From: Orenia metallireducens
GTDB taxonomy: Bacteria; Bacillota; Halanaerobiia; Halobacteroidales; Halobacteroidaceae
Assembly (NCBI RefSeq): GCF_001693735.1
Contig: NZ_LWDV01000008.1
Span: 62,001 to 126,000, forward strand
Direction of reading: 5' to 3'
DNA: 64,000 nucleotides
How positions within the stretch are numbered: position 1 is the first letter of the stretch; the number at the start of each line of letters is the position of its first letter. Shown one piece after another: positions 1-64,000 of the stretch. The position numbers were made by a program, and so were the translations under genes. The notes below the pieces were generated by a model, which was given only the letters and a program-made list of their open reading frames with translations, ran no database searches and was not told the origin of the DNA.

Positions 1-526
1 ATTTATTGACTTTATGGATGATGACCAATATGACATAGTTATCTTTGACACAGCCCCAACAGGTCATACCATTAGATTATTAGAATTACCTGTTGATTGG
101 AGTAAACATATCGAAGAGAGTGCCCAAGGTAGTGGTCAAACATGTATGGGACCTGTGCAGAATATTCAAGAATCAAAGGAAAAGTATGACCGTGCAGTGG
201 AATTATTAAAGGATACTGATCGAACAGAATTTGTTTTTGTAATGCATCCTGAAAGTAGTTCAATTAGAGAGACAATCCGTTCTAGTCAAGAATTACAAGA
301 GATTGGAATTAATACTAGCAATATAATTGTTAATGGAATCTTACCTAAAGAGGAGTGTCAAAATCTTTTCTTTAAAAAGAGGGGTGAGATGCAGCAAAAG
401 TATTTAACTCAAATAGAAGAAGAAATTAACTTGCCAACTAAGAAGATGTACTTATTAGATCAAGAGATCAAAGGATTAGAAGTATTAACTAAAGTAGCTG
501 CTATCCTTTATAAGGAGGGAAGATAA
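1..526 (+). CDS. arsA: ArsA-type arsenite-translocating ATPase, C-terminal part (cut by window edge)
   Basis: This is the C-terminal half of an ArsA/GET3-family P-loop ATPase, which energises arsenite export at the membrane. The frame is already open at base 2, so the start and the Walker A loop lie to the left of the window. The visible DTAPTGHT signature, followed by RLLELP, is the family's switch/Walker B region. The same motifs occur in the complete copy immediately downstream. The stop codon overlaps the next start (TAATG), so the two are translationally coupled. It is either one of two tandem full ArsA proteins or half of a split two-domain ArsA. The family assignment is firm; the role in arsenite export comes from the family and the adjacent Acr3. 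Confidence 0.9.
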   Translation, partial: FIDFMDDDQYDIVIFDTAPTGHTIRLLELPVDWSKHIEESAQGSGQTCMGPVQNIQESKEKYDRAVELLKDTDRTEFVFVMHPESSSIRETIRSSQELQEIGINTSNIIVNGILPKEECQNLFFKKRGEMQQKYLTQIEEEINLPTKKMYLLDQEIKGLEVLTKVAAILYKEGR

Positions 527-1419
527 TGAGAGATGATGCTCAAGTATTATTACCAACAGCTAAAGAACCACGCCTAATCTTTTTTGCTGGTAAAGGTGGG
601 GTAGGTAAGACCTCTATCTCATCGGTGACTGCTGTTTACTTAGCGAGATTAGGTTATAAGACTTTATTATTAACTACAGATCCTGCTTCCCATTTAGAGG
701 ATGTCTTTGAACAAGAAGTTTCAGGTGAAGTTACTAAAGTTACTGGAGTAGATAACTTAGATATTGTTAAGATTGATCCTAAAGAGGTTGCTGGGGAGTA
801 TAAAGAAAAAGTCTTAGCAGATGCTAAGTTAAAGGAATATAGTGAAGAGATGTTAATGGGACTTAAAGAAGAGTTAGATTCCCCTTGTACTGAGGAGATG
901 GCATCTTTTGATAAATTTGTAGATTATACTGAACAAGATGACTATCAAATCATTGTCTTTGATACAGCCCCGACAGGTCATACTTTAAGGCTGTTAGAGT
1001 TACCAATGAATTGGGAGCAGCAATTAGAATTTAAAACATCAATTAATACTAGTACCCAAGCAGATTTAGAGTCACAGCAGAAATTTAAAAGGGTAATAGC
1101 TAAATTACAGGATAAGAAGCAGACTACCTTCTCTTTTGTAGTCTACCCTGAAAACACACCCATTTTAGAGGCACATCGAGCTGTTGAAGAGTTAGAGACT
1201 GTTAATGTAGAGACACAACTGGTAGTTGCCAATCAGATTCTGCCAGCAGAGTATTGTACTACACCTTACTTTAAAAAAAGAAGAAAGATGCAAGAAGAGC
1301 ATCTAGCTAATATGGAGAATAAATTTAATGCTCCAATCATTCAAATGCCTTTATTTGCCAAAGAGATTCAAGGTTTAGATACTTTGATTGAAGCTGGTAA
1401 GGCATTATATAATAAGTAA
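526..1419 (+). CDS. arsA: ArsA-type arsenite-transporting ATPase, second copy
   Basis: A complete 297-residue single-domain ArsA-family ATPase. The deviant Walker A GKGGVGKT is at about residues 22-29, the TDPASH motif at about 51-56 and DTAPTGHT at about 146-153. Cys121 in SPCTEEM lies where ArsA proteins carry a metalloid-binding cysteine. It starts on the A of the upstream stop codon, with a GGAGGGA ribosome site inside the previous gene. Two half-size ArsAs in tandem would give the two nucleotide sites that long bacterial ArsA carries in one chain. An Acr3 arsenite carrier follows two genes later. No arsD is visible, but it may lie off the left edge. Confidence 0.93.
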   Translation: MRDDAQVLLPTAKEPRLIFFAGKGGVGKTSISSVTAVYLARLGYKTLLLTTDPASHLEDVFEQEVSGEVTKVTGVDNLDIVKIDPKEVAGEYKEKVLADAKLKEYSEEMLMGLKEELDSPCTEEMASFDKFVDYTEQDDYQIIVFDTAPTGHTLRLLELPMNWEQQLEFKTSINTSTQADLESQQKFKRVIAKLQDKKQTTFSFVVYPENTPILEAHRAVEELETVNVETQLVVANQILPAEYCTTPYFKKRRKMQEEHLANMENKFNAPIIQMPLFAKEIQGLDTLIEAGKALYNK

Positions 1420-1420
1420 A

Positions 1421-1511
1421 ATGTACAGTTAACAATTTACAGGATACAGTTAAGATCAAAAGCATTTCAAAGTTTTAACTATCCCCTGTACACTATACAC
1501 TGTAAACTATA
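1421..1511. repeat. Imperfect inverted repeat in the arsA-phosphoesterase spacer
   Basis: The spacer holds an imperfect inverted repeat. The left side carries TGTACAGTTAACAATTTACAG and the right side carries TAACTATCCCCTGTACAC and ACTGTAAACT. Similar TGTACA/ACAGTTAA fragments occur at 44.17 kb and at 59.82-59.90 kb, so this looks like a decayed copy of a short dispersed element rather than a unique terminator. There is no T-tract. Confidence 0.45.
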
Positions 1512-1531
1512 ATATAAAGGGAGGCTTTACA

Positions 1532-2245
1532 ATGAGAGTAGCTGTAATTTCAGATGTACATGGTAATATCTTTGCTTTAGAGAGTGTCTTAGAGGATATT
1601 AAAGGAAGAAATATTGAGGAGATAGTCTGTACTGGAGATTTAGTAGGCTATGGTCCCTATCCTAATGAGGTAATCGCTAAAATTCAAGAGGAAGGGATTA
1701 AGACTATTCAAGGTAATTATGATGATGCTATCGGTAATAGAAGAATTGCTTGTGGTTGTGATTATAAGACAGAGCGTTCTCAGAAGATAGGGATGTCTTC
1801 TATGAACTATACTGCAATGGAGACTACTGAAGAGAATAAAGAGTTCTTAGCAAATTTACCTTTTAGCTTGACTTTGGAGATAGAGGATAAGACTGCTTTA
1901 TTTGTCCATGGTAGCCCTAGAAAGATTAATGAATACTTATATGAAGATAGTGAAGCAGTAAAAGAGGTAGCAGAAGAAATAGAAGAGGATATCTTGGTCT
2001 GTGGACATACCCACCTACCTTACCATAGAATCATCAAGGGTAAGCATATGATGAATGTTGGTAGTATTGGTAAGCCAAAGCATGGTAACCCTAACGCTAT
2101 TTATACAATTATTGAAGTAATTGATGGTAAGGTCAAAACAGAGTTTATCGAAGTTATCTATCCAGTAGCTAAGCTAACTGCTGCTCTTAAAGAGACAGAT
2201 TTAGCTGAAGAGTTAGTTGAAGTTTTTGAAAAAGGAAATAGCTAA
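1532..2245 (+). CDS. Calcineurin-like metallophosphoesterase
   Basis: A 237-residue YfcE/MJ0936-type metallophosphoesterase. The metal-binding motifs appear in order: SDVHGN (residues 7-12), GDLVGYGP, GNYD, VHGSPR and CGHTHLPY. It probably hydrolyses a phosphodiester or phosphomonoester with two bound metals; the substrate is unknown. GGGAGG lies about 7 bases before the ATG. It sits between arsA and acr3 and is followed after 3 bases by the next gene, so it is part of the arsenic operon. A specific role in arsenic metabolism is inference from position only. Confidence 0.85.
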   Translation: MRVAVISDVHGNIFALESVLEDIKGRNIEEIVCTGDLVGYGPYPNEVIAKIQEEGIKTIQGNYDDAIGNRRIACGCDYKTERSQKIGMSSMNYTAMETTEENKEFLANLPFSLTLEIEDKTALFVHGSPRKINEYLYEDSEAVKEVAEEIEEDILVCGHTHLPYHRIIKGKHMMNVGSIGKPKHGNPNAIYTIIEVIDGKVKTEFIEVIYPVAKLTAALKETDLAEELVEVFEKGNS

Positions 2246-2248
2246 TAG

Positions 2249-2563
2249 ATGGAGCTTGTAATTGAACCAAAGTTAAAGGCTTATGCTAAGGGAAGAAACT
2301 TAGTAATTACTATTCGGCAGTTAACAGTTAATAGTTGCTGTGGAGGAAAGTTAATGCCTGGTGGAATCCGCCAGGCTAAAACTCCACCTCAAATAATTGA
2401 GGGAAGTCCTAAAAAAGATCATATAGTAGATTATCAAAAGCTTGTAAAGGATGAGATAACTATTTATTTACACCAAAATTTAATCGATGATTATTCTAAA
2501 TTGAAATTAGATATTAAAAAATTAGGGTTTATTAAGAGATTTACCCTTGAAAGCTTTGAATAA
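2249..2563 (+). CDS. Small CC-motif protein of the arsenic operon
   Basis: A 104-residue soluble protein with one vicinal cysteine pair in NSCCGGK (around residue 30), followed by a PGGIRQAK segment and an acidic C-terminus. It resembles the small CC/Se-motif (seleno)protein family, in which the second residue of the pair can be selenocysteine; both are cysteine here. A vicinal pair next to Acr3 and ArsA would suit binding of arsenite or delivery of a reduced metalloid, as ArsD does, but it shows no other ArsD feature. It starts 3 bases after the phosphoesterase stop and ends 16 bases before acr3. Confidence 0.6.
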
Positions 2564-2579
2564 TAAGGAGGAAAAATCT

Positions 2580-3635
2580 ATGAGTCAAGCAGAAGTAAAA
2601 GAGAAGAAAGAAGGATTAGGATTTTTTGAAAGGTATTTAACAGTTTGGGTAGCTTTATGTATTGTAATTGGAATTGGAGTTGGACGCTTTTTACCGATTA
2701 TCCCAGAGACATTAAGCCAGTTTGAATATGCTCAAGTTTCTATTCCAGTGGCAATTTTAATTTGGTTTATGATTTATCCAATGATGGTTCAGATTGATTT
2801 TGGTAGTATTTTAGAAGCAGGAAGAAAACCTAAAGGCTTGGCATTGACTTTAGTTGTTAACTGGCTAATCAAGCCCTTTACTATGGCTTTTTTTGCTTGG
2901 TTATTCTTTAAGAATATCTTTGGGGCTTTTATCAATCCAGAGTTGGCAGAACAGTATATAGCAGGTGCAATATTATTAGGGGCAGCACCTTGTACAGCAA
3001 TGGTCTTTGTGTGGAGTTATTTAACTGATGGTGATGCTAGTTATACTTTAGTCCAGGTAGCAGTTAATGACCTAGTATTGGTCTTTGCTTTTGCACCAAT
3101 TATTATCTTCTTATTGGGGGTAACAGATTTTACAGTTCCTTATAATACGATACTTTTATCTGTAGTCTTATATATCTTAGTACCTTTAGTGGCAGGATAT
3201 TTATCACGTAAGTACTTAATTAAGAATAAGGGGATTGATTGGTTTGAGAATGTATATCTTGAGAAGTTGAGTAACTTTACAATCACTGGTTTATTATTAA
3301 CATTGGTTATTCTTTTCTCTTTCCAAGGGGATATTATCTTAAATAATCCATTAGATATTTTATTGATTGCAATACCATTAACTATTCAGACCTTCTTTAT
3401 CTTTGCTATTGCTTATGGTGGAGCTAAGTTGCTTAAGTTAGACCATTCAGTAGCTGCTCCAGCAAGTATGATTGGAGCTAGTAACTTTTTTGAGTTAGCA
3501 GTAGCTACAGCTATCTCATTATTTGGTCTTAAATCTGGAGCTGCTTTAGCTACTGTAGTTGGAGTTTTGGTAGAAGTACCTGTGATGTTAGCTTTAGTTG
3601 GAATTGCTAATAGAACAAAACACTGGTTTGAGTAA
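2580..3635 (+). CDS. acr3: Acr3-family arsenite efflux permease
   Basis: A 351-residue, about ten-helix membrane carrier of the Acr3 family that exports arsenite across the inner membrane. Family hallmarks are visible: [31 protein letters not shown] (with the essential cysteine) and the VNDLVLV helix. The ATG at 2580 was chosen because AAGGAGGAAAAATCT lies directly before it; an upstream in-frame ATG at 2547 is inside the preceding gene and lacks a ribosome site. ArsA is usually partnered with ArsB, but ArsA-Acr3 pairings also occur. It ends just before a strong bidirectional terminator. Confidence 0.95.
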
Positions 3636-3637
3636 AT

Positions 3638-3671
3638 AAGATAGGGAGGGATTAAAATCCCTCCCTATCTT
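3638..3671. terminator. Bidirectional terminator between acr3 and arsC
   Basis: A perfect 15-bp stem (AAGATAGGGAGGGAT paired with ATCCCTCCCTATCTT) around a TAAA loop lies between the convergent acr3 and arsC genes. A/T-rich flanks on both sides let it end transcription from either direction. Confidence 0.9.
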
Positions 3672-3686
3672 ATCTATAATTATAAT

Positions 3687-4109
3687 TTAATTTTTCTCTA
3701 CTAACCAAGTTTTGATTTTTTCTTTAATTTTATCTCTTATTTCTCTAAATTTATTCAATTTTTCTTCCTCATTGCCTTCAAAGGCCACTGGGTCTTCAAA
3801 AGCCCAATGTAATCTTTTAGTTACACCGGGAAAGGTTGGACAGTTTTCTTCAGCAGCTGCACATACTGTAATTAAATATCCAAAGTGTTTTTGACCTAAA
3901 TAATCCTTAAGAGGAGTAGACTCTTGCTTGTTGATATCTATTCCTATTTCATCCATTACTTTTTTAGTATAAGGATTTATCCCTTTAGCATCTAAACCAC
4001 CACTATACACTTCAAATTTTTCTCCAGCATACTCTCTCAAAAATGCTTCTGCCATCTGACTACGAGCAGAGTTTCCTGTACAAAGAAATAATACTTTAGT
4101 TTTATTCAT
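3687..4109 (-). CDS. arsC: Arsenate reductase, low-molecular-weight phosphatase/thioredoxin type
   Basis: A 140-residue ArsC of the Staphylococcus/Bacillus type, which reduces arsenate to arsenite for export. The phosphatase-like P-loop CTGNSARS begins at Cys10. The two further catalytic cysteines are Cys83 and Cys90 in CAAAEENC, the triad used for thioredoxin-coupled turnover. It is transcribed toward acr3 rather than with it, so it is an independent unit of the same resistance island. GGAGGAATTG precedes the start. Confidence 0.95.
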   Translation of the reverse strand: MNKTKVLFLCTGNSARSQMAEAFLREYAGEKFEVYSGGLDAKGINPYTKKVMDEIGIDINKQESTPLKDYLGQKHFGYLITVCAAAEENCPTFPGVTKRLHWAFEDPVAFEGNEEEKLNKFREIRDKIKEKIKTWLVEKN

Positions 4110-4287
4110 CTCAATTCCTCCTTATTATAATGAATGCTAAAAAGACCTTGTTCTTAGTAAGTTCAAGATCAATTATCTAATAACCTGTTTATCTTCTGTT
4201 AATATTATGTTAAATTAAAGACTGTGTATAATAGTAAATAGGAATATAAATATCTTTAGAGAATAAAGTAATTTGGAGGTGAATTTA

Positions 4288-4926
4288 ATGTTCAGTCTAG
4301 AAAAGGTTAAGTTCAAGAATATCTTAGAAATTGATAGTTTAGAATTTCCAGATAATAAGATAACTACGATTATTGGTCCCAGTGGGGCAGGTAAATCAAC
4401 CTTACTTAAGTTGTTGAATAATATGGTCAGTGTAGATTCAGGAACTATTTTATATAAGGGAGAAGATATTAATCAGCTCAATCCAGTTGAGTTAAGAAGA
4501 GAAGTGATTATGTTAGCTCAGAACGCTATTATCTTTGGAGGTAGTATTAAAGATAATTTAGAGATTGGTTTTAGATTAACAGAAGAAGCTATCCCAGAGG
4601 AAGAGGAGTTAAAAAAAGTATTAAAAGTTGTACACTTATCTAAAGGATTAACTGCTAATACTCAGAGTTTATCAGGGGGAGAGAAACAGAGATTAGCTTT
4701 AGCAAGGGTCTTATTGTTAAATCCTAAAGTTCTCTTGTTAGATGAACCATCTTCAGCCTTAGACCAAGAGACAGAGAGGCTTGTAATTGAGACAGTAGTT
4801 AATTATGTAAGAGATAAAGGTAAAACTTTAATTATGATTACTCATTCTAAAGATATTGCTCTAGAATATGGAGATAAGATTATTACTTTACAAGAGGGAA
4901 GAGTTATAGGAGAGGAGGAGAATTAG
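4288..4926 (+). CDS. fetA: FetA-like ABC transporter ATPase
   Basis: A 212-residue ABC ATPase with Walker A GPSGAGKST (residues 30-38), signature LSGGEKQR, Walker B VLLLDEPSSALD and the switch histidine in ITHSKD. The next gene is a UPF0014/FetB permease, and this pair matches the YbbL-YbbM (FetAB) system linked to iron efflux and oxidative-stress resistance in E. coli. The ATG at 4288 fits GGAGGTG six bases upstream; the upstream TTG at 4273 overlaps that site. The stop abuts the fetB start. The transported substrate here is inferred from homologues. Confidence 0.85.
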   Translation: MFSLEKVKFKNILEIDSLEFPDNKITTIIGPSGAGKSTLLKLLNNMVSVDSGTILYKGEDINQLNPVELRREVIMLAQNAIIFGGSIKDNLEIGFRLTEEAIPEEEELKKVLKVVHLSKGLTANTQSLSGGEKQRLALARVLLLNPKVLLLDEPSSALDQETERLVIETVVNYVRDKGKTLIMITHSKDIALEYGDKIITLQEGRVIGEEEN

Positions 4927-5730
4927 ATGGAGCAGACAAGTATAATTCATCTACGACTATGGCAGTTAGTGGCTGCTTATATCTTTGTACTTATCTTGTT
5001 ATTTTTCTTAAAGATTAGAAGGATAGACAGAGAGAAGGAGTTATTATTAGCTACTACTAGGATGACTTTACAATTGGCTCTAGTAGGTTATCTATTAGGG
5101 TATATCTTTGAACAGGATAATTACTTATTTACTCTCATTATTATCGCTGTGATGGAGGTCTTTGCTATTTATAATATTTATCAACGGGTAAATACCAAAA
5201 TTAGTAGAGAGTTAAAGAAGATTATAGCTTTCTCTATGGCTATTGGAACCCTAACAAGTCTACTCTACTTTATCTTAGTGGTAATTGGCTTAAAGCCTTG
5301 GTATGATCCTAGATACTTTATTCCTTTAGCAGGGATGCTCATCGGTAACTCCATGACAGGTATATCTTTAGGTGTAGAGCGGTTGATTTCAGGGATGAAA
5401 GAGAATCAAGCAAAAGTTGAAACTGCTTTGATGTTGGGAGCTACACCTAAAAAAGCTACTCAGCAGGCAGTTAATGATGCCTTTAATTCAGCTATTCTAC
5501 CAACAATCAATTCGATGATGGGGATGGGGATTATCTTTTTGCCAGGGATGATGACTGGTCAAATTCTCTCTGGAGTCTCACCACTGACTGCTATTGAGTA
5601 TCAGATAGCTATCATGCTAGGGATATTAGGAAGTGTTTCATTAACTGTGGTTATTTTTGTTTATTTAGGATATAAGACCTTTTTTAATGAAAGAGCACAA
5701 CTGATAATTAATGGTTATGAAACTTCATAG
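4927..5730 (+). CDS. fetB: FetB-like UPF0014 membrane permease
   Basis: A 267-residue integral membrane protein of the UPF0014/FetB family with about seven hydrophobic segments. The conserved central region includes PLAGMLIGNSMTG and MLGATPKKA, followed by a PTINSMMGMGI segment that contacts the ATPase in the family. The start follows the fetA stop directly, so the two are one operon. It is the membrane half of a putative metal exporter; E. coli FetAB has been tied to iron export. Confidence 0.85.
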   Translation: MEQTSIIHLRLWQLVAAYIFVLILLFFLKIRRIDREKELLLATTRMTLQLALVGYLLGYIFEQDNYLFTLIIIAVMEVFAIYNIYQRVNTKISRELKKIIAFSMAIGTLTSLLYFILVVIGLKPWYDPRYFIPLAGMLIGNSMTGISLGVERLISGMKENQAKVETALMLGATPKKATQQAVNDAFNSAILPTINSMMGMGIIFLPGMMTGQILSGVSPLTAIEYQIAIMLGILGSVSLTVVIFVYLGYKTFFNERAQLIINGYETS

Positions 5731-5742
5731 CTTAGGATTAAT

Positions 5743-5788
5743 AAATGGTAGCTACTAAGTAGAACTCTCTACAGGATAGCTATCATTT
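5743..5788 (+). terminator. Structured hairpin after fetB
   Basis: An outer 12-bp stem (AAATGGTAGCTA with TAGCTATCATTT, one G-T pair) encloses an inner GTAGA/TCTAC stem. There is only a weak T-run after it, so it is a probable terminator or an RNA-stabilising hairpin. Confidence 0.55.
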
Positions 5789-5975
5789 GTTATCTTATAA
5801 AGTAATAAGGTTTAAACTAGTGTATTTAAGAAAAAATCTTGACAATAAATTTTAGTTTACTTATAATTAAAATATAAATTTTTTATATTTTAGAAGTGCT
5901 TTATTTTATGAAGTTAAGAAGTACTTTTTAATTGTTTTAAAATCAAATATAAGTTATAGGATTTTTTTATTGAAT

Positions 5976-5995
5976 ATTCTGGTATAGACCAGAAT
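5976..5995. promoter_or_regulatory. GntR/HutC-type operator upstream of the PHP phosphatase
   Basis: The perfect palindrome ATTCTGGTATAGACCAGAAT contains TGGTATAGACCA, the core recognised by HutC-subfamily GntR regulators such as NagR and PhnF. It lies 98 bases before the PHP phosphatase start, and a HutC-type regulator is encoded two genes downstream. The rest of the 362-base spacer after the fetB hairpin is A/T-rich, with no gene seen. Confidence 0.65.
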
Positions 5996-6092
5996 TGACT
6001 GTTCATTGTACTATCGACTAGATAAGAGTGTTACATAGTTAATTATAGAGAAACTAGAAATTTGAAATTAAAATTAGAAGGAGGAATAATAT

Positions 6093-6878
6093 ATGTTGGC
6101 AGATTATCATATTCATACGAACTTTAGCGATGATTCTACTTATGAAATGGAGGATGTAGTTAGAAAAGCAATATCATTAGGAATTGATGAGATCTGCTTT
6201 ACTGAGCATGTAGATTATGGAGTAAAGGGAGATTTGAATTGTGATTATAATACTTATATCAAGGAATTTCAACGATGTAAGAAAGAATATGAAGATCAGA
6301 TTGTTTTAAAAATTGGAATTGAATTTGGGATGCAGGTACATACAATCAATCAATTTCAAAAGGATTTTCAACAATATGATTTTGATTTTGTTATTCTTTC
6401 TTGCCATCAAGTAGATAATCAAGAGTTCTGGTCACAAGATTTCCAAAATGGAAGAACACAGCAGGAGTATAATCAAAAATATTATGAGGAAATATTGAAA
6501 GTAATAAAGAGATATGATGGTTATAGTGTTTTAGGTCATTTAGATATGATTAAAAGATATGATGAAGTAGGGGAATATCCTTTTGAAAAGATAGAAAATA
6601 TTGTGACTGAAATTTTAAGTCAGGTGATTGAACACGGCAAGGGAATTGAAATTAATACCTCTAGCTTCCGATATGGATTAGAAGATTTAACACCTTCAAG
6701 AGAAATATTAAAGTTATATCGAGAATTGGGTGGAACTATTATTACAATTGGATCAGATACTCACAAAGAAGAACATGTAGGTTATAATATCTCATATGTA
6801 AAAGAGGAGCTTAAAAGACTAGGTTATAAACAATTTTGTACCTTTGAAAAAATGAAACCTATTTTTCATAATTTGTGA
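6093..6878 (+). CDS. PHP-family phosphatase (histidinol-phosphatase-like)
   Basis: A 261-residue PHP-domain hydrolase resembling HisJ/HisK histidinol-phosphate phosphatase. The metal-binding motifs DYHIHT (residues 4-9), TEHVDYG, a GIEFG stretch, SCHQVD, GHLDMIKR and GSDTHKE appear in the expected order. No other histidine-biosynthesis gene is nearby. The neighbours are a HAD sugar-phosphatase-like protein and a HutC-type regulator, so it may act on another phosphomonoester. The ribosome site GAAGGAGG precedes the ATG at good spacing. The fold is sure; the substrate is not. Confidence 0.8.
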   Translation: MLADYHIHTNFSDDSTYEMEDVVRKAISLGIDEICFTEHVDYGVKGDLNCDYNTYIKEFQRCKKEYEDQIVLKIGIEFGMQVHTINQFQKDFQQYDFDFVILSCHQVDNQEFWSQDFQNGRTQQEYNQKYYEEILKVIKRYDGYSVLGHLDMIKRYDEVGEYPFEKIENIVTEILSQVIEHGKGIEINTSSFRYGLEDLTPSREILKLYRELGGTIITIGSDTHKEEHVGYNISYVKEELKRLGYKQFCTFEKMKPIFHNL

Positions 6879-6987
6879 TCATTGTTCCAATAAGATTAAT
6901 ATCTATCTGTAAGATACTAATATAAGTCAAAAAGAGTGGTTGATAAAAGTTCGATATCTTTAAAATAAGTTTAGCCTTATTAATTAG

Positions 6988-7058
6988 TATGTGCCATAGC
7001 TATCTCAAGTGGAGGAGTAACTTTTGTAGAGACACAATCAACAGCTGAAGACTCTTAA
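6988..7058 (+). other. Possible relic of a lost gene
   Basis: The 267-base gap between the PHP and HAD genes contains one stretch that reads like the end of a protein (AIAISSGGVTFVETQSTAED, then serine and a stop) without a start or ribosome site. It may be the tail of a deleted gene. Nothing else is seen in this gap. Confidence 0.25.
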
Positions 7059-7154
7059 GGTCTATTTTGATATTTTAATTTTTACTATTTGAGTACTATT
7101 ATCTAACTCCAAAATAAAGTAGGGTTGGATGAATATATATAGGAGATGATAGAG

Positions 7155-8030
7155 ATGTTTAATAATAAAATAGAGATGATCTTATTAGATATGGATGGGA
7201 CTTTATTGAATTCACAATCTGAAGTCTCTCCAAAAAATAAAGAGATATTAAAGCAATTGATTTCAGAGGGTTATAAGGTTGCTATTGCAACTGGGAGAAA
7301 TTATCATGAAGCTAGAAGTTTAGTAGAGGATATTGTAGGGTTGGCTTATATCACTAATAATGGTAGCTATATAGTTGATTTCAATGGTGAGGTAATTTTT
7401 AATAGGAATATTAGCAAAGAAGATACTATCTCCTTGCTTAAAATAATAGAGAAATATCCATCATTTAATTATTCACTGGCTGCTCCAAAAGAAATTTATA
7501 TGAAGAATAAATTTAAATTTATTAAGATGAGTTTAACTGATAAGAGAGTATTTAAGAATAAATTAAACATATTTAAAAGCGTTTCATTGATAAAGCGATT
7601 GATCAGATTATTTAAATCGAGAAGACAGATAGATAATATTTATGAGCTGATAGAAAATGGTTCTTTAGCTGTGCAAAAGATAGATGTAATGGGTAAAATA
7701 GATGAGATGGAATCCTTTAAAGAAAGAATTATAGAGCAATTTGGGGATAAGATTAAACTAAGCAGCTCTTCTAAAGATAACTTAGAGATAAATCCACTTA
7801 ATATATCTAAGGGTACAGGACTAAAATATTTAGCAGATAAGTTAGGTATTGATGTTAGAAACTCCATCGCTTTTGGAGATGGTGGAAATGATTTAGAACT
7901 TTTGGAGATTGTAGGAACTGCTGTAGCTATGGCAAACTCTGAATTTAATGAACTAAAGGAGAAGGCAGATATAATAGCTGAAAGTAATGATGATGATGGA
8001 GTGGCAAAAGTATTAGCTGAGTTACTATAA
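7155..8030 (+). CDS. Cof-type HAD-superfamily phosphatase
   Basis: A 291-residue Cof/YbdK-type HAD phosphatase. The nucleophile motif is LLDMDGTLL near the N-terminus, TGRN provides motif II, and FGDGGNDLELL near the C-terminus gives the acidic motif IV. Such proteins dephosphorylate sugar phosphates or flavin precursors in the cytoplasm. The ATG at 7155 was chosen because AGGAG lies 9 bases before it; the ATG at 7146 touches that site. It lies between the PHP phosphatase and the GntR regulator, consistent with a small regulated catabolic group. Confidence 0.85.
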   Translation: MFNNKIEMILLDMDGTLLNSQSEVSPKNKEILKQLISEGYKVAIATGRNYHEARSLVEDIVGLAYITNNGSYIVDFNGEVIFNRNISKEDTISLLKIIEKYPSFNYSLAAPKEIYMKNKFKFIKMSLTDKRVFKNKLNIFKSVSLIKRLIRLFKSRRQIDNIYELIENGSLAVQKIDVMGKIDEMESFKERIIEQFGDKIKLSSSSKDNLEINPLNISKGTGLKYLADKLGIDVRNSIAFGDGGNDLELLEIVGTAVAMANSEFNELKEKADIIAESNDDDGVAKVLAELL

Positions 8031-8133
8031 TCTTTTTACTGTCAAGCTTTAATTGTATGACATTGAGGAAATTATACTCTTTACAGATATTAATAAAGAT
8101 AAATCGTATTTAATATAGAAAGAAGGTTAAGAG

Positions 8134-8853
8134 ATGAAATTCGAAGATAATAATATACCGTTATATTATCAAATAGAGAATTTAATTAGAAGTAAGATTG
8201 AGAATAAAGAGTATGGCAGAGGTGAAAAAATTCCATCAGAACGGGAACTAGGTAAAATATTTGAGGTAAGTAGGATGACCGTTAGAAAGGCTCTTGAAAA
8301 TTTGGTAAATGAAGGTATCTTAGAAAGAAGAGAAAGGCAAGGAACCTTTGTTTCTCAGGATAATCTAAATGATTTTCCTAGTCTAGTTGGGGTCACTGAA
8401 CATATCAAATCTGAAGGAAAGATACCTAATAATAAAATTATTAACAAAGAGTTAATAAAACCAAACAAGAAAATTATTGAAGAGTTGAATCTAAATTCAG
8501 ATGAAGGGGTTATTTTAATAGAACGGATAATCCTAGCTGATGAAAAACCAATAGGATTTGAACAGTCTTATATCTCATATGCTATTTGTCCAGATTTATT
8601 AGAAACCAATATCAATCAGAAATCTATATATAAGATGCTAAGGAGAAGCGGTCATAAACCTACAAAAGCTAAAGATGAAATAAGTGCAATCTTAGCAGAT
8701 GATAAATTAAGTGGATTATTGAAGATAGATATAAAGCAACCAATTTTAAAGAATATTAGGACGACTTTTTCTAAAAATAGACCAATAGTATATAGCTTTA
8801 ACTATTATGGTGGAGAGGGTTTTGTTATGACTAGAACAGTTTTTAATAAATGA
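8134..8853 (+). CDS. GntR-family regulator, HutC subfamily
   Basis: A 239-residue regulator. An N-terminal winged helix (PLYYQIENLIRSKI, then PSERELGKIFEVSRMTVRKAL and RRERQGTFV) is followed by a UTRA ligand-binding domain with PIGFEQSYIS and an IRTTFSK strand. HutC-type proteins bind TGGTATAGACCA-like palindromes and are released by small ligands such as sugar phosphates. A matching palindrome lies at 5976-5995 before the PHP phosphatase, and a variant at 20669-20680 lies upstream of a sugar acetyltransferase. The natural effector is unknown. Confidence 0.9.
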   Translation: MKFEDNNIPLYYQIENLIRSKIENKEYGRGEKIPSERELGKIFEVSRMTVRKALENLVNEGILERRERQGTFVSQDNLNDFPSLVGVTEHIKSEGKIPNNKIINKELIKPNKKIIEELNLNSDEGVILIERIILADEKPIGFEQSYISYAICPDLLETNINQKSIYKMLRRSGHKPTKAKDEISAILADDKLSGLLKIDIKQPILKNIRTTFSKNRPIVYSFNYYGGEGFVMTRTVFNK

Positions 8854-8939
8854 GTGATAGAATTCACTATTGTTGTATTGTTAAAAAATAACAATTAAAA
8901 CTCTTGCTATATTTCATTACCCATACTTTTAAATTTAAT

Positions 8940-8959
8940 AATAGGACAAATGTCCTATT
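8940..8959. promoter_or_regulatory. Palindrome downstream of the GntR gene
   Basis: AATAGGACA and TGTCCTATT form perfect arms around AA. It could be a weak terminator of the regulator gene (no clear T-tract) or a protein-binding site. The surrounding 210-base spacer shows no gene. Confidence 0.35.
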
Positions 8960-9063
8960 GAAATTTTATTAAATAATTTAGATATATCATTAAAAATCAA
9001 AATGTACAATAAATTTCTGAATCAAGTTAAAGTTACCCTTGGTATAAAGCAATTATCTTCAAA

Positions 9064-9984
9064 CTAATGTTTATTTAACCAATTAATCCAATTGAAAGTT
9101 TTCTTAATATATCTAAACATAGAGTATTTTATCTTTCTAGTAAGTTCAAGTAAGGATCCTTTAAACCTAGACTTTTTCTTGATTAGCGTTAAAATTAAAA
9201 ATAGAATTATGGCAGTATAAATCTGGATTAAAACAGCATTTTCATTTTGTCCAAAGAATCTTTTTATTTTCAAATGTTGTTTAATTCACTTAAAGAACAA
9301 TTCTATTTGCCAACGTTCTTTATACAGTTCAGCTATAACACGGGCTTCTAAGTCAAACCTATTTGTTAAGATATCAATAGTTTTTTCTTTATTATCCTTA
9401 TCAATTATTTTAGCCTTAACTAATCTCATAGGATATTTCATTCTAGTTTTTGATGTATGATCTCCTAGCATAACATCAGCATCTAATAATATATTGGTCT
9501 GTATATCTTTAGTAGTTAAAGGCGTAGTTTGGATAATTTCGATTTTAGTATTTGACTTTGCCCTTGTTACAAAGTAAATATCATCCTTTATAAATTGATC
9601 AAATTTCTCATAATGAATATAGGCTCTATCAAAAAGATAAGTAACACTAGGGTCTAATTTCAATTTATCAAATACTTCCTTGTCATGAATAATAGCATTA
9701 GTAATAAGGATATTTTCAGGGGCTTCATTATTTAAATCATATACAGTATGAAGCTTAATACCACCCTTGCTTTTTCTAAATTTAGCCCAAGGAAATAATG
9801 ATAAACATAGGCTAACAGTTGAAGAATCTATGATTTTTACTAAGCCTATATCTTTCAAGTTCTTTCTAAGACCTTGCTTAGCTTTAAGTTTATTAAATAA
9901 ATGCTGAAAAATTTCAAAAAAGATTATATTATTTCTACTTTCATTTTTACGAGAAAGTTGAGATTTACTTATTTTATCTAATTA
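9064..9984 (-). pseudogene. IS4-family transposase remnant (truncated, in-frame TGA)
   Basis: Read on the minus strand, this is the C-terminal three quarters of an IS4-type DDE transposase. IDSSTVSL carries the first Asp, YLFDRAYI the second, and YKERWQIELFFK the Glu. The frame is interrupted by TGA at 9286-9288, where the family has Trp (LFFK-W-IKQHLKIKRFFG). The same frame then continues to 9064, so a TGG-to-TGA change is the simplest explanation. The N-terminal domain is missing: the frame runs only to a stop near 9984 and has no usable start there. No terminal inverted repeats were recognised. Confidence 0.85.
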
Positions 9985-10115
9985 TTTAGATGCAACGCTA
10001 GTGTAGCCAGGTAGGCATTAATGATTTAATATTTTAGTTAACTAGGGAGAAGCCTTAGAGTTTTAGGAATCATTGTGTCACCAATGGGTTGAAACCTGTG
10101 GTTAAATAATTTTGG
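9985..10115 (+). other. Possible 3' relic of a TnpB gene with its structured right end
   Basis: A short open stretch reads RCNASVAR then stop. This resembles the RDxNAS-type C-terminus of TnpB proteins of IS200/IS605 elements. It is followed by stacked hairpins: CATTG/CAATG, then GGTT-GA-AACC. Structured 3' ends are typical of TnpB elements, where they form the guide RNA. The rest of the gene is absent. The call rests on motif resemblance alone. Confidence 0.35.
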
Positions 10116-10138
10116 CAATTGCTTTTAGTAATATTTTC

Positions 10139-10167
10139 TTGACATAAAATTATTAATTATATATAAT
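10139..10167 (+). promoter_or_regulatory. Sigma-A-type promoter of the methyltransferase-arsR operon
   Basis: A consensus TTGACA (10139-10144) and TATAAT (10162-10167) are separated by 17 bases. Confidence 0.85.
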
Positions 10168-10213
10168 TATATTAGAGATTAATGATATACTTATATAAAT
10201 AAAATTTTTTAAT

Positions 10214-10241
10214 AACTACATTAGAATATTCTAATGTAGTT
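10214..10241. promoter_or_regulatory. Palindromic candidate ArsR operator
   Basis: A perfect 28-bp palindrome with half-site AACTACATTAGAAT lies 46 bases downstream of the -10 box and 53 bases before the first gene. ArsR/SmtB repressors bind AT-rich inverted repeats near promoters, and arsR is the second gene of the operon, so autoregulation is plausible. A transcription-attenuating hairpin is the alternative. Confidence 0.6.
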
Positions 10242-10294
10242 AAATAATTAAAAGGTTTGATTTATAAGCTAGAATTAAGGAGGAGTAGAGTCAT

Positions 10295-10915
10295 ATGGAG
10301 AGTAAACACTATTTTGATAAAGTAGCTAAGAACTGGGATATTATGAGAGCTGAATTCTTCTCTGATAGTGTAAGAGAAAAGGCGTACTCTGTAGCAAAAG
10401 TCAAAGAAGGAAAAGCAGCCGATATTGGTGCAGGTACTGGATTTATAACTGAAGGTCTAGTTAAGAGAGAAATAGAAGTAATTGCAGTAGACCAATCTCT
10501 AGAGATGCTTAATAAACTTAAGGAGAAGTTTGGGGATAAAGGTTATATTGAGTATCGTCAAGGCAATGCAGAGGAATTACCTTTAGAGGATGGAGAGGTA
10601 GATTATGTTTTTGCCAATATGTTCTTACACCACGTAGAGAAGCCAGTAGAGGTTATCAAAGAGATGGCTAGAGTATTAAAGGATGGTGGCAAGCTAGTAA
10701 TAACAGACTTAGATAAGCACAACTTTGAATCTTTAAGAAGAGAACAATGTGATAGATGGTTGGGTTTTGATAGGGAGGATATAGCTAAGTGGTTTATCCA
10801 AGCGGGATTAAAAGATATTAATGTAGATTGTCTAGGATCAAATTGCTGTACTATAAAAGATTGTAACTCTGAGAAGATAAGTATTAGTATATTTATTGCA
10901 TCTGCTACAAAGTAG
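10295..10915 (+). CDS. SAM-dependent methyltransferase linked to ArsR
   Basis: A 206-residue class I methyltransferase. The SAM motif I is ADIGAGTGFIT (about residues 42-52), an acidic VDQS follows, then NAEELPLEDGEVDYVFANMF and an LKDGGKLVITD strand. A cysteine-rich tail (CLGSNCCTIKDC) could bind a soft metal or metalloid. It heads an operon with ArsR, a CSCS-containing permease and a thioredoxin-like protein. It is shorter than canonical ArsM and lacks its usual layout, so arsenite methylation is only a hypothesis. The AAGGAGGAG ribosome site lies close before the ATG. Confidence 0.75.
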   Translation: MESKHYFDKVAKNWDIMRAEFFSDSVREKAYSVAKVKEGKAADIGAGTGFITEGLVKREIEVIAVDQSLEMLNKLKEKFGDKGYIEYRQGNAEELPLEDGEVDYVFANMFLHHVEKPVEVIKEMARVLKDGGKLVITDLDKHNFESLRREQCDRWLGFDREDIAKWFIQAGLKDINVDCLGSNCCTIKDCNSEKISISIFIASATK

Positions 10916-10976
10916 AGACGGTTATATTATAGAATGTAGAATTAATTTATAATAGATAAACTAGGAGGAAAAATAT

Positions 10977-11291
10977 ATGCCATTATTAGCTAAGCTAAAG
11001 AGTGACTTATTTAAAGCATTAGCACATCCAATTAGAATTCAAATCTTAGAATTATTAAGAGAAGGGGAGTTATGTGTTTGCCATATCTATGAACATTTAG
11101 ACCAGAGCCAATCCAATATCTCCCAACATCTTGCCAAGTTAAAGAATGCCCAATTAGTTAAAGATAGAAAAGATGGACTACAGGTCTATTATAGCCTAAA
11201 GGATGAGAAGGTTATTGAAATTTTAAAGATAGCTAAAGTGATTTTACTAAAGCAATTAGAGGAGACTAGAGAGTCATTATTAGAGGGGTGA
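10977..11291 (+). CDS. arsR: ArsR-family metalloid-responsive repressor
   Basis: A 104-residue winged-helix repressor. ELCVCHI holds Cys33 and Cys35, the ArsR-type As(III)/Sb(III) site in helix 3. SQSNISQHLAKLK is the recognition helix. When metalloid binds, such proteins leave their operator. It lies between the methyltransferase and the permease, and a palindrome at 10214-10241 is a candidate target. TAGGAGGAAAA precedes the ATG. The stop overlaps a short out-of-frame ATG; the permease starts 6 bases later. Confidence 0.92.
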   Translation: MPLLAKLKSDLFKALAHPIRIQILELLREGELCVCHIYEHLDQSQSNISQHLAKLKNAQLVKDRKDGLQVYYSLKDEKVIEILKIAKVILLKQLEETRESLLEG

Positions 11292-11297
11292 TGGAGA

Positions 11298-12248
11298 GTG
11301 ATAAAATGGTTTGCCGATTTGGTGATTTATAATTGGCTTAATTTTAGTGAAGGAACTCGCTTAGGTGAGTCAGTACATTTTTTCTTTTATGATACGATTA
11401 AGATTATAGTTTTATTAAGTATTATGATATTTTTCATTTCAATTCTTAGAAGTTTCTTTCCGCCAGAGAAGACTAAGAAGTTATTAAGTAACAGAGGTAA
11501 GTTTGTGGGTAATTTCTTAGCATCTGCTTTAGGGGTAGTAACTCCTTTCTGTTCCTGTTCTTCTGTCCCGATCTTTATTGGATTTATCGAATCAGGTGTA
11601 CCTTTGGGTATTACCTTTTCCTTCTTAATTACTTCACCAATCGTTAATGAAGTAGCATTAGTAATGTTATATTCATTATTTGGTTGGAAGATAGGAACAC
11701 TATATTTAATTAGTGGAATAGTTGTTGGAGTAGTTGGGGGAATGATTATAGGAAGTATGGGCTTAGAGTCTGAGGTAGAAGAGTATGTCTATCAGATTCA
11801 GATCGATGATGATGAGGAGATAAAGGAGTTAACCTGGGAGCAGAGAATTGATTATGCCAAGGGAGAGGTCAAGGATATAGTAGGACGAGTCTGGAAGTAT
11901 GTCTTAGTTGGAATTGGGATTGGAGCTTTAATCCATGGTTATGCTCCCGCAGAGGTATTGGCTAAGTATGCAGGTGAAGGAAATCCTTTATCTGTCATAG
12001 TAGCTGTATTGATAGGTATCCCTCTTTACTCCAATGCTATGGGGACAATTCCCATTGCTCAAGCACTTCTAGATAAAGGTGTAGCTTTAGGAACAGCCTT
12101 AAGCTTTATGATGGCTACTACAGCATTGTCATTGCCAGAGATGATTATCTTACGTAAAGTGATTAAGCCTAAGCTGATAGCAATTTTTATTACTGTAGTG
12201 GGAATAGCTATTATTGGGGTAGGATATATGTTCAATTTTATTATGTAG
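11298..12248 (+). CDS. UPF0718/ArsP-type permease
   Basis: A 316-residue membrane permease of the UPF0718 (DUF318) family, the family of ArsP, which exports trivalent organoarsenicals. There are about eight hydrophobic segments in two halves. The first half carries TPFCSCSSVPIF, with a Cys-x-Cys, and the second half has GIPLYSNAMGTIPIAQ. The start is GTG at 11298, with AGGGGTGA seven bases before; the ATG at 11291 is out of frame. Position after arsR and beside a methyltransferase supports export of arsenite or a methylated product. Confidence 0.82.
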   Translation: MIKWFADLVIYNWLNFSEGTRLGESVHFFFYDTIKIIVLLSIMIFFISILRSFFPPEKTKKLLSNRGKFVGNFLASALGVVTPFCSCSSVPIFIGFIESGVPLGITFSFLITSPIVNEVALVMLYSLFGWKIGTLYLISGIVVGVVGGMIIGSMGLESEVEEYVYQIQIDDDEEIKELTWEQRIDYAKGEVKDIVGRVWKYVLVGIGIGALIHGYAPAEVLAKYAGEGNPLSVIVAVLIGIPLYSNAMGTIPIAQALLDKGVALGTALSFMMATTALSLPEMIILRKVIKPKLIAIFITVVGIAIIGVGYMFNFIM

Positions 12249-12249
12249 T

Positions 12250-12543
12250 ATGTATAAATTATTGATAAATAATTTTGAAGGGAGGTTGGATTCAATTTTA
12301 GAATTATCAAGAGAAAAAAGGAATAGATTAATTAATGAGATTCAAGGCTTCTTCTATGATGAAAGAGAAGAGGAGATTGGAATTATTGCTGCTGAAAAGG
12401 TACTGGATTTCTTTTTAGAAGAGTTGGGGGCTTTAATCTATAATAAAGGCTTAGATGATTCTAGGCTTTGGTTTGCAAAGAAGTTGGAGAATATAGAGAT
12501 AGATTATGATTTATTATATAAAAATACTAATTCAAAAAGATAA
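12250..12543 (+). CDS. DUF2164 family protein
   Basis: A 97-residue soluble protein matching DUF2164: LSREKRNRLINEIQGFFYDEREEEIG, then VLDFFLEELGALIYNKGLDD. The function is unknown. The only ATG (12250) follows the permease stop by one base but has no ribosome site. The strong GGGAGG at 12280-12285 instead points at a rare ATT start at 12295, which would give the usual family N-terminus, or at TTG 12286, which is too close. It lies between the permease and the thioredoxin-like gene. Confidence 0.75.
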   Translation: MYKLLINNFEGRLDSILELSREKRNRLINEIQGFFYDEREEEIGIIAAEKVLDFFLEELGALIYNKGLDDSRLWFAKKLENIEIDYDLLYKNTNSKR

Positions 12544-12559
12544 ATAGGAGGGAATTTTA

Positions 12560-12790
12560 ATGAAAGTTACTGTTTATGGTGGAGGGTGTAAAAACTGTAT
12601 TACTTTAGCTGATAATGCTAAGGCTGCAGCTAAAGAGTTGGGGGTTGAAATTGAATTAGAGAAAGTAACTGATATGGCTGAAATTGCAATAGCTGGGATT
12701 ATGAAGACCCCTGGCTTAGCAATTGATGGTAAGGTTAAAATAAAGGGTAGAGTAGCAAGTAAAGAGGAGATTAAGAAGTTGCTTAAGTAA
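12560..12790 (+). CDS. Thioredoxin-like redox-active disulfide protein
   Basis: A 76-residue glutaredoxin/thioredoxin-fold protein of the TM0996/MTH895 type. It has an N-terminal GGCKNC (Cys10 and Cys13), the cis-proline region KTPGLAIDG and a short C-terminal helix. Proteins of this kind are commonly encoded beside UPF0718 permeases in anaerobes and may reduce or hand over the transported metalloid. TAGGAGGGAA lies before the ATG. It is probably cytoplasmic, as no signal peptide is present. Confidence 0.88.
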   Translation: MKVTVYGGGCKNCITLADNAKAAAKELGVEIELEKVTDMAEIAIAGIMKTPGLAIDGKVKIKGRVASKEEIKKLLK

Positions 12791-12831
12791 GATTAAATCT
12801 AGAGTTGATATTAAATCTGTAGGTGAGAGAG

Positions 12832-13311
12832 ATGATATATCTATTAACTTTCTTGTTAACGATAGTTCTGTTTATAAAGGATAAAGAGAAGACAATAGCT
12901 GGTGTTAGGATAGGGATAAAGAAGCTAATCAAGAATTTATCTGTATTTTTGAATATGATAATTTTAGTATCTATTTCACTCTATTTTGTATCTGATCAGA
13001 TGATTGTGAAGTTTTTAGGGCAGAGTAGTGGTTTTATAGGGCTTATATTAGCTATGCTCTTAGGTTCAATCTCTTTGATGCCAGGTTTTATTGCTTTTCC
13101 TTTGGCAGGAATATTATTAGCTAAGGGTGTTAGCTATACGGTGATTGGTGGATTTACTACTACATTGATGATGGTTGGAGTACTAACTTATCCAATTGAA
13201 AAGGAGTTTTTTGGAATAAGGGTAACTATTATTAGAAACTTTATAAGTTTAGTAGTAGCTTTATTGGTCTCACTATTGGTGGGTATCTTCTATGGGGAGA
13301 TAATAATATGA
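12832..13311 (+). CDS. Half-size membrane permease (first of pair)
   Basis: A 159-residue protein with about five hydrophobic helices and a conserved-looking LGSISLMPGFIAFPLAGILL stretch, resembling one half of a UPF0718 permease. It lacks the CSCS motif of the full-length permease upstream. The ATG at 12832 follows AGGTGA by five bases; GTG 12823 overlaps that site. Its 3' end overlaps the next gene (ATGA), so the two halves probably form one heteromeric transporter. The substrate is unknown. Confidence 0.65.
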   Translation: MIYLLTFLLTIVLFIKDKEKTIAGVRIGIKKLIKNLSVFLNMIILVSISLYFVSDQMIVKFLGQSSGFIGLILAMLLGSISLMPGFIAFPLAGILLAKGVSYTVIGGFTTTLMMVGVLTYPIEKEFFGIRVTIIRNFISLVVALLVSLLVGIFYGEIII

Positions 13312-13838
13312 ACTTAAATAATTTGAAAAAATATGGTCTATTTATGTTGTTTATTGTCTTTGTGTTATTAAGTTTTATATTTAACTATAATGTAGGGGAA
13401 GGAATATATGATAACTTTCTTCAATTCACCCTAACAATGGTAAAGTTTCTGCCAGCAGTATTTATCTTGATTGGTCTTTTTGATACTTGGGTAGATAGAG
13501 AAGTTATAGAGAGGCATTTGGGTAATCAATCAAATCATCTTGCCTTTATCTGGGCTATCTTGTTATCTGGTACTACAGTAGGAGGACTATATGTAGCTTT
13601 TCCTGTTGCTCATTCCCTGTTGAAAAAAGGGGCTAGCTTAAGGATTATCTTTACATATATTGGGGCTGCAGCTATCTGTAGAATACCAATGACTCTATTT
13701 GAGGCTTCTTATGTAGGGATTAAATTTACCTTGATTAGACTGCTTACCTCTATTCCTCTAATTATTATAAGTAGCATCTTATTAGAGAAGTATTTAAAAG
13801 GTAGAGGTTATCAGATAATTGATGAGTTAACCTCCTAA
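13308..13838 (+). CDS. Half-size membrane permease (second of pair)
   Basis: A 176-residue membrane protein with about five helices. LLSGTTVGGLYVAFPVAHSL is the counterpart of the first partner's PGFIAFPLAG region. It overlaps that partner by 4 bases and is the last gene before a terminator. Together the two have roughly the length of the 316-residue permease, which suggests a split paralogue. A single Cys lies in AAAICRIP. Confidence 0.65.
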   Translation: MNLNNLKKYGLFMLFIVFVLLSFIFNYNVGEGIYDNFLQFTLTMVKFLPAVFILIGLFDTWVDREVIERHLGNQSNHLAFIWAILLSGTTVGGLYVAFPVAHSLLKKGASLRIIFTYIGAAAICRIPMTLFEASYVGIKFTLIRLLTSIPLIIISSILLEKYLKGRGYQIIDELTS

Positions 13839-13900
13839 GAGTAAACCATCAACTTTTATGAGTGAATATCTTTAGAAGAGCATATAATCACCTTATAGTT

Positions 13901-13929
13901 ATTCCTCCTCATTTGAGGGGGAATTTTTA
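13901..13929 (+). terminator. Terminator of the metalloid operon
   Basis: ATTCCTCCTC pairs with GAGGGGGAAT (one G-T) around an ATTT loop, followed by TTTTA. Confidence 0.85.
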
Positions 13930-14023
13930 CTTTTAAGTTAGTTAATTCTATTAAAGTCTCGAGTTAATAGAAAAAATGTTATATCAGAATATCGTGTTAT
14001 ATTAAAAGACATGGAAATATTTC

Positions 14024-14090
14024 TTGCAATTTCAATTTAGTAGCGCTATAATTAGATTGCACACAATTAAATTGAGTCAAATTTAATTGT
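14024..14090 (+). promoter_or_regulatory. ohrR promoter and OhrR operator
   Basis: TTGCAA (14024) and TATAAT (14047) are 17 bases apart. Immediately downstream is a perfect inverted repeat with 11-bp arms (ACAATTAAATT around GAGTCA, 14063-14090). It closely resembles the CAATTAAATTG-type operator of Bacillus OhrR. The placement over the start of transcription implies autorepression. Confidence 0.85.
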
Positions 14091-14107
14091 TGAAATAAAA
14101 AGGGGTG

Positions 14108-14551
14108 ATGGATATTACTAATGATGATTTATTAAAGATTGAGAACCAATTATGTTTTCCCATATATGTTGCTTCAAAGGAGATTATTAGGATTTACAAA
14201 CCTTATCTTAAAAAGTTAAATTTAACATATACCCAGTATATTGTAATGCTTGTTCTTTGGGAGGAGGATAATATCTCTGTGAAGGATATTGGAGAGAAGT
14301 TATATTTGGATTCTGGAACTTTAACTCCAGTATTAAAGAAATTAGAGAAGATGAATTTAGTTGAAAGGAAGAGAAGTAAGGAGGATGAGAGGGTTTTAAT
14401 TATAGCTTTAACTGAAAAAGGGAAAGACCTAAAAGAGAGAGCTTTTGAGATACCAACTAAGGCTTTCTGTAAAACAGGGTTAACAGAGGAAGATGCTTTA
14501 TTGTTAAAAGCGAAGTTAGATGAATTAGTGAAAAATCTTATAAATAATTAA
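14108..14551 (+). CDS. ohrR: OhrR-like MarR-family peroxide sensor
   Basis: A 147-residue MarR-type regulator very similar in layout to Bacillus OhrR. The peroxide-sensing Cys16 is in NQLCFPIY. YKPYLKKLNLTYTQY precedes the winged helix, and YLDSGTLTPVLKKLE and RKRSKEDERV form the DNA-binding region. Oxidation of the cysteine by organic hydroperoxide releases DNA. ATG 14108 or GTG 14105 may be used; both overlap the AAGGGGTGAT ribosome site. The next gene encodes a peroxidase, a fitting target. Confidence 0.92.
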   Translation: MDITNDDLLKIENQLCFPIYVASKEIIRIYKPYLKKLNLTYTQYIVMLVLWEEDNISVKDIGEKLYLDSGTLTPVLKKLEKMNLVERKRSKEDERVLIIALTEKGKDLKERAFEIPTKAFCKTGLTEEDALLLKAKLDELVKNLINN

Positions 14552-14572
14552 AAATTAAAAGGAGTTGATAGA

Positions 14573-15118
14573 ATGTCTATTTATAATTTTAAGGTTAAAG
14601 CTGTAGATGGTAAAGAGGTTAGCTTAGAAGAATATAAAGGTAAAGTACTTATAATAGCTAATACTGCAAGTAAATGTGGTTTTACTCCTCAATATGAAGA
14701 TTTACAAAAATTATACTCTAAGTATAAAAAGGAAGGGCTTGAGATTTTAGGATTTCCTTGCAATCAATTTGCTAATCAAGAGCCTGGAACTAGTCAAGAA
14801 GCACAGAGTTTTTGTACTATGAATTATGGTGTTGAATTCCCTATTTTTGCTAAGATCGATGTTAGAGGTGAAGATGTTATTCCATTATTTAAATACCTTA
14901 CAGATAAAGCTCCTCATCAAGGCTTTGATTTAGACAATCCTAATGGTAAGTTGATATACTCTGTTTTAAGTTCAAAATTCCCTAGTTATATTCATGGTGA
15001 CTCAATTAAATGGAACTTTACTAAATTTGTTATTGGTAGAGATGGAGAGGTTTTAAAGAGATTTGAACCATATGTAGAGCCAAGGGATATGGAAGGGTAT
15101 ATTAAAGAGGTCTTATAG
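14573..15118 (+). CDS. Glutathione-peroxidase-family thiol peroxidase
   Basis: A 181-residue GPx-family enzyme that reduces hydroperoxides. The catalytic Cys35 is in [12 protein letters not shown], where animal GPx has Sec. FPCNQF holds a second Cys (63), and a third at 81 could be the resolving residue. WNFTKFVIGRDG is the conserved C-terminal motif. Bacterial homologues usually draw electrons from thioredoxin, and a thioredoxin-reductase-like gene lies nearby. It is cotranscribed with ohrR (21-base gap, AAGGAGTTG ribosome site). Confidence 0.93.
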   Translation: MSIYNFKVKAVDGKEVSLEEYKGKVLIIANTASKCGFTPQYEDLQKLYSKYKKEGLEILGFPCNQFANQEPGTSQEAQSFCTMNYGVEFPIFAKIDVRGEDVIPLFKYLTDKAPHQGFDLDNPNGKLIYSVLSSKFPSYIHGDSIKWNFTKFVIGRDGEVLKRFEPYVEPRDMEGYIKEVL

Positions 15119-15164
15119 GTTGATAGTATTTTAATTTATTAAGGGCAAGGGGAGATTAAGGAGG

Positions 15165-15208
15165 AATTTGACTCAATTAAATTGTGCACAATTTAATTGA
15201 GTCAAATT
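15165..15208. promoter_or_regulatory. Second OhrR-type palindrome
   Basis: A perfect 44-bp palindrome (half-site core CAATTAAATTGTG, flanked by TTGACT) lies between the live peroxidase and its dead paralogue. It contains the same CAATTAAATTG unit and GAGTCA element as the ohrR operator, arranged inside out. It is a probable OhrR-binding site left upstream of the second peroxidase. Confidence 0.7.
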
Positions 15209-15299
15209 TACTATCTTTAATTGATTAAAAAGAGTTTATGGATAAGAATTGATAAAGGCAGGGAATGATTTATAAAATAATAGAAAAGGAGATGCTAAA

Positions 15300-15781
15300 A
15301 TGTCTATTTATGATTTTAAGGTTAAAGCTGCAGATGGCAAAGAGGTCAGCTTAGCAGAGTATAAAGGTAAAGTACTTATAATAATACGGCTAGTAAGTGT
15401 GGTTTTACTCCCCAATATGAGGAATTGGAAGAGCTATACAAGAAATACGGGAATGAAAAATTTGAGATATTGGCTTTCCCATGTAATCAATTTGGCAAGT
15501 AAGAGTCAGGAATTAATCAAGAGATTCAATCCTTTTGCCAGTTAAATTATGGAATCATTTTTCCTGTCTTTGCAAAGGTTAATGTTAATGGTTCTGATAA
15601 TATTCCATTATATGATTATCTTAAAGAAGAGTAATCTGGAGTATTAAATAAAGCGATTAAATGGAATTTCACCAAGTTTTTGATTGATGCCTAAGGTAAT
15701 GTAGTTAAAAGATATGCTCCTATCACTTCTCCATTAAAATTAGAAGAAGAGATTAAAAGATTGATAGAGCAAGCAGATTAG
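15300..15781 (+). pseudogene. Second glutathione peroxidase, frameshifted with three stops
   Basis: A paralogue of the upstream peroxidase. The first 28 codons are intact (MSIYDFKVKAADGKEVSLAE onward), then a 4-base deletion after GKVLII shifts the frame. The shifted frame continues recognisably ([52 protein letters not shown]). It carries three TAA stops near 15499, 15631 and 15691 where Gln, Lys or Glu would be expected. It still has a good ribosome site, so it died recently. Confidence 0.92.
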
Positions 15782-15803
15782 GGAGAAATTAGATAATAGA
15801 GAG

Positions 15804-15896
15804 ATTACGACAGTAACGAGTAATAAGTGACAAGTGATGAGAAGAGCTTCTTACTCGTTACCCGTCACTCGTCACTGATTACTAAACTGTCGTAAT
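15804..15896. repeat. MITE-like inverted-repeat element
   Basis: The 93-bp element has perfect 11-bp ends (ATTACGACAGT and ACTGTCGTAAT). Its inner arms of GTAACGAGTAATAAGTGAC type fold back on TTACTCGTTACCCGTCAC. Related copies or halves lie at 16944, 28198, 32850, 41430 and 51143. No coding sequence is present. Confidence 0.8.
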
Positions 15897-16030
15897 ATCC
15901 CCATTAATAGTTATTTTTTATAGTAAATTTTAGTTCAAATCTGGATATTATATAAAGCACTGCCAATCAAATAGTGAAATCCGCTTAATTATTTGATATA
16001 ATGGATAAAATAAACTAAGAGGTGAGAGTT

Positions 16031-16891
16031 ATGCAAATGGAAGAATATGATATTATTATTGTAGGAGCAGGGCCAGCAGGAATGTCAGCAGCTATTAATG
16101 CAAAGGCTCGTAATAAGAGTGTTGCTATCTTTGAAGGTGGACAAGTAGCTAAGAAGATTGATTGGGCACCCCATGTTAATAATTACTTAGGCTTTAGTAA
16201 TGTCAGTGGACCAGAGCTAGCACAAGCTTATATTAAACATATTGAGGATTTAGAGGTTCCAATTATTAAGCAGAAGGTAGTTAAAGCTTTTCCAATGGGA
16301 GAGAAGTTTATGGTTACTACTAATGGTGAGAACTATCAAGCTAAAAAACTAATCTTAGCCTTAGGAGTAATTCAACAAGCAAGATTGAAGGGTGAGGAAG
16401 AATACATAGGTAAGGGTGTTAGCTATTGTGCTACTTGTGATGGAATGCTATATAAAGGTAAAGATGTAATGGTAATTAGTGATAGTGCCCATCATGAGGA
16501 AGAGGCAAATTTTCTAGCAGATATCTGTGAAAATGTCTATTATGTAGCCCAATATAAAGAGATTGAGAATTTAGATGAGAGAATCCAAGTTGTAGAGGGT
16601 AAGGTTGAGGAGATAACTGGTGAGGATATGGCAAATAAAGTAAAATTAACTACAGGTGAATATGATGTAGCTTGTGTATTTATCCTAAGGGAGACTGTAC
16701 CACCTACAGAGATAGTTGATGGATTGGAATTAGCTAGTAAGAAGTATATCAAAGTAAATAGAAATCTTGAAACTAATGTACCAGGGGTCTATGCTGCTGG
16801 AGATTGTACTGGAGAGCCATTACAGATCAGTAAGGCTACAGGAGAAGGACAAGTTGCAGCACTTAATGCAGTTAAAGAGATAGGGAAGTGA
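16031..16891 (+). CDS. Thioredoxin-reductase-like flavoprotein without NADPH motifs
   Basis: A 286-residue two-domain flavoprotein. The FAD motif GAGPAGMSAA lies near the N-terminus, the redox pair CATC in SYCATCDGM is central, and the AAGDCTG FAD motif is near the C-terminus. In NADPH-dependent TrxB the second domain has GGGDSA and HRR motifs; here the equivalents read VISDSAHHEEEANF and YVAQYKE, so the NADPH site is not conserved. Ferredoxin-dependent flavin thioredoxin reductases lack the same motifs. The start at 16031 follows GAGGTGA by five bases; the upstream GTG overlaps it. Confidence 0.85.
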   Translation: MQMEEYDIIIVGAGPAGMSAAINAKARNKSVAIFEGGQVAKKIDWAPHVNNYLGFSNVSGPELAQAYIKHIEDLEVPIIKQKVVKAFPMGEKFMVTTNGENYQAKKLILALGVIQQARLKGEEEYIGKGVSYCATCDGMLYKGKDVMVISDSAHHEEEANFLADICENVYYVAQYKEIENLDERIQVVEGKVEEITGEDMANKVKLTTGEYDVACVFILRETVPPTEIVDGLELASKKYIKVNRNLETNVPGVYAAGDCTGEPLQISKATGEGQVAALNAVKEIGK

Positions 16892-16895
16892 ACTT

Positions 16896-16935
16896 AAAGA
16901 AGGTGATATCGATGAAGATATCATCTTCTTTTATT
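16896..16935 (+). terminator. Terminator after the thioredoxin-reductase-like gene
   Basis: AAAGAAGGTGATATC pairs with GATATCATCTTCTTT around GATGA, followed by TTATT. Confidence 0.8.
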
Positions 16936-16943
16936 ATAGGAAA

Positions 16944-17045
16944 ATAGAGAGATAATACGATAATTTAGTAACGAGTAAAGATCTTAACTGTCACCTGTTA
17001 ATCGTCATTTGTTACTGTCACTTTATACCTTATAGCCTGACAATA
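16944..17045. repeat. Decayed MITE-like element
   Basis: A degenerate relative of the 15804 element: AATACGATAATTTAGTAACGAGTAA on the left, then AACTGTCACCTGTTAATCG and TTGTTACTGTCACTTTATAC on the right. Confidence 0.55.
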
Positions 17046-17170
17046 TAAATCAAGATAACTACTTTTCTCAAAAATTATCATTAGGAAAGTTATTTAATGC
17101 CAATTAAGCAATGAATAAAATTCAAATAATCTGAAAATAATGATATATAGGAAGAAGGGTAGGTGAAAAT

Positions 17171-17572
17171 ATGTCCTATAGATTAGCCGTAATAGGATTA
17201 GGGGACATACGTAAACAAGATAAGGGTGTTGCAATTTATTTGATAGAAAAATTGAAGGTTATGTTTTCAGAGAAACTAGATATATCCTTTATTAATGGTG
17301 GTGCTGATGGAGAAGATTTATTTGAGACACTACAAAGTATTCAAGCTGAAAAGGTTGTGATTTTAGATACGATGAGAGAATTAATTCAGCCTGGAGAGTT
17401 AGATTATCTGATTATTAAACCTACAGAATCCAAATCATTAAAGGAGTTATTAATGGTGACTATAGGTATTTTTAGTGATAGTTGGGGCAAGAAGTTATCT
17501 ACAGCACTTTCTGATAAGTTTTATGATATTTTAAATAAAATATCTAATATTATAAAGGATTTATTAAATTAA
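17171..17572 (+). CDS. M52 hydrogenase-maturation-protease-like protein
   Basis: A 133-residue protein resembling HybD/HycI peptidases, which trim the large subunit of NiFe hydrogenases. GLGDIRKQDKGVAIYL corresponds to the GxGNxxxxDDGxG motif, NGGADG to the second acidic motif, and VVILDTM to the core strand. The first acidic ligand position reads DKG, and the protein has no histidine at all, so the usual nickel-binding triad is incomplete. No hydrogenase gene is in the window. It may be a degenerate or repurposed member. AGGTGA precedes the ATG. Confidence 0.55.
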   Translation: MSYRLAVIGLGDIRKQDKGVAIYLIEKLKVMFSEKLDISFINGGADGEDLFETLQSIQAEKVVILDTMRELIQPGELDYLIIKPTESKSLKELLMVTIGIFSDSWGKKLSTALSDKFYDILNKISNIIKDLLN

Positions 17573-17600
17573 ATAGAAAAGTAATAATCAATGGAAGGGG

Positions 17601-17649
17601 TTGACATTAAGACAACCAATAAGTTATAATTAAAAATGATAATCATTAA
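17601..17649 (+). promoter_or_regulatory. fur promoter with overlapping Fur box
   Basis: TTGACA (17601-17606) and TATAAT (17625-17630) are 18 bases apart. AATGATAATCATT (17635-17647), the core of a consensus Fur box, covers the expected transcription start, implying autorepression. Confidence 0.88.
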
Positions 17650-17666
17650 GTTAGTAGGTGAATTTG

Positions 17667-18095
17667 ATGGAGGCTACATTAGATAATTTGAAGAGTATTT
17701 TGGCAGCAAGTAACTATAAACTTACTGCACAAAGAAAGATTATTCTCCAGATTCTGATAAACAATAAAGGAGAACATTTAAGTGCGGAAGAGGTCTATAA
17801 TATTGTAAAGACAGAAGACCCAGGAATTGGTTTGGCTACAGTTTATCGGACCTTAGAGCTATTTTGTGAATTAGGGATTATTCAACAATTGACCTTTGAT
17901 GAAAATTGCAGGCGATATGAATTAGAGACAGGTGAAGAGCACCATCATCATTTAGTATGTAGCAAATGTGGTAAGGTAATAGAGTTTAATGATGAGGTTT
18001 TAGAGGAGTTTGAATCTGAATTAGAGAAGAGACACAGCTTTAAAGTAACTGAACATAAGATTAAGTTTTATGGCTATTGCGAAGATTGTCAATAA
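17667..18095 (+). CDS. fur: Fur-family metalloregulator
   Basis: A 142-residue Fur-family repressor. The N-terminal winged helix includes KLTAQRKIIL and GLATVYRTLELF. The metal region EEHHHHLVCSKCGKV is followed by EHKIKFYGYCEDC, giving two CxxC zinc sites. A consensus Fur box in its own promoter, and similar boxes before FTR1 and feoA, favour a ferric-uptake role over PerR or Zur. ATG 17667 fits TAGGTGA five bases upstream; the earlier GTG overlaps that site. Confidence 0.9.
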   Translation: MEATLDNLKSILAASNYKLTAQRKIILQILINNKGEHLSAEEVYNIVKTEDPGIGLATVYRTLELFCELGIIQQLTFDENCRRYELETGEEHHHHLVCSKCGKVIEFNDEVLEEFESELEKRHSFKVTEHKIKFYGYCEDCQ

Positions 18096-18113
18096 GCAAT
18101 AGCTTCTTTTTTT
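18073..18113 (+). terminator. fur terminator overlapping the end of the gene
   Basis: GCTATTGC inside the last codons pairs with GCAATAGC after the stop, followed by TTCTTTTTTT. The stem begins within the coding sequence. Confidence 0.8.
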
Positions 18114-18224
18114 AGCATATTGATAATAACTATCAATATCTATAAGGTTATAAAGGAGAATAGAGTAGTTGATATAGCGAAAGTTATAACAAATATTAAT
18201 ATAAGAATTAAGGAGGAGCAGAGT

Positions 18225-19481
18225 ATGCAGTGGAGTTTTGCAGAAGTTACAGACAAAGAAAATTTTTATGGTAATAGTAATCCAATTGATTTGGTTAAGA
18301 AGTATGGGAGCCCTTTATATGTTTATAATGAAAGGATATTAAGAGCAAGATGTAGAGAGTTGAAAAATCTAGTAAGTTATCCGAACTTTGTAGTTAATTA
18401 TTCAGCAAAGGCTAATACCAATTTAGAGTTATTGAAGATAGTTAAAGAGGAAGGCTTACAGGTAGACGCGATGTCACCAGGAGAGATCTTTATAGAGTTA
18501 AAGGCTGGCTTTGAACCTGAAGAGATTTTATATATCAGTAATAATGTTTCTGCTGAGGAGTTGAAGTATGCTATTGAGGCTGGAGTAATGGTCAGTGTAG
18601 ATTCACTTTCTCAATTAGAGTTGTTTGGTCAGATAAATGAAGGTGGAGAGGTTGCTATCAGATTCAACCCTGGAGTAGGTGCAGGGCACCATGAGAAGGT
18701 AGTAACAGGTGGTAAGAAGACTAAATTTGGAGTAGACCCTAGATATATTGATAATGTTAAAGAGATTTTAAATAAGTACAATTTAAGATTAATTGGGATT
18801 AATCAGCATATCGGTTCATTATTTATGGAAAGTGATTCCTACATAGAAGGAATTAAATCTGTACTTGATATAGCTGGTAACTTTGATGATTTGGAGTTTG
18901 TTGACTTTGGTGGTGGCTTTGGAATTCCATATCATAAGCAGGATGGGCAAGAGCGGTTGGATTTGGCTCAGCTAGGCAAGGGATTGGACAAGGTGTTAAG
19001 AGAATGGGTAGCAGAGTATGGTAAGGAGATTACTTTTAAGATAGAACCAGGTAGATATATTGTAGCAGAATGCGGAGTCTTGTTAGGAGAGGCTTATGCT
19101 ACTAAGGTAAACTATGATAGAAAGTATGTAGGTAGTGACCTTGGCTTTAATGTATTGATGAGACCTATGTTATATGAGTCACACCATGATGTTGAAATTT
19201 ATAGTAAGCAAGATAGAGAGTCTGATAATAAGGAAGAGGTATTGATAGTAGGAAATATCTGTGAAAGTGGAGATATTATTGCTAAGAATAGACTGTTACC
19301 TGAGATAGTTGAGGGGGATATTATTGGAATTCTAGATGCTGGAGCCTATGGTTATGTGATGAGTTCTAACTATAATCAGAGATTACGTCCAGCAGAGGTC
19401 TTAATCAAAGAGGATGGCGAAGATGTATTAGTTAGAAGAAGGGATACTTTAGAGGATTTAATGAGAAATTATGAATTTTAG
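18225..19481 (+). CDS. lysA: Diaminopimelate decarboxylase
   Basis: A 418-residue PLP enzyme of the fold III decarboxylases, converting meso-diaminopimelate to lysine. The PLP lysine is K62 in NYSAKANTN. HIGSLFMESDSY, DFGGGFGIPY and EPGRYIVAE are the cofactor-binding motifs, and CESGD near the C-terminus carries the catalytic cysteine. The ATG at 18225 follows AAGGAGGAGCAGAGT; an in-frame TTG at 18120 would add 35 residues but overlaps the fur terminator. It stands alone, with its own terminator. Confidence 0.92.
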   Translation: MQWSFAEVTDKENFYGNSNPIDLVKKYGSPLYVYNERILRARCRELKNLVSYPNFVVNYSAKANTNLELLKIVKEEGLQVDAMSPGEIFIELKAGFEPEEILYISNNVSAEELKYAIEAGVMVSVDSLSQLELFGQINEGGEVAIRFNPGVGAGHHEKVVTGGKKTKFGVDPRYIDNVKEILNKYNLRLIGINQHIGSLFMESDSYIEGIKSVLDIAGNFDDLEFVDFGGGFGIPYHKQDGQERLDLAQLGKGLDKVLREWVAEYGKEITFKIEPGRYIVAECGVLLGEAYATKVNYDRKYVGSDLGFNVLMRPMLYESHHDVEIYSKQDRESDNKEEVLIVGNICESGDIIAKNRLLPEIVEGDIIGILDAGAYGYVMSSNYNQRLRPAEVLIKEDGEDVLVRRRDTLEDLMRNYEF

Positions 19482-19490
19482 AGTATAGAG

Positions 19491-19524
19491 AAAAGGCAAC
19501 CCTAGCTAGGGTTGCCTTTTTATA
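19491..19524 (+). terminator. lysA terminator
   Basis: A perfect 30-bp palindrome (half-site AAAAGGCAACCCTAG) is followed by a T-tract. Confidence 0.92.
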
Positions 19525-19601
19525 TGCTTTTTTATTTAATAGAGTATCTTTTTAATTAAAGAAAGCTATAGTTATTAAAATTATTTCTTAAGAAGCTCTA
19601 A

Positions 19602-19991
19602 TTAAGCAGTTATTTCAATTCTATTTCTATCTGGATCTAAAATTACACTTTCAAAGTAGCCATCTCCAGTCGTTCTAGGTTCACCTATAATCTCATAGCC
19701 ATCTTCTCTTAATCGTTCTGTGATAGCTAAGACTTTACTCTTGCTCCCAACTGAAATGGCAAAGTGAATCAATCCTAGATACTGGTCATATACATTGTTT
19801 GAGTTCTCAGGTATTGATGGTTTGTGCATAATCTCTAAACGGCATCCTTGATCAAAAGATAGAAAGTATGATTCAAAACTTTTAGACTCATTAATATATT
19901 TATCTCCTGCTGTAGCATTAAAATATTTAATATAAAATTCCTTTAATCTTTCAAGATTATTAGTCCAAATTGCAATATGTTCTATTCTCAT
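19602..19991 (-). CDS. VOC-superfamily (glyoxalase-like) protein
   Basis: A 129-residue metal-binding vicinal-oxygen-chelate protein. IEHIAIWTNNLERLKEFY carries the first His, LIHFAISV the second, LEIMHKP the central Glu and RNRIEIT the C-terminal Glu. It may be a lactoylglutathione-lyase-like or other small-molecule enzyme; the substrate is not evident. ATG 19991 is preferred because AGGAG lies about 10 bases upstream, while GTG 20000 almost touches it. It is probably cotranscribed with the acetyltransferase upstream (37-base gap). Confidence 0.82.
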   Translation of the reverse strand: MRIEHIAIWTNNLERLKEFYIKYFNATAGDKYINESKSFESYFLSFDQGCRLEIMHKPSIPENSNNVYDQYLGLIHFAISVGSKSKVLAITERLREDGYEIIGEPRTTGDGYFESVILDPDRNRIEITA

Positions 19992-20028
19992 TCTCTTCAC
20001 TCTCCTATCTACTTAATTGATTATAATG

Positions 20029-20571
20029 TTAAAGTTTCTTGATGGTCTTAGCAGGATTACCTCCCACAACTACATTATTAGGTACATCTTTAACAACAAC
20101 AGCACCAGAGGCTACTACAACATTATCACCGATAGTAACACCTGGATTAATAGTTGCACTTCCTCCAATCCAAACATTATCACCAATTGTTACTGGTTTA
20201 CCATACTCTGCTCCTGAAACTCTTAACTTGGCACCTAATGGATGGGTAGCAGTATAGATAGATACTCTTGGTCCTAACATACAGTTCTTCCCTATAATGA
20301 CTTTACAGACATCTAAGATAATACAGTCAAAATTGGCATAGAAGTTATCTCCAAGATAAATATTACTACCATAATCACAGCGAAAGTTTGGCTCGATATA
20401 AAACCTTTCCCCAGTGCTACCAAAAAGTTCTTTCAGAATATCATGTCTGTTCTTGTCTGTTGATTCATTAAAAAGCCTTGTCATCTTTCTAGCATTAATT
20501 CTTTCTAAGACTAGTTGTTCATCAGAAGCATCATATAATTCTCCAGCTAACATCTTCTCTTTTTCTGTCAT
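20029..20571 (-). CDS. Maltose/galactoside O-acetyltransferase family protein
   Basis: A 180-residue left-handed beta-helix acetyltransferase of the Maa/LacA/NodL group. The N-terminal Mac domain ([19 protein letters not shown]) is followed by hexapeptide repeats: [16 protein letters not shown], then [22 protein letters not shown]. The catalytic His is in TATHPL. It acetylates a sugar with acetyl-CoA in the cytoplasm; the acceptor is unknown. A HutC-type half-palindrome (TTGGTATATACCA) lies about 100 bases upstream, which may link it to the GntR regulator at 8.1 kb. Confidence 0.92.
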
Positions 20572-20916
20572 CTGTTCACCCTCCTACTTATAGTATAAGC
20601 AATGATTTTAAGTTAGACACTCAATTATTAAACTTGTAAATTTAAAGAAATTTATTTATGAGTAATTTTGGTATATACCAGTAATACTCTTTTAGATAGT
20701 TCGGTATCTTCCCAATATCTCCTTCAAAAATTAGTTTAAATTCTATGAAATCACTCTAATACTAAGGATTTATTATACTTTTTCGTTCTGAAGGAGGACC
20801 ATAAAAATTAAAATCCCTCGGAGAGTTATCATTTCAAACCCGAAGAACTATTCCTGAAAAAGTAGTCTTGGTTTGAAAATATAAGTCGCCTAAAGGAGAA
20901 ATGTTTACCAAAACTC
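20572..20916. other. Non-coding spacer with a possible GntR-type site
   Basis: No gene is seen. TTGGTATATACCAG at 20668-20681 resembles the GntR/HutC palindrome at 5976. Between 20800 and 20900 there are degenerate inverted stretches (TTTCAAACCCGAAGAACTA against TAGTCTTGGTTTGAAA) related to the hairpin repeats around feoA. Confidence 0.45.
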
Positions 20917-21073
20917 TTGACAGAAAATAACTAATTTATTATAATAGCATACAATGAGAATTATTATCAATTTAAGCATTAGAGGAAATAACTCTTTAAA
21001 GGTAGTTGTGAGATATCTCACAACAAGAATTTAATGACTAAGATATAATGAGTACAATTGATAACGAATATCG
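20917..21073 (+). promoter_or_regulatory. Promoter with Fur boxes and a perfect palindrome
   Basis: TTGACA (20917) and TATAAT (20940) are 17 bases apart. TGAGAATTATTATCA (20955-20969) differs from the 7-1-7 Fur consensus at one position. A second Fur-like site, TGATAACGAATATCG, is at 21059-21073. Between them lies the 20-bp palindrome GTTGTGAGATATCTCACAAC (21005-21024), whose factor is unknown. Confidence 0.8.
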
Positions 21074-21095
21074 TTTTCTAAAAGGAGGAGAAGCT

Positions 21096-21377
21096 ATGTC
21101 GATTGTGATTGTAGGAGGGGATAGGTTAGGAAATATCCCAGATAAGCTTAACAAATTAGGTTTTAAGGAGATAGAGCATGTTACTGGTAGAAATACTTAT
21201 AAATTTCAGTTGAGTACAGATGCAGATATGGTCTTAGTTATGACCGATTATATCAGCCATAATCTATGTGAAAATGTCAAGTGTAAGGCTAAATCTTGTG
21301 ATGTTCCAGTCTTATTCTGTCGTCGATCGTGGTCTTGTATCTATAAGAAGTTGAATAACTGCGGCTTTTTAAATTAA
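21096..21377 (+). CDS. DUF2325 domain protein
   Basis: A 93-residue protein matching DUF2325: SIVIVGGDRLGNIPDKL at the N-terminus, VLVMTDYISHNLCENVK in the middle and PVLFCRRSW near the end. Six cysteines (CENVKCKAKSC, FC, SC, NNC) suggest metal or redox function; the molecular role is unknown. A Fur-type promoter upstream and FTR1 downstream place it in the iron regulon. The ATG at 21096 follows AAGGAGGAGAAGCT; an upstream ATG at 21048 lacks a ribosome site and overlaps a Fur-like box. Confidence 0.82.
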   Translation: MSIVIVGGDRLGNIPDKLNKLGFKEIEHVTGRNTYKFQLSTDADMVLVMTDYISHNLCENVKCKAKSCDVPVLFCRRSWSCIYKKLNNCGFLN

Positions 21378-21445
21378 TACTAAGAATTTTTATTGGAAAA
21401 CTATACTTTTTAAAATTAGTTAAATAAACTAATTTAACTAAACCC

Positions 21446-21575
21446 TTGACAAAGTAAGATTAATTATCTATAATGTTAAATGTTGATAACGAGTTTCATT
21501 ATATATAACTTAGATTATGTTGAATAAGATCAATAGAAAGTATATTTTTTTGATTTGCATTGATAATGAATTTCA
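21446..21575 (+). promoter_or_regulatory. FTR1 operon promoter with two Fur-like boxes
   Basis: TTGACA (21446) and TATAAT (21469) are 17 bases apart. TGATAACGAGTTTCA (21484-21498) and TGATAATGAATTTCA (21561-21575) each match the TGATAATnATTATCA consensus with two or three differences. Confidence 0.8.
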
Positions 21576-21613
21576 AAATTAAATTCAATATTCAAAGAAA
21601 GGGGGGAGAAATA

Positions 21614-22819
21614 ATGGATAATAGGTTTAATAGGTTATTATTAATCTTCTTTATATTATCTGTACTAATAGTAAATTTCACTGCTGATACTTATGCAGCT
21701 ACTTGGCATGATGTTACAGATGATATTGAAGTTAGAATCAATAAAGGTCTCGAACTTTATCAAAAAGGTGATTTAGAAGGAGCTAAAAAGAGCATTACTG
21801 ACGCTTATTTCATTCCTTTTGAAGGTGAAGAGATGGAACAGGCTATTCAACGTTATATAGGTGGACAGAATGCCTTTAAAGTTGAGTATATGTTCAGCCA
21901 AATCAAGAAGTTGATGGATAAAGGAGTTAGTCAACAAGAGGTACAAGCGATGGCAGATATGTTGGTGAAAGAAATAAATATTTATGCTACAAGCTTAGAT
22001 GAGCTAGCACCTAGAGAAGATGACAGTCCTTTGGCTAAATTTATTTATTCCTTTATGATTATTGTCAGAGAAGGTTTTGAAGCAATCTTAGTTATTAGTG
22101 CTATACTTGCTTACTTAATCAAATCTGGTAATGAAGATAGGGTTAAGACGGTATATAATAGTACAATCGTAGCCCTTATAGCTAGTGTTGTAACAGCATT
22201 CTTATTTAAGTATGTATTCCATATTAGTGGTTTGGGTCAAGAGTTATTAGAAGGAATTACAATGTTGCTGGCAATGGTAGTACTATTCTCAGTTAGTTTC
22301 TGGTTAATCAGTAAGGTAGAGGCTAAGAAATGGGAAGAGTATATCCAAGGGAAGGTTAAGGATTCTTTGGCTACTGGTAATAGTTGGGCTTTATGGAGTG
22401 CAGTATTTTTAGCAGTCTATCGTGAGGGGGCAGAGACAGTTCTCTTCTACCAGGCCTTATTTGTGAAGACTGATAAGAGTGCTTATGGAATGATTGGCTT
22501 AGGATTTTTAGTAGGTTGTGTGGCTTTGGCGATTATCTATATGATAGTACAGAAAGGAAGCTTGAAGTTACCTTTAAAACCATTCTTTATGGTAACTAGT
22601 GGATTACTTTATTATCTTGCCTTTGTATTTGCTGGTCAAGGAATGAGAGAGTTACAAGAAGCTTCTATTCTAGGAGCGACCAGAATTGATGGTCTTCCAA
22701 CTATAACTTGGCTAGGGGTCTATCCAACCTGGCAGACCTTGAGTCTACAAGTTCTATTAGTGATAGCAGCAGTTATTGGTTTAATTTATTCCTTTAAGGG
22801 AAATGAGCAAGTAGCTTAA
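21614..22819 (+). CDS. FTR1-family high-affinity iron permease
   Basis: A 401-residue iron permease. An N-terminal signal segment ends near TYAAT and is followed by an extracytoplasmic helical domain of about 110 residues. Seven or so membrane helices follow, carrying the two REGxE iron motifs: REGFEA (152-157) and REGAE (270-274). It moves ferric or ferrous iron across the inner membrane, usually with a P19-type partner, encoded next. The ATG at 21614 follows AAAGGGGGGAG; the earlier in-frame ATG lacks a site. Confidence 0.93.
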   Translation: MDNRFNRLLLIFFILSVLIVNFTADTYAATWHDVTDDIEVRINKGLELYQKGDLEGAKKSITDAYFIPFEGEEMEQAIQRYIGGQNAFKVEYMFSQIKKLMDKGVSQQEVQAMADMLVKEINIYATSLDELAPREDDSPLAKFIYSFMIIVREGFEAILVISAILAYLIKSGNEDRVKTVYNSTIVALIASVVTAFLFKYVFHISGLGQELLEGITMLLAMVVLFSVSFWLISKVEAKKWEEYIQGKVKDSLATGNSWALWSAVFLAVYREGAETVLFYQALFVKTDKSAYGMIGLGFLVGCVALAIIYMIVQKGSLKLPLKPFFMVTSGLLYYLAFVFAGQGMRELQEASILGATRIDGLPTITWLGVYPTWQTLSLQVLLVIAAVIGLIYSFKGNEQVA

Positions 22820-22852
22820 ATAAATTAGAAATTAAAATTTGGAGGGGTTAAG

Positions 22853-23395
22853 ATGAAATTAAGAAGATCTATGTTGACTTTTGTGATGGTAATGGCGTTA
22901 TTAGTAGGCGTAGCAGTTAATACATATGCATTTACAGAATATCCAATTGGAGAGGCAAAGGAAGTTAATCATATGCAGATTGCAGCAGTATACTTCCAGT
23001 CAGTACCAATGGAACCAAGTGATAAAGCTGGTTTAGCTGTAAATGAATCTGACCTTCATATTGAAGCAGATATTGCAGCATTACTTGGTAATCCATATGG
23101 TATTCCTTTTGGAGCATGGGTTCCATATTTAACAGTAGATTATAGATTAGAGAATGTAGATACTGGTGAAGTACAAGAAGGTACTTTCATGCCGATGGTA
23201 GCTAGTGATGGACCTCACTATGGTGCTAATGTTAAGATGATGGGGATTGGTAACTACAAACTTACTTATATTATCCATTCACCAGCTAAGCAAGATTTCT
23301 TACAACATGTTGATAAAGAGACTGGTGTAGATAAGAGATTTTGGAAGAAGCCTATCAAAGTTGAGTGGGACTTCACTTATACAGGAAATATTTAA
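22853..23395 (+). CDS. P19/Tp34-type periplasmic iron-binding protein
   Basis: A 180-residue secreted protein with a signal peptide ending near NTYA. The mature part matches the P19/Tp34 (FetP) family: NHMQIAAVYF, DLHIEADIAAL, then GPHYGANVKM. The Met and His residues of these motifs form the copper/iron site in known members. It passes iron to FTR1 from the space outside the inner membrane. It lies 33 bases after the FTR1 gene with a GGAGGGG ribosome site. Confidence 0.93.
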   Translation: MKLRRSMLTFVMVMALLVGVAVNTYAFTEYPIGEAKEVNHMQIAAVYFQSVPMEPSDKAGLAVNESDLHIEADIAALLGNPYGIPFGAWVPYLTVDYRLENVDTGEVQEGTFMPMVASDGPHYGANVKMMGIGNYKLTYIIHSPAKQDFLQHVDKETGVDKRFWKKPIKVEWDFTYTGNI

Positions 23396-23407
23396 TCAAC
23401 TATAATA

Positions 23408-23449
23408 GACTAACCCCAGGTTTTGGAAATTGAGCCTGGGGATTTAGTC
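23408..23449 (+). terminator. Hairpin between p19 and the DUF2318 gene
   Basis: GACTAACCCCAGG pairs imperfectly with CCTGGGGATTTAGTC. It lacks a T-tract, so it may attenuate or stabilise the upstream message rather than fully stop transcription. Confidence 0.55.
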
Positions 23450-23471
23450 GTTTATGAAGGGAGTGTTAGTT

Positions 23472-24755
23472 ATGTTAGAAACTTTAGCTTTAACCCTAAG
23501 AGATAGTTTAGAGTTGGCGATTTTAAGTGGATTATTATTTGGCTTTATATATAAGATTAAAAGGAAGGAGTTGGCTAATTATGGTTATGGTGGATTAGCT
23601 TTGGCTCTATTATTCAGTCTATTATTGGTCTATTCTTTGAATCATTTAAGGATTGCTAAGGAGATTGAGATATTTTTATCCTTTATTGGATTTATCCTAA
23701 CTATAGTGATGATTGGTTGGAGTTTTTATCAGAGTAGTAAGTATAGAAAAATATCTATTAATGGGAGTAGAGTGCAGGTAGAGAGCTCTTTATTTTCAGA
23801 GATTATTATATTTTTATTTACATTATACTTAGGGGTAAAGTTTGAAACAAGGTTATTTTTATTTCCAAAAGAGATGGCACAGAGTGAGATGTTGACAACT
23901 GGTATTAATACTGCTTTATTATTACAGTATTTTGGTGGGTTTTTAGGGATTCTCTTAGGTATAGTTTTTGCCTTTACCTTGGTTAAGTCCCATAAGAAGT
24001 TAACAATAGTGGGTAGTCGTAATTTAATTGTTTTAATCTATTTCATTAATTTAGCACGCTTAAGTATTTTAGTCTTTTATGGATTTATAGTTAAGGGTGT
24101 TATTACAGCTACTCCAAGGTTGATCTCAAAATTGGCTCCACTTTATAATAATATCGAGCGATTCTTTTATATTTTAGTAGGAATAATAGTTATTTCACTA
24201 CTTATCAATCTATTTAAGAAGGAAAGAATACCAGAGCTTAAAGAGCTAAATTTTGCTGAAGCTAGAAAGATTAAAGCAGAGCTTAAGGATAAAGTCTTTT
24301 GGGCTAAGGCTGGGGTAGGGGTATTATTATTATGTATAGCCCTACTAGGAGTAAATTATATCTATGCCAATCAGGAGATAGAGCTGGTTCCTGCTATAGC
24401 GGTAGAACCAGAAAATGGTCAATTTATAGTTCCTAAAGCAGATTTAGAGGATGGAGAGATACACCGTTATTCCTATGAGACAGAAAGGGGTACATTAATT
24501 AAATTCTTCTTACTTAAAAAGACTGAGGATGCTTATGGTGTAGTCTATGATGCCTGTGAAATCTGTGGAGTGGCAGGTTATTATCAGCGTGATGATGAGG
24601 TAGTCTGTAAGCGCTGTGATGTAGTGATGAATAAGATGACAATTAACTTCCCAGGTGGATGTAACCCAATTCCTCTACCTTATGGAGTTGATCAGGATAG
24701 TATCAAAATTAGACTTGAGGACTTGTTAGAAAGAGAAGATTTCTTTGCGAAGTAG
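23472..24755 (+). CDS. DUF2318 iron-transport membrane protein
   Basis: A 427-residue protein with about eight membrane helices in its N-terminal two thirds. The C-terminal domain outside the membrane matches DUF2318: DACEICGVAGYYQ, then VVCKRCDVVM and PGGCNPIP. These five cysteines suggest a metal or Fe-S site. Such proteins accompany FTR1/P19 systems and may pass electrons for iron reduction. The ATG at 23472 follows AGGGAG by eight bases, and the in-frame ATG at 23454 precedes that site. Confidence 0.85.
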   Translation: MLETLALTLRDSLELAILSGLLFGFIYKIKRKELANYGYGGLALALLFSLLLVYSLNHLRIAKEIEIFLSFIGFILTIVMIGWSFYQSSKYRKISINGSRVQVESSLFSEIIIFLFTLYLGVKFETRLFLFPKEMAQSEMLTTGINTALLLQYFGGFLGILLGIVFAFTLVKSHKKLTIVGSRNLIVLIYFINLARLSILVFYGFIVKGVITATPRLISKLAPLYNNIERFFYILVGIIVISLLINLFKKERIPELKELNFAEARKIKAELKDKVFWAKAGVGVLLLCIALLGVNYIYANQEIELVPAIAVEPENGQFIVPKADLEDGEIHRYSYETERGTLIKFFLLKKTEDAYGVVYDACEICGVAGYYQRDDEVVCKRCDVVMNKMTINFPGGCNPIPLPYGVDQDSIKIRLEDLLEREDFFAK

Positions 24756-24766
24756 GAGGTGTAAAG

Positions 24767-26059
24767 ATGTTAATTAGAATGTTAAAAAGCTCCTTTACTA
24801 GAGGGCTTAAATCTAAATTATTGGCTATTTTAGCCATAACCTTTGGAGCATCCTTGGCTACAGCAATGTTAAGTGTATCCTTAGATGTTGGGGATAAGAT
24901 GAATCAAGAGCTAAAATCCTATGGTTCCAATATAGTTGTAGTTCCAGAATCAGAGTCATTACCAGTAGAGATTGATGGTGTTGATTTCAATGCCCACGGG
25001 GCTGATAAGGATTACATATCAGAGGAGGATGTTGCGAGAATTAAGATAATCTTCTGGCGCCATAATATAGTCAACTTAGCCCCTTATTTAAAAGCTAGTG
25101 TAAAGGTTGATGGAGAAGAGATACCGATAATAGGCACTTGGTTTGATGATGAAATTAGAATTCCTACAGGGGAGAAGTTTAGATTTGGAGTCAAGGAGAT
25201 TAAATCTTGGTGGAAGATAGATGGAAGCTGGATTAGAGATGGTAGAGACAAGAATCAGGCAATGATTGGTGAGAAGCTGGCTAATAAGTTTAACTTAAAG
25301 GTAGGAGATACTATTAGCCTAGACTTTGGTCAAGGAGAAGATATAGTTAACAGAAAAATTCAAGTCATTGGAATCATCAATAGTGGTGATGAGGCAGAGA
25401 AGCAGATTTATCTACCATTAGATTTCCTACAAGAAGCAGTAGGTCTAGAGGATAAGGTAGATAAGATAGAGGTTAGTGCTTTGACTACACCAGTCAATGA
25501 CCTAGCAAGAAAGGCTCAAGCGGATCCTGAGGCATTGACTGCTGAAGAGTTTGAGACTTGGTACTGTACAGCTTATGTTAGTTCTATAACCTTCCAGATA
25601 GAAGAGGCAATTTCTGGTGTTGTAGCCAAACAGGTTCGCCAGATTTCAGAATCTGAAGGGAAGGTCTTAAATAAGATTCAATTATTAATGTTATTAGTGA
25701 CTATAGCTTCACTAATCAGTTCAGGACTAGGAATCTCAAGTATTATGACTACCAAGGTACTAGAACGGAAGAAGGAGATTGGACTATTGAAGGCGATTGG
25801 TGCTAGTGATTTTGCAGTGATAGCATTATTTGTGATTGAGATTGTAGTGGTTGGTATTATTGGTGGGGGATTAGGCTATCTGTTAGGTATAGGTTTTGCA
25901 GGGCTAATTGGTCAACAGGTATTCGGAATGGCTATTGCTGTTAAATTGATAGTAATGCCCTTTATCTTATTGTTGGCAGTTATAGTAGCTTTGTGTGGTA
26001 GTATTTCTCCATTGAGGATTGCACTAAAATTAGAACCAGCTGAAGTATTACACGGTTAA
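24767..26059 (+). CDS. FtsX/MacB-type ABC transporter permease (first)
   Basis: A 430-residue MacB-like permease. The N-terminal helix (AILAITFGASLATAML) is followed by a large extracytoplasmic domain of about 240 residues. Three C-terminal helices and the FtsX signature follow, with ERKKEIGLLKAIGASDFAV. The next gene is a paralogue, and the ATPase follows at 27538. In FTR1-P19 loci these genes form an accessory ABC unit thought to support iron uptake; the exact cargo is not known. It starts 11 bases after the DUF2318 stop. Confidence 0.88.
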   Translation: MLIRMLKSSFTRGLKSKLLAILAITFGASLATAMLSVSLDVGDKMNQELKSYGSNIVVVPESESLPVEIDGVDFNAHGADKDYISEEDVARIKIIFWRHNIVNLAPYLKASVKVDGEEIPIIGTWFDDEIRIPTGEKFRFGVKEIKSWWKIDGSWIRDGRDKNQAMIGEKLANKFNLKVGDTISLDFGQGEDIVNRKIQVIGIINSGDEAEKQIYLPLDFLQEAVGLEDKVDKIEVSALTTPVNDLARKAQADPEALTAEEFETWYCTAYVSSITFQIEEAISGVVAKQVRQISESEGKVLNKIQLLMLLVTIASLISSGLGISSIMTTKVLERKKEIGLLKAIGASDFAVIALFVIEIVVVGIIGGGLGYLLGIGFAGLIGQQVFGMAIAVKLIVMPFILLLAVIVALCGSISPLRIALKLEPAEVLHG

Positions 26060-26071
26060 GGAAGTGATCTT

Positions 26072-27235
26072 ATGAAAAAATGGAAGATGTTTTTGAGAAT
26101 GATATCTCAAGCACTAAAGGAGAGAAAATCAAGGGTTGCCATCGTATTCTTTGCTATAGTTGTAGGAATTGGAGTAATCTCAGCTCTATTTAGTGTTTAT
26201 TATGATATCAATATCAAGATGAGTAAGGAGTTAAGAACCTATGGAGCAAATTTGGCTTTAAAGCCTAATTCAGATAAATCTGAAAATCTTTCTCTAAAGG
26301 AGCTAGAGGAGGTTATTGAAGAGTTTGGTCAGGAGGAGTTGGTTGGTTATCGACCTAATCTTTACGGGATAGCTGAGGTAGAATCACAGACTTCTGTTTT
26401 TAAAAGTAATAAGCCTGTTGTATTGGTAGGAACATGGTTTGACCAGATTGATAAGATCAATCCTTATTGGCAGGTTGAAGGTGAATTGCCTGTAAGTCAT
26501 GGGATTAGTGATGAAGTGGTAATTGGTCGTGATGTAGCTGAGAAGTTGGGCTATGATATCGGTGATAAATTGAAGTTAGCTACAGAGAATACTTGGGGCA
26601 GTGAAGATTTTCTAGTGACTGCTATAGTAGAGACTGGTGATGATGCAGATAATCGTATCTTCTTAAATCTAGGGGTAGCTCAAAGGCTATTGGCTAAAGA
26701 AGATCAGCTTAATACAGCTTATCTTAGTGTAATAACTAAAGGAGAAGATTTAAAGACTAAGGTAGCTGAGATAAATCAGAAGCTATCAGGGGTAGAGTTA
26801 GAGACTATTCAAAAGATTGCTAGCTCTGAAGGGAAGGTTTTGGATAAGATTAAATCATTAATGTACTTAGTAGTAATGGTAATCTTATTATCTACTTTAC
26901 TTTGTGTATCGACAACGATGATGACAATAGTAGCAGAACGTAAAGAGGAAATTGCTTTAAAGAAGGCACTAGGTGCTGAGAATAAGGATGTAATCACCGA
27001 ATTTTTGACAGAAGCAATTATCTTAGGTGGAATCGGTGGTTTAGTTGGATATGGCCTAGGGTTTTTAGGGGCACAGTTGATTGGAAGGAGTGTCTTTGCT
27101 TCAGCTATCTCCTTTAGAAGGATGGTGATGGTCTCTTCCTTTATCTTATCAATTGTAGTCTCCTGTATAGCATCGACTTTACCAGTAAGTAGAGTAGTTG
27201 ATATTGATCCAGCAGTTACGCTCAAGGGTGAATAA
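26072..27235 (+). CDS. FtsX/MacB-type ABC transporter permease (second)
   Basis: A 387-residue paralogue of the preceding permease with the same plan: N-terminal helix, large outer domain, and three C-terminal helices with ERKEEIALKKALGAENKDV. It lies 12 bases downstream, so a heterodimeric permease is likely. A 302-base gap holding a repeat separates it from the ATPase gene. Confidence 0.88.
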   Translation: MKKWKMFLRMISQALKERKSRVAIVFFAIVVGIGVISALFSVYYDINIKMSKELRTYGANLALKPNSDKSENLSLKELEEVIEEFGQEELVGYRPNLYGIAEVESQTSVFKSNKPVVLVGTWFDQIDKINPYWQVEGELPVSHGISDEVVIGRDVAEKLGYDIGDKLKLATENTWGSEDFLVTAIVETGDDADNRIFLNLGVAQRLLAKEDQLNTAYLSVITKGEDLKTKVAEINQKLSGVELETIQKIASSEGKVLDKIKSLMYLVVMVILLSTLLCVSTTMMTIVAERKEEIALKKALGAENKDVITEFLTEAIILGGIGGLVGYGLGFLGAQLIGRSVFASAISFRRMVMVSSFILSIVVSCIASTLPVSRVVDIDPAVTLKGE

Positions 27236-27310
27236 GGATTAAAAGAGATAATAAATGTACAATTAACAACTAAAATTTAAAGTATATAAAAGGCGAAAAA
27301 GAATGATTTA

Positions 27311-27475
27311 GCCACGGATTAACACAGATAAAACGTAGATAAAGGTCAAAAAATAATTATTCTTATCACGAATAAAGCACTAATTAATACAAACTAAGAG
27401 CAAAAGGCTTAATTAGAAATTTAGTTTTTAAAATGGTTTTGAATTAATTGGTGAAGGTCTGTGTGTATCCGTGGC
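27311..27475. repeat. Inverted-repeat element with GCCACGGAT ends
   Basis: GCCACGGATTAACACAGA at the left pairs with TCTGTGTGTATCCGTGGC at the right (16 of 18 positions), enclosing about 130 A/T-rich bases without a gene. It sits inside the iron operon between the permease and the ATPase. Confidence 0.7.
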
Positions 27476-27537
27476 AAAAAAAGATTTTGATTTATACTAG
27501 GTAGTCGCATATTTTTATAAATAGTGAGGTGTTAAAG

Positions 27538-28197
27538 ATGGGTTTAATTACATTAGAGAATGTATCAAAGATTTATGATGGTGATGTACGAGCATTAGAC
27601 GATGTGAGTTTAGAGATAAAACATGGGGAATGGGTCTCTATTATGGGGCCTTCTGGTTCTGGAAAGAGTACTATGTTAAATCTAATTGGCTGTATGGATA
27701 CTCCCAGTAAAGGGGTAGTAAAGATAGATGGAATTGATATTTCTAAGTTGAATAAGAAAGAACTTACAAAAGTAAGAAGAGAGAAGATTGGATTGGTCTT
27801 CCAACAGTTTCATTTAGTGCCATATCTAACTGCTGTAGAGAATGTAATGGTAGCTCAATACTATCATAGTATGGCTGATGAAGATGAGGCATTAAAGGCT
27901 TTAGAGCGAGTAGGTTTAGGTCATCGCGCCAATCATCTTCCTAAAGAACTATCTGGAGGGGAGCAGCAGAGGGTCTGTATTGCTAGAGCATTGATTAATT
28001 ATCCTAAGCTAATCTTAGCCGATGAACCTACAGGTAATTTGGATAAAGAGAATGAACAGATAGTAGTAAATTTATTTGAAGAGCTACATAAGCAAGGTCA
28101 TAGTATTTTGATGGTAACCCATGACCCTAAAGTTGGTCAGTTAGCTGAAAGACAGATTATTTTAGAGCATGGTAAGAAGTTGAAGAGTGATAAGTGA
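27538..28197 (+). CDS. MacB/LolD-type ABC transporter ATPase
   Basis: A 219-residue ABC ATPase. Walker A is GPSGSGKST (residues 37-45), the Q-loop is VFQQFHLVPYLTA, the signature is LSGGEQQR, Walker B is LILADEPTGNLD and the switch is VTHDP. It partners with the two FtsX-type permeases upstream. The ATG at 27538 follows GAGGTG by six bases; GTG 27529 overlaps that site. A MITE-like repeat begins at its stop codon. Confidence 0.9.
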   Translation: MGLITLENVSKIYDGDVRALDDVSLEIKHGEWVSIMGPSGSGKSTMLNLIGCMDTPSKGVVKIDGIDISKLNKKELTKVRREKIGLVFQQFHLVPYLTAVENVMVAQYYHSMADEDEALKALERVGLGHRANHLPKELSGGEQQRVCIARALINYPKLILADEPTGNLDKENEQIVVNLFEELHKQGHSILMVTHDPKVGQLAERQIILEHGKKLKSDK

Positions 28198-28276
28198 TGA
28201 GTAAGGAGTAACCAGTAATCAGTAAAGAACTTAACTTGTCACCTATTACCCTTTACTAGTTACTGTTGCAATACCC
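28198..28276. repeat. MITE-like element fused to the end of the ATPase gene
   Basis: AAGTGATGAGTAAGGAGTAACCAG on the left and ACTAGTTACTGTTGCAATAC on the right match the family seen at 15804. Its left arm overlaps the last codons and stop of the ATPase gene. Confidence 0.7.
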
Positions 28277-28401
28277 TTATAAAATCAAACTTTAAACTCA
28301 CACGTCTAAATATAAAGTACTCTATATAGTAAACTTTATAACGAAGAATATAGATTTACTTTAAGTTTAACGTATAATTATCTATAAAGGAGGTTATTAA
28401 G

Positions 28402-29082
28402 ATGAAGAGGTTAGCTAATATATTTTTGATTTTGATTTTATTACTAGAAATAATAAGTCCAGTAATATCTGCTGAGAACAAGTATCATGATGGTAGCTAT
28501 ATTGGCTATGTACCTGATAAACATGGAGATGTAGTTATCCAAGTAACAATAGATCAAGGTAAAATTGATAAGGTTGAGATTATCAATCCTGTAAAAGGGG
28601 AGAATTATCCTAGTAAAGAGGCGATAGAAGCCTTTAATAAGTTCCCCCAAGAGGTGGTTAATAAACAATCTACAGAGGTTGATTTAATCGCAGGAGCAAC
28701 AAAAAGCTATAATCAGTATAGAGAAGCTACTAATATGGCTTTGGCTATATCCTCTGGAGAGTATGATAGGAATTTGTATTATGGAATTGCTAAAGATTAT
28801 GAAGATCATGGCTATGTCTTATTAAAGGTAACAATTGAGAAAGAGATGATTAAAAAGATAGAGATTATCCCAGCTCATGATGAGAAGAGAGAAGAATTAG
28901 CAGGGAATAAAGGTTTTAGATATCCATACTATCCAGCTAAGAAGTTATATAATGAATTTCCTAAGGTGGCAGTTCAAGAACAATCAACAGATATAGATAT
29001 AGTCTCTGGTGCTACTGTTAGTACTGATGCTTATAATCATGCTTTAAAGCAAGCATTAAAGCAGGCTGGCTTAAGTTTATAG
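28402..29082 (+). CDS. Secreted protein with two FMN-binding domains
   Basis: A 226-residue protein with an N-terminal signal segment (ILILLLEIISPVISA) and two tandem FMN-binding domains. Each ends with the flavinylation-type motif: SGATKSYN and SGATVSTDA, where the Thr can carry covalent FMN. It begins each domain with a YIGYVP-like strand. Located at the end of the iron operon, it could pass electrons outside the inner membrane for iron reduction, along with the DUF2318 protein. AAAGGAGGTTATTAAG precedes the ATG. Confidence 0.87.
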   Translation: MKRLANIFLILILLLEIISPVISAENKYHDGSYIGYVPDKHGDVVIQVTIDQGKIDKVEIINPVKGENYPSKEAIEAFNKFPQEVVNKQSTEVDLIAGATKSYNQYREATNMALAISSGEYDRNLYYGIAKDYEDHGYVLLKVTIEKEMIKKIEIIPAHDEKREELAGNKGFRYPYYPAKKLYNEFPKVAVQEQSTDIDIVSGATVSTDAYNHALKQALKQAGLSL

Positions 29083-29088
29083 AATTTT

Positions 29089-30706
29089 GAAGTAACCCAA
29101 TTTATTGGGTTACTTCAGGTTGTTGACAAAGTTATTGTCAACAGCCTTTTCTATTTATGGTATAATATAATTGACAATATATCTAAAAGGAGAAATAGAA
29201 TTATGTTTGTATCTCAAGAGAAAAAACAACAACAATATGAATTTGTAACAATAGAACAGTTAGTTCCAGAAGATCATCTTCTAAGACAAATAGATAGATA
29301 TATAGATTTTACTTTTATTACTGATATAACTAAAGACCTATACTGTCATGATAATGGAAGACCATGTATTGACCCTATTATTTTATTTAAAATGCTTTTT
29401 ATAGGTTATTTATATGGGATTCGTTCTGAAAGACAACTAGTAAAAGATATAAAAGTAAATATGGCTTATCGCTGGTTTTTAGGATATTCATTAACAGATG
29501 AAATACCACATCATTCTACTATAAGCCAAAATCGTATAAGAAAATATAGGGAAGCTAATATAGCAGAACAGATTTTTGATGAAATTGTTAGACAAGCTAT
29601 ATCCTATGGATTAGTTAGTGGAAAAGTGCTATATACAGATTCAACTCACATAAAAGCAAATGCTAATAAACAAAAATTAGAAGTACAAACATATTTAAAA
29701 GAACCTAAAGCTTATCTTGAAGAATTAGACGAAGCAGTTACTATAGAAAGAGAGAAACACAATAAGAAACCTTTAAAAAAAAAGAAGCATAAAGCTGAAC
29801 TTAAAGAAAGAAAAGTTAGTACAACTGATCCTGATAGTGGATACATGTTTCGAGATAGAAAACCCAAAGGTTTTTTCTATCTCGACCATAGGACTGTAGA
29901 CATAAAATATAATATTATAACAGATGTAACTGTAACTGCTGGCAATGTAAATGACGTTGACCCTTACTTAGATATATTAGATAAACAGATAGAAAAATTC
30001 AATTTTGATACTAAATATGTAGGGTTAGATGCTGGTTATTATACAAATTATATATGTAAAGAATTAGATGAAAGAAATATTCAGGGAGCAATCGCTTATA
30101 GACTAGGTCCACATGTAAAATATAAATATACTAAAAATAAATTTAATTATATTGCTGAAAAAGATATTTATACATGTCCCGCAGGACATGATTTAAACTA
30201 TAGAACTACAACTAGAGATGGCTATAATGAATATGTATGCTCTAAAGAAATCTGCCAAAATTGTTCTCATAAAGATAAGTGTTTATCAGAAAAAGTTACT
30301 TTCCGTACTATAAGGAGGCATGTTTGGGAACATTATAAAGAAGATGTTAAAGAATTCATGAGAACAGATAAAGGAAAAAGTATCTATAAAAAAAGAAAAG
30401 AAACTGTTGAGCGAAGTTTTGCAGATGGAAAAAATCTGCATGGACTTCGCTATTGTCGTATGCGTGGAAAGAAAAATGTTGAAGAACAATGTTTGTTAAC
30501 AGCATCAGTTCAAAACATGAAAAAGATCGCAAGCGTTCTTAAGCATAGAGAAAAGAACTCTATTCTTCTAAAATCAGATAATAATATTAAATTTTTATTA
30601 CTTTCTAAATCAATTTTAACTAAATTCAGCTATAGAAAAACCCCCACTAAAAAATTAGTGGGGGTTTTTCATCAATCTCAAGTAACCCAATTTATTGGGT
30701 TACTTT
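29089..30706 (+). mobile_element. IS1182-type insertion sequence
   Basis: The element is about 1.6 kb. The same 26-bp palindrome, with arms AAGTAACCCAA and TTGGGTTACTT around TTTA, occurs at 29090-29115 and 30680-30705 and bounds a transposase gene. A GTTGACAA/TTGTCAAC hairpin lies just inside the left end. Target duplication was not established. Confidence 0.8.
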
Positions 30707-30735
30707 TTTATAATCAAAAATTTTGTGTCTATTAA
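29203..30735 (+). CDS. IS1182-family transposase
   Basis: A 510-codon frame encoding a DDE transposase. The N-terminal domain (QLVPEDHLLRQIDRYIDF) is followed by YTDSTHIKAN (first Asp), GLDAGYYTNY (second Asp), a CPAGHDL zinc-binding segment with CSKEICQNCSHKDKC, and ETVERSFADGKNLHGLRYCRMRG (Glu). The frame has no stop inside the element. It reads through the internal terminator and the right-end palindrome into flanking DNA before stopping at 30735. The last 30 or so residues are therefore probably not native. Confidence 0.9.
   Translation: MFVSQEKKQQQYEFVTIEQLVPEDHLLRQIDRYIDFTFITDITKDLYCHDNGRPCIDPIILFKMLFIGYLYGIRSERQLVKDIKVNMAYRWFLGYSLTDEIPHHSTISQNRIRKYREANIAEQIFDEIVRQAISYGLVSGKVLYTDSTHIKANANKQKLEVQTYLKEPKAYLEELDEAVTIEREKHNKKPLKKKKHKAELKERKVSTTDPDSGYMFRDRKPKGFFYLDHRTVDIKYNIITDVTVTAGNVNDVDPYLDILDKQIEKFNFDTKYVGLDAGYYTNYICKELDERNIQGAIAYRLGPHVKYKYTKNKFNYIAEKDIYTCPAGHDLNYRTTTRDGYNEYVCSKEICQNCSHKDKCLSEKVTFRTIRRHVWEHYKEDVKEFMRTDKGKSIYKKRKETVERSFADGKNLHGLRYCRMRGKKNVEEQCLLTASVQNMKKIASVLKHREKNSILLKSDNNIKFLLLSKSILTKFSYRKTPTKKLVGVFHQSQVTQFIGLLFYNQKFCVY
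30636..30669 (+). terminator. Terminator near the right end of the insertion sequence
   Basis: AAAAACCCCCACTAA and TTAGTGGGGGTTTTT form a perfect 15-bp stem with an AAAA loop, lying inside the open transposase frame. Confidence 0.9.
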
Positions 30736-30891
30736 AGATAGACTAAGGTGTAGTAAGATTTTTATCATAAAAGTGTTAAATTTAAGTTAATCTTACCACA
30801 TTATAGAGGAAATTATTGCTTGATGTGTAATTAGTAATAGTATCTAATATAAATGAATTGAATTAAAGTTTGAGTAAAAGGAGTGATATTA

Positions 30892-32481
30892 ATGAAACTA
30901 AGGATTAGAAATAAATTATTAATCAGTTTTGGGATAGTAATAGCTCTAATGGTTATAATGGGTTCTATTTATTTTTATTTATCTCAGGAAATAAGGGAGA
31001 TTACTAGTGAAAATGATAAATTAGCAGAAGGGCTTATATTTATTAAAGAGAAAGAAATTGATCATCTAGAATGGGTTGCTGATTTAAAGGATGTCTTTAT
31101 TTTTGGAAAGGAGTTTGAAGGTGAGTTAGATCATACTGAGTGTAGCTTTGGAAAATGGTATTATAGTCTTATTGAATCTGATGATTATCAAAAGCTTCCT
31201 CAAGAAATTAAAGAGGTATTAGCAAAGATAGAAGAGGATCATAGCAATCTACATCACTCAGCTTCAAAAATAAAAAATCAATATGATACCCTCTCTACTG
31301 TCACCTCTGATGTTAATAAAGTTGCAATAGATATTTATAAGAATGAGACTAGTAAATATCTAACTCAATTACAGGATTTGTTTAAAGAATATCAAGATTT
31401 CTTACATAAAGAAACCACTAAAAATATGATCTTAGTCCAACAGAAGAAGAAATCTATTGACCTAACAATAATGATTTTAATTATTTCAGCAATAGTTATT
31501 GCTACAGTTCTTGCCTTATTCACTAGTAAAAATATTACTGCTCCTTTGGCAAAGGCGGTAGAATTTGCAGATAAGATTGCCCATAATAATTTAAATCTAG
31601 AAGAGCTAGACATTGAATCTAAGGATGAATTGGGAGAATTGGCTAATTCTCTTAATAATATGTATAATAATTTAAAAGATATGATAAAAGAATTACTAGA
31701 GATAGTTAGTAGTCTATCATCTTATAGTGAGGAGTTACATGCTTTAGCAGAAGAAAGTGATGCTACTATAGAGTCTAATAATCAATTAATTGAAAGGATG
31801 TCGGCTAGTATTCAAGAGATAGCTGCTAACACTCAAGAGGTTACCAGCTTTGCAGAAAATTCTAGTATTAAAACTGAGCTTGGTAGCAAAGATATTGAAG
31901 AGACGATAAGTAGCTTACAGGAGATCAACCAAGAGGTCGAAGGGACTGTTAAGACAATTAGTGAATTAGATAATAATTCTAAAGAGATTGAACAAATAGT
32001 TGAATTGATTACTAATATAGCTAAACAGACCAATTTATTAGCTTTAAATGCTGCAATTGAAGCAGCCAGAGCAGGGGAAAATGGGCAGGGCTTTGCAGTG
32101 GTGGCAGATGAAATTAGAGAGTTAGCAGAAGAGACCTCACAGGCTACAGAGAACATAGCTGAATTGGTTAAGGAGACTCAGACTAAATCGACTGTTGGTT
32201 TAGAAGCTATTAAAAGGGTAGAGAGTAAGGTGGAAAAAGGAGAAGCTGTTGCTAAAAAAGCAGGAAAGGTATTTAAAGAGCTTCAAGAATCTAGTGAAGA
32301 GACTGTTGTTCATTTAGAACAGACAGCAGCATCTACACAAAGTTTGGCTGAAAACAGTGATGATATAATGAACGTTTCCCAAGAGATTAGAAATATGTCA
32401 GAAGAGGTTACAACATCATCACAAGATTTAGCACTTATGGCTCAAAAATTACAAAATTTAACAGAAAAATTTAGAGTATAA
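30892..32481 (+). CDS. Methyl-accepting chemotaxis protein with CZB-like sensor
   Basis: A 529-residue chemoreceptor. One helix near residues 9-30 and another near 188-210 bound an outer sensor domain. That domain carries a chemoreceptor zinc-binding (CZB) pattern: His58-x-x-Trp61, Cys84 in [12 protein letters not shown], and His117 with His121/122 in [13 protein letters not shown] segment follows, then the signalling hairpin [20 protein letters not shown]. It lies between two iron loci, so metal or redox sensing is plausible. ATG 30892 follows AAGGAG by eight bases. Confidence 0.9.
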
Positions 32482-32502
32482 ATTATTATCTTAAATTAGA
32501 GA

Positions 32503-32569
32503 ATATATCAATTCGTGATTGGCAAATAAATATCTAATATCCATAATATTGGAATTGATATATTTTTTT
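32503..32569 (+). terminator. Terminator after the chemoreceptor
   Basis: ATATATCAATTC pairs with GAATTGATATAT across a 37-base loop, followed by TTTTTTTA. Confidence 0.6.
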
Positions 32570-32577
32570 AATTTTAT

Positions 32578-32982
32578 TGATAATGATTTTTGATTTCAAC
32601 ACAAAATGTTATTAATGATAATTATTGACTTCTAGAATAGTATTTATTATAATATTATTAGTACAAATGAGAATGATTTTTATTCTGTTTTGTAATTGTA
32701 ATCATATAAATTCTTCTATAGCAAGAATATAATATAGTTAGTGAACTATAAGAGTCAAATTTTAATTAGAGTGAAGTTGAATAATAGTGGATAGGAAAAA
32801 TTGGTTTGGGTGTTTTTCCATCACGAAGAATTCAAAGAACTCGTAGGAAGAGTAATGAGTGATGAGTAACAAGTTAAAATCAAAAACATAAAAATACTAT
32901 AGATTTCACTTTAGCGTTGGATATCTATATAATTTAGATAGTGTTTTAGAAGTATTGTAATCTCACATGATAATGATTTTTA
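32578..32982 (+). promoter_or_regulatory. feo promoter region with four Fur-like boxes
   Basis: TTGACT (32625) and TATAAT (32648) are 17 bases apart. Fur-like sites TGATAATGATTTTTG (32578), TGATAATTATTGACT (32615, over the -35), TGAGAATGATTTTTA (32668) and TGATAATGATTTTTA (32968) match the 7-1-7 consensus with few differences. A decayed repeat fragment lies at 32820-32880. No gene is seen in the 551-base spacer. Confidence 0.8.
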
Positions 32983-33032
32983 TTTTAGTTATCAATATAA
33001 AAAAGTATTTAATTAAAAGGGGGATATAGAAA

Positions 33033-33245
33033 ATGACTTTAGCTGATGTTAAGCGTGGAGATAAGTTCCAAATTGATTTGATTCCTGATGAGATGATTAG
33101 AGCTCAAGCAATGAGGTTTGGAATTTCTGAAGGGTCTAATGTAATTTGTGCAGAGAAGATACCAGGAGGACCAGTAATCTTAAAGAGAAATTTACAAGAG
33201 ATTGCAATTGGAAGAAGGTTGGCACAAAAGATTAGAGTAAAGTAG
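33033..33245 (+). CDS. feoA: FeoA ferrous iron transport protein
   Basis: A 70-residue SH3-like FeoA: LADVKRGDKFQI, then RAQAMRFGISEGSNVIC and PGGPVILKRNLQEIAIGRRLA. It is a small cytoplasmic partner of FeoB. AAAAGGGGGATATAGAAA lies before the ATG. Its stop codon is the first part of the first unit of a tandem repeat that separates it from feoB. Confidence 0.93.
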   Translation: MTLADVKRGDKFQIDLIPDEMIRAQAMRFGISEGSNVICAEKIPGGPVILKRNLQEIAIGRRLAQKIRVK

Positions 33246-33643
33246 TAGGGAATAAAAATGACATTTATTTTGGTCATTTTTAGACCACGTAGGGTTCAAA
33301 GAACCCGAAGGGAATGTTTTAATTAAAGTTAAGCAATAATCATAAAAACAAACGAAAAGTAATAGAAGGAAGAGATATAATAGATTATTGTAGGGAATAA
33401 AAATGACATTTATTTTGGTCATTTTTAGACCACGTAGGGTTCAAAGAACCCGAAGGGAATCTTTTAATTAAAAGTTAAGCAATAATCATAAAAATAAACG
33501 AAAAGTAATAGAAGGAAGAGATATAATAGATTATTGTAAGGAATAAAAATGACATTTACTTTGGTCATTTTTGGACCACGGAAGGTTCGAAGAACCCGAA
33601 GGGAATCTTTTAATTAAAAGTTAAGCAATAATCACAAAAATAA
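33245..33643. repeat. Triplicated ~146-bp repeat between feoA and feoB
   Basis: Units begin at 33245, 33390 and 33536; the third is incomplete. Each has an AAAATGAC/GTCATTTT hairpin ending in TTTTT, a GGGTTC-AAA-GAACCC hairpin in the first two units (imperfect in the third), and a shared tail GTTAAGCAATAATCA. The first two also carry GAAGGAAGAGATATAATAGATTATTGTA, which resembles the feoB ribosome site and start. Units are nearly identical apart from a few substitutions. Confidence 0.92.
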
Positions 33644-33659
33644 CGGGAGGAAATTAATA

Positions 33660-35510
33660 ATGGATTGTTGTAATATAAGTCACCAGATTGATATACCAGA
33701 AGGTGCAAAAAAGATTGTATTAGCAGGGAATCCAAATGTAGGAAAGTCTATATTCTTTAATTCTTTTACAGGAATTTATGTGGATGTATCTAATTATCCA
33801 GGCACAACTTTGGATATTAGTTCTGGAAAGTATAAAGATGATGTAGTTATTGATACCCCAGGTGTTTATGGAGTATCTTCCTTTAATGATGAAGAGATTG
33901 TGGCTAGAGATGGGATTGCTTCGGCTGACATAGTAGTAAATATCGTTGATGCAGTCCATTTAGAACGGGATTTATTCTTGACCCAACAGGTTATCGATAT
34001 GGGAATCCCAGTATTGGTAGCCTTGAATATGATGGATGAGGCTCAAAAGAGTGGATTAGAGATAGATATCGATACTCTAAGTGAAGAGTTAGGAGTGCCA
34101 GTAATCCCAACAACAGCAATTAAAGGTGAGGGACTAGCTGAAATAAAAGAAGCTGTCTGGGATGCTAAGGTTGGAAATAGTAGCTTAAAGTTAGAAGCAG
34201 AGTTAGAAGATGTGAAATTTAAGGGAGCTAGTCGTGCAGAAGCTCTATTGATATTAGAAGGAGACCCTCATGTAGCTAAGAAGTATAGTACTGAGCCTTT
34301 AGATTATAGAGAGACTATCTATAGAGGTCGTCGTGAGCGAGTAAATGAGATTGTTGATAAGGTAGTTACTGAAACCAATGAAGGAACAAGCTTTAGAACA
34401 ACACTAGGAAGACTGATGCTAAGACCTTTAACAGGAATACCTATGCTATTATTGGCTTTATATGGCTTATATGAGTTTGTAGGAGTATTTATTGCTCAAA
34501 CAGTGGTAGGAATTACAGAGGAGACTATCTTTATTGAGACCTATGAGCCCTTTATTAGAGGTATTATTCATAACATAGTTGAACCTAGTTCATTGATTAG
34601 TCAGTTATTGGTAGGAGAGTTTGGATTATTGACGATGGCTATTACTTATACTTTTGGGTTATTACTCCCTTTAGTTGTTGGTTTCTACTTATTTTTGGCT
34701 ATCTTAGAGGATTCAGGATACTTACCAAGAATTGCAGCCTTAGTTGATAGAATGTTGACATCCTTAGGATTGAATGGTAGAGCTGTAATTCCGATGTTAT
34801 TAGGCTTTGGTTGTGTAACTATGGCTACCATTACAACTAGATTATTAGGTTCTAAACGTGAACGGATTATTGCAGTATTCTTATTAGGATTAGCAATTCC
34901 TTGTTCTGCTCAGCTAGGGGTTATTGCAGGGTTGATTGCTCCATTGGGTGCTAAGTTCTTTATGGTATATGTTGCAGCTATCTTTGCAGTTTATGTTCTA
35001 GCAGGAACCTTCCTAAATAAGATATTACCTGGTGAATCTACAGATTTATTAATCGATTTACCACCACTTCGTTTGCCAAGGTTGAGCAATGTTATGCAGA
35101 AGACCTTTATTAAGTCTAAATCTTTCATTAAAGAGGCAGGACCTATCTTTGCAGTTGGTGCAGTGGCAATTACTTTAATGCAAGAGTTTGGACTTTTAGA
35201 AGCTATTCAAAATGCAGTGGCACCAATAACTGTAGGATGGTTAGAGCTACCTAAAGAGGCAGCTACAGCATTTATTATGGGAATCGTTCGTCGTGACTTT
35301 GGTGCAGCAGGTTTAACTGATTTGGCTATGACACCAGCACAGACTACAGTAGCTTTAATTACAATTACATTATTTGTACCTTGTATTGCAGCAATGTTAA
35401 TCATGATTAAAGAGAGAAGCTGGAAAGAGAGTATTTATATCTGGTTTGGAAGCTGGATTACAGCCTTTGTGACAGGTGGTATTGTAGCTAAATTATTGGC
35501 ATTATTTTAA
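33660..35510 (+). CDS. feoB: FeoB ferrous iron transporter
   Basis: A 616-residue Fe(II) transporter. The N-terminal G domain has GNPNVGKS (residues 23-30), YPGTTLD, DTPGVYG and NMMDEA. A short spacer region follows, then the membrane domain with two Gate regions: LGFGCVTMATITTR with a conserved Cys, and FVPCIAAMLIMIKE near the end. It is shorter than E. coli FeoB (773) and has no FeoC fusion. GGGAGGAAATTAATA precedes the ATG. Confidence 0.95.
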   Translation: MDCCNISHQIDIPEGAKKIVLAGNPNVGKSIFFNSFTGIYVDVSNYPGTTLDISSGKYKDDVVIDTPGVYGVSSFNDEEIVARDGIASADIVVNIVDAVHLERDLFLTQQVIDMGIPVLVALNMMDEAQKSGLEIDIDTLSEELGVPVIPTTAIKGEGLAEIKEAVWDAKVGNSSLKLEAELEDVKFKGASRAEALLILEGDPHVAKKYSTEPLDYRETIYRGRRERVNEIVDKVVTETNEGTSFRTTLGRLMLRPLTGIPMLLLALYGLYEFVGVFIAQTVVGITEETIFIETYEPFIRGIIHNIVEPSSLISQLLVGEFGLLTMAITYTFGLLLPLVVGFYLFLAILEDSGYLPRIAALVDRMLTSLGLNGRAVIPMLLGFGCVTMATITTRLLGSKRERIIAVFLLGLAIPCSAQLGVIAGLIAPLGAKFFMVYVAAIFAVYVLAGTFLNKILPGESTDLLIDLPPLRLPRLSNVMQKTFIKSKSFIKEAGPIFAVGAVAITLMQEFGLLEAIQNAVAPITVGWLELPKEAATAFIMGIVRRDFGAAGLTDLAMTPAQTTVALITITLFVPCIAAMLIMIKERSWKESIYIWFGSWITAFVTGGIVAKLLALF

Positions 35511-35524
35511 TATCAGTTAAGTGA

Positions 35525-35582
35525 AGGTGTGGGTATGAGTGGACTACTTAGAGTTTAGCTCAGTGCTCACACTTTTTCTTAT
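35525..35582 (+). terminator. feoB terminator
   Basis: GTGTGGGTATGAG pairs imperfectly with CTCAGTGCTCACAC, followed by TTTTTCTT. Confidence 0.7.
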
Positions 35583-35602
35583 TAATGCGGGTTTTATGGG
35601 TA

Positions 35603-35817
35603 TATTGCGACACTTTTCACACCTCATCCCCAACCCTTCTCCTACTCTTAAGAGAAGGGAGAAAAGTAAAAGAGAAAGAGTTTCCCCTCTCATTAGTTAA
35701 GGAGAGACTGGTTGTGTACGAAGAGTAATTGAACTGTATTACTCGTAGGGGGATTAAGGGGTGAGGTTTGAGGTTTTGAACTTAATTTTTAACTATAAAA
35801 GTGTCGCAATATCTATA
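35603..35817. repeat. MITE-like element with TTGCGACACTTTT ends
   Basis: TATATTGCGACACTTTT on the left and AAAAGTGTCGCAATAT on the right bound about 215 non-coding bases, including an ACGAAGAGTAAT/ATTACTCGT hairpin. The right terminus is shared with the repeats at 44.5, 51.2 and 61.07 kb. Confidence 0.8.
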
Positions 35818-35872
35818 TATAACGACATATTAAAATCAAATTTTAAATTAATATAAAGAGGAGGTTGAAAAT

Positions 35873-36013
35873 ATGAATTGCAATACCCATAAAAAGATAA
35901 GAGTCTGCTCAGAATGTGGATATGAGGTCAAAGATCAATCGGCAATTAGGTGCCCTCGTTGTTTTAAGATATTACTTAAAAAGTGTTCAGAGTGTGATGG
36001 ATGTGGATTATAA
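35873..36013 (+). CDS. Zinc-ribbon miniprotein
   Basis: A 46-residue protein with CSECG, CPRC and CSECDGCG, eight closely spaced cysteines fit for one or two zinc ribbons. AGAGGAGGTTGAAAAT before the ATG and a terminator directly after the stop mark it as a real monocistronic gene. The function is unknown; similar miniproteins bind zinc or nucleic acid. It lies after the feo locus and before the pxp genes but shares no transcript signal with either. Confidence 0.75.
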   Translation: MNCNTHKKIRVCSECGYEVKDQSAIRCPRCFKILLKKCSECDGCGL

Positions 36014-36047
36014 AGGGTCTTAAGCCTAAGCTTGAGACTCTTTTTTT
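36013..36047 (+). terminator. Terminator of the zinc-ribbon gene
   Basis: AGGGTCTTAAGC pairs with GCTTGAGACTCT (G-T pairs), followed by a run of seven T. Confidence 0.85.
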
Positions 36048-36134
36048 ACTAATACCTTGGTTAATATAGAAATTGAAATCTTTAACCTGTAAAGGTATAA
36101 TAGCAGTTAATAGAGTTTAAAAAGGAGAGGTAAT

Positions 36135-36893
36135 ATGAAAAAGATTGATTTAAATAGTGATTTAGGTGAATCCTTTGGGAGATATAGTTGTGGAAATGAC
36201 TATGAGATTATCAAAAGAATCAGTTCAGCTAATATTGCCTGTGGTTTTCATGCTGGAGATCCAGTTGTAATGGAGCAGACGGTAAGTTTTGCTCTCAAGG
36301 AAGGAATAGCAATTGGAGCCCATCCAGGGCTACCTGATTTAATGGGATTTGGAAGAAGAAGGATGAATATTAGCTTAAAAGAAGCACGAGCCTATCTTAT
36401 CTATCAAATTGGTGCTTTAGATGCCTTTGTGAAAGCCTTAGGTGGTAGGTTACAGCATGTTAAGCCCCATGGTGCTTTATATAATATGGCAGCTAGTGAT
36501 TATAATTTAGCTAGAGCTATAGCAGAGGCCATCTATGATGTCAATAGTGAGCTAATTCTAGTAGGATTAGCTAATTCTCAGCTAATTAAAGCTGGTGAAG
36601 AGGTAGGCTTAAGAGTAGCTAATGAGGTTTTTGCAGATAGGGCTTATACTAATGATGGGAAGCTAGTTTCACGAAGAGAGTTGGGAGCGGTAATTAAAGA
36701 TAGTAGTTTGGTAGTTGGGCGGGTGCTTAATATGGTATTAGATAATAAGGTTGAAACTATTGAAGGAAATGAAGTTGAAATTAATGCTGATACTATTTGT
36801 GTTCATGGAGATACAGAATCTGCTCTAGCCTTAGTTGAGCAGCTCAATCAGGCTTTAGAGGAGAATAATATAGAGGTAGTTTCATTGCTATAG
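36135..36893 (+). CDS. pxpA: 5-oxoprolinase subunit A (LamB/YcsF family)
   Basis: A 252-residue PxpA. The DLNSDLGESFG start, CGFHAGDP, GAHPGLPDLMGFGRR and KPHGALYN motifs are characteristic. With PxpB and PxpC it cleaves 5-oxoproline (pyroglutamate) to glutamate using ATP, removing a spontaneous damage product of glutamine. The three genes are contiguous in the order A-B-C. AAAGGAGAGG precedes the ATG. Confidence 0.94.
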   Translation: MKKIDLNSDLGESFGRYSCGNDYEIIKRISSANIACGFHAGDPVVMEQTVSFALKEGIAIGAHPGLPDLMGFGRRRMNISLKEARAYLIYQIGALDAFVKALGGRLQHVKPHGALYNMAASDYNLARAIAEAIYDVNSELILVGLANSQLIKAGEEVGLRVANEVFADRAYTNDGKLVSRRELGAVIKDSSLVVGRVLNMVLDNKVETIEGNEVEINADTICVHGDTESALALVEQLNQALEENNIEVVSLL

Positions 36894-36908
36894 AAAGGAA
36901 TTGATTTT

Positions 36909-37616
36909 ATGGGAGAAGGAATAAAATATGTTTCTGCTAGTGATAGCTCAATTCTGATGGAATTTGGAGATGAGATTAAGCCAGAGATTAATCGAGAGAT
37001 TCAGGCAATGGTACATCTATTAGAAAAAGAAGTAATAGCAGGTGTAATAGAATATATCCCTAGCTATACTAAGCTAATGATAACCTATGACCCATTAACT
37101 ATAGATTATCAGAATTTAGTAGCTAAATTAAAAGAATTAGAAGATAGAATACATACTATTTCTACATCTCCTACTAAAATAATTGAGATACCTGTCCTTT
37201 ATGGTGGAGAGTATGGTCCAGATTTAGAAACTGTCGCTAACTATAATAATTTGAGTGATGAAGAGGTAATTAAGATACATAGTAGTAGAGATTATCTGAT
37301 TTATATGTTAGGCTTTACGCCAGGTTTTCCTTATTTAGGTGGAATGTCAAAGAAGATTGCTACTCCAAGGCTAAAGAATCCTAGAGAGAAGGTTCCTGCT
37401 GGAAGTATAGGAATTGCTGATCGGCAGACTGGAATCTATCCGATCAGTAGTCCTGGAGGATGGCAAATAATAGGAAGAACCCCTATAAAATTATTTGATC
37501 CTCAAAGGGAAGTCTCGTTTTTATTAGAGATAGGTTCATATCTCAGATTTATACCAATCTCGCAAGTACAATTTGAATGGATTAAGAAGGAAGGTGGTTT
37601 CAAATGGGGAGTTTAA
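36909..37616 (+). CDS. pxpB: 5-oxoprolinase subunit B (KipI family)
   Basis: A 235-residue carboxyltransferase-domain protein. IPVLYGGEYGPDL, then LGFTPGFPYLGGM and the GSIGIADRQTGIYPISSPGGWQ stretch are hallmark motifs of allophanate-hydrolase subunit 1/KipI. It forms a complex with PxpC. It begins 15 bases after pxpA and its end overlaps pxpC by 13 bases. Confidence 0.93.
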   Translation: MGEGIKYVSASDSSILMEFGDEIKPEINREIQAMVHLLEKEVIAGVIEYIPSYTKLMITYDPLTIDYQNLVAKLKELEDRIHTISTSPTKIIEIPVLYGGEYGPDLETVANYNNLSDEEVIKIHSSRDYLIYMLGFTPGFPYLGGMSKKIATPRLKNPREKVPAGSIGIADRQTGIYPISSPGGWQIIGRTPIKLFDPQREVSFLLEIGSYLRFIPISQVQFEWIKKEGGFKWGV

Positions 37617-38572
37617 TAGTTAATAAGCCTGGTTTATTGACCACTGTTCAAGATCAGGGGCGCTATGGATATCAACGTTATGGCATGCCAGTAGCAGGGG
37701 CAATGGATTCTTATGCTTTCCAAATAGCCAATTTATTAGTAGGTAACCGACGAAATACTCCAGCACTTGAGATTACACTCTTAGGACCAGAGATTGGTTT
37801 TGAAGGTAGCTGTCGGATTGCAATTACTGGTGCTGAGTTGGGGGCTGAAATAAATGGGAAGAGGATCTATCCATGGTCTTCAGTTAAGGTTGACTCTGGA
37901 GATAGATTGATCTTTAAAGGAGCTCAACAAGGCTGTAGAGCTTATTTAGCAGTCTCGGGTGGAATAGAAGTAGATGAGGTAATGGGTAGTTCTTCTACCT
38001 ATCTTCGAGGTCAAATAGGTGGTTATCAGGGAAGAAGTTTAAAGGCTGGTGATTCTTTAAAGGTAGTAGATACTGATAAAGGGAATTTTTCTGGTATTAT
38101 CAAAATACCTAAACAGTATATTTCTGAATATAGAAGAGAGTCTAAAATCAGAGTAGTGGCAGGTCCTCAGTTTAGTCATTTTTCTCAAAAAGAGATTGAT
38201 AAATTCTTTAATAGTAATTATACAATTTCAGCTCAATCAGATAGGATGGGCTATAGGTTAGAAGGTGCAAAACTTTCTCATAGACAGAGTGCCGATATAA
38301 TCTCTGAAGGTATCTCTCTAGGAGCAATTCAAGTACCTGGTGATGGACAACCGATAATAATGATGGCTGACCATCAAACTACTGGTGGCTATACTAAGAT
38401 TGCTAATGTGATTTCAGTTGATATAGCTACTTTGGCACAGATGAAACCTGGTGAACTGATTTCTTTTTCTCTGTTAAGTATTAAGGAGGCACAGAGATTA
38501 TATCGAGAAAGGGAGATAATGCTTAAGAAGTTAGAGAAGATGATTAACAGGATTTATCTTATTTATAGTTGA
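37604..38572 (+). CDS. pxpC: 5-oxoprolinase subunit C (KipA family)
   Basis: A 322-residue carboxyltransferase-domain protein. TTVQDQGRYGYQRYGMPVAG near the start, then LEITLLGPEI and the ISEGISLGAIQVPGDGQPI segment mark the KipA/allophanate-hydrolase subunit 2 family. The start overlaps pxpB, with GGAAGGTGG upstream. It is the last gene of the operon; no clear terminator is visible. Confidence 0.93.
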   Translation: MGSLIVNKPGLLTTVQDQGRYGYQRYGMPVAGAMDSYAFQIANLLVGNRRNTPALEITLLGPEIGFEGSCRIAITGAELGAEINGKRIYPWSSVKVDSGDRLIFKGAQQGCRAYLAVSGGIEVDEVMGSSSTYLRGQIGGYQGRSLKAGDSLKVVDTDKGNFSGIIKIPKQYISEYRRESKIRVVAGPQFSHFSQKEIDKFFNSNYTISAQSDRMGYRLEGAKLSHRQSADIISEGISLGAIQVPGDGQPIIMMADHQTTGGYTKIANVISVDIATLAQMKPGELISFSLLSIKEAQRLYREREIMLKKLEKMINRIYLIYS

Positions 38573-38725
38573 GAATGAGGTTGAAAGTTTTGAGAGCTGT
38601 CTTCTATGAGTATAATATATTTTAGAGAATTATATTTAAATGATAAAAATATTTCCTTTTGGAAATGTTCTTATGAAAATAGGGTATAAGAGTATTGAAT
38701 GATTGAGAGTTAAGGTTTAAAATGT

Positions 38726-39141
38726 TTAATATAAGCTAATAATTGAAATTGAACCTTTAGGGTCATTATCTGGAGTTCCATTATAATAACCACTTACTTT
38801 TTCACCATCAAATTCTTTATATTCAGGTTCGCCTTCATTAGCTACTAAGATTTTGCTACCATCTGGGGTAAAGGTTAGCATATCAGGTAGGTAGCCCACT
38901 TCAACATCTATAATCAACTCTTCTTTCTCTGTATCAAAGAATAATACTCTACCTGTGCTAGTAGCTGGCTTCTCTGCTGGTACAGCTATGGCCGCTAATC
39001 CTCCTCACTTATTCCTGAAAAAGATAGAGAATTTATATTAAGATTAGCCAAATCGATATTGGTTTTCTTACAACCTATTAATGTAATTAATCCTAGAGTT
39101 ATTAATAAAAAACTTAATAATTTTTTGTAATTATTTTTCAT
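38726..39141 (-). pseudogene. Remnant of a choice-of-anchor I / beta-propeller lipoprotein
   Basis: On the minus strand an ATG at 39141 with GGAGTG upstream opens a lipoprotein signal ending LITLIGC. The frame stops near 38998. A shifted frame continues with GLAAIAVPAEKP, then VGYLPDMLTFTPDGSKILVANEGEP and DPKGSISIISLY. These are the opening motifs of choice-of-anchor I (alkaline-phosphatase-like propeller) proteins, which run several hundred residues. Here there is an internal deletion or frameshift, and everything beyond the first propeller blades is gone. Confidence 0.75.
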
Positions 39142-39497
39142 GATTTCACTCCTTATTATTGATTTTTAGTTTTATTAACTTTTCTTATTATTTATTCTTC
39201 TTGATCCCTCCTTATAAAGTTGATAAAGCTTCTGAATTTTTATAATTTTCTATAGAAGATACCATTTCATATTATTCTAAATCTAGGCTACATTCCTATT
39301 AAATAATCATTAAGAAAAGGTTAAAATTAAGATATAGTTCTTACTTTTTAATTTTTGATAGTAATTAGAGTATAGGAAATCATATTAATATTAAATTATC
39401 CAGTTTATTACTAATATTTACTTCTTTAATTTGAGAATCATTTACGGTAAAATTAATAGTGAACAGAGAAGAAAACCTACATAGAAGGAGGGAAATA
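39142..39497. other. A/T-rich spacer, no gene recognised
   Basis: The spacer lies between the lipoprotein remnant (leftward) and the outer-membrane protein gene (rightward). It must carry the promoter of the latter, but no consensus pair stands out. Confidence 0.4.
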
Positions 39498-40253
39498 ATG
39501 AAAAAAATCGCAGTAATATTTGTAGCCTTAGTTATAGTATTAAATGCTGCAACAGCCTTTGCTAATGACCGAATCGGTATGGGGTTTGATTATATGAAAT
39601 TAAATTATAAATATAATGATAACCTCGATCAAGATATGGAAGCAAAGCAAGTACGTGGTTCTTTTAGATTTACTGATGAGATAGCTTTAGAAGCTGATTA
39701 TTCCTTTGGTGGATATAATAATTATATCAATTCCGATTTTCAAAGTATTGGTTTAGGATTAAAGAAGGAGTTTAATATTATTCCAAATACTCAGTTTTAT
39801 TTGGGTGTTGGAGGGAATTATTCTAACTTTAAGACTGACTTCTTTAATCAAAAGTTATTCACTATTGAAAGTAAGAGTGCAAATCTATTATTTGGGGTAG
39901 ACAGATACTTAACTGATAGAATTGGATTCTTTGTAGATGTAGAGTATGGTTTAGCTGGTGATTATAAGGTGTCTTCACCATTATTAGAGAATAATAATGA
40001 GCTTGAAGGGGATAGTTTAACTGACTATGAAATCAATAGTAATTACTCTTTAGAAACTGGATTCAGCTTTAATTTGGCAGAAGATTTAACTGCTAAAGTT
40101 GGTTATAGAATCAAACAGGAGAATCTTAAAAATAAAACTTTCAGTGTAAACTTAGATACTCAAGATAGTAATAATGTTCTTGACAGTTATAATATCACAG
40201 ATATTGACCGTTTAACTCAAGGTGTATTTATAGGTGTTGAAACTAGATTTTAA
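39498..40253 (+). CDS. Outer-membrane beta-barrel protein
   Basis: A 251-residue protein with a signal peptide cut after NAATAFA. The mature chain consists of alternating amphipathic strands (GMGFDYMKLNYKY, FYLGVGGNYSNF, YSLETGFSFNLAED) and ends in Phe (GVETRF), as outer-membrane barrels do. It resembles small OmpA/OmpW-like porin-family barrels; the role is unknown. The ATG at 39498 follows AGGAGGGAAATA, and an in-frame ATG at 39459 lies before that site. This implies an outer membrane. Confidence 0.8.
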   Translation: MKKIAVIFVALVIVLNAATAFANDRIGMGFDYMKLNYKYNDNLDQDMEAKQVRGSFRFTDEIALEADYSFGGYNNYINSDFQSIGLGLKKEFNIIPNTQFYLGVGGNYSNFKTDFFNQKLFTIESKSANLLFGVDRYLTDRIGFFVDVEYGLAGDYKVSSPLLENNNELEGDSLTDYEINSNYSLETGFSFNLAEDLTAKVGYRIKQENLKNKTFSVNLDTQDSNNVLDSYNITDIDRLTQGVFIGVETRF

Positions 40254-40284
40254 GTAGTGACTATTAATAGTCACTACTTTTTTC
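40253..40284 (+). terminator. Terminator of the outer-membrane protein gene
   Basis: AGTAGTGACTAT and ATAGTCACTACT form a near-perfect stem followed by TTTTTT. Confidence 0.9.
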
Positions 40285-40506
40285 ATATGTAAGATATTTG
40301 ATAATAATTAAGAAAATAATATAATATCCTCATATAAAGATACTATTACTATTAAATTTTAACTAGAATAACAGGACAATTAAATAAAATATTTTAACAT
40401 TCTAAAAATAATGATATCCTTGCTTATATAAGTGATTAATTATAAAATGATATGGATACTAATAAATATGTAATAAGCAAATTTGCTGAATAAAGGAGGA
40501 AAAGTA

Positions 40507-40920
40507 ATGGGTGAAGCAATTAAAAGGGGAATTAAAAAATCTTGGAGTACTTATCTGTCTCTAATGAAAATTATTATTCCAGTTTATATAGCTGTAACTT
40601 TTCTGAAATATACAGGAGTTATAGGATATCTCGACAAAATCTTTAGCCCGATGATGAAGTTGGTAGGCATGCCAGGTGAAGCTGCCTTAGCATTATTAAC
40701 GGGATATCTAATGAATATCTATGGTGCTTTAGGGGTAATTGCTGGTTTAGATTTGGGAGCAAGAGAGATTACTATCTTAGGTACTATGTTAGGATTAGCA
40801 CACAGTTTAATTATTGAAGGGGCTATTATTAAAAGAATAAGAGTAAAGCTATTTCCTTTAATAAGTTTAAGGATAATGCTATCCTTAATCTCGGGAGTTA
40901 TATTGAATATACTTTTATAA
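40507..40920 (+). CDS. Nucleoside-recognition (Gate) domain protein 1
   Basis: A 137-residue membrane protein with about four helices matching the Gate/nucleoside-recognition fold: STYLSLMKIIIPVYIAVTFL, then GMPGEAALALLTGYLMNIYGALG. It is about the size of one Gate module, and the next gene encodes another, so the two probably work as a heteromer, as SpmA and SpmB do. The substrate is unknown. The ATG at 40507 follows AAAGGAGGAAAAGTA. Confidence 0.75.
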   Translation: MGEAIKRGIKKSWSTYLSLMKIIIPVYIAVTFLKYTGVIGYLDKIFSPMMKLVGMPGEAALALLTGYLMNIYGALGVIAGLDLGAREITILGTMLGLAHSLIIEGAIIKRIRVKLFPLISLRIMLSLISGVILNILL

Positions 40921-40939
40921 AGGAGTTGAATTATATTAG

Positions 40940-41422
40940 ATGGATTGGACAGGATTTTTTTCTGAAGTTATCAATGGAAGTTTAGGGATGTTAAAGACAG
41001 TAGCACTAATCTTATTTCCATTACTTATTGGTGTTGAAATAGTAGATGATCTTGGTTTGTTAGATAAATTCTCTAGTTTATTTGCACCTATCTTAAGGAA
41101 TTTTAAGCTACCTAAAGATGCTAGTCTACCATTGATTGTGGCTCAGGTCTTTGGGATTACCTATGGGGCTGGACTTATTATTAGAAGTGTAGAAGAGGAT
41201 AGATTATCTGCCTCAGAGTTGATGACTATGGCTGTATTTTTAATGGTCTGCCATGCCGTAGTTGAAGATACATTGTTATTTGTTGCTATCGGTGGAAATG
41301 GATTGATTATGTTAGGCTCTAGAGTAGTCTTGGCAGTATTTATTACTTATTTATATACAAGGTATTTTGTAAAAGGTGAAGAAGTAGATATAGAAGTTTT
41401 ATCAGAAGCTAAGTGCCACTAA
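40940..41422 (+). CDS. Nucleoside-recognition (Gate) domain protein 2
   Basis: A 160-residue membrane protein, the partner of the preceding Gate protein: LKTVALILFPLLIGVEIVDDLG, then KDASLPLIVAQVFGITYGAG and MTMAVFLMVCHAVVEDTLLF. It lies 19 bases downstream in the same operon. The pair resembles half-transporters of unknown cargo. The ribosome site AGGAG is unusually far (14 bases) from the ATG. Confidence 0.75.
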   Translation: MDWTGFFSEVINGSLGMLKTVALILFPLLIGVEIVDDLGLLDKFSSLFAPILRNFKLPKDASLPLIVAQVFGITYGAGLIIRSVEEDRLSASELMTMAVFLMVCHAVVEDTLLFVAIGGNGLIMLGSRVVLAVFITYLYTRYFVKGEEVDIEVLSEAKCH

Positions 41423-41465
41423 AAGAGCAATGATAAGTAACAAGTAAAAATAATAGATATTAATG

Positions 41466-41491
41466 CAAGGAAGAGTTATAACTCTTCCTTG
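41466..41491 (+). terminator. Terminator after the Gate pair
   Basis: A perfect 26-bp palindrome (half-site CAAGGAAGAGTTA) precedes TTTAG. Confidence 0.75.
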
Positions 41492-41519
41492 TTTAGTAGT
41501 ATTTAGAAGGGAGAAGTTT

Positions 41520-42431
41520 ATGAAAGAATTTTTATCAAGGCGTGTTAAAGCTGATTTATCATTATTATTTGTAGTTATAATCTGGGGGAGTACCTTTGCA
41601 TTTATGAAGGATATCTTTAATAAAATTACTCCATTCTATTTTCTAACCTTAAGGTTCACCTTTGCAACGCTGATTTTGGGGTTAATCTTTTATACAAAGG
41701 TCAAGAAACTGGATTTAGAGACATTAAAGTATGGATTATTTGCTGGAGTATTTCTTTTTGGGGGCTATGGATTACAGGTTACAGGATTAGGGTTGACTGA
41801 TGCTTCTAAAGCAGGCTTTATTACAGGGCTAGCAGTAGTTTTAGTACCAATTCTGTCAGCAATTATCTTTAAGAAGATGCCAGAATTAACAACATCTGTA
41901 GGGGTTATTTTGGCTACTATAGGGTTGGGTTTATTGAGTTTTAGTGGAAGTTTAATATTCAATTTAGGGGATTTTTTGATCTTTTTATCAGCCTTCTCTT
42001 TGGCAGTACATATACTTTTAGTCGATAGATATGTTAAGAGTAAAGACGCAATTTTATTTGCCATTATTCAAATTGGAACAGTAGCTTTATTGAGTGGAAT
42101 CTTTACTTTGATTGAAGATGGCTATGTTTGGGTGAATGACATTAATGTTTGGAGTAATGTAATATATATGGGCTTACTTGCTACAGCTTTAGCTTTTATT
42201 ATTCAGAATAAGGCTCAGCAATTTACAACCCCAACAAGAACAGCAATTATTTTTGTAATGGAGCCAGTCTTTGGAGCTTTATTTGCTTACCTCTATCTTG
42301 GAGAGCTAATCAGTGCAAAGGGATATTGGGGAGGGGTTTTAATTGTATTAGGGATGTTATTGGCTGAGTTAAAGTTTGAAAATATTAAAAAGTTATTTAT
42401 AAATAAAAATGGAATAAATGAACTCAACTAA
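41520..42431 (+). CDS. EamA/DMT-family transporter
   Basis: A 303-residue ten-helix drug/metabolite exporter with two EamA halves. The first begins LLFVVIIWGSTFAFMKDIF and contains TLRFTFATL; the second ends VMEPVFGALFAYLYLGELI and GVLIVLGMLLAE. It probably exports a small metabolite. The ATG at 41520 fits AAGGGAGAAGTTT; the in-frame ATG at 41463 lies before the upstream hairpin. It is monocistronic, with its own terminator. Confidence 0.9.
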   Translation: MKEFLSRRVKADLSLLFVVIIWGSTFAFMKDIFNKITPFYFLTLRFTFATLILGLIFYTKVKKLDLETLKYGLFAGVFLFGGYGLQVTGLGLTDASKAGFITGLAVVLVPILSAIIFKKMPELTTSVGVILATIGLGLLSFSGSLIFNLGDFLIFLSAFSLAVHILLVDRYVKSKDAILFAIIQIGTVALLSGIFTLIEDGYVWVNDINVWSNVIYMGLLATALAFIIQNKAQQFTTPTRTAIIFVMEPVFGALFAYLYLGELISAKGYWGGVLIVLGMLLAELKFENIKKLFINKNGINELN

Positions 42432-42461
42432 AGCATTAGATTTAAATCTAATGCTTTAGTT
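42426..42461 (+). terminator. EamA gene terminator
   Basis: A perfect 36-bp palindrome (half-site AACTAAAGCATTAGATTT) begins at the last codons of the gene. Confidence 0.88.
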
Positions 42462-42528
42462 ATTATGAATAGCTTTCTAAAACATGGCATTGACATTTAT
42501 TCCAAAACATAGTAAGTTATAATTAAAT

Positions 42529-42545
42529 AATGAATGATATTCATT
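42529..42545. promoter_or_regulatory. Fur-like inverted repeat upstream of the flavodoxin cassette
   Basis: AATGAAT-GAT-ATTCATT is a perfect inverted repeat resembling a Fur-family box, 83 bases before the first gene. TATAAT lies just upstream (42518). Flavodoxins are often iron-regulated, so control by Fur is plausible. Confidence 0.55.
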
Positions 42546-42627
42546 TAATGTCTTTTATTTAGAAAGATATTTAATTAAAGATATTGATACAGAAATTAAA
42601 GGAAGTTTAAGAAGGAGGAAAATTAAA

Positions 42628-43116
42628 GTGAAAATATTACTTGTTTATGCTAGCAAATATGGTGCTACTAAAAAGGCGGCAGAAAAATTGGCTGAATATT
42701 TAGGAGATAGTGTTAAATTAGTTAATTTGAAAGAAGGGAATTTAAAAGGGATAAGGTTAAAAGATTATGATACAATTGCAATTGGTGGTTCTATCTATAC
42801 TGGAAGAATTCAAAAGGAAGTAACTAAATTCTGTTCAGATTATAAGTCAGAAATTATAAGTAAAAAACTAGGATTATTTATCTGCTGTGGTAATGAGCAA
42901 GAGTTTGATAATCAATTAAGGAATTCCTTTGAGCAAGAGCTTATTAATCATGCAATTACAAAAGGTTATTTTGGCTATGAATATAATCTTAAGAAGATGA
43001 ACTTCTTGTTTAAGATGATAATTAAAAAGATTGCTAATATAACCAAGAGTGAGTCTGCTATAGCGGATAATAATATTAAAGATTTTGCAGCTAAACTAGT
43101 AGTAGAAGATAATTAA
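42628..43116 (+). CDS. Flavodoxin-domain protein (HemG-like), first
   Basis: A 162-residue flavodoxin-like protein. The FMN phosphate loop is YASKYGATKKAAE (residues 7-19). YDTIAIGGSIYTGRI and LFICCGNEQEF line the flavin site. The layout resembles HemG-type protoporphyrinogen oxidases, but the activity is not established. GTG start with GAAGGAGGAAAA upstream. It is the first gene of a cassette with an FMN-binding lipoprotein and a second flavodoxin. Confidence 0.85.
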   Translation: MKILLVYASKYGATKKAAEKLAEYLGDSVKLVNLKEGNLKGIRLKDYDTIAIGGSIYTGRIQKEVTKFCSDYKSEIISKKLGLFICCGNEQEFDNQLRNSFEQELINHAITKGYFGYEYNLKKMNFLFKMIIKKIANITKSESAIADNNIKDFAAKLVVEDN

Positions 43117-43162
43117 AATAGATTTAAGGGGTAAATTTATATATAAATAGGAGGTTTTATAA

Positions 43163-43555
43163 ATGAGAGTATTTAAATTAAGGGAGGTTCTTTATTTGCT
43201 TTTAGCTTTAATAATTACAATGAGTTTAACAGGATGTAGAGAATTAGAAGATATAGAAATCAATGATATAAATCTTGGAGAAATAGAGGATGGGCAATAT
43301 ATTGGTGAATATACCACTACACTTGTGGCGGCAAAGGTCGCAGTTAAAGTTAAAGACCATAAAGTAGTTAGTATCGATATTTTAGAACATAGGAATGGGC
43401 GTGGTCAAAAGGCAGAAAGGATAGTAGATTCAGTGATTAGGCAACAGAGCCTAAAGTTAGATGTCATTTCTGGTGCAACTGGGAGTAGTAAGGTTATCTT
43501 AAAAGCAATTGAGAATGCGTTATCTAAAGAAAAATCATTAAAAAGGAGGAGTTAA
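43163..43555 (+). CDS. FMN-binding lipoprotein
   Basis: A 130-residue lipoprotein. The signal ends in MSLTGC (lipobox, Cys at about 25), followed by an acidic linker and one FMN-binding domain: DGQYIGEYTT, VSIDILEHRNG and SGATGSSKVI, the last being the flavinylation-type motif. It would be anchored on the outer face of the inner membrane or the periplasmic face of the outer membrane. It lies between two flavodoxin genes (47 and 4 bases away), suggesting an electron-transfer unit. Confidence 0.85.
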   Translation: MRVFKLREVLYLLLALIITMSLTGCRELEDIEINDINLGEIEDGQYIGEYTTTLVAAKVAVKVKDHKVVSIDILEHRNGRGQKAERIVDSVIRQQSLKLDVISGATGSSKVILKAIENALSKEKSLKRRS

Positions 43556-43558
43556 TAA

Positions 43559-44101
43559 ATGGGAGAGCAGAGTAAAAAGGTTGCAGTTATTTATAAATCT
43601 AAGTATGGAAGTACCAAACAATATGCACAATGGATAGCTAGGAGGGTACAAGGGGATTTATTGGAAAACTTTAGGGTGAAGGTGGATGATTTACAGGATT
43701 ACGATACTATAGTTTTAGGTGGTTCTTTACATGCGGTAGGAATTAAAGGGGTTGAATTGATTACAGATAATTTTAGAGAATTAAAGAATAAGCAGATTAT
43801 AGTATTTGCAGTTGGCTGCTCACCTGTAACAGAAGAGGCTATCAATCATATTATTAATCATAACTTTACAGAAGAGATTAAAGAAAGGATAAACTTCTTC
43901 TATTTAAGAGGTGCCTTTAATTATAAGAAGTTAAACTTGATTGATAAGCTACTAATGCTTGCCTTAAAGTTTAAGATAAAGATGCAAAAAAAAGGAGAGT
44001 TGGATGAAGACACTAAAGCATTGCTAGATAGTTATGATAATCCAGTAGATTTTACTGATGAAGAGGCAATTGCTCCGATTATTGAATCTATAAACAAATA
44101 A
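43559..44101 (+). CDS. Flavodoxin-domain protein (HemG-like), second
   Basis: A 180-residue flavodoxin-like protein with YKSKYGSTKQYAQW as the FMN loop, YDTIVLGGSLHAVGI and FAVGCSP. It is a distant paralogue of the first gene of the cassette, with a longer C-terminus. The start lies 4 bases after the lipoprotein gene, with AAAGGAGGAG upstream. It is probably a cytoplasmic FMN electron carrier or oxidase. Confidence 0.85.
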   Translation: MGEQSKKVAVIYKSKYGSTKQYAQWIARRVQGDLLENFRVKVDDLQDYDTIVLGGSLHAVGIKGVELITDNFRELKNKQIIVFAVGCSPVTEEAINHIINHNFTEEIKERINFFYLRGAFNYKKLNLIDKLLMLALKFKIKMQKKGELDEDTKALLDSYDNPVDFTDEEAIAPIIESINK

Positions 44102-44163
44102 ATAATTTATTAAATTAACGACTTTTGCCAGTAGAAGAATTGATACAACAGATAGATATTACT

Positions 44164-44500
44164 TTTACTTTAGTGTACAGTTGACTGTTGACAGTTAAGG
44201 TTTTTAAAACCGAAAAAAATTCCTGTTTGAACGAAGCAAGGATTGAGCTAGATCTTTAGAGTTTAATAAAAATTTAATTAAAGAACCTAATTAAAGAACC
44301 TAATTAATGAGAATAGCTATTATTTTGATTGCTGAGTGAGTAGACTTTGCCACGAAGTGGTTGCTTTATAACCCCAAAGGTAAAACTGGTAGGTTTGGTT
44401 TCTTTTGGGGCAATGCCAAAAGAAACTCGCCTTTAGGCGAAACCTAAGAATTTTGTCTACTTTTTAAATAGTAAAAGTATCGCAATATACCTATAAAAAG
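44164..44500. repeat. Long non-coding repeat, family B
   Basis: The stretch contains TGTTTGAACGAAGCAAG, GATTGCTGAGTGAGTAGAC, TTTGCCACGAAGTGGTTG and a right end GTAAAAGTATCGCAATATAC. The same blocks in the same order occur at 60.75-61.09 kb. It also holds internal hairpins (CCAAAAGAAACTCGCC / GGCGAAACC region). No gene is present in the 457-base spacer. Confidence 0.7.
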
Positions 44501-44558
44501 TCATTATTAGTCATACGAAATTTAAATAATTTGAAATACCTAAGGAGGAAAGAAAATC

Positions 44559-45581
44559 ATGAAAAAATTATTTTTACTAATTGCCTTAATCATTTTAAGT
44601 ACTAGCCTTGTTTGGGCAGCAGAACCAGAAAGTAAGACGATTTCAGTCCCAATCATAGCTAGTAGCCCAGAAACAGGAGTGATGTTAGGAGGGATGGCTA
44701 TCTATTTAAAGAAGGCAGACCAAGAGACGCTCAAGGTGGATTTAGGAGCAATGTATACTCAAGAAGAACAAACCAATATATTTTTGGTAAGTGATAAAAG
44801 TTATGGTGATAAGGAGATAGGTTTAGCCGTTAGTTATCAAGATTGGATTTCAAAATTTTATGGTATAGGAAATAATACAGATTATGATAATGAAGAAGAT
44901 TATGATTATAAAGGCTTTAAAGTAAAGGGAAGTATTAGTAAAGAGATAATAAAGAATAATTATTTGGGAATTATCACAAGCTATGAAGATTATAATATAA
45001 AGTTGGATAAGAAGATAGAAGGGATTGAAGGGACTGATGGAATAGATTTATTTGGGTTTGGGTTTAAATATTCTTATGATACTAGAGATAGGAAAATGAA
45101 TACCAGAAGTGGTCATTATTTCAATTATGAGGCAGAAGCCTATAATCATGATTTGATAAATTATAAATTTATTAAACATGAGCTGGATTACAGGATCTTT
45201 AAACAGCTATATAATCATCATGTAATAGGTTTTCAAACTATGTTAGAACTTAATCGAGGAGATGTACCTTTTCAAAAATTATCTTCTCTTGGTAATGGTG
45301 ACATTATGAGAGGTTTTCTAGATGGAAGGTATATAGATAAGAATAAATTTGCTGCTCAAATCGAATATAGATATCCAATTTATAAAAAGTTTGATGGGAT
45401 AGCATTTGCTTCAATAGGAGAAGTATATAATCAAAATTTTGAGATAGATGAATTAAAAGAAAGTTATGGATTAGGAGTCAGATATAATTTAGATGATAAA
45501 GAGGGTATTAATCTAAGGTTCGACCTAGCTTTTGGTGGGAATGATACTAAGGTTTATATAAATCTTGGAGAGGCTTTTTAA
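44559..45581 (+). CDS. Omp85/BamA-family surface antigen (outer membrane)
   Basis: A 340-residue protein with a signal peptide ending TSLVWA and a barrel of the bacterial surface antigen (D15/Omp85) type without POTRA domains. Features are VPIIASSPETGVMLGGMAIY, GFGFKYSYDTRDRKMNTRSGHYF, GNGDIMRGFLDGRYIDKN and FAAQIEYRYPIY, with a terminal Phe. Such short members sit in the outer membrane and may be lipid- or protein-exporting barrels. It is strong evidence for a diderm envelope. CTAAGGAGGAAAGAAAATC precedes the ATG. Confidence 0.88.
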   Translation: MKKLFLLIALIILSTSLVWAAEPESKTISVPIIASSPETGVMLGGMAIYLKKADQETLKVDLGAMYTQEEQTNIFLVSDKSYGDKEIGLAVSYQDWISKFYGIGNNTDYDNEEDYDYKGFKVKGSISKEIIKNNYLGIITSYEDYNIKLDKKIEGIEGTDGIDLFGFGFKYSYDTRDRKMNTRSGHYFNYEAEAYNHDLINYKFIKHELDYRIFKQLYNHHVIGFQTMLELNRGDVPFQKLSSLGNGDIMRGFLDGRYIDKNKFAAQIEYRYPIYKKFDGIAFASIGEVYNQNFEIDELKESYGLGVRYNLDDKEGINLRFDLAFGGNDTKVYINLGEAF

Positions 45582-45901
45582 TTTAGTGATTTAAAGGTTA
45601 CTTAATTAATTGATAAGAGAGCAATTACTATGTTAATTTTTGAATATAAGAAAATATTAAAATTTTAAAATTTTTTGTATCTTTTTATCTTTATATACAC
45701 ATAATATTATGTAAGAGCAGGGTGATTATGCTCTTTCTTTAACTAACATTTAAAAGCTAAAGGAAGTACTGAAGGAGATTATAGCAGATATGGAGTATCA
45801 AAGGCTTATGGAAATAGTTTGAAGGTCTATCTATTCAATCAAGATAATTAGTAGAAGAAATTATCTGTAGTAGAGGCATTAACTAGAATAGGGGGATAAA
45901 A
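45582..45901. other. Spacer with a possible gene relic
   Basis: The 320-base spacer holds one coding-like stretch at about 45756-45851 (SRYGVSKAYGNSLKVYLFNQ, then three residues and a stop) with no start. The rest is A/T-rich. GAATAGGGGGATAAAA at the end is the ribosome site of the next gene. Confidence 0.3.
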
Positions 45902-46258
45902 ATGAAGCTTCTAAAACCGGTCAATTCAGAGAATATTCTAATTGGTGTTGGTGTGGCTGCTTTAACCTATTTATTAGGACCAAAGATCAAACGTAATGCT
46001 AAATCTTTTACAGAAAAAGGAAGGCAGGGAATTAGGATGGCTGGTGATGCGGCTTCTGAAGCTATTGATGATGGTAAGGAGAAGATGGCTGATATCTTTG
46101 ATGATATGGAGAATGAGTATTCAAGTATTCACTCAGAAAATGATGAACTTACTATGCTATATGATGAATTAGAAGCAGACAGAGAGCAGTTAAATGAATT
46201 AACAGGCTTAGTATATGACTTGAAAGAAGAAATTGCAAATCTAAAGAATTATCAATAA
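45902..46258 (+). CDS. Small membrane-associated coiled-coil protein
   Basis: A 118-residue protein of unknown function. One short hydrophobic segment (NILIGVGVAALTYLLGP, about residues 10-26) is followed by a basic stretch and an acidic coiled-coil tail (YDELEADREQLNELTGLVYD). The layout resembles YtxH-like envelope-stress proteins. It is monocistronic with its own terminator. Confidence 0.65.
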   Translation: MKLLKPVNSENILIGVGVAALTYLLGPKIKRNAKSFTEKGRQGIRMAGDAASEAIDDGKEKMADIFDDMENEYSSIHSENDELTMLYDELEADREQLNELTGLVYDLKEEIANLKNYQ

Positions 46259-46274
46259 TTTATGATATGTTTTT

Positions 46275-46305
46275 AAACCTTATAGCATAATGCTATAAGG
46301 TTTTT
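46275..46305 (+). terminator. Terminator of the coiled-coil protein gene
   Basis: AACCTTATAGCAT pairs with ATGCTATAAGGTT, followed by TTTT. Confidence 0.88.
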
Positions 46306-46451
46306 CTAATTTTATTAATTTACTGTCAATTAAAAGATAAGTGATGAATCTGCTTATTATATCTTTAAACAAGGAAATTAAGCTTCAATCTTGAATTTAA
46401 CAAAGTAAGATTATTATTTAGTTAAGTAGATGATTAAAGGGGGTAGAATAG

Positions 46452-47468
46452 ATGAAGGTAATTGATTTGCGCAGTGACACAGTTACCAAGCCAACAACCA
46501 AGATGAGAGAGGTTATGGCTTATGCTGAAGTAGGTGATGATGTCTATGGTGAAGACCCTACTATCAATAAATTGGAGCAGAAAGCAGCAGAATTAGTTGG
46601 TAAAGAGGCAGCCTTATTTGTAGCAAGTGGAACTATGGGGAATTTATTAGCAGTAATGACCCATACTCAGCCTGGTAATGAGATTATTTTGGGGAAGAAC
46701 TCTCATATATTTCAATATGAAGTAGGAGGCCTTGCTAAGTTAGCAGGAGTGCAAGCTAGAACTTTAGATGATAGTGAAGGTATCTTCTCTACTAAAGATT
46801 TATTATCAGCTATTAGAGGTGAAGATATCCATTATCCAGAAAGTGGTCTAGTCTGTTTAGAGAATACCCATAATAAGGCTGGTGGAGTAGCTATCCCAAA
46901 GAATAAGATAGATGAGATTTCTAAGACTGCCCATCAGCATAATATCCCTGTCCATTTAGATGGAGCTAGAATCTTTAATGCAGTAACTGAGCTAGAAGAG
47001 CAGGTTATAGATTTAGTTGCAGAGGTTGATTCAGTAATGTTCTGTCTATCCAAAGGATTAGCAGCTCCAGTCGGTTCTATCTTAGCAGGTACTCAAGAGT
47101 TTATTGATAAAGCTAGAAAGAATCGTAAGATGCTAGGTGGTGGAATGAGACAAGCAGGTATCTTAGCTGCAGCAGCATTGGTAGCTATAGAAGAGATGAT
47201 AGATAGATTAGCATTAGACCATGATTTAGCTAAGAAGTTAGCTGAAGGCATAGATTCAAAAGTAGTGACCCTTGAATCTGTCAATAGTAACTTTGTAATC
47301 TTGAAGGTTAATGAGCAGTTATATGATACTAAAGGTTTAATAACAGAATTGGATAGAAAAGGAATCAAAGTTAGTCAGTTTGGTTCAGACTTACTTAGGG
47401 TAGTTACCCATAAAGATATTAGTAAAGAGGATATTGACAGAGTAATTGACATTTTTTCAGAATTATAA
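46452..47468 (+). CDS. ltaE: Low-specificity L-threonine aldolase
   Basis: A 338-residue PLP enzyme of fold type I that splits L-threonine and L-allo-threonine into glycine and acetaldehyde. IDLRSDTVTKPTTKMREVM at the start, GDDVYGEDPT, PVHLDGARIFNA and the PLP lysine K201 in CLSKGLAAPVGS are all present. GGGGGTAG precedes the ATG. It lies just upstream of aroE; the 48-base gap allows cotranscription. Confidence 0.93.
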   Translation: MKVIDLRSDTVTKPTTKMREVMAYAEVGDDVYGEDPTINKLEQKAAELVGKEAALFVASGTMGNLLAVMTHTQPGNEIILGKNSHIFQYEVGGLAKLAGVQARTLDDSEGIFSTKDLLSAIRGEDIHYPESGLVCLENTHNKAGGVAIPKNKIDEISKTAHQHNIPVHLDGARIFNAVTELEEQVIDLVAEVDSVMFCLSKGLAAPVGSILAGTQEFIDKARKNRKMLGGGMRQAGILAAAALVAIEEMIDRLALDHDLAKKLAEGIDSKVVTLESVNSNFVILKVNEQLYDTKGLITELDRKGIKVSQFGSDLLRVVTHKDISKEDIDRVIDIFSEL

Positions 47469-47516
47469 GTTTTTATTTAAATAGACATTATTAATTGTAA
47501 ATTAGGAGGAGTTAGT

Positions 47517-48395
47517 ATGGAGAAGGTTATATTAGAAGACAATTTAGCAGAGATAAGTTTAACAGGGTTATTTGGTTATCCAGTAGAGCATTCTTTTTCA
47601 CCAGCGATGCATAACAGTGCTTTTAAGGAGAGAAATTTAAACTCTTTATATCTTCCCTTTGCCATCAAGCCAGAGAATGTAGAAGAAGCAGTCAAGGGCA
47701 TTAAAGCCTTAAACCTTAGAGGGGTAAATGTAACTATTCCTCATAAGCAAGCAGTAATACCTTATCTTGATGAGTTATCAGAAGAGGCAGAGTTAATTGG
47801 AGCAGTCAATACTATTGAAAATAGAGATGGAAGGCTGATAGGGTATAATACCGATGGAAGAGGTTTTATCAGATCATTGAAGGAAGAAGGAGACTTTGAA
47901 GTTAAGGGCAAGAAGGCTCTAATCATAGGTGCAGGAGGGGCAGCAAGAGCTGTTGTTTTCCAATTAGTTCTAGAAGGAATCGACAAAGTTTATATCTCTG
48001 ATTTAGATCAAGAGCTTGCTCAAACTTTAGCAGATGATGTTAATAATAGAGTTGATTCAGCTAAGGTAGTGGTTATCTCTTCTAAGAAGGTAGATGAGAC
48101 TGTAGTTAAAGTAGATCTAGTAGTAAATGCTACTCCAGTAGGGATGTATCCTAAGGTAGATGTCAAACCAGTAGTAAGTGCTGAAGTATTACACAAGAAC
48201 TTAGTTGTTTATGATTTGGTCTATAACCCTGTTGAGACAGTCTTGTTAAAGGCTGCTAAAAAGGCTGGTGCGAAAGCTGTAAGTGGTTTAGGAATGCTAC
48301 TATATCAAGGGGCAATAGCCTTTGAAATTTGGACTGGTGTAGATGCTCCAATCAAAGTGATGAGAGCTGCATTAGAAGAAAAGTTAGGATTGTAA
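47517..48395 (+). CDS. aroE: Shikimate dehydrogenase
   Basis: A 292-residue NADPH-dependent shikimate dehydrogenase. The substrate motif GYPVEHSFSPAMHN lies near residue 21, NVTIPHKQ carries the catalytic Lys, NTDGRGF follows, and GAGGAARAV is the nucleotide loop. It reduces 3-dehydroshikimate in the chorismate pathway. The other aro genes of the window (aroC, aroK, aroB, aroQ) are 7 kb downstream, separated by an insertion sequence, a rearrangement junction and pilin genes. Confidence 0.94.
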   Translation: MEKVILEDNLAEISLTGLFGYPVEHSFSPAMHNSAFKERNLNSLYLPFAIKPENVEEAVKGIKALNLRGVNVTIPHKQAVIPYLDELSEEAELIGAVNTIENRDGRLIGYNTDGRGFIRSLKEEGDFEVKGKKALIIGAGGAARAVVFQLVLEGIDKVYISDLDQELAQTLADDVNNRVDSAKVVVISSKKVDETVVKVDLVVNATPVGMYPKVDVKPVVSAEVLHKNLVVYDLVYNPVETVLLKAAKKAGAKAVSGLGMLLYQGAIAFEIWTGVDAPIKVMRAALEEKLGL

Positions 48396-48411
48396 TTATT
48401 ATTTCCAAAAT

Positions 48412-48440
48412 AAAGCTCAGGCAATTTGCCTGAGCTTTTA
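48412..48440 (+). terminator. aroE terminator
   Basis: AAAGCTCAGGCAA and TTGCCTGAGCTTTT form a strong stem. It may also serve the convergent small gene on the minus strand. Confidence 0.9.
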
Positions 48441-48671
48441 ATATCCGTAATATTTCTCTAAAATTCCAAAGATTTTATTTTTAATAGCAGTAGGAGCATT
48501 GTTGAAAGAAACTTTTTTTTGTGAGGGAGATAAATCATATCCTTCTCCTAGATAATCACAACTTCCAATAGCATTCATCTTATAAACCTTCTCATCGATT
48601 ATTACTGTGTAATCCCTCTTATTCTCTAAAATTTGAAAACAGGGTACTCTAGAAGATAATTGAATAGACAA
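48438..48671 (-). CDS. Hypothetical 77-residue protein
   Basis: A small protein of unknown function, convergent with aroE. AGAGGTGA lies five bases before a TTG start, which supports translation. It has two cysteines (VPCFQ, GSCDYLG) and a KIFGILEKYYGY tail. No domain was recognised. Confidence 0.6.
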   Translation of the reverse strand: MSIQLSSRVPCFQILENKRDYTVIIDEKVYKMNAIGSCDYLGEGYDLSPSQKKVSFNNAPTAIKNKIFGILEKYYGY

Positions 48672-48782
48672 TTATATCACCTCTATAAGTTATTTCAATT
48701 AACCTTTATAATGAAGGATTTATTCATGATTATAAAGATAATTGATTTTAGTGCTTGATAATTTAAATTTTTATCTCTTGTT

Positions 48783-50242
48783 CACCACTTTACAAGAAAT
48801 TAGATAAACAAGTTACCTAAAAATAACAAAATCAGACACCTTAATCCTAGGAATAATAATCATATCAGAGAAAAATACACCTAGGAGGTGCCTGACTATG
48901 ATTAATATTCCCAATAATTCAATAAACCAAACATTAAAACAATATTTATTAAAATATCGTTCTATTTTCACAAAACCAAGTTTTCAAATATTTCATTGGC
49001 TAGTATTGGCTATAATTTCTATGGAAGAAATAAGATCTATAAATTTTTTATATGATAATTTCATTAGTAAGTATAGCAATAAGGCTTTAAATTCTTTTTA
49101 CTACTTTTTATCTTATACTAATTTCTCTATAGAAAAGTTAATGCTTTGTACTTTACGAATAGTACTTAACTTAATTAATGTATCCCAACGGGATACAACA
49201 ATATTCCTAAGTATAGATGATACTTTACAAGCAAAGTATGGTAATAAATTTGACTGTTATTATAGGATTTTCGACCATACCAGTAGAACAGGAAGTTCTT
49301 ATCTAAAAGGACATTGTTTTGTATCTCTAGTTATTAATATTCCTTTAAAACATAAGGGGCAAATTAGATATTTAAGTTTGCCAATAGGCTATAAACTCTA
49401 TGATAAAAGTAAGAGTAAACTTGAATTAGCCTCAAAATTAATAGATACTGTAATGAATTTGTTGGAATCATACCAAGTTATCCTTTTATGTGACAGTTGG
49501 TACACTAAAGGTTCTGTTCTTAATACTGTTAGTTCTTACGATAACTTAGATTTAATAGGTGCAGTAAGAAAAGATACTGCAATTTTTGATTTGCCACCTA
49601 AACATAATGGAAAGCGTGGTAGACCTAGACTTAGAGGTGACAAATTAGATATTCATGCCTTTTCTTATGAAAAGGCTAATAAATATTTCATTTCTACTCG
49701 AAAGGTGATGACTAGACTCTTTAAAGTTCCAGTATATATTACAGTTACAACTAAAGATATTGATAAATTTTCTTCTACAAGGTTATTTATTTGTACTATT
49801 ACTCCAGATGAGATTAATATTTTTAAAAATCACGATGTCGAAAAAACCAAATATGATAATACTGATTTTAAGCAAGTACCACTTTGTGCTTATAATATTA
49901 GATGGAATATAGAAGTTATCTTTTATCAGCATAAATTTTTCTGGTCTTTTGGCAACTATATGGTAAGAAATAAAAAAGCTATAGAAAGGTATGTTAATTT
50001 ACTCGCCATTACTTATACTTTTGTTTCAGTACTACCATTTATAGACCTAAAATTTGAGCAATATAAATTTAAAAGTCCTCAAGTAATAAAAAGAACTATA
50101 GCTGATAGACTTACTAAGGAATTAATTTTTGATAGTTTCGTATCTTCACTCGAAAGTAGCAAAATTTATTCTAAGATTCATAAAGCTATTAACTCTTTTC
50201 TACAAGATGACAAGATTGCATAGTCAAACTTGTAAAGTGGTG
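48783..50242 (+). mobile_element. Intact insertion sequence with 9-bp target duplication
   Basis: The element is 1460 bp. Terminal repeats CACCACTTTACAAG (48783) and CTTGTAAAGTGGTG (50229) are perfect 14-bp inverts. The 9-bp sequence TCTCTTGTT flanks both sides (48774-48782 and 50243-50251). A full transposase gene lies inside. Exact ends and an exact target repeat point to a recent insertion. Confidence 0.93.
48898..50223 (+). CDS. IS4/IS701-like DDE transposase
   Basis: A 441-residue transposase filling most of the element. The catalytic motifs are FLSIDDTLQAKYG (first Asp), VILLCDSWYTKG (second Asp) and NIRWNIEVIFYQHKFFWSFG (Glu). The GKRGRPRLRGDK stretch is a common basic segment of IS701-type enzymes. 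The 9-bp target repeat is longer than is usual for IS701. AGGAGGTGCCTGACT lies before the ATG. The frame is intact. Confidence 0.9.
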   Translation: MINIPNNSINQTLKQYLLKYRSIFTKPSFQIFHWLVLAIISMEEIRSINFLYDNFISKYSNKALNSFYYFLSYTNFSIEKLMLCTLRIVLNLINVSQRDTTIFLSIDDTLQAKYGNKFDCYYRIFDHTSRTGSSYLKGHCFVSLVINIPLKHKGQIRYLSLPIGYKLYDKSKSKLELASKLIDTVMNLLESYQVILLCDSWYTKGSVLNTVSSYDNLDLIGAVRKDTAIFDLPPKHNGKRGRPRLRGDKLDIHAFSYEKANKYFISTRKVMTRLFKVPVYITVTTKDIDKFSSTRLFICTITPDEINIFKNHDVEKTKYDNTDFKQVPLCAYNIRWNIEVIFYQHKFFWSFGNYMVRNKKAIERYVNLLAITYTFVSVLPFIDLKFEQYKFKSPQVIKRTIADRLTKELIFDSFVSSLESSKIYSKIHKAINSFLQDDKIA

Positions 50243-50278
50243 TCTCTTGTTCTTATCTATTAGTTATATATTAAGTTG

Positions 50279-50470
50279 TTAGATACAACCTAAGGTTTTT
50301 TGAATATATGATTTATTTGGATTATTTTTGATAGTACAGCTATTTGTATTATTATCAAACCAAACACATTCCTCTTTTAAACAAGAGCTATTATATAAAA
50401 TCTTATCTAAATTGGCCTCTTTTTTAATCAAGCTCTTGTTTGCTATAAAGAGTAAAGGACAAGTGTGCAT
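50279..50470 (-). CDS. Small cysteine-rich protein
   Basis: A 63-residue protein with five cysteines: HTCPLLF, SSCLKEECVWFD, NSCTIKN and LGCI. The spacing C-x4-C-x8-C in the middle suggests a metal or Fe-S site. AGGAGGATATAATAA precedes the ATG. No function is known. The gene lies directly beside the insertion sequence. Confidence 0.6.
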   Translation of the reverse strand: MHTCPLLFIANKSLIKKEANLDKILYNSSCLKEECVWFDNNTNSCTIKNNPNKSYIQKTLGCI

Positions 50471-50687
50471 TTATTATATCCTCCTCTATCAATGATAATC
50501 ACCCAATTTTAGAATCGAATTTAATTATTAAAGTCTCTTATCTGTATATCTGCTTATATTATTATGTGAAATCTTTGTGAAATAGAAGATAACTTTTTAT
50601 TTTATCTGATTAATTGAATTTTGAAAATGATTCAACAATGAACTTTGTGATTAATATTAATTTTAAGTTTTAACCAAGATAAAAATT

Positions 50688-50723
50688 AAAAATCCTAGTA
50701 GATTCCTCCATTAGGATTTTTTT
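50688..50723 (-). terminator. Terminator at the end of the broken ABC exporter
   Basis: AAAAATCCTA and TAGGATTTTT form a stem around a 14-base loop with T/A runs on both sides. Confidence 0.8.
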
Positions 50724-50725
50724 AT

Positions 50726-51142
50726 TTAGAATACTAGCTCAAATTGGCTTTCATATAATGATTTATAAACCCCATTATCTTGATTTAATAAACCTTGATG
50801 CCTTTCTTCCTCTACAATACCATCATCAGTTAAGACTAGAATCTTATCAGCATCTATAACTGTAGATAATCTATGAGCGATTACTAGAGTAGTTCTATCT
50901 TGTGCCAGCTGTTTTAAGGACTCTTGAATTATCTTTTCACTCTCATTATCTAAAGAAGAGGTTGTTTCATCTAAAATTAGAATTGGTGGATTCTTTAAGA
51001 AGGAACGAGCAATAGATATTCTCTGCTTCTGACCTCCAGATAGCTTGACACCACGTTCACCGATATTGGTATCATAGCCCTTCTCTAAATTCATAATAAA
51101 TTGATGGGTATTGGCTTTCTTAGCTGCTTCTATAATCTCTTC
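50726..51142 (-). pseudogene. ABC exporter, C-terminal ATPase fragment
   Basis: Only the last part of an MsbA/MdlB-type ABC exporter remains: [54 protein letters not shown] and [17 protein letters not shown]. The membrane domain and Walker A are missing. The reading frame is cut at about 51142, exactly where half of a MITE-like repeat begins, so the 5' part was lost in a rearrangement. Confidence 0.9.
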
Positions 51143-51202
51143 AAAGAACTTAACTTGTCACTTGTTATCTTTTACTGGTTACTGTCGCAATATCTCTATT
51201 AT
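51143..51202. repeat. Right half of a MITE-like element at a rearrangement junction
   Basis: AAAGAACTTAACTTGTCAC, then TTTTACTGGTTACTGTCGCAATATC. It closely matches the right half of the 28198-28276 copy. The left half is absent and replaced by the ABC fragment. Confidence 0.8.
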
Positions 51203-51313
51203 GTTATACAAAGATATAGTCTAAGATGCCTAATAGAAAAAATTGGATCTAGTAGGTATAATTTTACTGCTGATGGAAATTATAATCTGACAATAGTATC
51301 GAGTACAAGATAA
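51203..51313 (+). pseudogene. 3' end of a lost gene upstream of the pseudopilins
   Basis: An open stretch ends SSRYNFTADGNYNLTIVSST, then Arg and a stop, 23 bases before the next gene. It has no start and emerges directly from the repeat. By position and strand-like ending it may be the tail of a major pseudopilin (GspG/PilA type), but that is a guess. Confidence 0.4.
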
Positions 51314-51336
51314 AAAGAAAGTAAGGTAATTATTAT

Positions 51337-51798
51337 ATGTTAAAACACGAAGAAGGATTTACCTTAGTAGAAGTGATGATGGTAGTTGCCATTATTGGTG
51401 TCTTAACTTCATTATCTTATCCAAAGTTTAAGGGGTATGTTGACTACTTAGAATTAGCCACTGTTACAAATAATTTAGTTATCGACTTACAGTGGGCAAG
51501 GCAACAATCTATTATTAAAAAGGTTCGTCATGGGATTGTCTTCTATCAATCTGATAATAAATATCAGGTTGTTAAAGATAAAGGCACTAATCAAATAATT
51601 AAGGAGGTAGATTTAAAGGATAGTAAGGTGAAATTAGGTGAGATAACCTTTTCATCTAGTACTGGAGAAAAAGAGGTCTTCTTTAAAGTTCTTGGTAACT
51701 TGGATGGGGGTAATGGCAGTATAGAGCTAGTCAAAGTAGGATATGGTAGAAAAAAGATAACATTCTCTTCTAATGCAGGGGAGTTGAATATAGAGTAG
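51337..51798 (+). CDS. Pseudopilin, GspH/FimT type
   Basis: A 153-residue prepilin. The type IV class motif EEGFTLVEVMMVVAIIG is at the N-terminus with the conserved Glu five residues after the Gly-Phe cleavage point. ARQQSIIKK and a beta-strand-rich tail follow, as in GspH. It is processed by prepilin peptidase and assembles in a pseudopilus or type IV pilus. It is the first intact gene of a seven-gene set; the ribosome site is weak. Confidence 0.82.
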   Translation: MLKHEEGFTLVEVMMVVAIIGVLTSLSYPKFKGYVDYLELATVTNNLVIDLQWARQQSIIKKVRHGIVFYQSDNKYQVVKDKGTNQIIKEVDLKDSKVKLGEITFSSSTGEKEVFFKVLGNLDGGNGSIELVKVGYGRKKITFSSNAGELNIE

Positions 51799-51808
51799 GT
51801 GATGTTTT

Positions 51809-52177
51809 ATGAATTATAATTTCAATAATGAAGCTGGATTTACTATGATTGAACTACTAATAGCTATTTCAATTTTAGGAGTAGTATTACTTCCTTTAAC
51901 AGATATGCTAATTGATAACACCAGCAAGGTAATAGAGGCTAAGCAAATGACTATAGCTATCAATTTAGCTAGATTGAAGCTAGAAGAGCAAAGAGTTAAA
52001 GCTTTTGAAGATATTAGTAGTAGAGCTTTAACTGAGATGGACGAGGAGAGTTTTAATAATTATAAATATTCAGTTGAAGTTAATAATATCAAAACAAAGG
52101 TTAAAAAGGTTGTAGTAAAGGTTTATTTTAAGGAGAATATCAAGGCTGAATTACTTACTTTTATAAGGGATATGTAG
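51809..52177 (+). CDS. Pseudopilin, GspI/PilV type
   Basis: A 122-residue prepilin with NEAGFTMIELLIAISILGV. The mature part (NLARLKLEEQRVKAFEDI) matches the minor pseudopilin GspI/PilV. It starts 10 bases after gspH with AGGTGATG upstream. Minor pseudopilins H-I-J-K form the tip complex, and all four occur here in order. Confidence 0.8.
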   Translation: MNYNFNNEAGFTMIELLIAISILGVVLLPLTDMLIDNTSKVIEAKQMTIAINLARLKLEEQRVKAFEDISSRALTEMDEESFNNYKYSVEVNNIKTKVKKVVVKVYFKENIKAELLTFIRDM

Positions 52178-52186
52178 GAGGTAGAG

Positions 52187-52651
52187 ATGATAATAGTCAG
52201 GAATGATAGTGGATATACACTTATAGAGATAATGTTTGTTACTGTTATTTTAGGGATAGTAAGCTCTTCTTTATATCGAGTCAATCGAAATATCTCTAAT
52301 ACTTGGAAATATAATAAGTTACAAGCTGGTCTACAGCAGGAGTTAAGGATAAGTATGAATATGGTAGTTACTAATTTACAGCAAGCTAGATTTATAAAGA
52401 GTGTTGAGAGTAGTTTAACTTCTAAGATTGTTTATATAGACCAAAAAGGAGAGAAGAAGAAAATATATTATAAATCAGAAGGCGGGCTCTGTTTAGACTA
52501 TGATTATAATATTATCAGTAATAGGATTAGCTGTTTTAGTTTAAAACTGGTAAATAACCTGTTGTATATTACTTTGAAAATTGAGAAACAGAATAAAGAG
52601 GAGTTATTAAAGACAGCAATAAAGATTAGACCTGAACAATTAAATCTTTAA
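52187..52651 (+). CDS. Pseudopilin, GspJ/PilW type
   Basis: A 154-residue prepilin-like protein. NDSGYTLIEIMFVTVILGI is a class III signal with Tyr rather than Phe at +1, followed by LQAGLQQELRISMNMVVTNLQQAR as in GspJ/PilW. It lies 9 bases after the previous gene with GGAGG five bases before the ATG. Confidence 0.78.
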   Translation: MIIVRNDSGYTLIEIMFVTVILGIVSSSLYRVNRNISNTWKYNKLQAGLQQELRISMNMVVTNLQQARFIKSVESSLTSKIVYIDQKGEKKKIYYKSEGGLCLDYDYNIISNRISCFSLKLVNNLLYITLKIEKQNKEELLKTAIKIRPEQLNL

Positions 52652-52665
52652 ATTGGGTGATAGTA

Positions 52666-53463
52666 ATGAAAGTACACGAGGATGGATATGCCTTAATTTT
52701 AGTGTTTGTAATGTTAACAATCTTTGCACTTCTCTTTCCAGCGATATTGAGATTGAGTATAACTGAATTTGTTATAGCTAAGAATCTTCAAGAGGGTGTA
52801 AAGGATTATTATTTAATAGAAGGAGTAGTTGATTTAGGAACAAATGAGATTCATGATGAGTTAGAGGATTTAATCATAGATAAGGGGTATATTAGCGCTG
52901 AAGATTTGCAGTCTCTAAATAAAGAGGAGAGTTTAGAAATATTTGATAATAATCATAATCTGATAATTAAATATAAAATTCTTGAGATAGTAGATGAGAG
53001 TAGCAAGATTAATATCAATACTGCTAGTAGAGAGATGTTAAAGTCCTTAAATGGAGTAGGAGATACTATAGCAGATGATATCATTGCTAAGAGAGAGTTT
53101 AATACTGTTGAAGAGTTATCTCAAGTCAGTGGGATAGGTGAAATTGACAGTGAGACCTATAATCAGATAAAAGGTGATATTACAGTTAGGTCTGATGGAA
53201 GGATAAATATTAATACTGCTTCTATTCTGGTTTTGGAATCTTTAAGTGGTATCGGTGATACCTTGGCTGAGAATATCAAAGTTGCCAGACCTTTTGCTAA
53301 TAAGGAGGACATTAACGGGGTCGATGGAATTGGTGAAGTTATCTACTCTAATTTAGAGGATAAAATCAAAGTAACTTCACATAGTTTCAAAGTAATATTA
53401 GAAATAAGTGTTGAAGATAAGGGAATTAAGAGGAAGATAACAAGGTTTATAGAATTAGAGTGA
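52666..53463 (+). CDS. GspK-like protein with two helix-hairpin-helix units
   Basis: A 265-residue protein. The N-terminus EDGYALILVFVMLTIFALLF resembles GspK/PilX. Two tandem helix-hairpin-helix repeats follow: ININTASREMLKSLNGVGDTIAD and ININTASILVLESLSGIGDTLAE. One such unit is normal in GspK; two are unusual. ATG 52666 fits GGGTGA five bases upstream. It would form the pseudopilus tip. Confidence 0.8.
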   Translation: MKVHEDGYALILVFVMLTIFALLFPAILRLSITEFVIAKNLQEGVKDYYLIEGVVDLGTNEIHDELEDLIIDKGYISAEDLQSLNKEESLEIFDNNHNLIIKYKILEIVDESSKININTASREMLKSLNGVGDTIADDIIAKREFNTVEELSQVSGIGEIDSETYNQIKGDITVRSDGRININTASILVLESLSGIGDTLAENIKVARPFANKEDINGVDGIGEVIYSNLEDKIKVTSHSFKVILEISVEDKGIKRKITRFIELE

Positions 53464-53485
53464 GTCTAAGAAAGGGGAATAATAA

Positions 53486-54001
53486 GTGAATTTAATTCCA
53501 CTGGAATATCGCTTAAAGCTTAAATATCAGAGGAATAAAGAGAGAGGGATAGTTCTTTCTGTAATTATATTGGCTATCATGACCGGTTTTAGTATTTATA
53601 ATTATAAGATTATCTTAAGCTATCAAGATAAGATAATAGTTCTTAATAATAGATTGGACTCTTTAAGACCAGTGATAGCAAAAAATAAATTGTTAGAAGA
53701 AGAGAAATCAAAGCTTAAAAGTAAAGAGAAGCTAATTAGCTGGTTATCAGAAGGTGTTAGCTATCAGCAAATCTTAATAGATCTTAATCTATTGGTTCCT
53801 AAAGGTGTAGTGTTGAACGAGTTTATAATTAATGAGAATAAAGAATTACAGGTGGGTGCTGAAAGTATTAATAATATTAAGGTTATAGAGATGATTAACC
53901 GAATGGGAAATTACCACTATTTCCATAAAGTCAGTCTGAATTATACCGAAACTGTAGAAGATAAAGTCACTTTTAGAATAGAGGGAAGGTTGAGGTTATG
54001 A
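53486..54001 (+). CDS. pilN: PilN/GspL-like inner-membrane assembly protein
   Basis: A 171-residue PilN-like protein. The cytoplasmic NLIPLEYRLK motif at the N-terminus binds PilM in known systems. One membrane helix (GIVLSVIILAIMTGFSIY) is followed by a coiled coil and a ferredoxin-like domain (LIDLNLLVPKGVVLNEF). GTG start. No pilM gene is visible, although the PilM-binding motif is kept. Confidence 0.8.
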   Translation: MNLIPLEYRLKLKYQRNKERGIVLSVIILAIMTGFSIYNYKIILSYQDKIIVLNNRLDSLRPVIAKNKLLEEEKSKLKSKEKLISWLSEGVSYQQILIDLNLLVPKGVVLNEFIINENKELQVGAESINNIKVIEMINRMGNYHYFHKVSLNYTETVEDKVTFRIEGRLRL

Positions 54002-54546
54002 TCAATAGTCTAAGTAAAAAGAAATTAGAATCTTTAGTCCCATTAATTATATGTATTTTATTGGTCACCCTTATATACTTCTTTAATATTCGAGTGAATA
54101 GAGTTAAGGCAAGAAAGTTAGAATTGGCTATAAAGAGTAAAGAAGATAATATTGAGGCATTAAGTCAGATAGCTTCTAATCCTAAAGGGCGGAAAGTTAT
54201 AGAGGATAGACTATTTAAAGAGAAGGTGAGACTAGATGCTATTATACCTTCTAAGATGGAGTTGACTAAATTCTTGAAAGATTTAGAAGTATTGCTTGAT
54301 GAAAATCAGATTAATCTTGATAATTTCTCAGTAGAAGATTTTATAATAGAAGATGAGTATATTAAAGCTCCAATTAACTTGTCATTTTCAGCAGAGTATC
54401 AGAAGATAATAGATTTCTTTAATAAAATAGAAGAGATGGAGAGGTTAGTGACAGAAGAGAAGCTATCTATTATTAAAGATAAAGGTGATAATTTAAAGGT
54501 GAAGACATTACTATGTATTTATTCTTTAAAGGAGGAAACTAAGTAA
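53998..54546 (+). CDS. pilO: PilO-like inner-membrane assembly protein
   Basis: A 182-residue PilO-like protein with one N-terminal helix (LVPLIICILLVTLIYFF), a coiled coil and a small alpha/beta domain (INLSFSAEYQKIIDFFNKIEEM). It overlaps the pilN gene by four bases (ATGA). It forms the alignment complex with PilN and PilP. Confidence 0.8.
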   Translation: MINSLSKKKLESLVPLIICILLVTLIYFFNIRVNRVKARKLELAIKSKEDNIEALSQIASNPKGRKVIEDRLFKEKVRLDAIIPSKMELTKFLKDLEVLLDENQINLDNFSVEDFIIEDEYIKAPINLSFSAEYQKIIDFFNKIEEMERLVTEEKLSIIKDKGDNLKVKTLLCIYSLKEETK

Positions 54547-54548
54547 AG

Positions 54549-55109
54549 GTGAATAGACTTAAAAGGAAGAGGAGAGACTGGATTAGTAAGCAGAAGATAA
54601 AGTTGATTCTGTCAATAATCTTAAGTGTTTTTGCTATCTTTTTATGGGGGAGAATCTTATTGATTGAGGATAATAATGAGCCAGTTACTATAAGTAAAGC
54701 AGAGAAGAAGAGCAATGCTACTGAAAAGATAGATAATCAGATAAAAGATGCTAATAAAACTAAGCATTCAAAAATAAGCAATCAATATAAAATTAATAAT
54801 ATAGAAAGGAAGTCACCTTTTGCTAAGCAAAGCAATAATAGACTAGAGTTCAGTTACAATAATAAGGTGGAAGAGGATAAGAATAATATACATCAATTAA
54901 ATTCAAGCAACTCTTCCTTTTCTTTAGTAGGGGTTACTAAAAAGGGTGAATCTTCTTTAGCTTTATTGAAGGCAGAAGATAGAGTTTATCTTCTTAAAAA
55001 AGGTGAAGAACTAGAAGGTTTTATAGTGCAGAGGATAGATAATAAGGAAATTATATTATTAAAGGATGATATTGAATATAAATTAGATATAATTAAATAT
55101 AGTTTTTAG
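54549..55109 (+). CDS. PilP/GspC-like protein
   Basis: A 186-residue protein with one N-terminal helix (KLILSIILSVFAIFLWGRIL), a long Asn/Lys-rich linker and a C-terminal beta domain (FSLVGVTKKGESSLALLKAE, YLLKKGEELEGFIVQRID) of the PilP/GspC HR type, which contacts the secretin. GTG start 2 bases after the pilO stop. No secretin gene follows; a terminator and a 300-base gap separate it from aroC. Confidence 0.72.
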   Translation: MNRLKRKRRDWISKQKIKLILSIILSVFAIFLWGRILLIEDNNEPVTISKAEKKSNATEKIDNQIKDANKTKHSKISNQYKINNIERKSPFAKQSNNRLEFSYNNKVEEDKNNIHQLNSSNSSFSLVGVTKKGESSLALLKAEDRVYLLKKGEELEGFIVQRIDNKEIILLKDDIEYKLDIIKYSF

Positions 55110-55114
55110 TATAG

Positions 55115-55143
55115 AGCTGGGGGTCAATCTCCAGTTTTATTTG
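55115..55143 (+). terminator. Terminator of the pilus gene set
   Basis: AGCTGGGGG pairs with TCTCCAGTT (G-T pairs) around TCAA, followed by TTATTT. Confidence 0.7.
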
Positions 55144-55433
55144 TGGAATTAAATATTTTGTTATTTTATAGTATCAGTTAAGATAGATATTGAGACAGTA
55201 ATGAGAAAAGATTTTTAACTATTACTAAAATTTCACAATATATTCAGATTATATTAATTAGTGATATCATAATATTAACTATAGGTGTAAATATTACATT
55301 AATAATAGTATTAATTTTTTTATTAGTTTAAGATAATATAAAAAATATCTATAATAAGACAGGAATTATAGTTGATAATCAAGAATGTTAAAGAACAAAT
55401 TACTAGATATGAGCAGTAGAGAAGGAGGAGTAG
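55144..55433. other. Spacer between the pilus and aro genes
   Basis: A/T-rich, no gene recognised. GACAGTAATGAGAAAAG and CTATTACTAAAATTTCACAATAT near 55194-55250 may be a strongly decayed member of the 15804 repeat family. The region must contain the aroC promoter. Confidence 0.35.
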
Positions 55434-56639
55434 ATGAAGATGCGTTATTTAACAGCAGGAGAGTCCCATGGAAGAGCGATTACAGCAATATTGGAAGGTA
55501 TCCCAGCAAATTTAGAGATCACTAAAGAGGATATTGATAGAGAGTTGGCTAGAAGACAAGGTGGTTATGGTCGTGGTGGTCGAATGAAGATTGAGACTGA
55601 CAAAGCCAATGTCTTGTCAGGGATTAGAGGTGGAAAGACTTTAGGAAGTCCAATTACCTTACAGATAGAGAATAGAGATTGGATTAACTGGGAAGAGGTG
55701 ATGGATCCTTTTGGTGATAGTGGATATAGCCAAGAAGAGTTAGTGATTAAAAAAGAGACTAAGATTAAGCATGTTAAGCCAAAGGTTACTAAGCCCCGTC
55801 CAGGTCATGCTGATTTAGCTGGAAGCTTGAAGTATAATCATGAGGATATTCGGAATATTTTGGAGAGGGCTAGTGCTAGAGAGACAGCTATGAGAGTAGC
55901 AGTTGGGGCTATTGCCAAGACTTTTCTTAAAAACTTTGGTATTGAAGTAGTAGGTCATGTCTTACAGGTTGGTACTGTAGCCTTAGATAAAGAGGTAGAT
56001 ATGAGATTAGAAGATATTAAAGTAAAGAGTGAAAGTTCTCCCTTAAGATGTGTCGATGAAGAGACTTCCCAAAAGATGATTGAGGAGATTGACCGTTGTA
56101 AAGAGGAAGGAGATTCTTTAGGTGGAATCTTTGAGATTAGAACTACTAATCTGCCAGTTGGTTTAGGAAGCCATGTACAATGGGATCGGAAGTTAGATGC
56201 CCGTTTGACTATGGCACTGATGAGTATTCAAGCAATCAAAGGTGTAGAGGTTGGTTTAGGTCTTGAAGCAGGTAAACGATGGGGCTCTAAGGTCCATGAT
56301 GAAATCTATTATAATAATAAATTTTATCGTACTACCAATAATGCAGGAGGAATTGAAGGTGGAATGACCAATGGTGAGCCTATTATCTTAAGAGCAGCTA
56401 TGAAGCCAATTCCTACCTTATATCAACCATTATCTTCAGTAGATTTAGAGACAAAAGAGAAGTTTAAAGCCAGTGTAGAACGCTCTGATGTGACTGCTGT
56501 ACCAGCAGCTAGTGTAGTTGGAGAAGCAGTGGTTGCCTTTGAATTGGCTAAAGCCTTCTTGGAGAAGTTTGGTGGAGATAGTATGGAAGAGATTAAAGCA
56601 AATTATGAAAATTATCTCGCAATGGTAAGGGAGAGATAA
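55434..56639 (+). CDS. aroC: Chorismate synthase
   Basis: A 401-residue FMN-dependent chorismate synthase, the last step of the shikimate pathway. [16 protein letters not shown] near the start, [18 protein letters not shown] and [16 protein letters not shown] are family signatures. GAAGGAGGAGTAG precedes the ATG. It is the first gene of the aroC-aroK-aroB-aroQ set, with aroK starting 4 bases after its stop. Confidence 0.96.
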
Positions 56640-56643
56640 GGTC

Positions 56644-57150
56644 ATGAATATATCATTGATTGGATTTATGGGCACTGGAAAGACTACAGTAGCTAAGCTT
56701 TTAGCTGAAAGGTTAGATTATTGCTTGGTAGATTTAGATGAAGAGATAGTTAAAGAGGAAAGTAGGTCTATCCCAGAAATCTTTGCTGAAGATGGTGAAG
56801 AGTACTTTAGAGATGTTGAGACTAAGGTTACTCTAAATATAGCTAAAGGTGATAAGCAGGTTATCTCAACTGGTGGTGGAGTTGTATTACGAGAGCAGAA
56901 TATTGAGAATCTAAAGAGTAATGGGGGGGTAGTAGTTCTATTAAGTGCTACTGCTGAGACTATATTTGAGCGGGTTAGAGATGAAGGTGGTCGTCCACTA
57001 TTAGAGGTGGAAGATCCTTTGGCTAGGATTAAGAGTATGCTGGCAGAGCGAGCAGAGAAGTATAACTGTACAGAGTATCAGATTGATACAGATAAATTAT
57101 CAGCAGAAGAAGTAGTAGAAGAAATAATAAAGATAGTTGATAGTTTATAA
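56644..57150 (+). CDS. aroK: Shikimate kinase
   Basis: A 168-residue kinase that phosphorylates shikimate. Walker A is GFMGTGKTT (residues 7-15), DLDEEIV binds shikimate, ISTGGGVV is conserved, and GGRPLL forms the lid. It lies between aroC and aroB in the same operon. Confidence 0.95.
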   Translation: MNISLIGFMGTGKTTVAKLLAERLDYCLVDLDEEIVKEESRSIPEIFAEDGEEYFRDVETKVTLNIAKGDKQVISTGGGVVLREQNIENLKSNGGVVVLLSATAETIFERVRDEGGRPLLEVEDPLARIKSMLAERAEKYNCTEYQIDTDKLSAEEVVEEIIKIVDSL

Positions 57151-57189
57151 TGTATAATTACTATAGGTTGGGCTTAGAAAGGAGAGAGT

Positions 57190-58275
57190 ATGGAGCAGCT
57201 TAGAGTAGATTTAGGAGAGAGAAGTTATGATATCAAGGTAGGTTATGATATATTATCAAAGGTTGGAGAATACCTTAAAGAACTTAATTTAGGCTCTAAG
57301 GTCTTAATTATTACTAATGAATTGGTTGATAGTTTATATGGTAGAGAAGTTGAGCAGGCTGTTGAGGAAGCAGGATTTGAGGTTAATATCGCTAAGATTG
57401 GTGATGGTGAGAAGTACAAATCCTTGGATACTGCTAGAGAACTCTATGACCAAGCAGTAGAGGCTAATTTAGATAGAAGTTCTACAATAGTAGCTTTAGG
57501 TGGAGGCGTAGTTGGTGACATAGCAGGATTTATTGCATCTACCTATATGCGTGGAGTCAACTTTGTACAGATTCCTACTACAGTCTTATCACAAGTGGAT
57601 AGTAGTGTAGGAGGAAAGGTAGCTGTTAACCATCCCCAAGGTAAGAATTTAATTGGAGCTTTTTATCAGCCTAAGTTAGTAGTAGCTGATATTAAGGTCT
57701 TAAAGACGTTAGAGGAGCGACAGTTAAAAGCAGGTTTGGCTGAGGTAATTAAGTATGGTGTTATCTGGGATGAGGAGTTTTTTAACTTTTTAGCAAACAA
57801 TAGAAATAAGATTTTAGGTTTAGATACTAACACAATGGAGTATCTACTCAAACGTTGCTGTGAGATCAAGGCTGAAGTAGTTGCTCGGGATGAGAGAGAG
57901 TTGGGATTAAGAGCTATCTTAAATTACGGTCACACTATTGGTCATGCCTTAGAAGCGGTAACTGACTATCAAAGATTTGTTCATGGTGAAGGTGTAGCAA
58001 TTGGTATGGTAGCAGCAGCTAAATTAGCTAATAAGATAGGTATCTTAAATGGGACTGATGTAGAGAAACAAGAAGAGCTAATTAAAGAATTTGGTTTACC
58101 AGTCTCTTTTGAAGGTTTAAATATTGAATCTATTATGAAAGCATTAGCTAAGGATAAGAAGGTCAAAGATGGCATGGTTAGATTTATTCTGGCAGAAGAG
58201 ATAGGTCAAGTAGTAATTAAATCAGATTTGCCACATAATATAATTAGAGAAGTATTAGAGGAGTTGAGAGGATAG
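57190..58275 (+). CDS. aroB: 3-Dehydroquinate synthase
   Basis: A 361-residue NAD- and metal-dependent enzyme making 3-dehydroquinate. [40 protein letters not shown] and [11 protein letters not shown] (metal-binding His) are present. GAAAGGAGAG precedes the ATG. The aroQ gene starts two bases after its stop. Confidence 0.96.
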
Positions 58276-58277
58276 AG

Positions 58278-58712
58278 ATGGTTTTAGTAATTCATGGACC
58301 AAATTTGAATTTATTAGGGGTTAGAGAACCTGATGTCTATGGTCTAAAGACCCTAAGTGATATAAATAGTAGCTTACGGGATATTGCGTCTAAGAAGGGT
58401 GTAGAGTTGAAGATTATTCAGTCAAATAGTGAAGGTGAGATTATTGATGTTATTCAGAAGGCTTTTCACCAAGATGTAGATGCAATTATTATCAATCCTG
58501 CTGCCTATACTCATTATAGTATAGCCATTCGTGATGCTTTGGCAATGCTTGATATTCCTATTATTGAAGTACACTTAAGTAATATCTACAAGAGAGAGGA
58601 ATTTAGACATAAGTCAGTTATCTCTCCAGTAGTTACAGGGCAGATTGCTGGCTTTGGGGCTAATAGTTATATCTTAGCTTTAGAACAAGTGATAAGATTA
58701 CTTAATAATTAA
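58278..58712 (+). CDS. aroQ: 3-Dehydroquinate dehydratase, type II
   Basis: A 144-residue small type II dehydroquinase. [18 protein letters not shown] contains the catalytic Tyr loop, [16 protein letters not shown] binds substrate, and EVHLSN carries the essential His. It converts 3-dehydroquinate to 3-dehydroshikimate, which AroE (47.5 kb) then reduces. Confidence 0.96.
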
Positions 58713-58744
58713 CAATGTAAAATTTACAATTAGGAGGTGATAAA

Positions 58745-59818
58745 ATGAAGGAAAGAATCTCTAAATTACAGGCAGAATTAAAAGAAGCAAAATTGGATGC
58801 ATTATTAATCAATACACCTGAAAATCGTAGATATATGACTGGTTTTACTGGAACTGCTGGGACTGTCCTAGTCAGTCAGGAAGAAGCAATCTTAATCACT
58901 GATTTTCGATATACTCAACAAGCCAAAAAGCAATCTCCAGACTATAGAGTCGTTGAGTTTAAGGACTCTAAACTTGATAAGATCAATAAGTTACTTACAG
59001 AGTTAAAGGTAGAGAGTTTGGGATTTGAGGCTACTTATGAGAATTATAATACATACTTGAATTATCAAGAGAAGTTAGATGTAGAGTTAAAGCCTACTGA
59101 GAGCCTAGTCAAGAAGTTAAGAATGATAAAGAATGTTGATGAAATCGAGAAGATTAAAAAGGCTGTAGAGATTGCTGATGATGCCTTTACTATGATTAGA
59201 GATTTTCTTAAAGTTGGCGTTGTTGAGCGAGATGTAGCTTTAGAGTTGGAGTTATTTATGAAACGGGCAGGGGCTACAGATAATGCCTTTAAGTTTATCG
59301 TTGCTTCTGGAGAGCGTTCGGCATTACCCCATGGAGTAGCAAGTGAGAAGAAAATAGAAGCAGGGGACTTTGTAACTATGGATTTTGGTTGTGTCTATGA
59401 TGGTTATCATTCTGATATGACTAGAACTGTAGTAGTAGGTGCTAAGCCTAGTGTTAAACAGCAAGAGATTTATGAGATAGTTCTCAAAGCACAATTGGAG
59501 TCAATCAAAGCAATTAAAGCTGGAATAACTGGTAAGGAAGTGGATCAGGTTGCCCGTGATATCATCACTGAAGCAGGTTTTGGTGACTACTTTGGTCATG
59601 GATTGGGTCATGCTGTAGGTTTAGAAATCCATGAAGGACCTAGACTATCTCCAAAGGGTGATACTGTTCTAGAAGCTGGAATGGTAGTAACAGTAGAACC
59701 AGGGATTTATCTCCCTGACTGGGGTGGAGTTAGAATTGAGGATATTGTTGTAGTAACAGAGGACGGCTGTGAGATTCTAACAGACTCAACAAAAGAACTA
59801 TTGGCAATTGACAATTAG
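58745..59818 (+). CDS. pepQ: M24-family Xaa-Pro peptidase
   Basis: A 357-residue aminopeptidase P/prolidase-type enzyme. The N-terminal creatinase domain (NRRYMTGFTGTAG) is followed by the pita-bread catalytic domain with metal ligands in MDFGCVYDGYHSDMTRT, GHGLGHAVGLEIHEGP, TVEPGIYLP and GGVRIEDIV. It releases amino acids ahead of proline or splits Xaa-Pro dipeptides. A pepQ-efp neighbourhood is common in Firmicutes. TTAGGAGGTGATAAA precedes the ATG. Confidence 0.93.
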   Translation: MKERISKLQAELKEAKLDALLINTPENRRYMTGFTGTAGTVLVSQEEAILITDFRYTQQAKKQSPDYRVVEFKDSKLDKINKLLTELKVESLGFEATYENYNTYLNYQEKLDVELKPTESLVKKLRMIKNVDEIEKIKKAVEIADDAFTMIRDFLKVGVVERDVALELELFMKRAGATDNAFKFIVASGERSALPHGVASEKKIEAGDFVTMDFGCVYDGYHSDMTRTVVVGAKPSVKQQEIYEIVLKAQLESIKAIKAGITGKEVDQVARDIITEAGFGDYFGHGLGHAVGLEIHEGPRLSPKGDTVLEAGMVVTVEPGIYLPDWGGVRIEDIVVVTEDGCEILTDSTKELLAIDN

Positions 59819-59918
59819 GAATTGAGAATATACAATAATAAAGTAATTGACATAATGTGCAATGAACAATTAAAATTATTAAGCTCTTAACTGTACACTA
59901 TAAAGAGGGGGATACATA

Positions 59919-60482
59919 ATGATTTCTACAAGTGAATTTAAGCCAGGAATGACTATTGAAATGGATGGTAAGTTATACTCCATCATGGGTTATGACCATG
60001 TTAAGCCAGGTAAAGGTGGTGCTTTCCTACAGACCAAACTTAGAGAGATAGAGTCTGGAAGAATCATCAATAAACGATTTAGAGCTGGAGAGAAGGTCAA
60101 TCAAGCTTATGTAGATACAAGAGAATATCAATATTTATATAGAAGTGGTGATGACTTTATCTTCATGGATAAAGAGAGCTATGTACAGCTTACTTTGACT
60201 AAAGACCAGATTGGCGACTCTTACAAATATATCAAAGAGAATAGTGATATCCAAGTTCAAATGTATCAGAACAATCCAGTTGGTATAGCTGTACCAGATA
60301 CAGTAGAACTAGAGGTAATTCAATCCCCACCTGCTGTTAAAGGGAACACTGTCTCTGGTGGTACTAAGGATGTAACTGTAGAGACTGGAGTAGAGGTAAC
60401 TGTTCCATTATTCGTTAATAAAGGTGATATTCTAAAGATTGATACAAGTACTGGAGAGTATATGGAGAGAGTTAATAAGTAA
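59919..60482 (+). CDS. efp: Translation elongation factor P
   Basis: A 187-residue EF-P, which relieves ribosome stalling at polyproline. STSEFKPGMTIEMDG begins the KOW-like domain. The modifiable tip is KPGKGGAF with Lys32, and the C-terminal OB domain ends VNKGDILKIDTSTGEYMERV. No epmAB genes are visible. GAGGGGG precedes the ATG. A repeat-like stretch fills the 100-base gap to pepQ. Confidence 0.95.
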   Translation: MISTSEFKPGMTIEMDGKLYSIMGYDHVKPGKGGAFLQTKLREIESGRIINKRFRAGEKVNQAYVDTREYQYLYRSGDDFIFMDKESYVQLTLTKDQIGDSYKYIKENSDIQVQMYQNNPVGIAVPDTVELEVIQSPPAVKGNTVSGGTKDVTVETGVEVTVPLFVNKGDILKIDTSTGEYMERVNK

Positions 60483-60502
60483 GTTTAAGATTAAGATTGA
60501 GT

Positions 60503-60530
60503 GAGGGCGCAGAGATTGCGTCCTTTTTTC
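60503..60530 (+). terminator. efp terminator
   Basis: AGGGCGCA pairs with TTGCGTCCT around GAGA, followed by TTTTTT. Confidence 0.9.
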
Positions 60531-60699
60531 TTTGGTAGAGATTACTTAGCTATTTTAGAGATTAAGCTATATTATTCATAAGGTTAAATTGTCTTTATTA
60601 ATTGTGAAATAGTAATTTTCTACATAGTTGTATATATTAAATAAGAGTTTTTGATTGAATAGCTTGTACTATTTAAAAATTTGGAATAATAGAGAGATG

Positions 60700-61095
60700 A
60701 TGATAGAAACTGTGTCAATGTAAAATTGACAATTAAAAGAAATTAAAGTTTTTTAAGGAGAAGAAAATTATTGTTTAAACGAAGCAAATATTCTAAAAAA
60801 TAATAGATTTAAGATAATCTTTGAATTAGGAATCTTAAATTTCTTAATCTCAATGTATATTGATTGCGCAGTGAGTGGGCTCTGCCACGAAGGGTTTGCT
60901 CTTTAAACCCGTAGATATATTTTCTTCTTGATTGGACTTGCTTTGCACGAAAGGGAATTACACTATATTCTCTGTAGGATCACGAAGGGTTCCCTACAGG
61001 CTTTTAGTAAAAAAACTTCCGTAATAAACTTAAGAATGAACCCGTAGTTTTACTTACTTTTTTAAAAGTAAAATTGTCGCAACCTCCCTAAAAAA
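60700..61095. repeat. Long non-coding repeat, family B, second copy
   Basis: Contains TGTTTAAACGAAGCAAA, GATTGCGCAGTGAGTGGGC, TCTGCCACGAAGGGTTTG and a right end AAGTAAAATTGTCGCAACC, in the same order as at 44.16-44.50 kb. Additional ACGAAGGGTTCC hairpins lie at 60980-61010. No gene is seen in the 707-base spacer. Confidence 0.7.
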
Positions 61096-61189
61096 TGATA
61101 ATTTTCATATCAAAGATAATTGGTATAATTAGTTAATCTAATCAAATAATAAATAACATAAATCTTTAATTACTCTGGAGGTAGTAGTA

Positions 61190-61900
61190 ATGAAGGAATA
61201 TTTGGAAGCTGTTTGGACAACCTTAATTATATTTGTATTATTAGTGGTCTTAACCAGGTTAGTTGGAAGAAAGTTACTTGCTCAAATTACCTTTTTTGAT
61301 TTTGTAACTGGGGTAACTATTGGAACGATTGCAGGAGCATATGTTGTAAATGAAGTTAAAGGAAATGCTGTTTTATTAAGTCCAGTTATTTTGGTTATCT
61401 GTACGTTAGGTCTTGGTTATTGGACTGTAGAAAATCTAAAAATAAGGAAATTAGTTAAGGGAGAACCAGTAGTTATTATTCAAAATGGTAAAATTTTAGA
61501 GAAGAATATGTTTAAATCCAGGTACACCTTAGATGCTTTAGAGATGCAATTGCGTGAGAAGGATGTCTTTGATATCAATGAGGTGGAATTTGCTATTTTA
61601 GAACCTGATGGAGAATTGAGTGTATTAAAGAAGACCCCTTATAATCCTCTAACCCCTAAAGACTTAAAATTAGATACTGAGTATAAAGGGTTAGCAACAG
61701 AAATAATTAAAGATGGAGAGGTTTTAGAGCAGAATCTAGAGCAGAATAACCTTGATTTTAATTGGTTATATCAAGAGCTACATGCCCAGGGGATAGCTAA
61801 TATTCAAAAAGTTATGCTAGCAAGTTTAAATACTGATGGGTCACTATATATAGATTTAAAGGATGAATATCCAGATTATACACAGAAAATAGAAGATTAG
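61190..61900 (+). CDS. DUF421 (YetF-family) membrane protein
   Basis: A 236-residue protein with three N-terminal membrane helices (TTLIIFVLLVVLTRLVGRK, then FFDFVTGVTIGTIAGAYVV) and a cytoplasmic DUF421 domain with GEPVVIIQNGKI and EVEFAILEPDGELSV. Members occur in many Firmicutes and are linked to spore or stress functions, but the biochemical role is unknown. CTGGAGGTAGTAGT precedes the ATG. Confidence 0.88.
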   Translation: MKEYLEAVWTTLIIFVLLVVLTRLVGRKLLAQITFFDFVTGVTIGTIAGAYVVNEVKGNAVLLSPVILVICTLGLGYWTVENLKIRKLVKGEPVVIIQNGKILEKNMFKSRYTLDALEMQLREKDVFDINEVEFAILEPDGELSVLKKTPYNPLTPKDLKLDTEYKGLATEIIKDGEVLEQNLEQNNLDFNWLYQELHAQGIANIQKVMLASLNTDGSLYIDLKDEYPDYTQKIED

Positions 61901-61906
61901 ATGAGG

Positions 61907-61931
61907 ATGCAGTTAATGCATTTTTTTTTTA
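61907..61931 (+). terminator. Terminator of the DUF421 gene
   Basis: ATGCA and TGCAT form a short stem followed by ten T. Confidence 0.6.
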
Positions 61932-62056
61932 TTTTGCTATATAGAAGGAAATGTTAGACCTTTATTGAAATCATTAGTAGCTATATTTATATGATTCTTC
62001 TTTTAAGAATATCATTTATCAAATATTTTAATTTAGAAGTAAAGGGGATGACTTTT

Positions 62057-63400
62057 ATGGATTTTGAAAAGTTTAGAAGCTTTATCAAAGAGTCGGTAAT
62101 TTTCAAGATGTTATCAATAGGAGCTTTAATCTTAGTATTATTAATTCCAACTGCGATGGTTACTTCATTAATTCGAGAAAGAAGCTTTAGAAAAGAGGAT
62201 GCTATTAGAGAGATAACTTCAAAGTGGGGTCAGAGTCAGATCTTAGGTGGGCCTATACTTACTATTCCTTATGAAATATATTATAAGGATAGTAAAGCAG
62301 AAGTTAAAACAAGGGTTAGTTATGCTCATTTTTTACCAGAAGACTTATATATTAAGGGAGAGATTAATCCTGAGGTTCGATATAGAGGGATTTATAAGGC
62401 GGTATTATATACTAGCGAATTAAAGATAGAAGGTAAATTTTTAGCTCCAGATTTTGCCAAATTTAATATTAAAGAAGAGAATGTTAAGTGGGAAGAGGCT
62501 TTCTTATCTTTAGGAATCTCTGATATGGTAGGAATTAAGGAACAGATTAAGATTATGTGGAATAAAGATGATTTTATTGTTGAACCAGGAACTAAGATTA
62601 GAAATATCTTTGAATCAGGAGTAAATATAAGCCTTCCCTTAACTTCAGCAGGAGAGTATAATTTTGCTTTAGATTTGAACTTAAATGGAAGCCAAGAGTT
62701 GAACTTTTTACCCTTTGGTAAGAAGACAGAGGTAGAGTTGAACTCTAAGTGGCAGAATCCAAACTTTAAGGGTAGCTTCTTACCTGCTAATAGAGAGGTT
62801 ACTGAGAATGGATTTAAAGCAGAGTGGAAGGTATTAAACTTGAATAGAAATTATCCTCAACAGTTGTTGGAAGAAGATAGTAAGGAGATTGGTAAGAGTA
62901 TTTATAAATCAGCTTTTGGTGTTAACTTACTTCTTCCTGTAGACCTTTATCAGAAGAGTAACCGTTCTATCAAGTATGCTATTATGTTCATCTTCTTAAC
63001 CTTTTTAGTATTCTTTTTTGTTGAGGTATTAAATAAGATTAATATCCATCCTATCCAATATCTATTAGTTGGATTTGCCTTGATTATATTTTATCTATTA
63101 TTACTATCACTGTCGGAGTATCTTTATTTTTGGATTGCTTACTTAATTGCTAGTATCAGTACTATTTTGTTAATCACCCTTTATGCTAAGAGTATATTTA
63201 TAAAGAATATCTTAGCAGGACTAATGGGAGGAATTTTAACACTTCTATATGCTTTTCTGTATATACTATTAGAAAGCCAAGACTTTTCACTATTAGTGGG
63301 TAGTATTGCTGTCTTTATTATTCTAGCTACTGTAATGTATTTATCAAGAAATATAGATTGGTATACAATCAGCTCTAATATGGAGGGGAGTGGGAAATAG
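62057..63400 (+). CDS. creD: CreD-family inner-membrane protein
   Basis: A 447-residue membrane protein of the CreD family. An N-terminal helix (MLSIGALILVLLIPTAMV) is followed by a 250-residue outer beta-rich domain (GGPILTIPYEIYY, FLPEDLYIKGEI) and five C-terminal helices. E. coli CreD is part of the CreBC regulon and affects colicin and beta-lactam responses; its function is obscure. No CreBC is nearby. ATG 62057 was chosen for AAAGGGGATGA about 9 bases upstream, while ATG 62048 touches it. Confidence 0.85.
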   Translation: MDFEKFRSFIKESVIFKMLSIGALILVLLIPTAMVTSLIRERSFRKEDAIREITSKWGQSQILGGPILTIPYEIYYKDSKAEVKTRVSYAHFLPEDLYIKGEINPEVRYRGIYKAVLYTSELKIEGKFLAPDFAKFNIKEENVKWEEAFLSLGISDMVGIKEQIKIMWNKDDFIVEPGTKIRNIFESGVNISLPLTSAGEYNFALDLNLNGSQELNFLPFGKKTEVELNSKWQNPNFKGSFLPANREVTENGFKAEWKVLNLNRNYPQQLLEEDSKEIGKSIYKSAFGVNLLLPVDLYQKSNRSIKYAIMFIFLTFLVFFFVEVLNKINIHPIQYLLVGFALIIFYLLLLSLSEYLYFWIAYLIASISTILLITLYAKSIFIKNILAGLMGGILTLLYAFLYILLESQDFSLLVGSIAVFIILATVMYLSRNIDWYTISSNMEGSGK

Positions 63401-63974
63401 GTACTAATAATGGCTATGAAGAGGTTTATAGTGTTTCTAGACCACTAATTGAGAATGGATATGCTGTTGCGATAATAGACTATAGATTATATAATGAAGC
63501 AGAGTTCTCAGCTCAGATAGAAGACTGTAAAGCTGTTGTTAGATGGCTTAGGGCTAATGGAGAGAATTATGTTTTTAATCCTGAGAAAATTGGAGTTTGG
63601 GGACGTTCAATCGGGGGGCATTTGGCATCTTTATTAGGTACAGCAGGAGATGTTAGAGGTTTTGATCTAGGTGAGTACCTAGATCATTTAAGCAAGGTAC
63701 AAGCAGTCTGTGATTTTTATGGAATGACAGATTTATTAGAGATAACAGAGGTGAATCCAATTAATTATATAAGCCTAGAAGTACCTCCTTTTTGATTGTT
63801 CATGGAGAGGCAGATATTGAGGTTTCTCTTTTGCAAAGTGAGCTATTATATAATACTTTAAAGAGATTTGATAATCAAGTGGAGTTATGTATCTTAGAGG
63901 GTGAAGGGCATACTTTTGATCTTATTAATAAAGAACTTCATCAAGATTTATATACTAAGATAATAGATTTTTGA
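63386..63974 (+). pseudogene. Alpha/beta-hydrolase (esterase) remnant
   Basis: An HSL/BD-FAE-type esterase without an N-terminus. Coding-like sequence starts inside the end of creD (NNGYEEVYSVSRPLIENGY), with the nucleophile motif GVWGRSIGGHLASLLGT and an oxyanion-like DYRLYNEAEF region. It is broken near 63794 by a missing T (PPF then stop; PPFLIVHGEADIEVS is restored with one added base), and part of the lid segment seems lost. The C-terminal GEGHTFDLI has the catalytic His. Confidence 0.85.
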
Positions 63975-64000
63975 TAATTATTTAAGGTAATTCTTGAAGA

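Follow-up and report, generated by a model that had tools for sequence, protein, structure and literature searches.

The spacer between the iron-uptake genes feoA and feoB in the window, by which we mean the whole stretch of 64,000 nucleotides that was analysed from a salt-loving bacterium of the Orenia type, is a tandem array built on a dispersed two-hairpin element, and its units carry along copies of the feoB start, decayed in this genome and intact in a sister species of Orenia. The most probable history, to which we give a likelihood of roughly 70%, is that a REP-like element inserted behind feoA and that a tandem duplication then took in the feoB start, the hairpins presumably protecting the 3' part of the feoA message and the enlarged spacer uncoupling feoB. 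Read in this way, the array is a legible case of REP-like repeats reshaping an operon: an element settles at a stop codon, tandem growth captures the start of the next gene, and the copies decay. Extant species show the spacer at stages of one, three and four elements. The array also draws attention to a Halobacteroidaceae repeat family for which the listings and abstract openings searched hold no description.

Structure of the feoA-feoB spacer

The array is enclosed by feoA (33033-33245, plus strand; 70 amino acids; Pfam PF04023 FeoA at 46.3 bits, where the cut-off is 23), the TAG stop codon of which occupies 33243-33245, and by feoB (33660-35510, plus strand; 616 amino acids; N-terminus MDCCNISHQ), recognised by the Pfam domains FeoB_N (PF02421, E 8.4e-52), Gate and FeoB_C and encoding a protein 94% identical to FeoB of O. 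metallireducens MSL40. The coordinates leave a spacer of 414 nt, and Tandem Repeats Finder reports there an array at 33245-33643 (period 146 bp, 2.7 copies, 96% matches, score 728), which bears out the earlier sequence-only reading of a triplicated spacer with units of about 146 bp. Among the four tandem-repeat rows returned for the 64-kb window it is the sole one with a unit of at least 40 bp. Unit 1 (33245-33390, plus strand) and unit 2 (33390-33536, plus strand) are identical at 144 of 146 aligned bases, and thus differ at two, while the partial unit 3 (33536-33643, plus strand), which enters the real ribosome site and start of feoB, is more distant (120/132 against unit 1, 123/133 against unit 2). 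Every unit contains a pair of hairpins; the folding of unit 1 has a z of -2.87, with 1 of 200 shuffles equally stable, and that of the entire spacer a z of -4.80, with none of 100 shuffles as stable.

Upstream of feoA, within 32560-33000, lie several GATAATGATT-like stretches, which we take to resemble Fur boxes. A stretch of about 200 bp between them, present in the window genome (G000) and absent from G007 (O. metallireducens), holds a further copy of the element (32785-32849, plus strand). A transposase gene (Pfam DDE_Tnp_1_6 / DUF772) is found at 29203-30735, three genes upstream of feoB.

Copied feoB starts

At the end of both unit 1 and unit 2 stands a degraded copy of the feoB start with its ribosome site, in which ATA replaces ATG and a short in-frame run continues to a TAA. 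Fossil start 1 (33365-33400, plus strand), recognised from sequence, alignment and its intact counterpart in G006, reads GAAGGAAG...ATA GAT TAT TGT AGG GAA TAA, and fossil start 2 (33511-33546, plus strand), recognised from sequence and alignment, reads GAAGGAAG...ATA GAT TAT TGT AAG GAA TAA. That two unit ends resemble the ribosome site and ATG of feoB had been noticed before, and the alignment agrees at 21 of 25 bases with one 2-base gap (one base further in unit 2). By score alone this likeness is suggestive only, for in a control of 12,736 overlapping 50-base stretches of the window, taken from both strands, the score of unit 1 is reached by 16 and that of unit 2 by 3.

The origin of these ends is settled by the second Orenia species (G006), the feoA-feoB spacer of which comprises four units in 598 nt. 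All four carry AGGAGGAAGAAATGTA ATG GAC TGT TGT AGG GAA TAA, that is, MDCCRE followed by a stop, where FeoB itself begins MDCC, and in all four the ATG is preceded by AGGAGG, an intact ribosome site; a chance resemblance to feoB is excluded by these copies, not by the score. The units are nearly identical, with units 1 and 3 identical, and the hairpins are missing from that part of the spacer which precedes the first copied start.

It could be argued that the MDCCRE frames are themselves functional, serving as leader or decoy frames which load ribosomes upstream of feoB and so regulate it. Their integrity in 4/4 units of G006, with AGGAGG ahead of the ATG, would accord with such a role, but both copies in G000 have lost the ATG and the ribosome site, there are none in G007 and, since units 1 and 3 of G006 are identical, no footprint of selection is readable in them; we consider this role very improbable.

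The feo spacer in related genomes

The copies of the element in the feo spacer number 3 in G000, 4 in G006 and 1 in G007. The sequence-only reading had suggested that copy number may differ among strains; the variation observed is one between species. In G007, the feo region of which is identical to the O. metallireducens MSL40 record, a spacer of 198 nt contains a single composite element with an inverted half and no copied start. Because one and four repeats occur in two related species, the spacer appears both to grow and to shrink over evolution. The junction TTGTAGGGAATAA is common to G000 and G006, and the duplication is therefore probably older than their split. Yet at four other sites the flanking sequences make G000 and G007 the closer pair (87-91% identical, against 67-82% for either with G006), and the presence of the junction in G006 and its absence from G007 therefore imply either that G007 contracted its array or that the junction arose twice. 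The G007 composite with its inverted half is a point which a simple account of insertion and duplication leaves unexplained.

Three feoA-feoB pairs (L066, L071 and L067), which represent two further genera of the family, have spacers measuring 16, 17 and 19 nt by eye. The element model has no match in eight feo loci, namely these three and five feoB loci from more remote relatives.

A dispersed, family-restricted element

What the sequence-only reading missed is that the hairpins belong to a dispersed repeat which is restricted to the family and often stands in tandem at gene ends. A pattern search of the window's own genome, allowing up to 3 mismatches, found 11 places against none for the reversed pattern. 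The covariance model R1 is based on an alignment (A1) of 25 rows, including three of the four window copies: copy 1 of the array (33249-33313, 64.8 bits), copy 3 (33540-33604, 55.4 bits) and the copy upstream of feoA (73.7 bits); copy 2 (33394-33458) scores 64.8 bits, and all are on the plus strand. Two helices are supported in this alignment, in that 85.9% of cells are paired, 8 pairs are changed on both sides and the covariation score is 0.192, values which none of 500 shuffles reached; further pair types, one of five measures, are not unusual (60/500 shuffles). Helix 1 is paired in 78% of cells and helix 2 in 97%, hairpin 1 being variable in sequence.

At E <= 0.01, and among at most 150 scored candidates per genome, the model yields 212 matches in eight genomes of the family. 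The three Orenia genomes account for 27, 20 and 38 of these; two species from a second genus have 64 and 57, and the three remaining family members 1, 3 and 2. No match was obtained at E <= 0.001 in five genomes of the order's other family, nor at E <= 0.0001 with stricter filters in the 148 other genomes of a 149-genome sample of the phylum, two genomes being common to both sets. Among the genomes searched the element is restricted to the Halobacteroidaceae, with many copies in five. Rfam offers no counterpart in the regions compared: for window 32400-34400 the best overlap is gltS with 22.3 bits against a gathering score of 47.5, and in 20 loci with the element the only families matched are RNase P, T-box and TPP, with no overlap between them and the element. 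Elsewhere in the window, at 60951-61050, there is a weak match to the model (22.1 bits, E 0.0094), where the relaxed hairpin pattern matches too.

A composite form, in which hairpin 1 is followed by an inverted core, a third hairpin and the core, occurs at L226 2080-2176, L065 1400-1540 and L151 1470-1568 (also L029), and the simple element may derive from it through loss of the middle. Some copies in G007 and G000 are apparently, by eye, inside longer repeats with similar ends, which recalls MITEs; the array copies at gene ends differ in being without those repeat ends. By eye, the G007 copies near position 1500 of L159-L164 are apparently inside repeats of about 165 bp with ATATTRMGACAGT-like similar ends, and those in L162, L145 and at window 32785 inside repeats with TCCAA-type ends.

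Placement at gene ends and tandem growth

Placement was tabulated for 84 places, which represent 119 of 126 model matches (the 7 under 35 bits were dropped) in 83 sources, that is, the window and 82 loci. As these loci were picked from the 212 matches, those listed, with arrays first, the proportion of arrays (21/84 places) overstates their share. At 52 of the 84 an ORF of 80 or more codons is in reach upstream, and its stop falls between -7 and +20 of the model start in 31 of the 52, a raw count the codon limit of which lies above feoA with its 70 amino acids. For strand and overlap the gene calls are longest-ORF picks, among which feoA is displaced by an overlapping ORF, and the upstream distance of the window array is therefore wrong there while its strand is right. 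On these calls the upstream gene lies on the element's strand at all 21 places with at least two copies and at 35 of the 62 single-copy places with a called upstream ORF, and the element overlaps an ORF of at least 60 codons at 11/84 places.

The 21 arrays, when their sequences are compared, all run head-to-tail. Tandem Repeats Finder detects arrays of period at least 40 in 15 of the 82 loci, 14 of the 15 at the element, which is therefore the main seat of tandem repeats in the loci and the window. At L156 1499-1793 (G006:C7:450498-450792), directly behind a stop codon, four head-to-tail copies with a 77-bp period are 99% alike; this array is a recent expansion.

Copy number differs at 5/5 sites across the three Orenia species, the feo spacer among them, the sites having been picked for an array in some species. 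Behind the ribonucleotide reductase gene there are 2, 0 and 4 copies in G000, G006 and G007, respectively; behind hisIE 2 plus a composite, 0 and 1 composite; at the L146 site 2, 0 and 0; and upstream of the RNase P RNA 1, 0 and 3. Two of these sites allow filled and empty alleles to be compared by eye. At L146 the TAG stop preceding the G000 element is already present in the empty G006 allele; at hisIE the empty allele stops with TAA and the filled alleles with a TAG whose last letter is the element's first base.

Transcribed 3' element or terminator

The sequence-only reading had also assigned a terminator-like hairpin to each unit; a hairpin pair is indeed present in each, but the terminator part was not supported. 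In hairpin 1 of the feo units, which has a 10-base loop, the T run is paired within its own stem and is then followed by AGACC, and the combination of a G+C-rich stem with an unpaired T run is not found in the array by a scan limited to loops of 8 bases. That scan, over 32450-36100, returned three terminator-like sites, none in the array, and its limit excludes the 10-base loop of hairpin 1. One might nevertheless regard the units as a series of terminators or attenuators which tune feoB down after feoA, given the A-tract/T-tract hairpin in the sense strand of each unit and the position of arrays behind genes on their own strand in 21/21 cases. Against such a series stand, besides the empty scan and the T run buried in the stem, the L156 and L179 copies, in which no T run follows hairpin 1, and two other sites at which a separate terminator-like hairpin follows the elements. 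These are the reductase and hisIE sites of G000, where that hairpin lies downstream on the same strand, and the element there is therefore probably a transcribed 3' untranslated part. Placement at the stop codon and the position between stop and terminator thus favour a transcribed 3' element over a terminator, and we hold the terminator series to be unlikely. In the hisIE array, one copy of hairpin 2 or 1 has a terminator-like score when the minus strand is read. Promoter-like sites amount to 19, against 16.6 expected in shuffles, no noteworthy excess.

Comparison with REP and BIME sequences

In the extracts of PMC3733652 consulted, REP and BIME sequences are short palindromes with many copies, mostly behind genes; an ORF next to a GTAG REP often takes its TAG stop from the end of that REP, large clusters are for the most part made up of units reiterated in tandem together with the DNA beside them, and ORFs contain some of the REPs. 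The same traits, palindromes, position at gene ends, supply of TAG, tandem reiteration with flanks and copies in ORFs, are found here, the covarying short palindrome having 20-64 matches in each of five genomes and lying mostly outside genes near their 3' ends. No dedicated RAYT was found beside the element in the 19 Y1 loci examined. The element is unlike a REP in consisting of two adjacent hairpins, the first variable, and in lacking the GTAG/CGTC tag in the 25 aligned copies: GAAG precedes hairpin 2 in 21/25 and GTAG in 1/25, hairpin 2 is followed by GAAG in 17, GTAG in 4 and GGAG in 3, hairpin 1 is preceded by ATAG in 15 and by GTAG in none, and CGTC is absent before hairpin 1 and on either side of hairpin 2. 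We therefore call the element REP-like and not a member of the REPs. As to the alternating orientation of BIMEs, the composites (L065, L226 and L029/L151) contain an inverted half and the 21 arrays keep one orientation. A word search of the main text of PMC3733652 yielded no description of the element; the main text of the RepRanger paper (PMC12306157) contains neither Orenia nor words beginning with Halan; and listings and abstract openings on Orenia repeats, Halanaerobiales REPs, feoA-feoB spacers and REPs at stop codons describe no such element.

Proposed history and function

On the preferred reading, a REP-like two-hairpin repeat of the Halobacteroidaceae would have settled immediately after the stop codon of feoA, and a tandem duplication would then have copied the element together with its tail, the feoB ribosome site and the first feoB codons. 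The junction may have formed on a shared GTA, found in feoB (...TGT TGT AAT) and behind feoA (AAAGTAGTAGGG), a three-base microhomology that is weak evidence for the mechanism. The extra feoB starts would have been intact at first, as they still are in G006 with a hexapeptide frame MDCCRE each, and units 1 and 2 of G000 would subsequently have lost the ATG and the ribosome site. A later second duplication within the G000 array is proposed to account for the near-identity of these two units and the lost ATG which they share.

In E. coli the REP in the malE-malF intercistronic region forms hairpins between two genes of one operon and stabilises the upstream message. The feo array likewise places hairpins between operon genes, differing in that it has three units in tandem, which include copies of the start of the gene downstream, and in being known from sequence. 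Hairpins in the mRNA may then act as intercistronic REPs do, giving 3' protection to the feoA part, and growth of the spacer to 414 nt would be expected to end the translational coupling of feoB to feoA and to lower the ratio of FeoB to FeoA.

For this functional half a serious rival is that the array is neutral debris. The element and its expansion in tandem would then be selfish, and the feo spacer merely tolerated without regulatory effect. The decay of the fossil starts in G000 and the variation in copy number at 5/5 sites in three species speak for it, but feoA and feoB are still adjacent across spacers that have lengthened to 414 and 598 nt, and G006 keeps the ATG and ribosome site in 4/4 units, which, being nearly identical, may simply be young. 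We rate neutrality as a real prospect at somewhat below even odds. Beyond the preferred reading, the element could be an unnamed mobile hairpin specific to the family, which settles at stop codons and sometimes in genes, grows head-to-tail in 3' untranslated parts, acts as a copy-number dial for operons and multiplied the feoB start into decoy frames; this broader proposition seems to us doubtful.

Mobility and Y1 transposases

Matches to Y1 transposases occur in 7/8 genomes of the family, the copy in the window's own genome having internal stops. A first look for the pattern over the Y1 loci found nothing, and at E <= 0.1 the element model gave three weak matches in 19 Y1 loci (L097, 28.8 and 21.3 bits; L103, 18.7 bits), those in L097 lying in and beside a two-gene transposon of the IS200/IS605 type and not around a RAYT. 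Over the 19 Y1 loci no dedicated RAYT was found beside the element. Within 59,782 bases of the Y1 loci the relaxed hairpin pattern matches 7 times, with L104 and L110 representing a single place counted twice, and within flanks totalling 160,000 bases it matches 4 times, an excess that is suggestive. The hits considered more closely were those of L097, L103 and L104; L104 aligned too poorly with its best relative for an insertion to be placed. Core-like hairpins in or beside genes of IS200/IS605-type transposons are located at L097 506-558 and 1433-1498, L103 2703-2804, L096 2373-2405 and L104 1794-1826.

The 28.8-bit match, in G006, is inside a TnpB-type gene (Pfam Cas12f1-like_TNB, OrfB_IS605) which adjoins a Y1 transposase gene. 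Relative to the matching transposon of G003, from another genus, this TnpB gene has 36 extra in-frame bases, made up of the core hairpin and flanks. No target-site duplication is evident by eye at the G006 insert. The G003 copy is without the 36 bases and has 42 extra bases of its own, with a core-like hairpin in opposite orientation, 21 bases upstream of the G006 insertion place and with only a 13.0-bit match to the model. The 36-base insert, as a pair of filled and empty sites, therefore supports mobility of the core by itself. In both transposon copies, that of G006 and that of G003, a core-like hairpin also stands just behind the stop codon of the Y1 gene.
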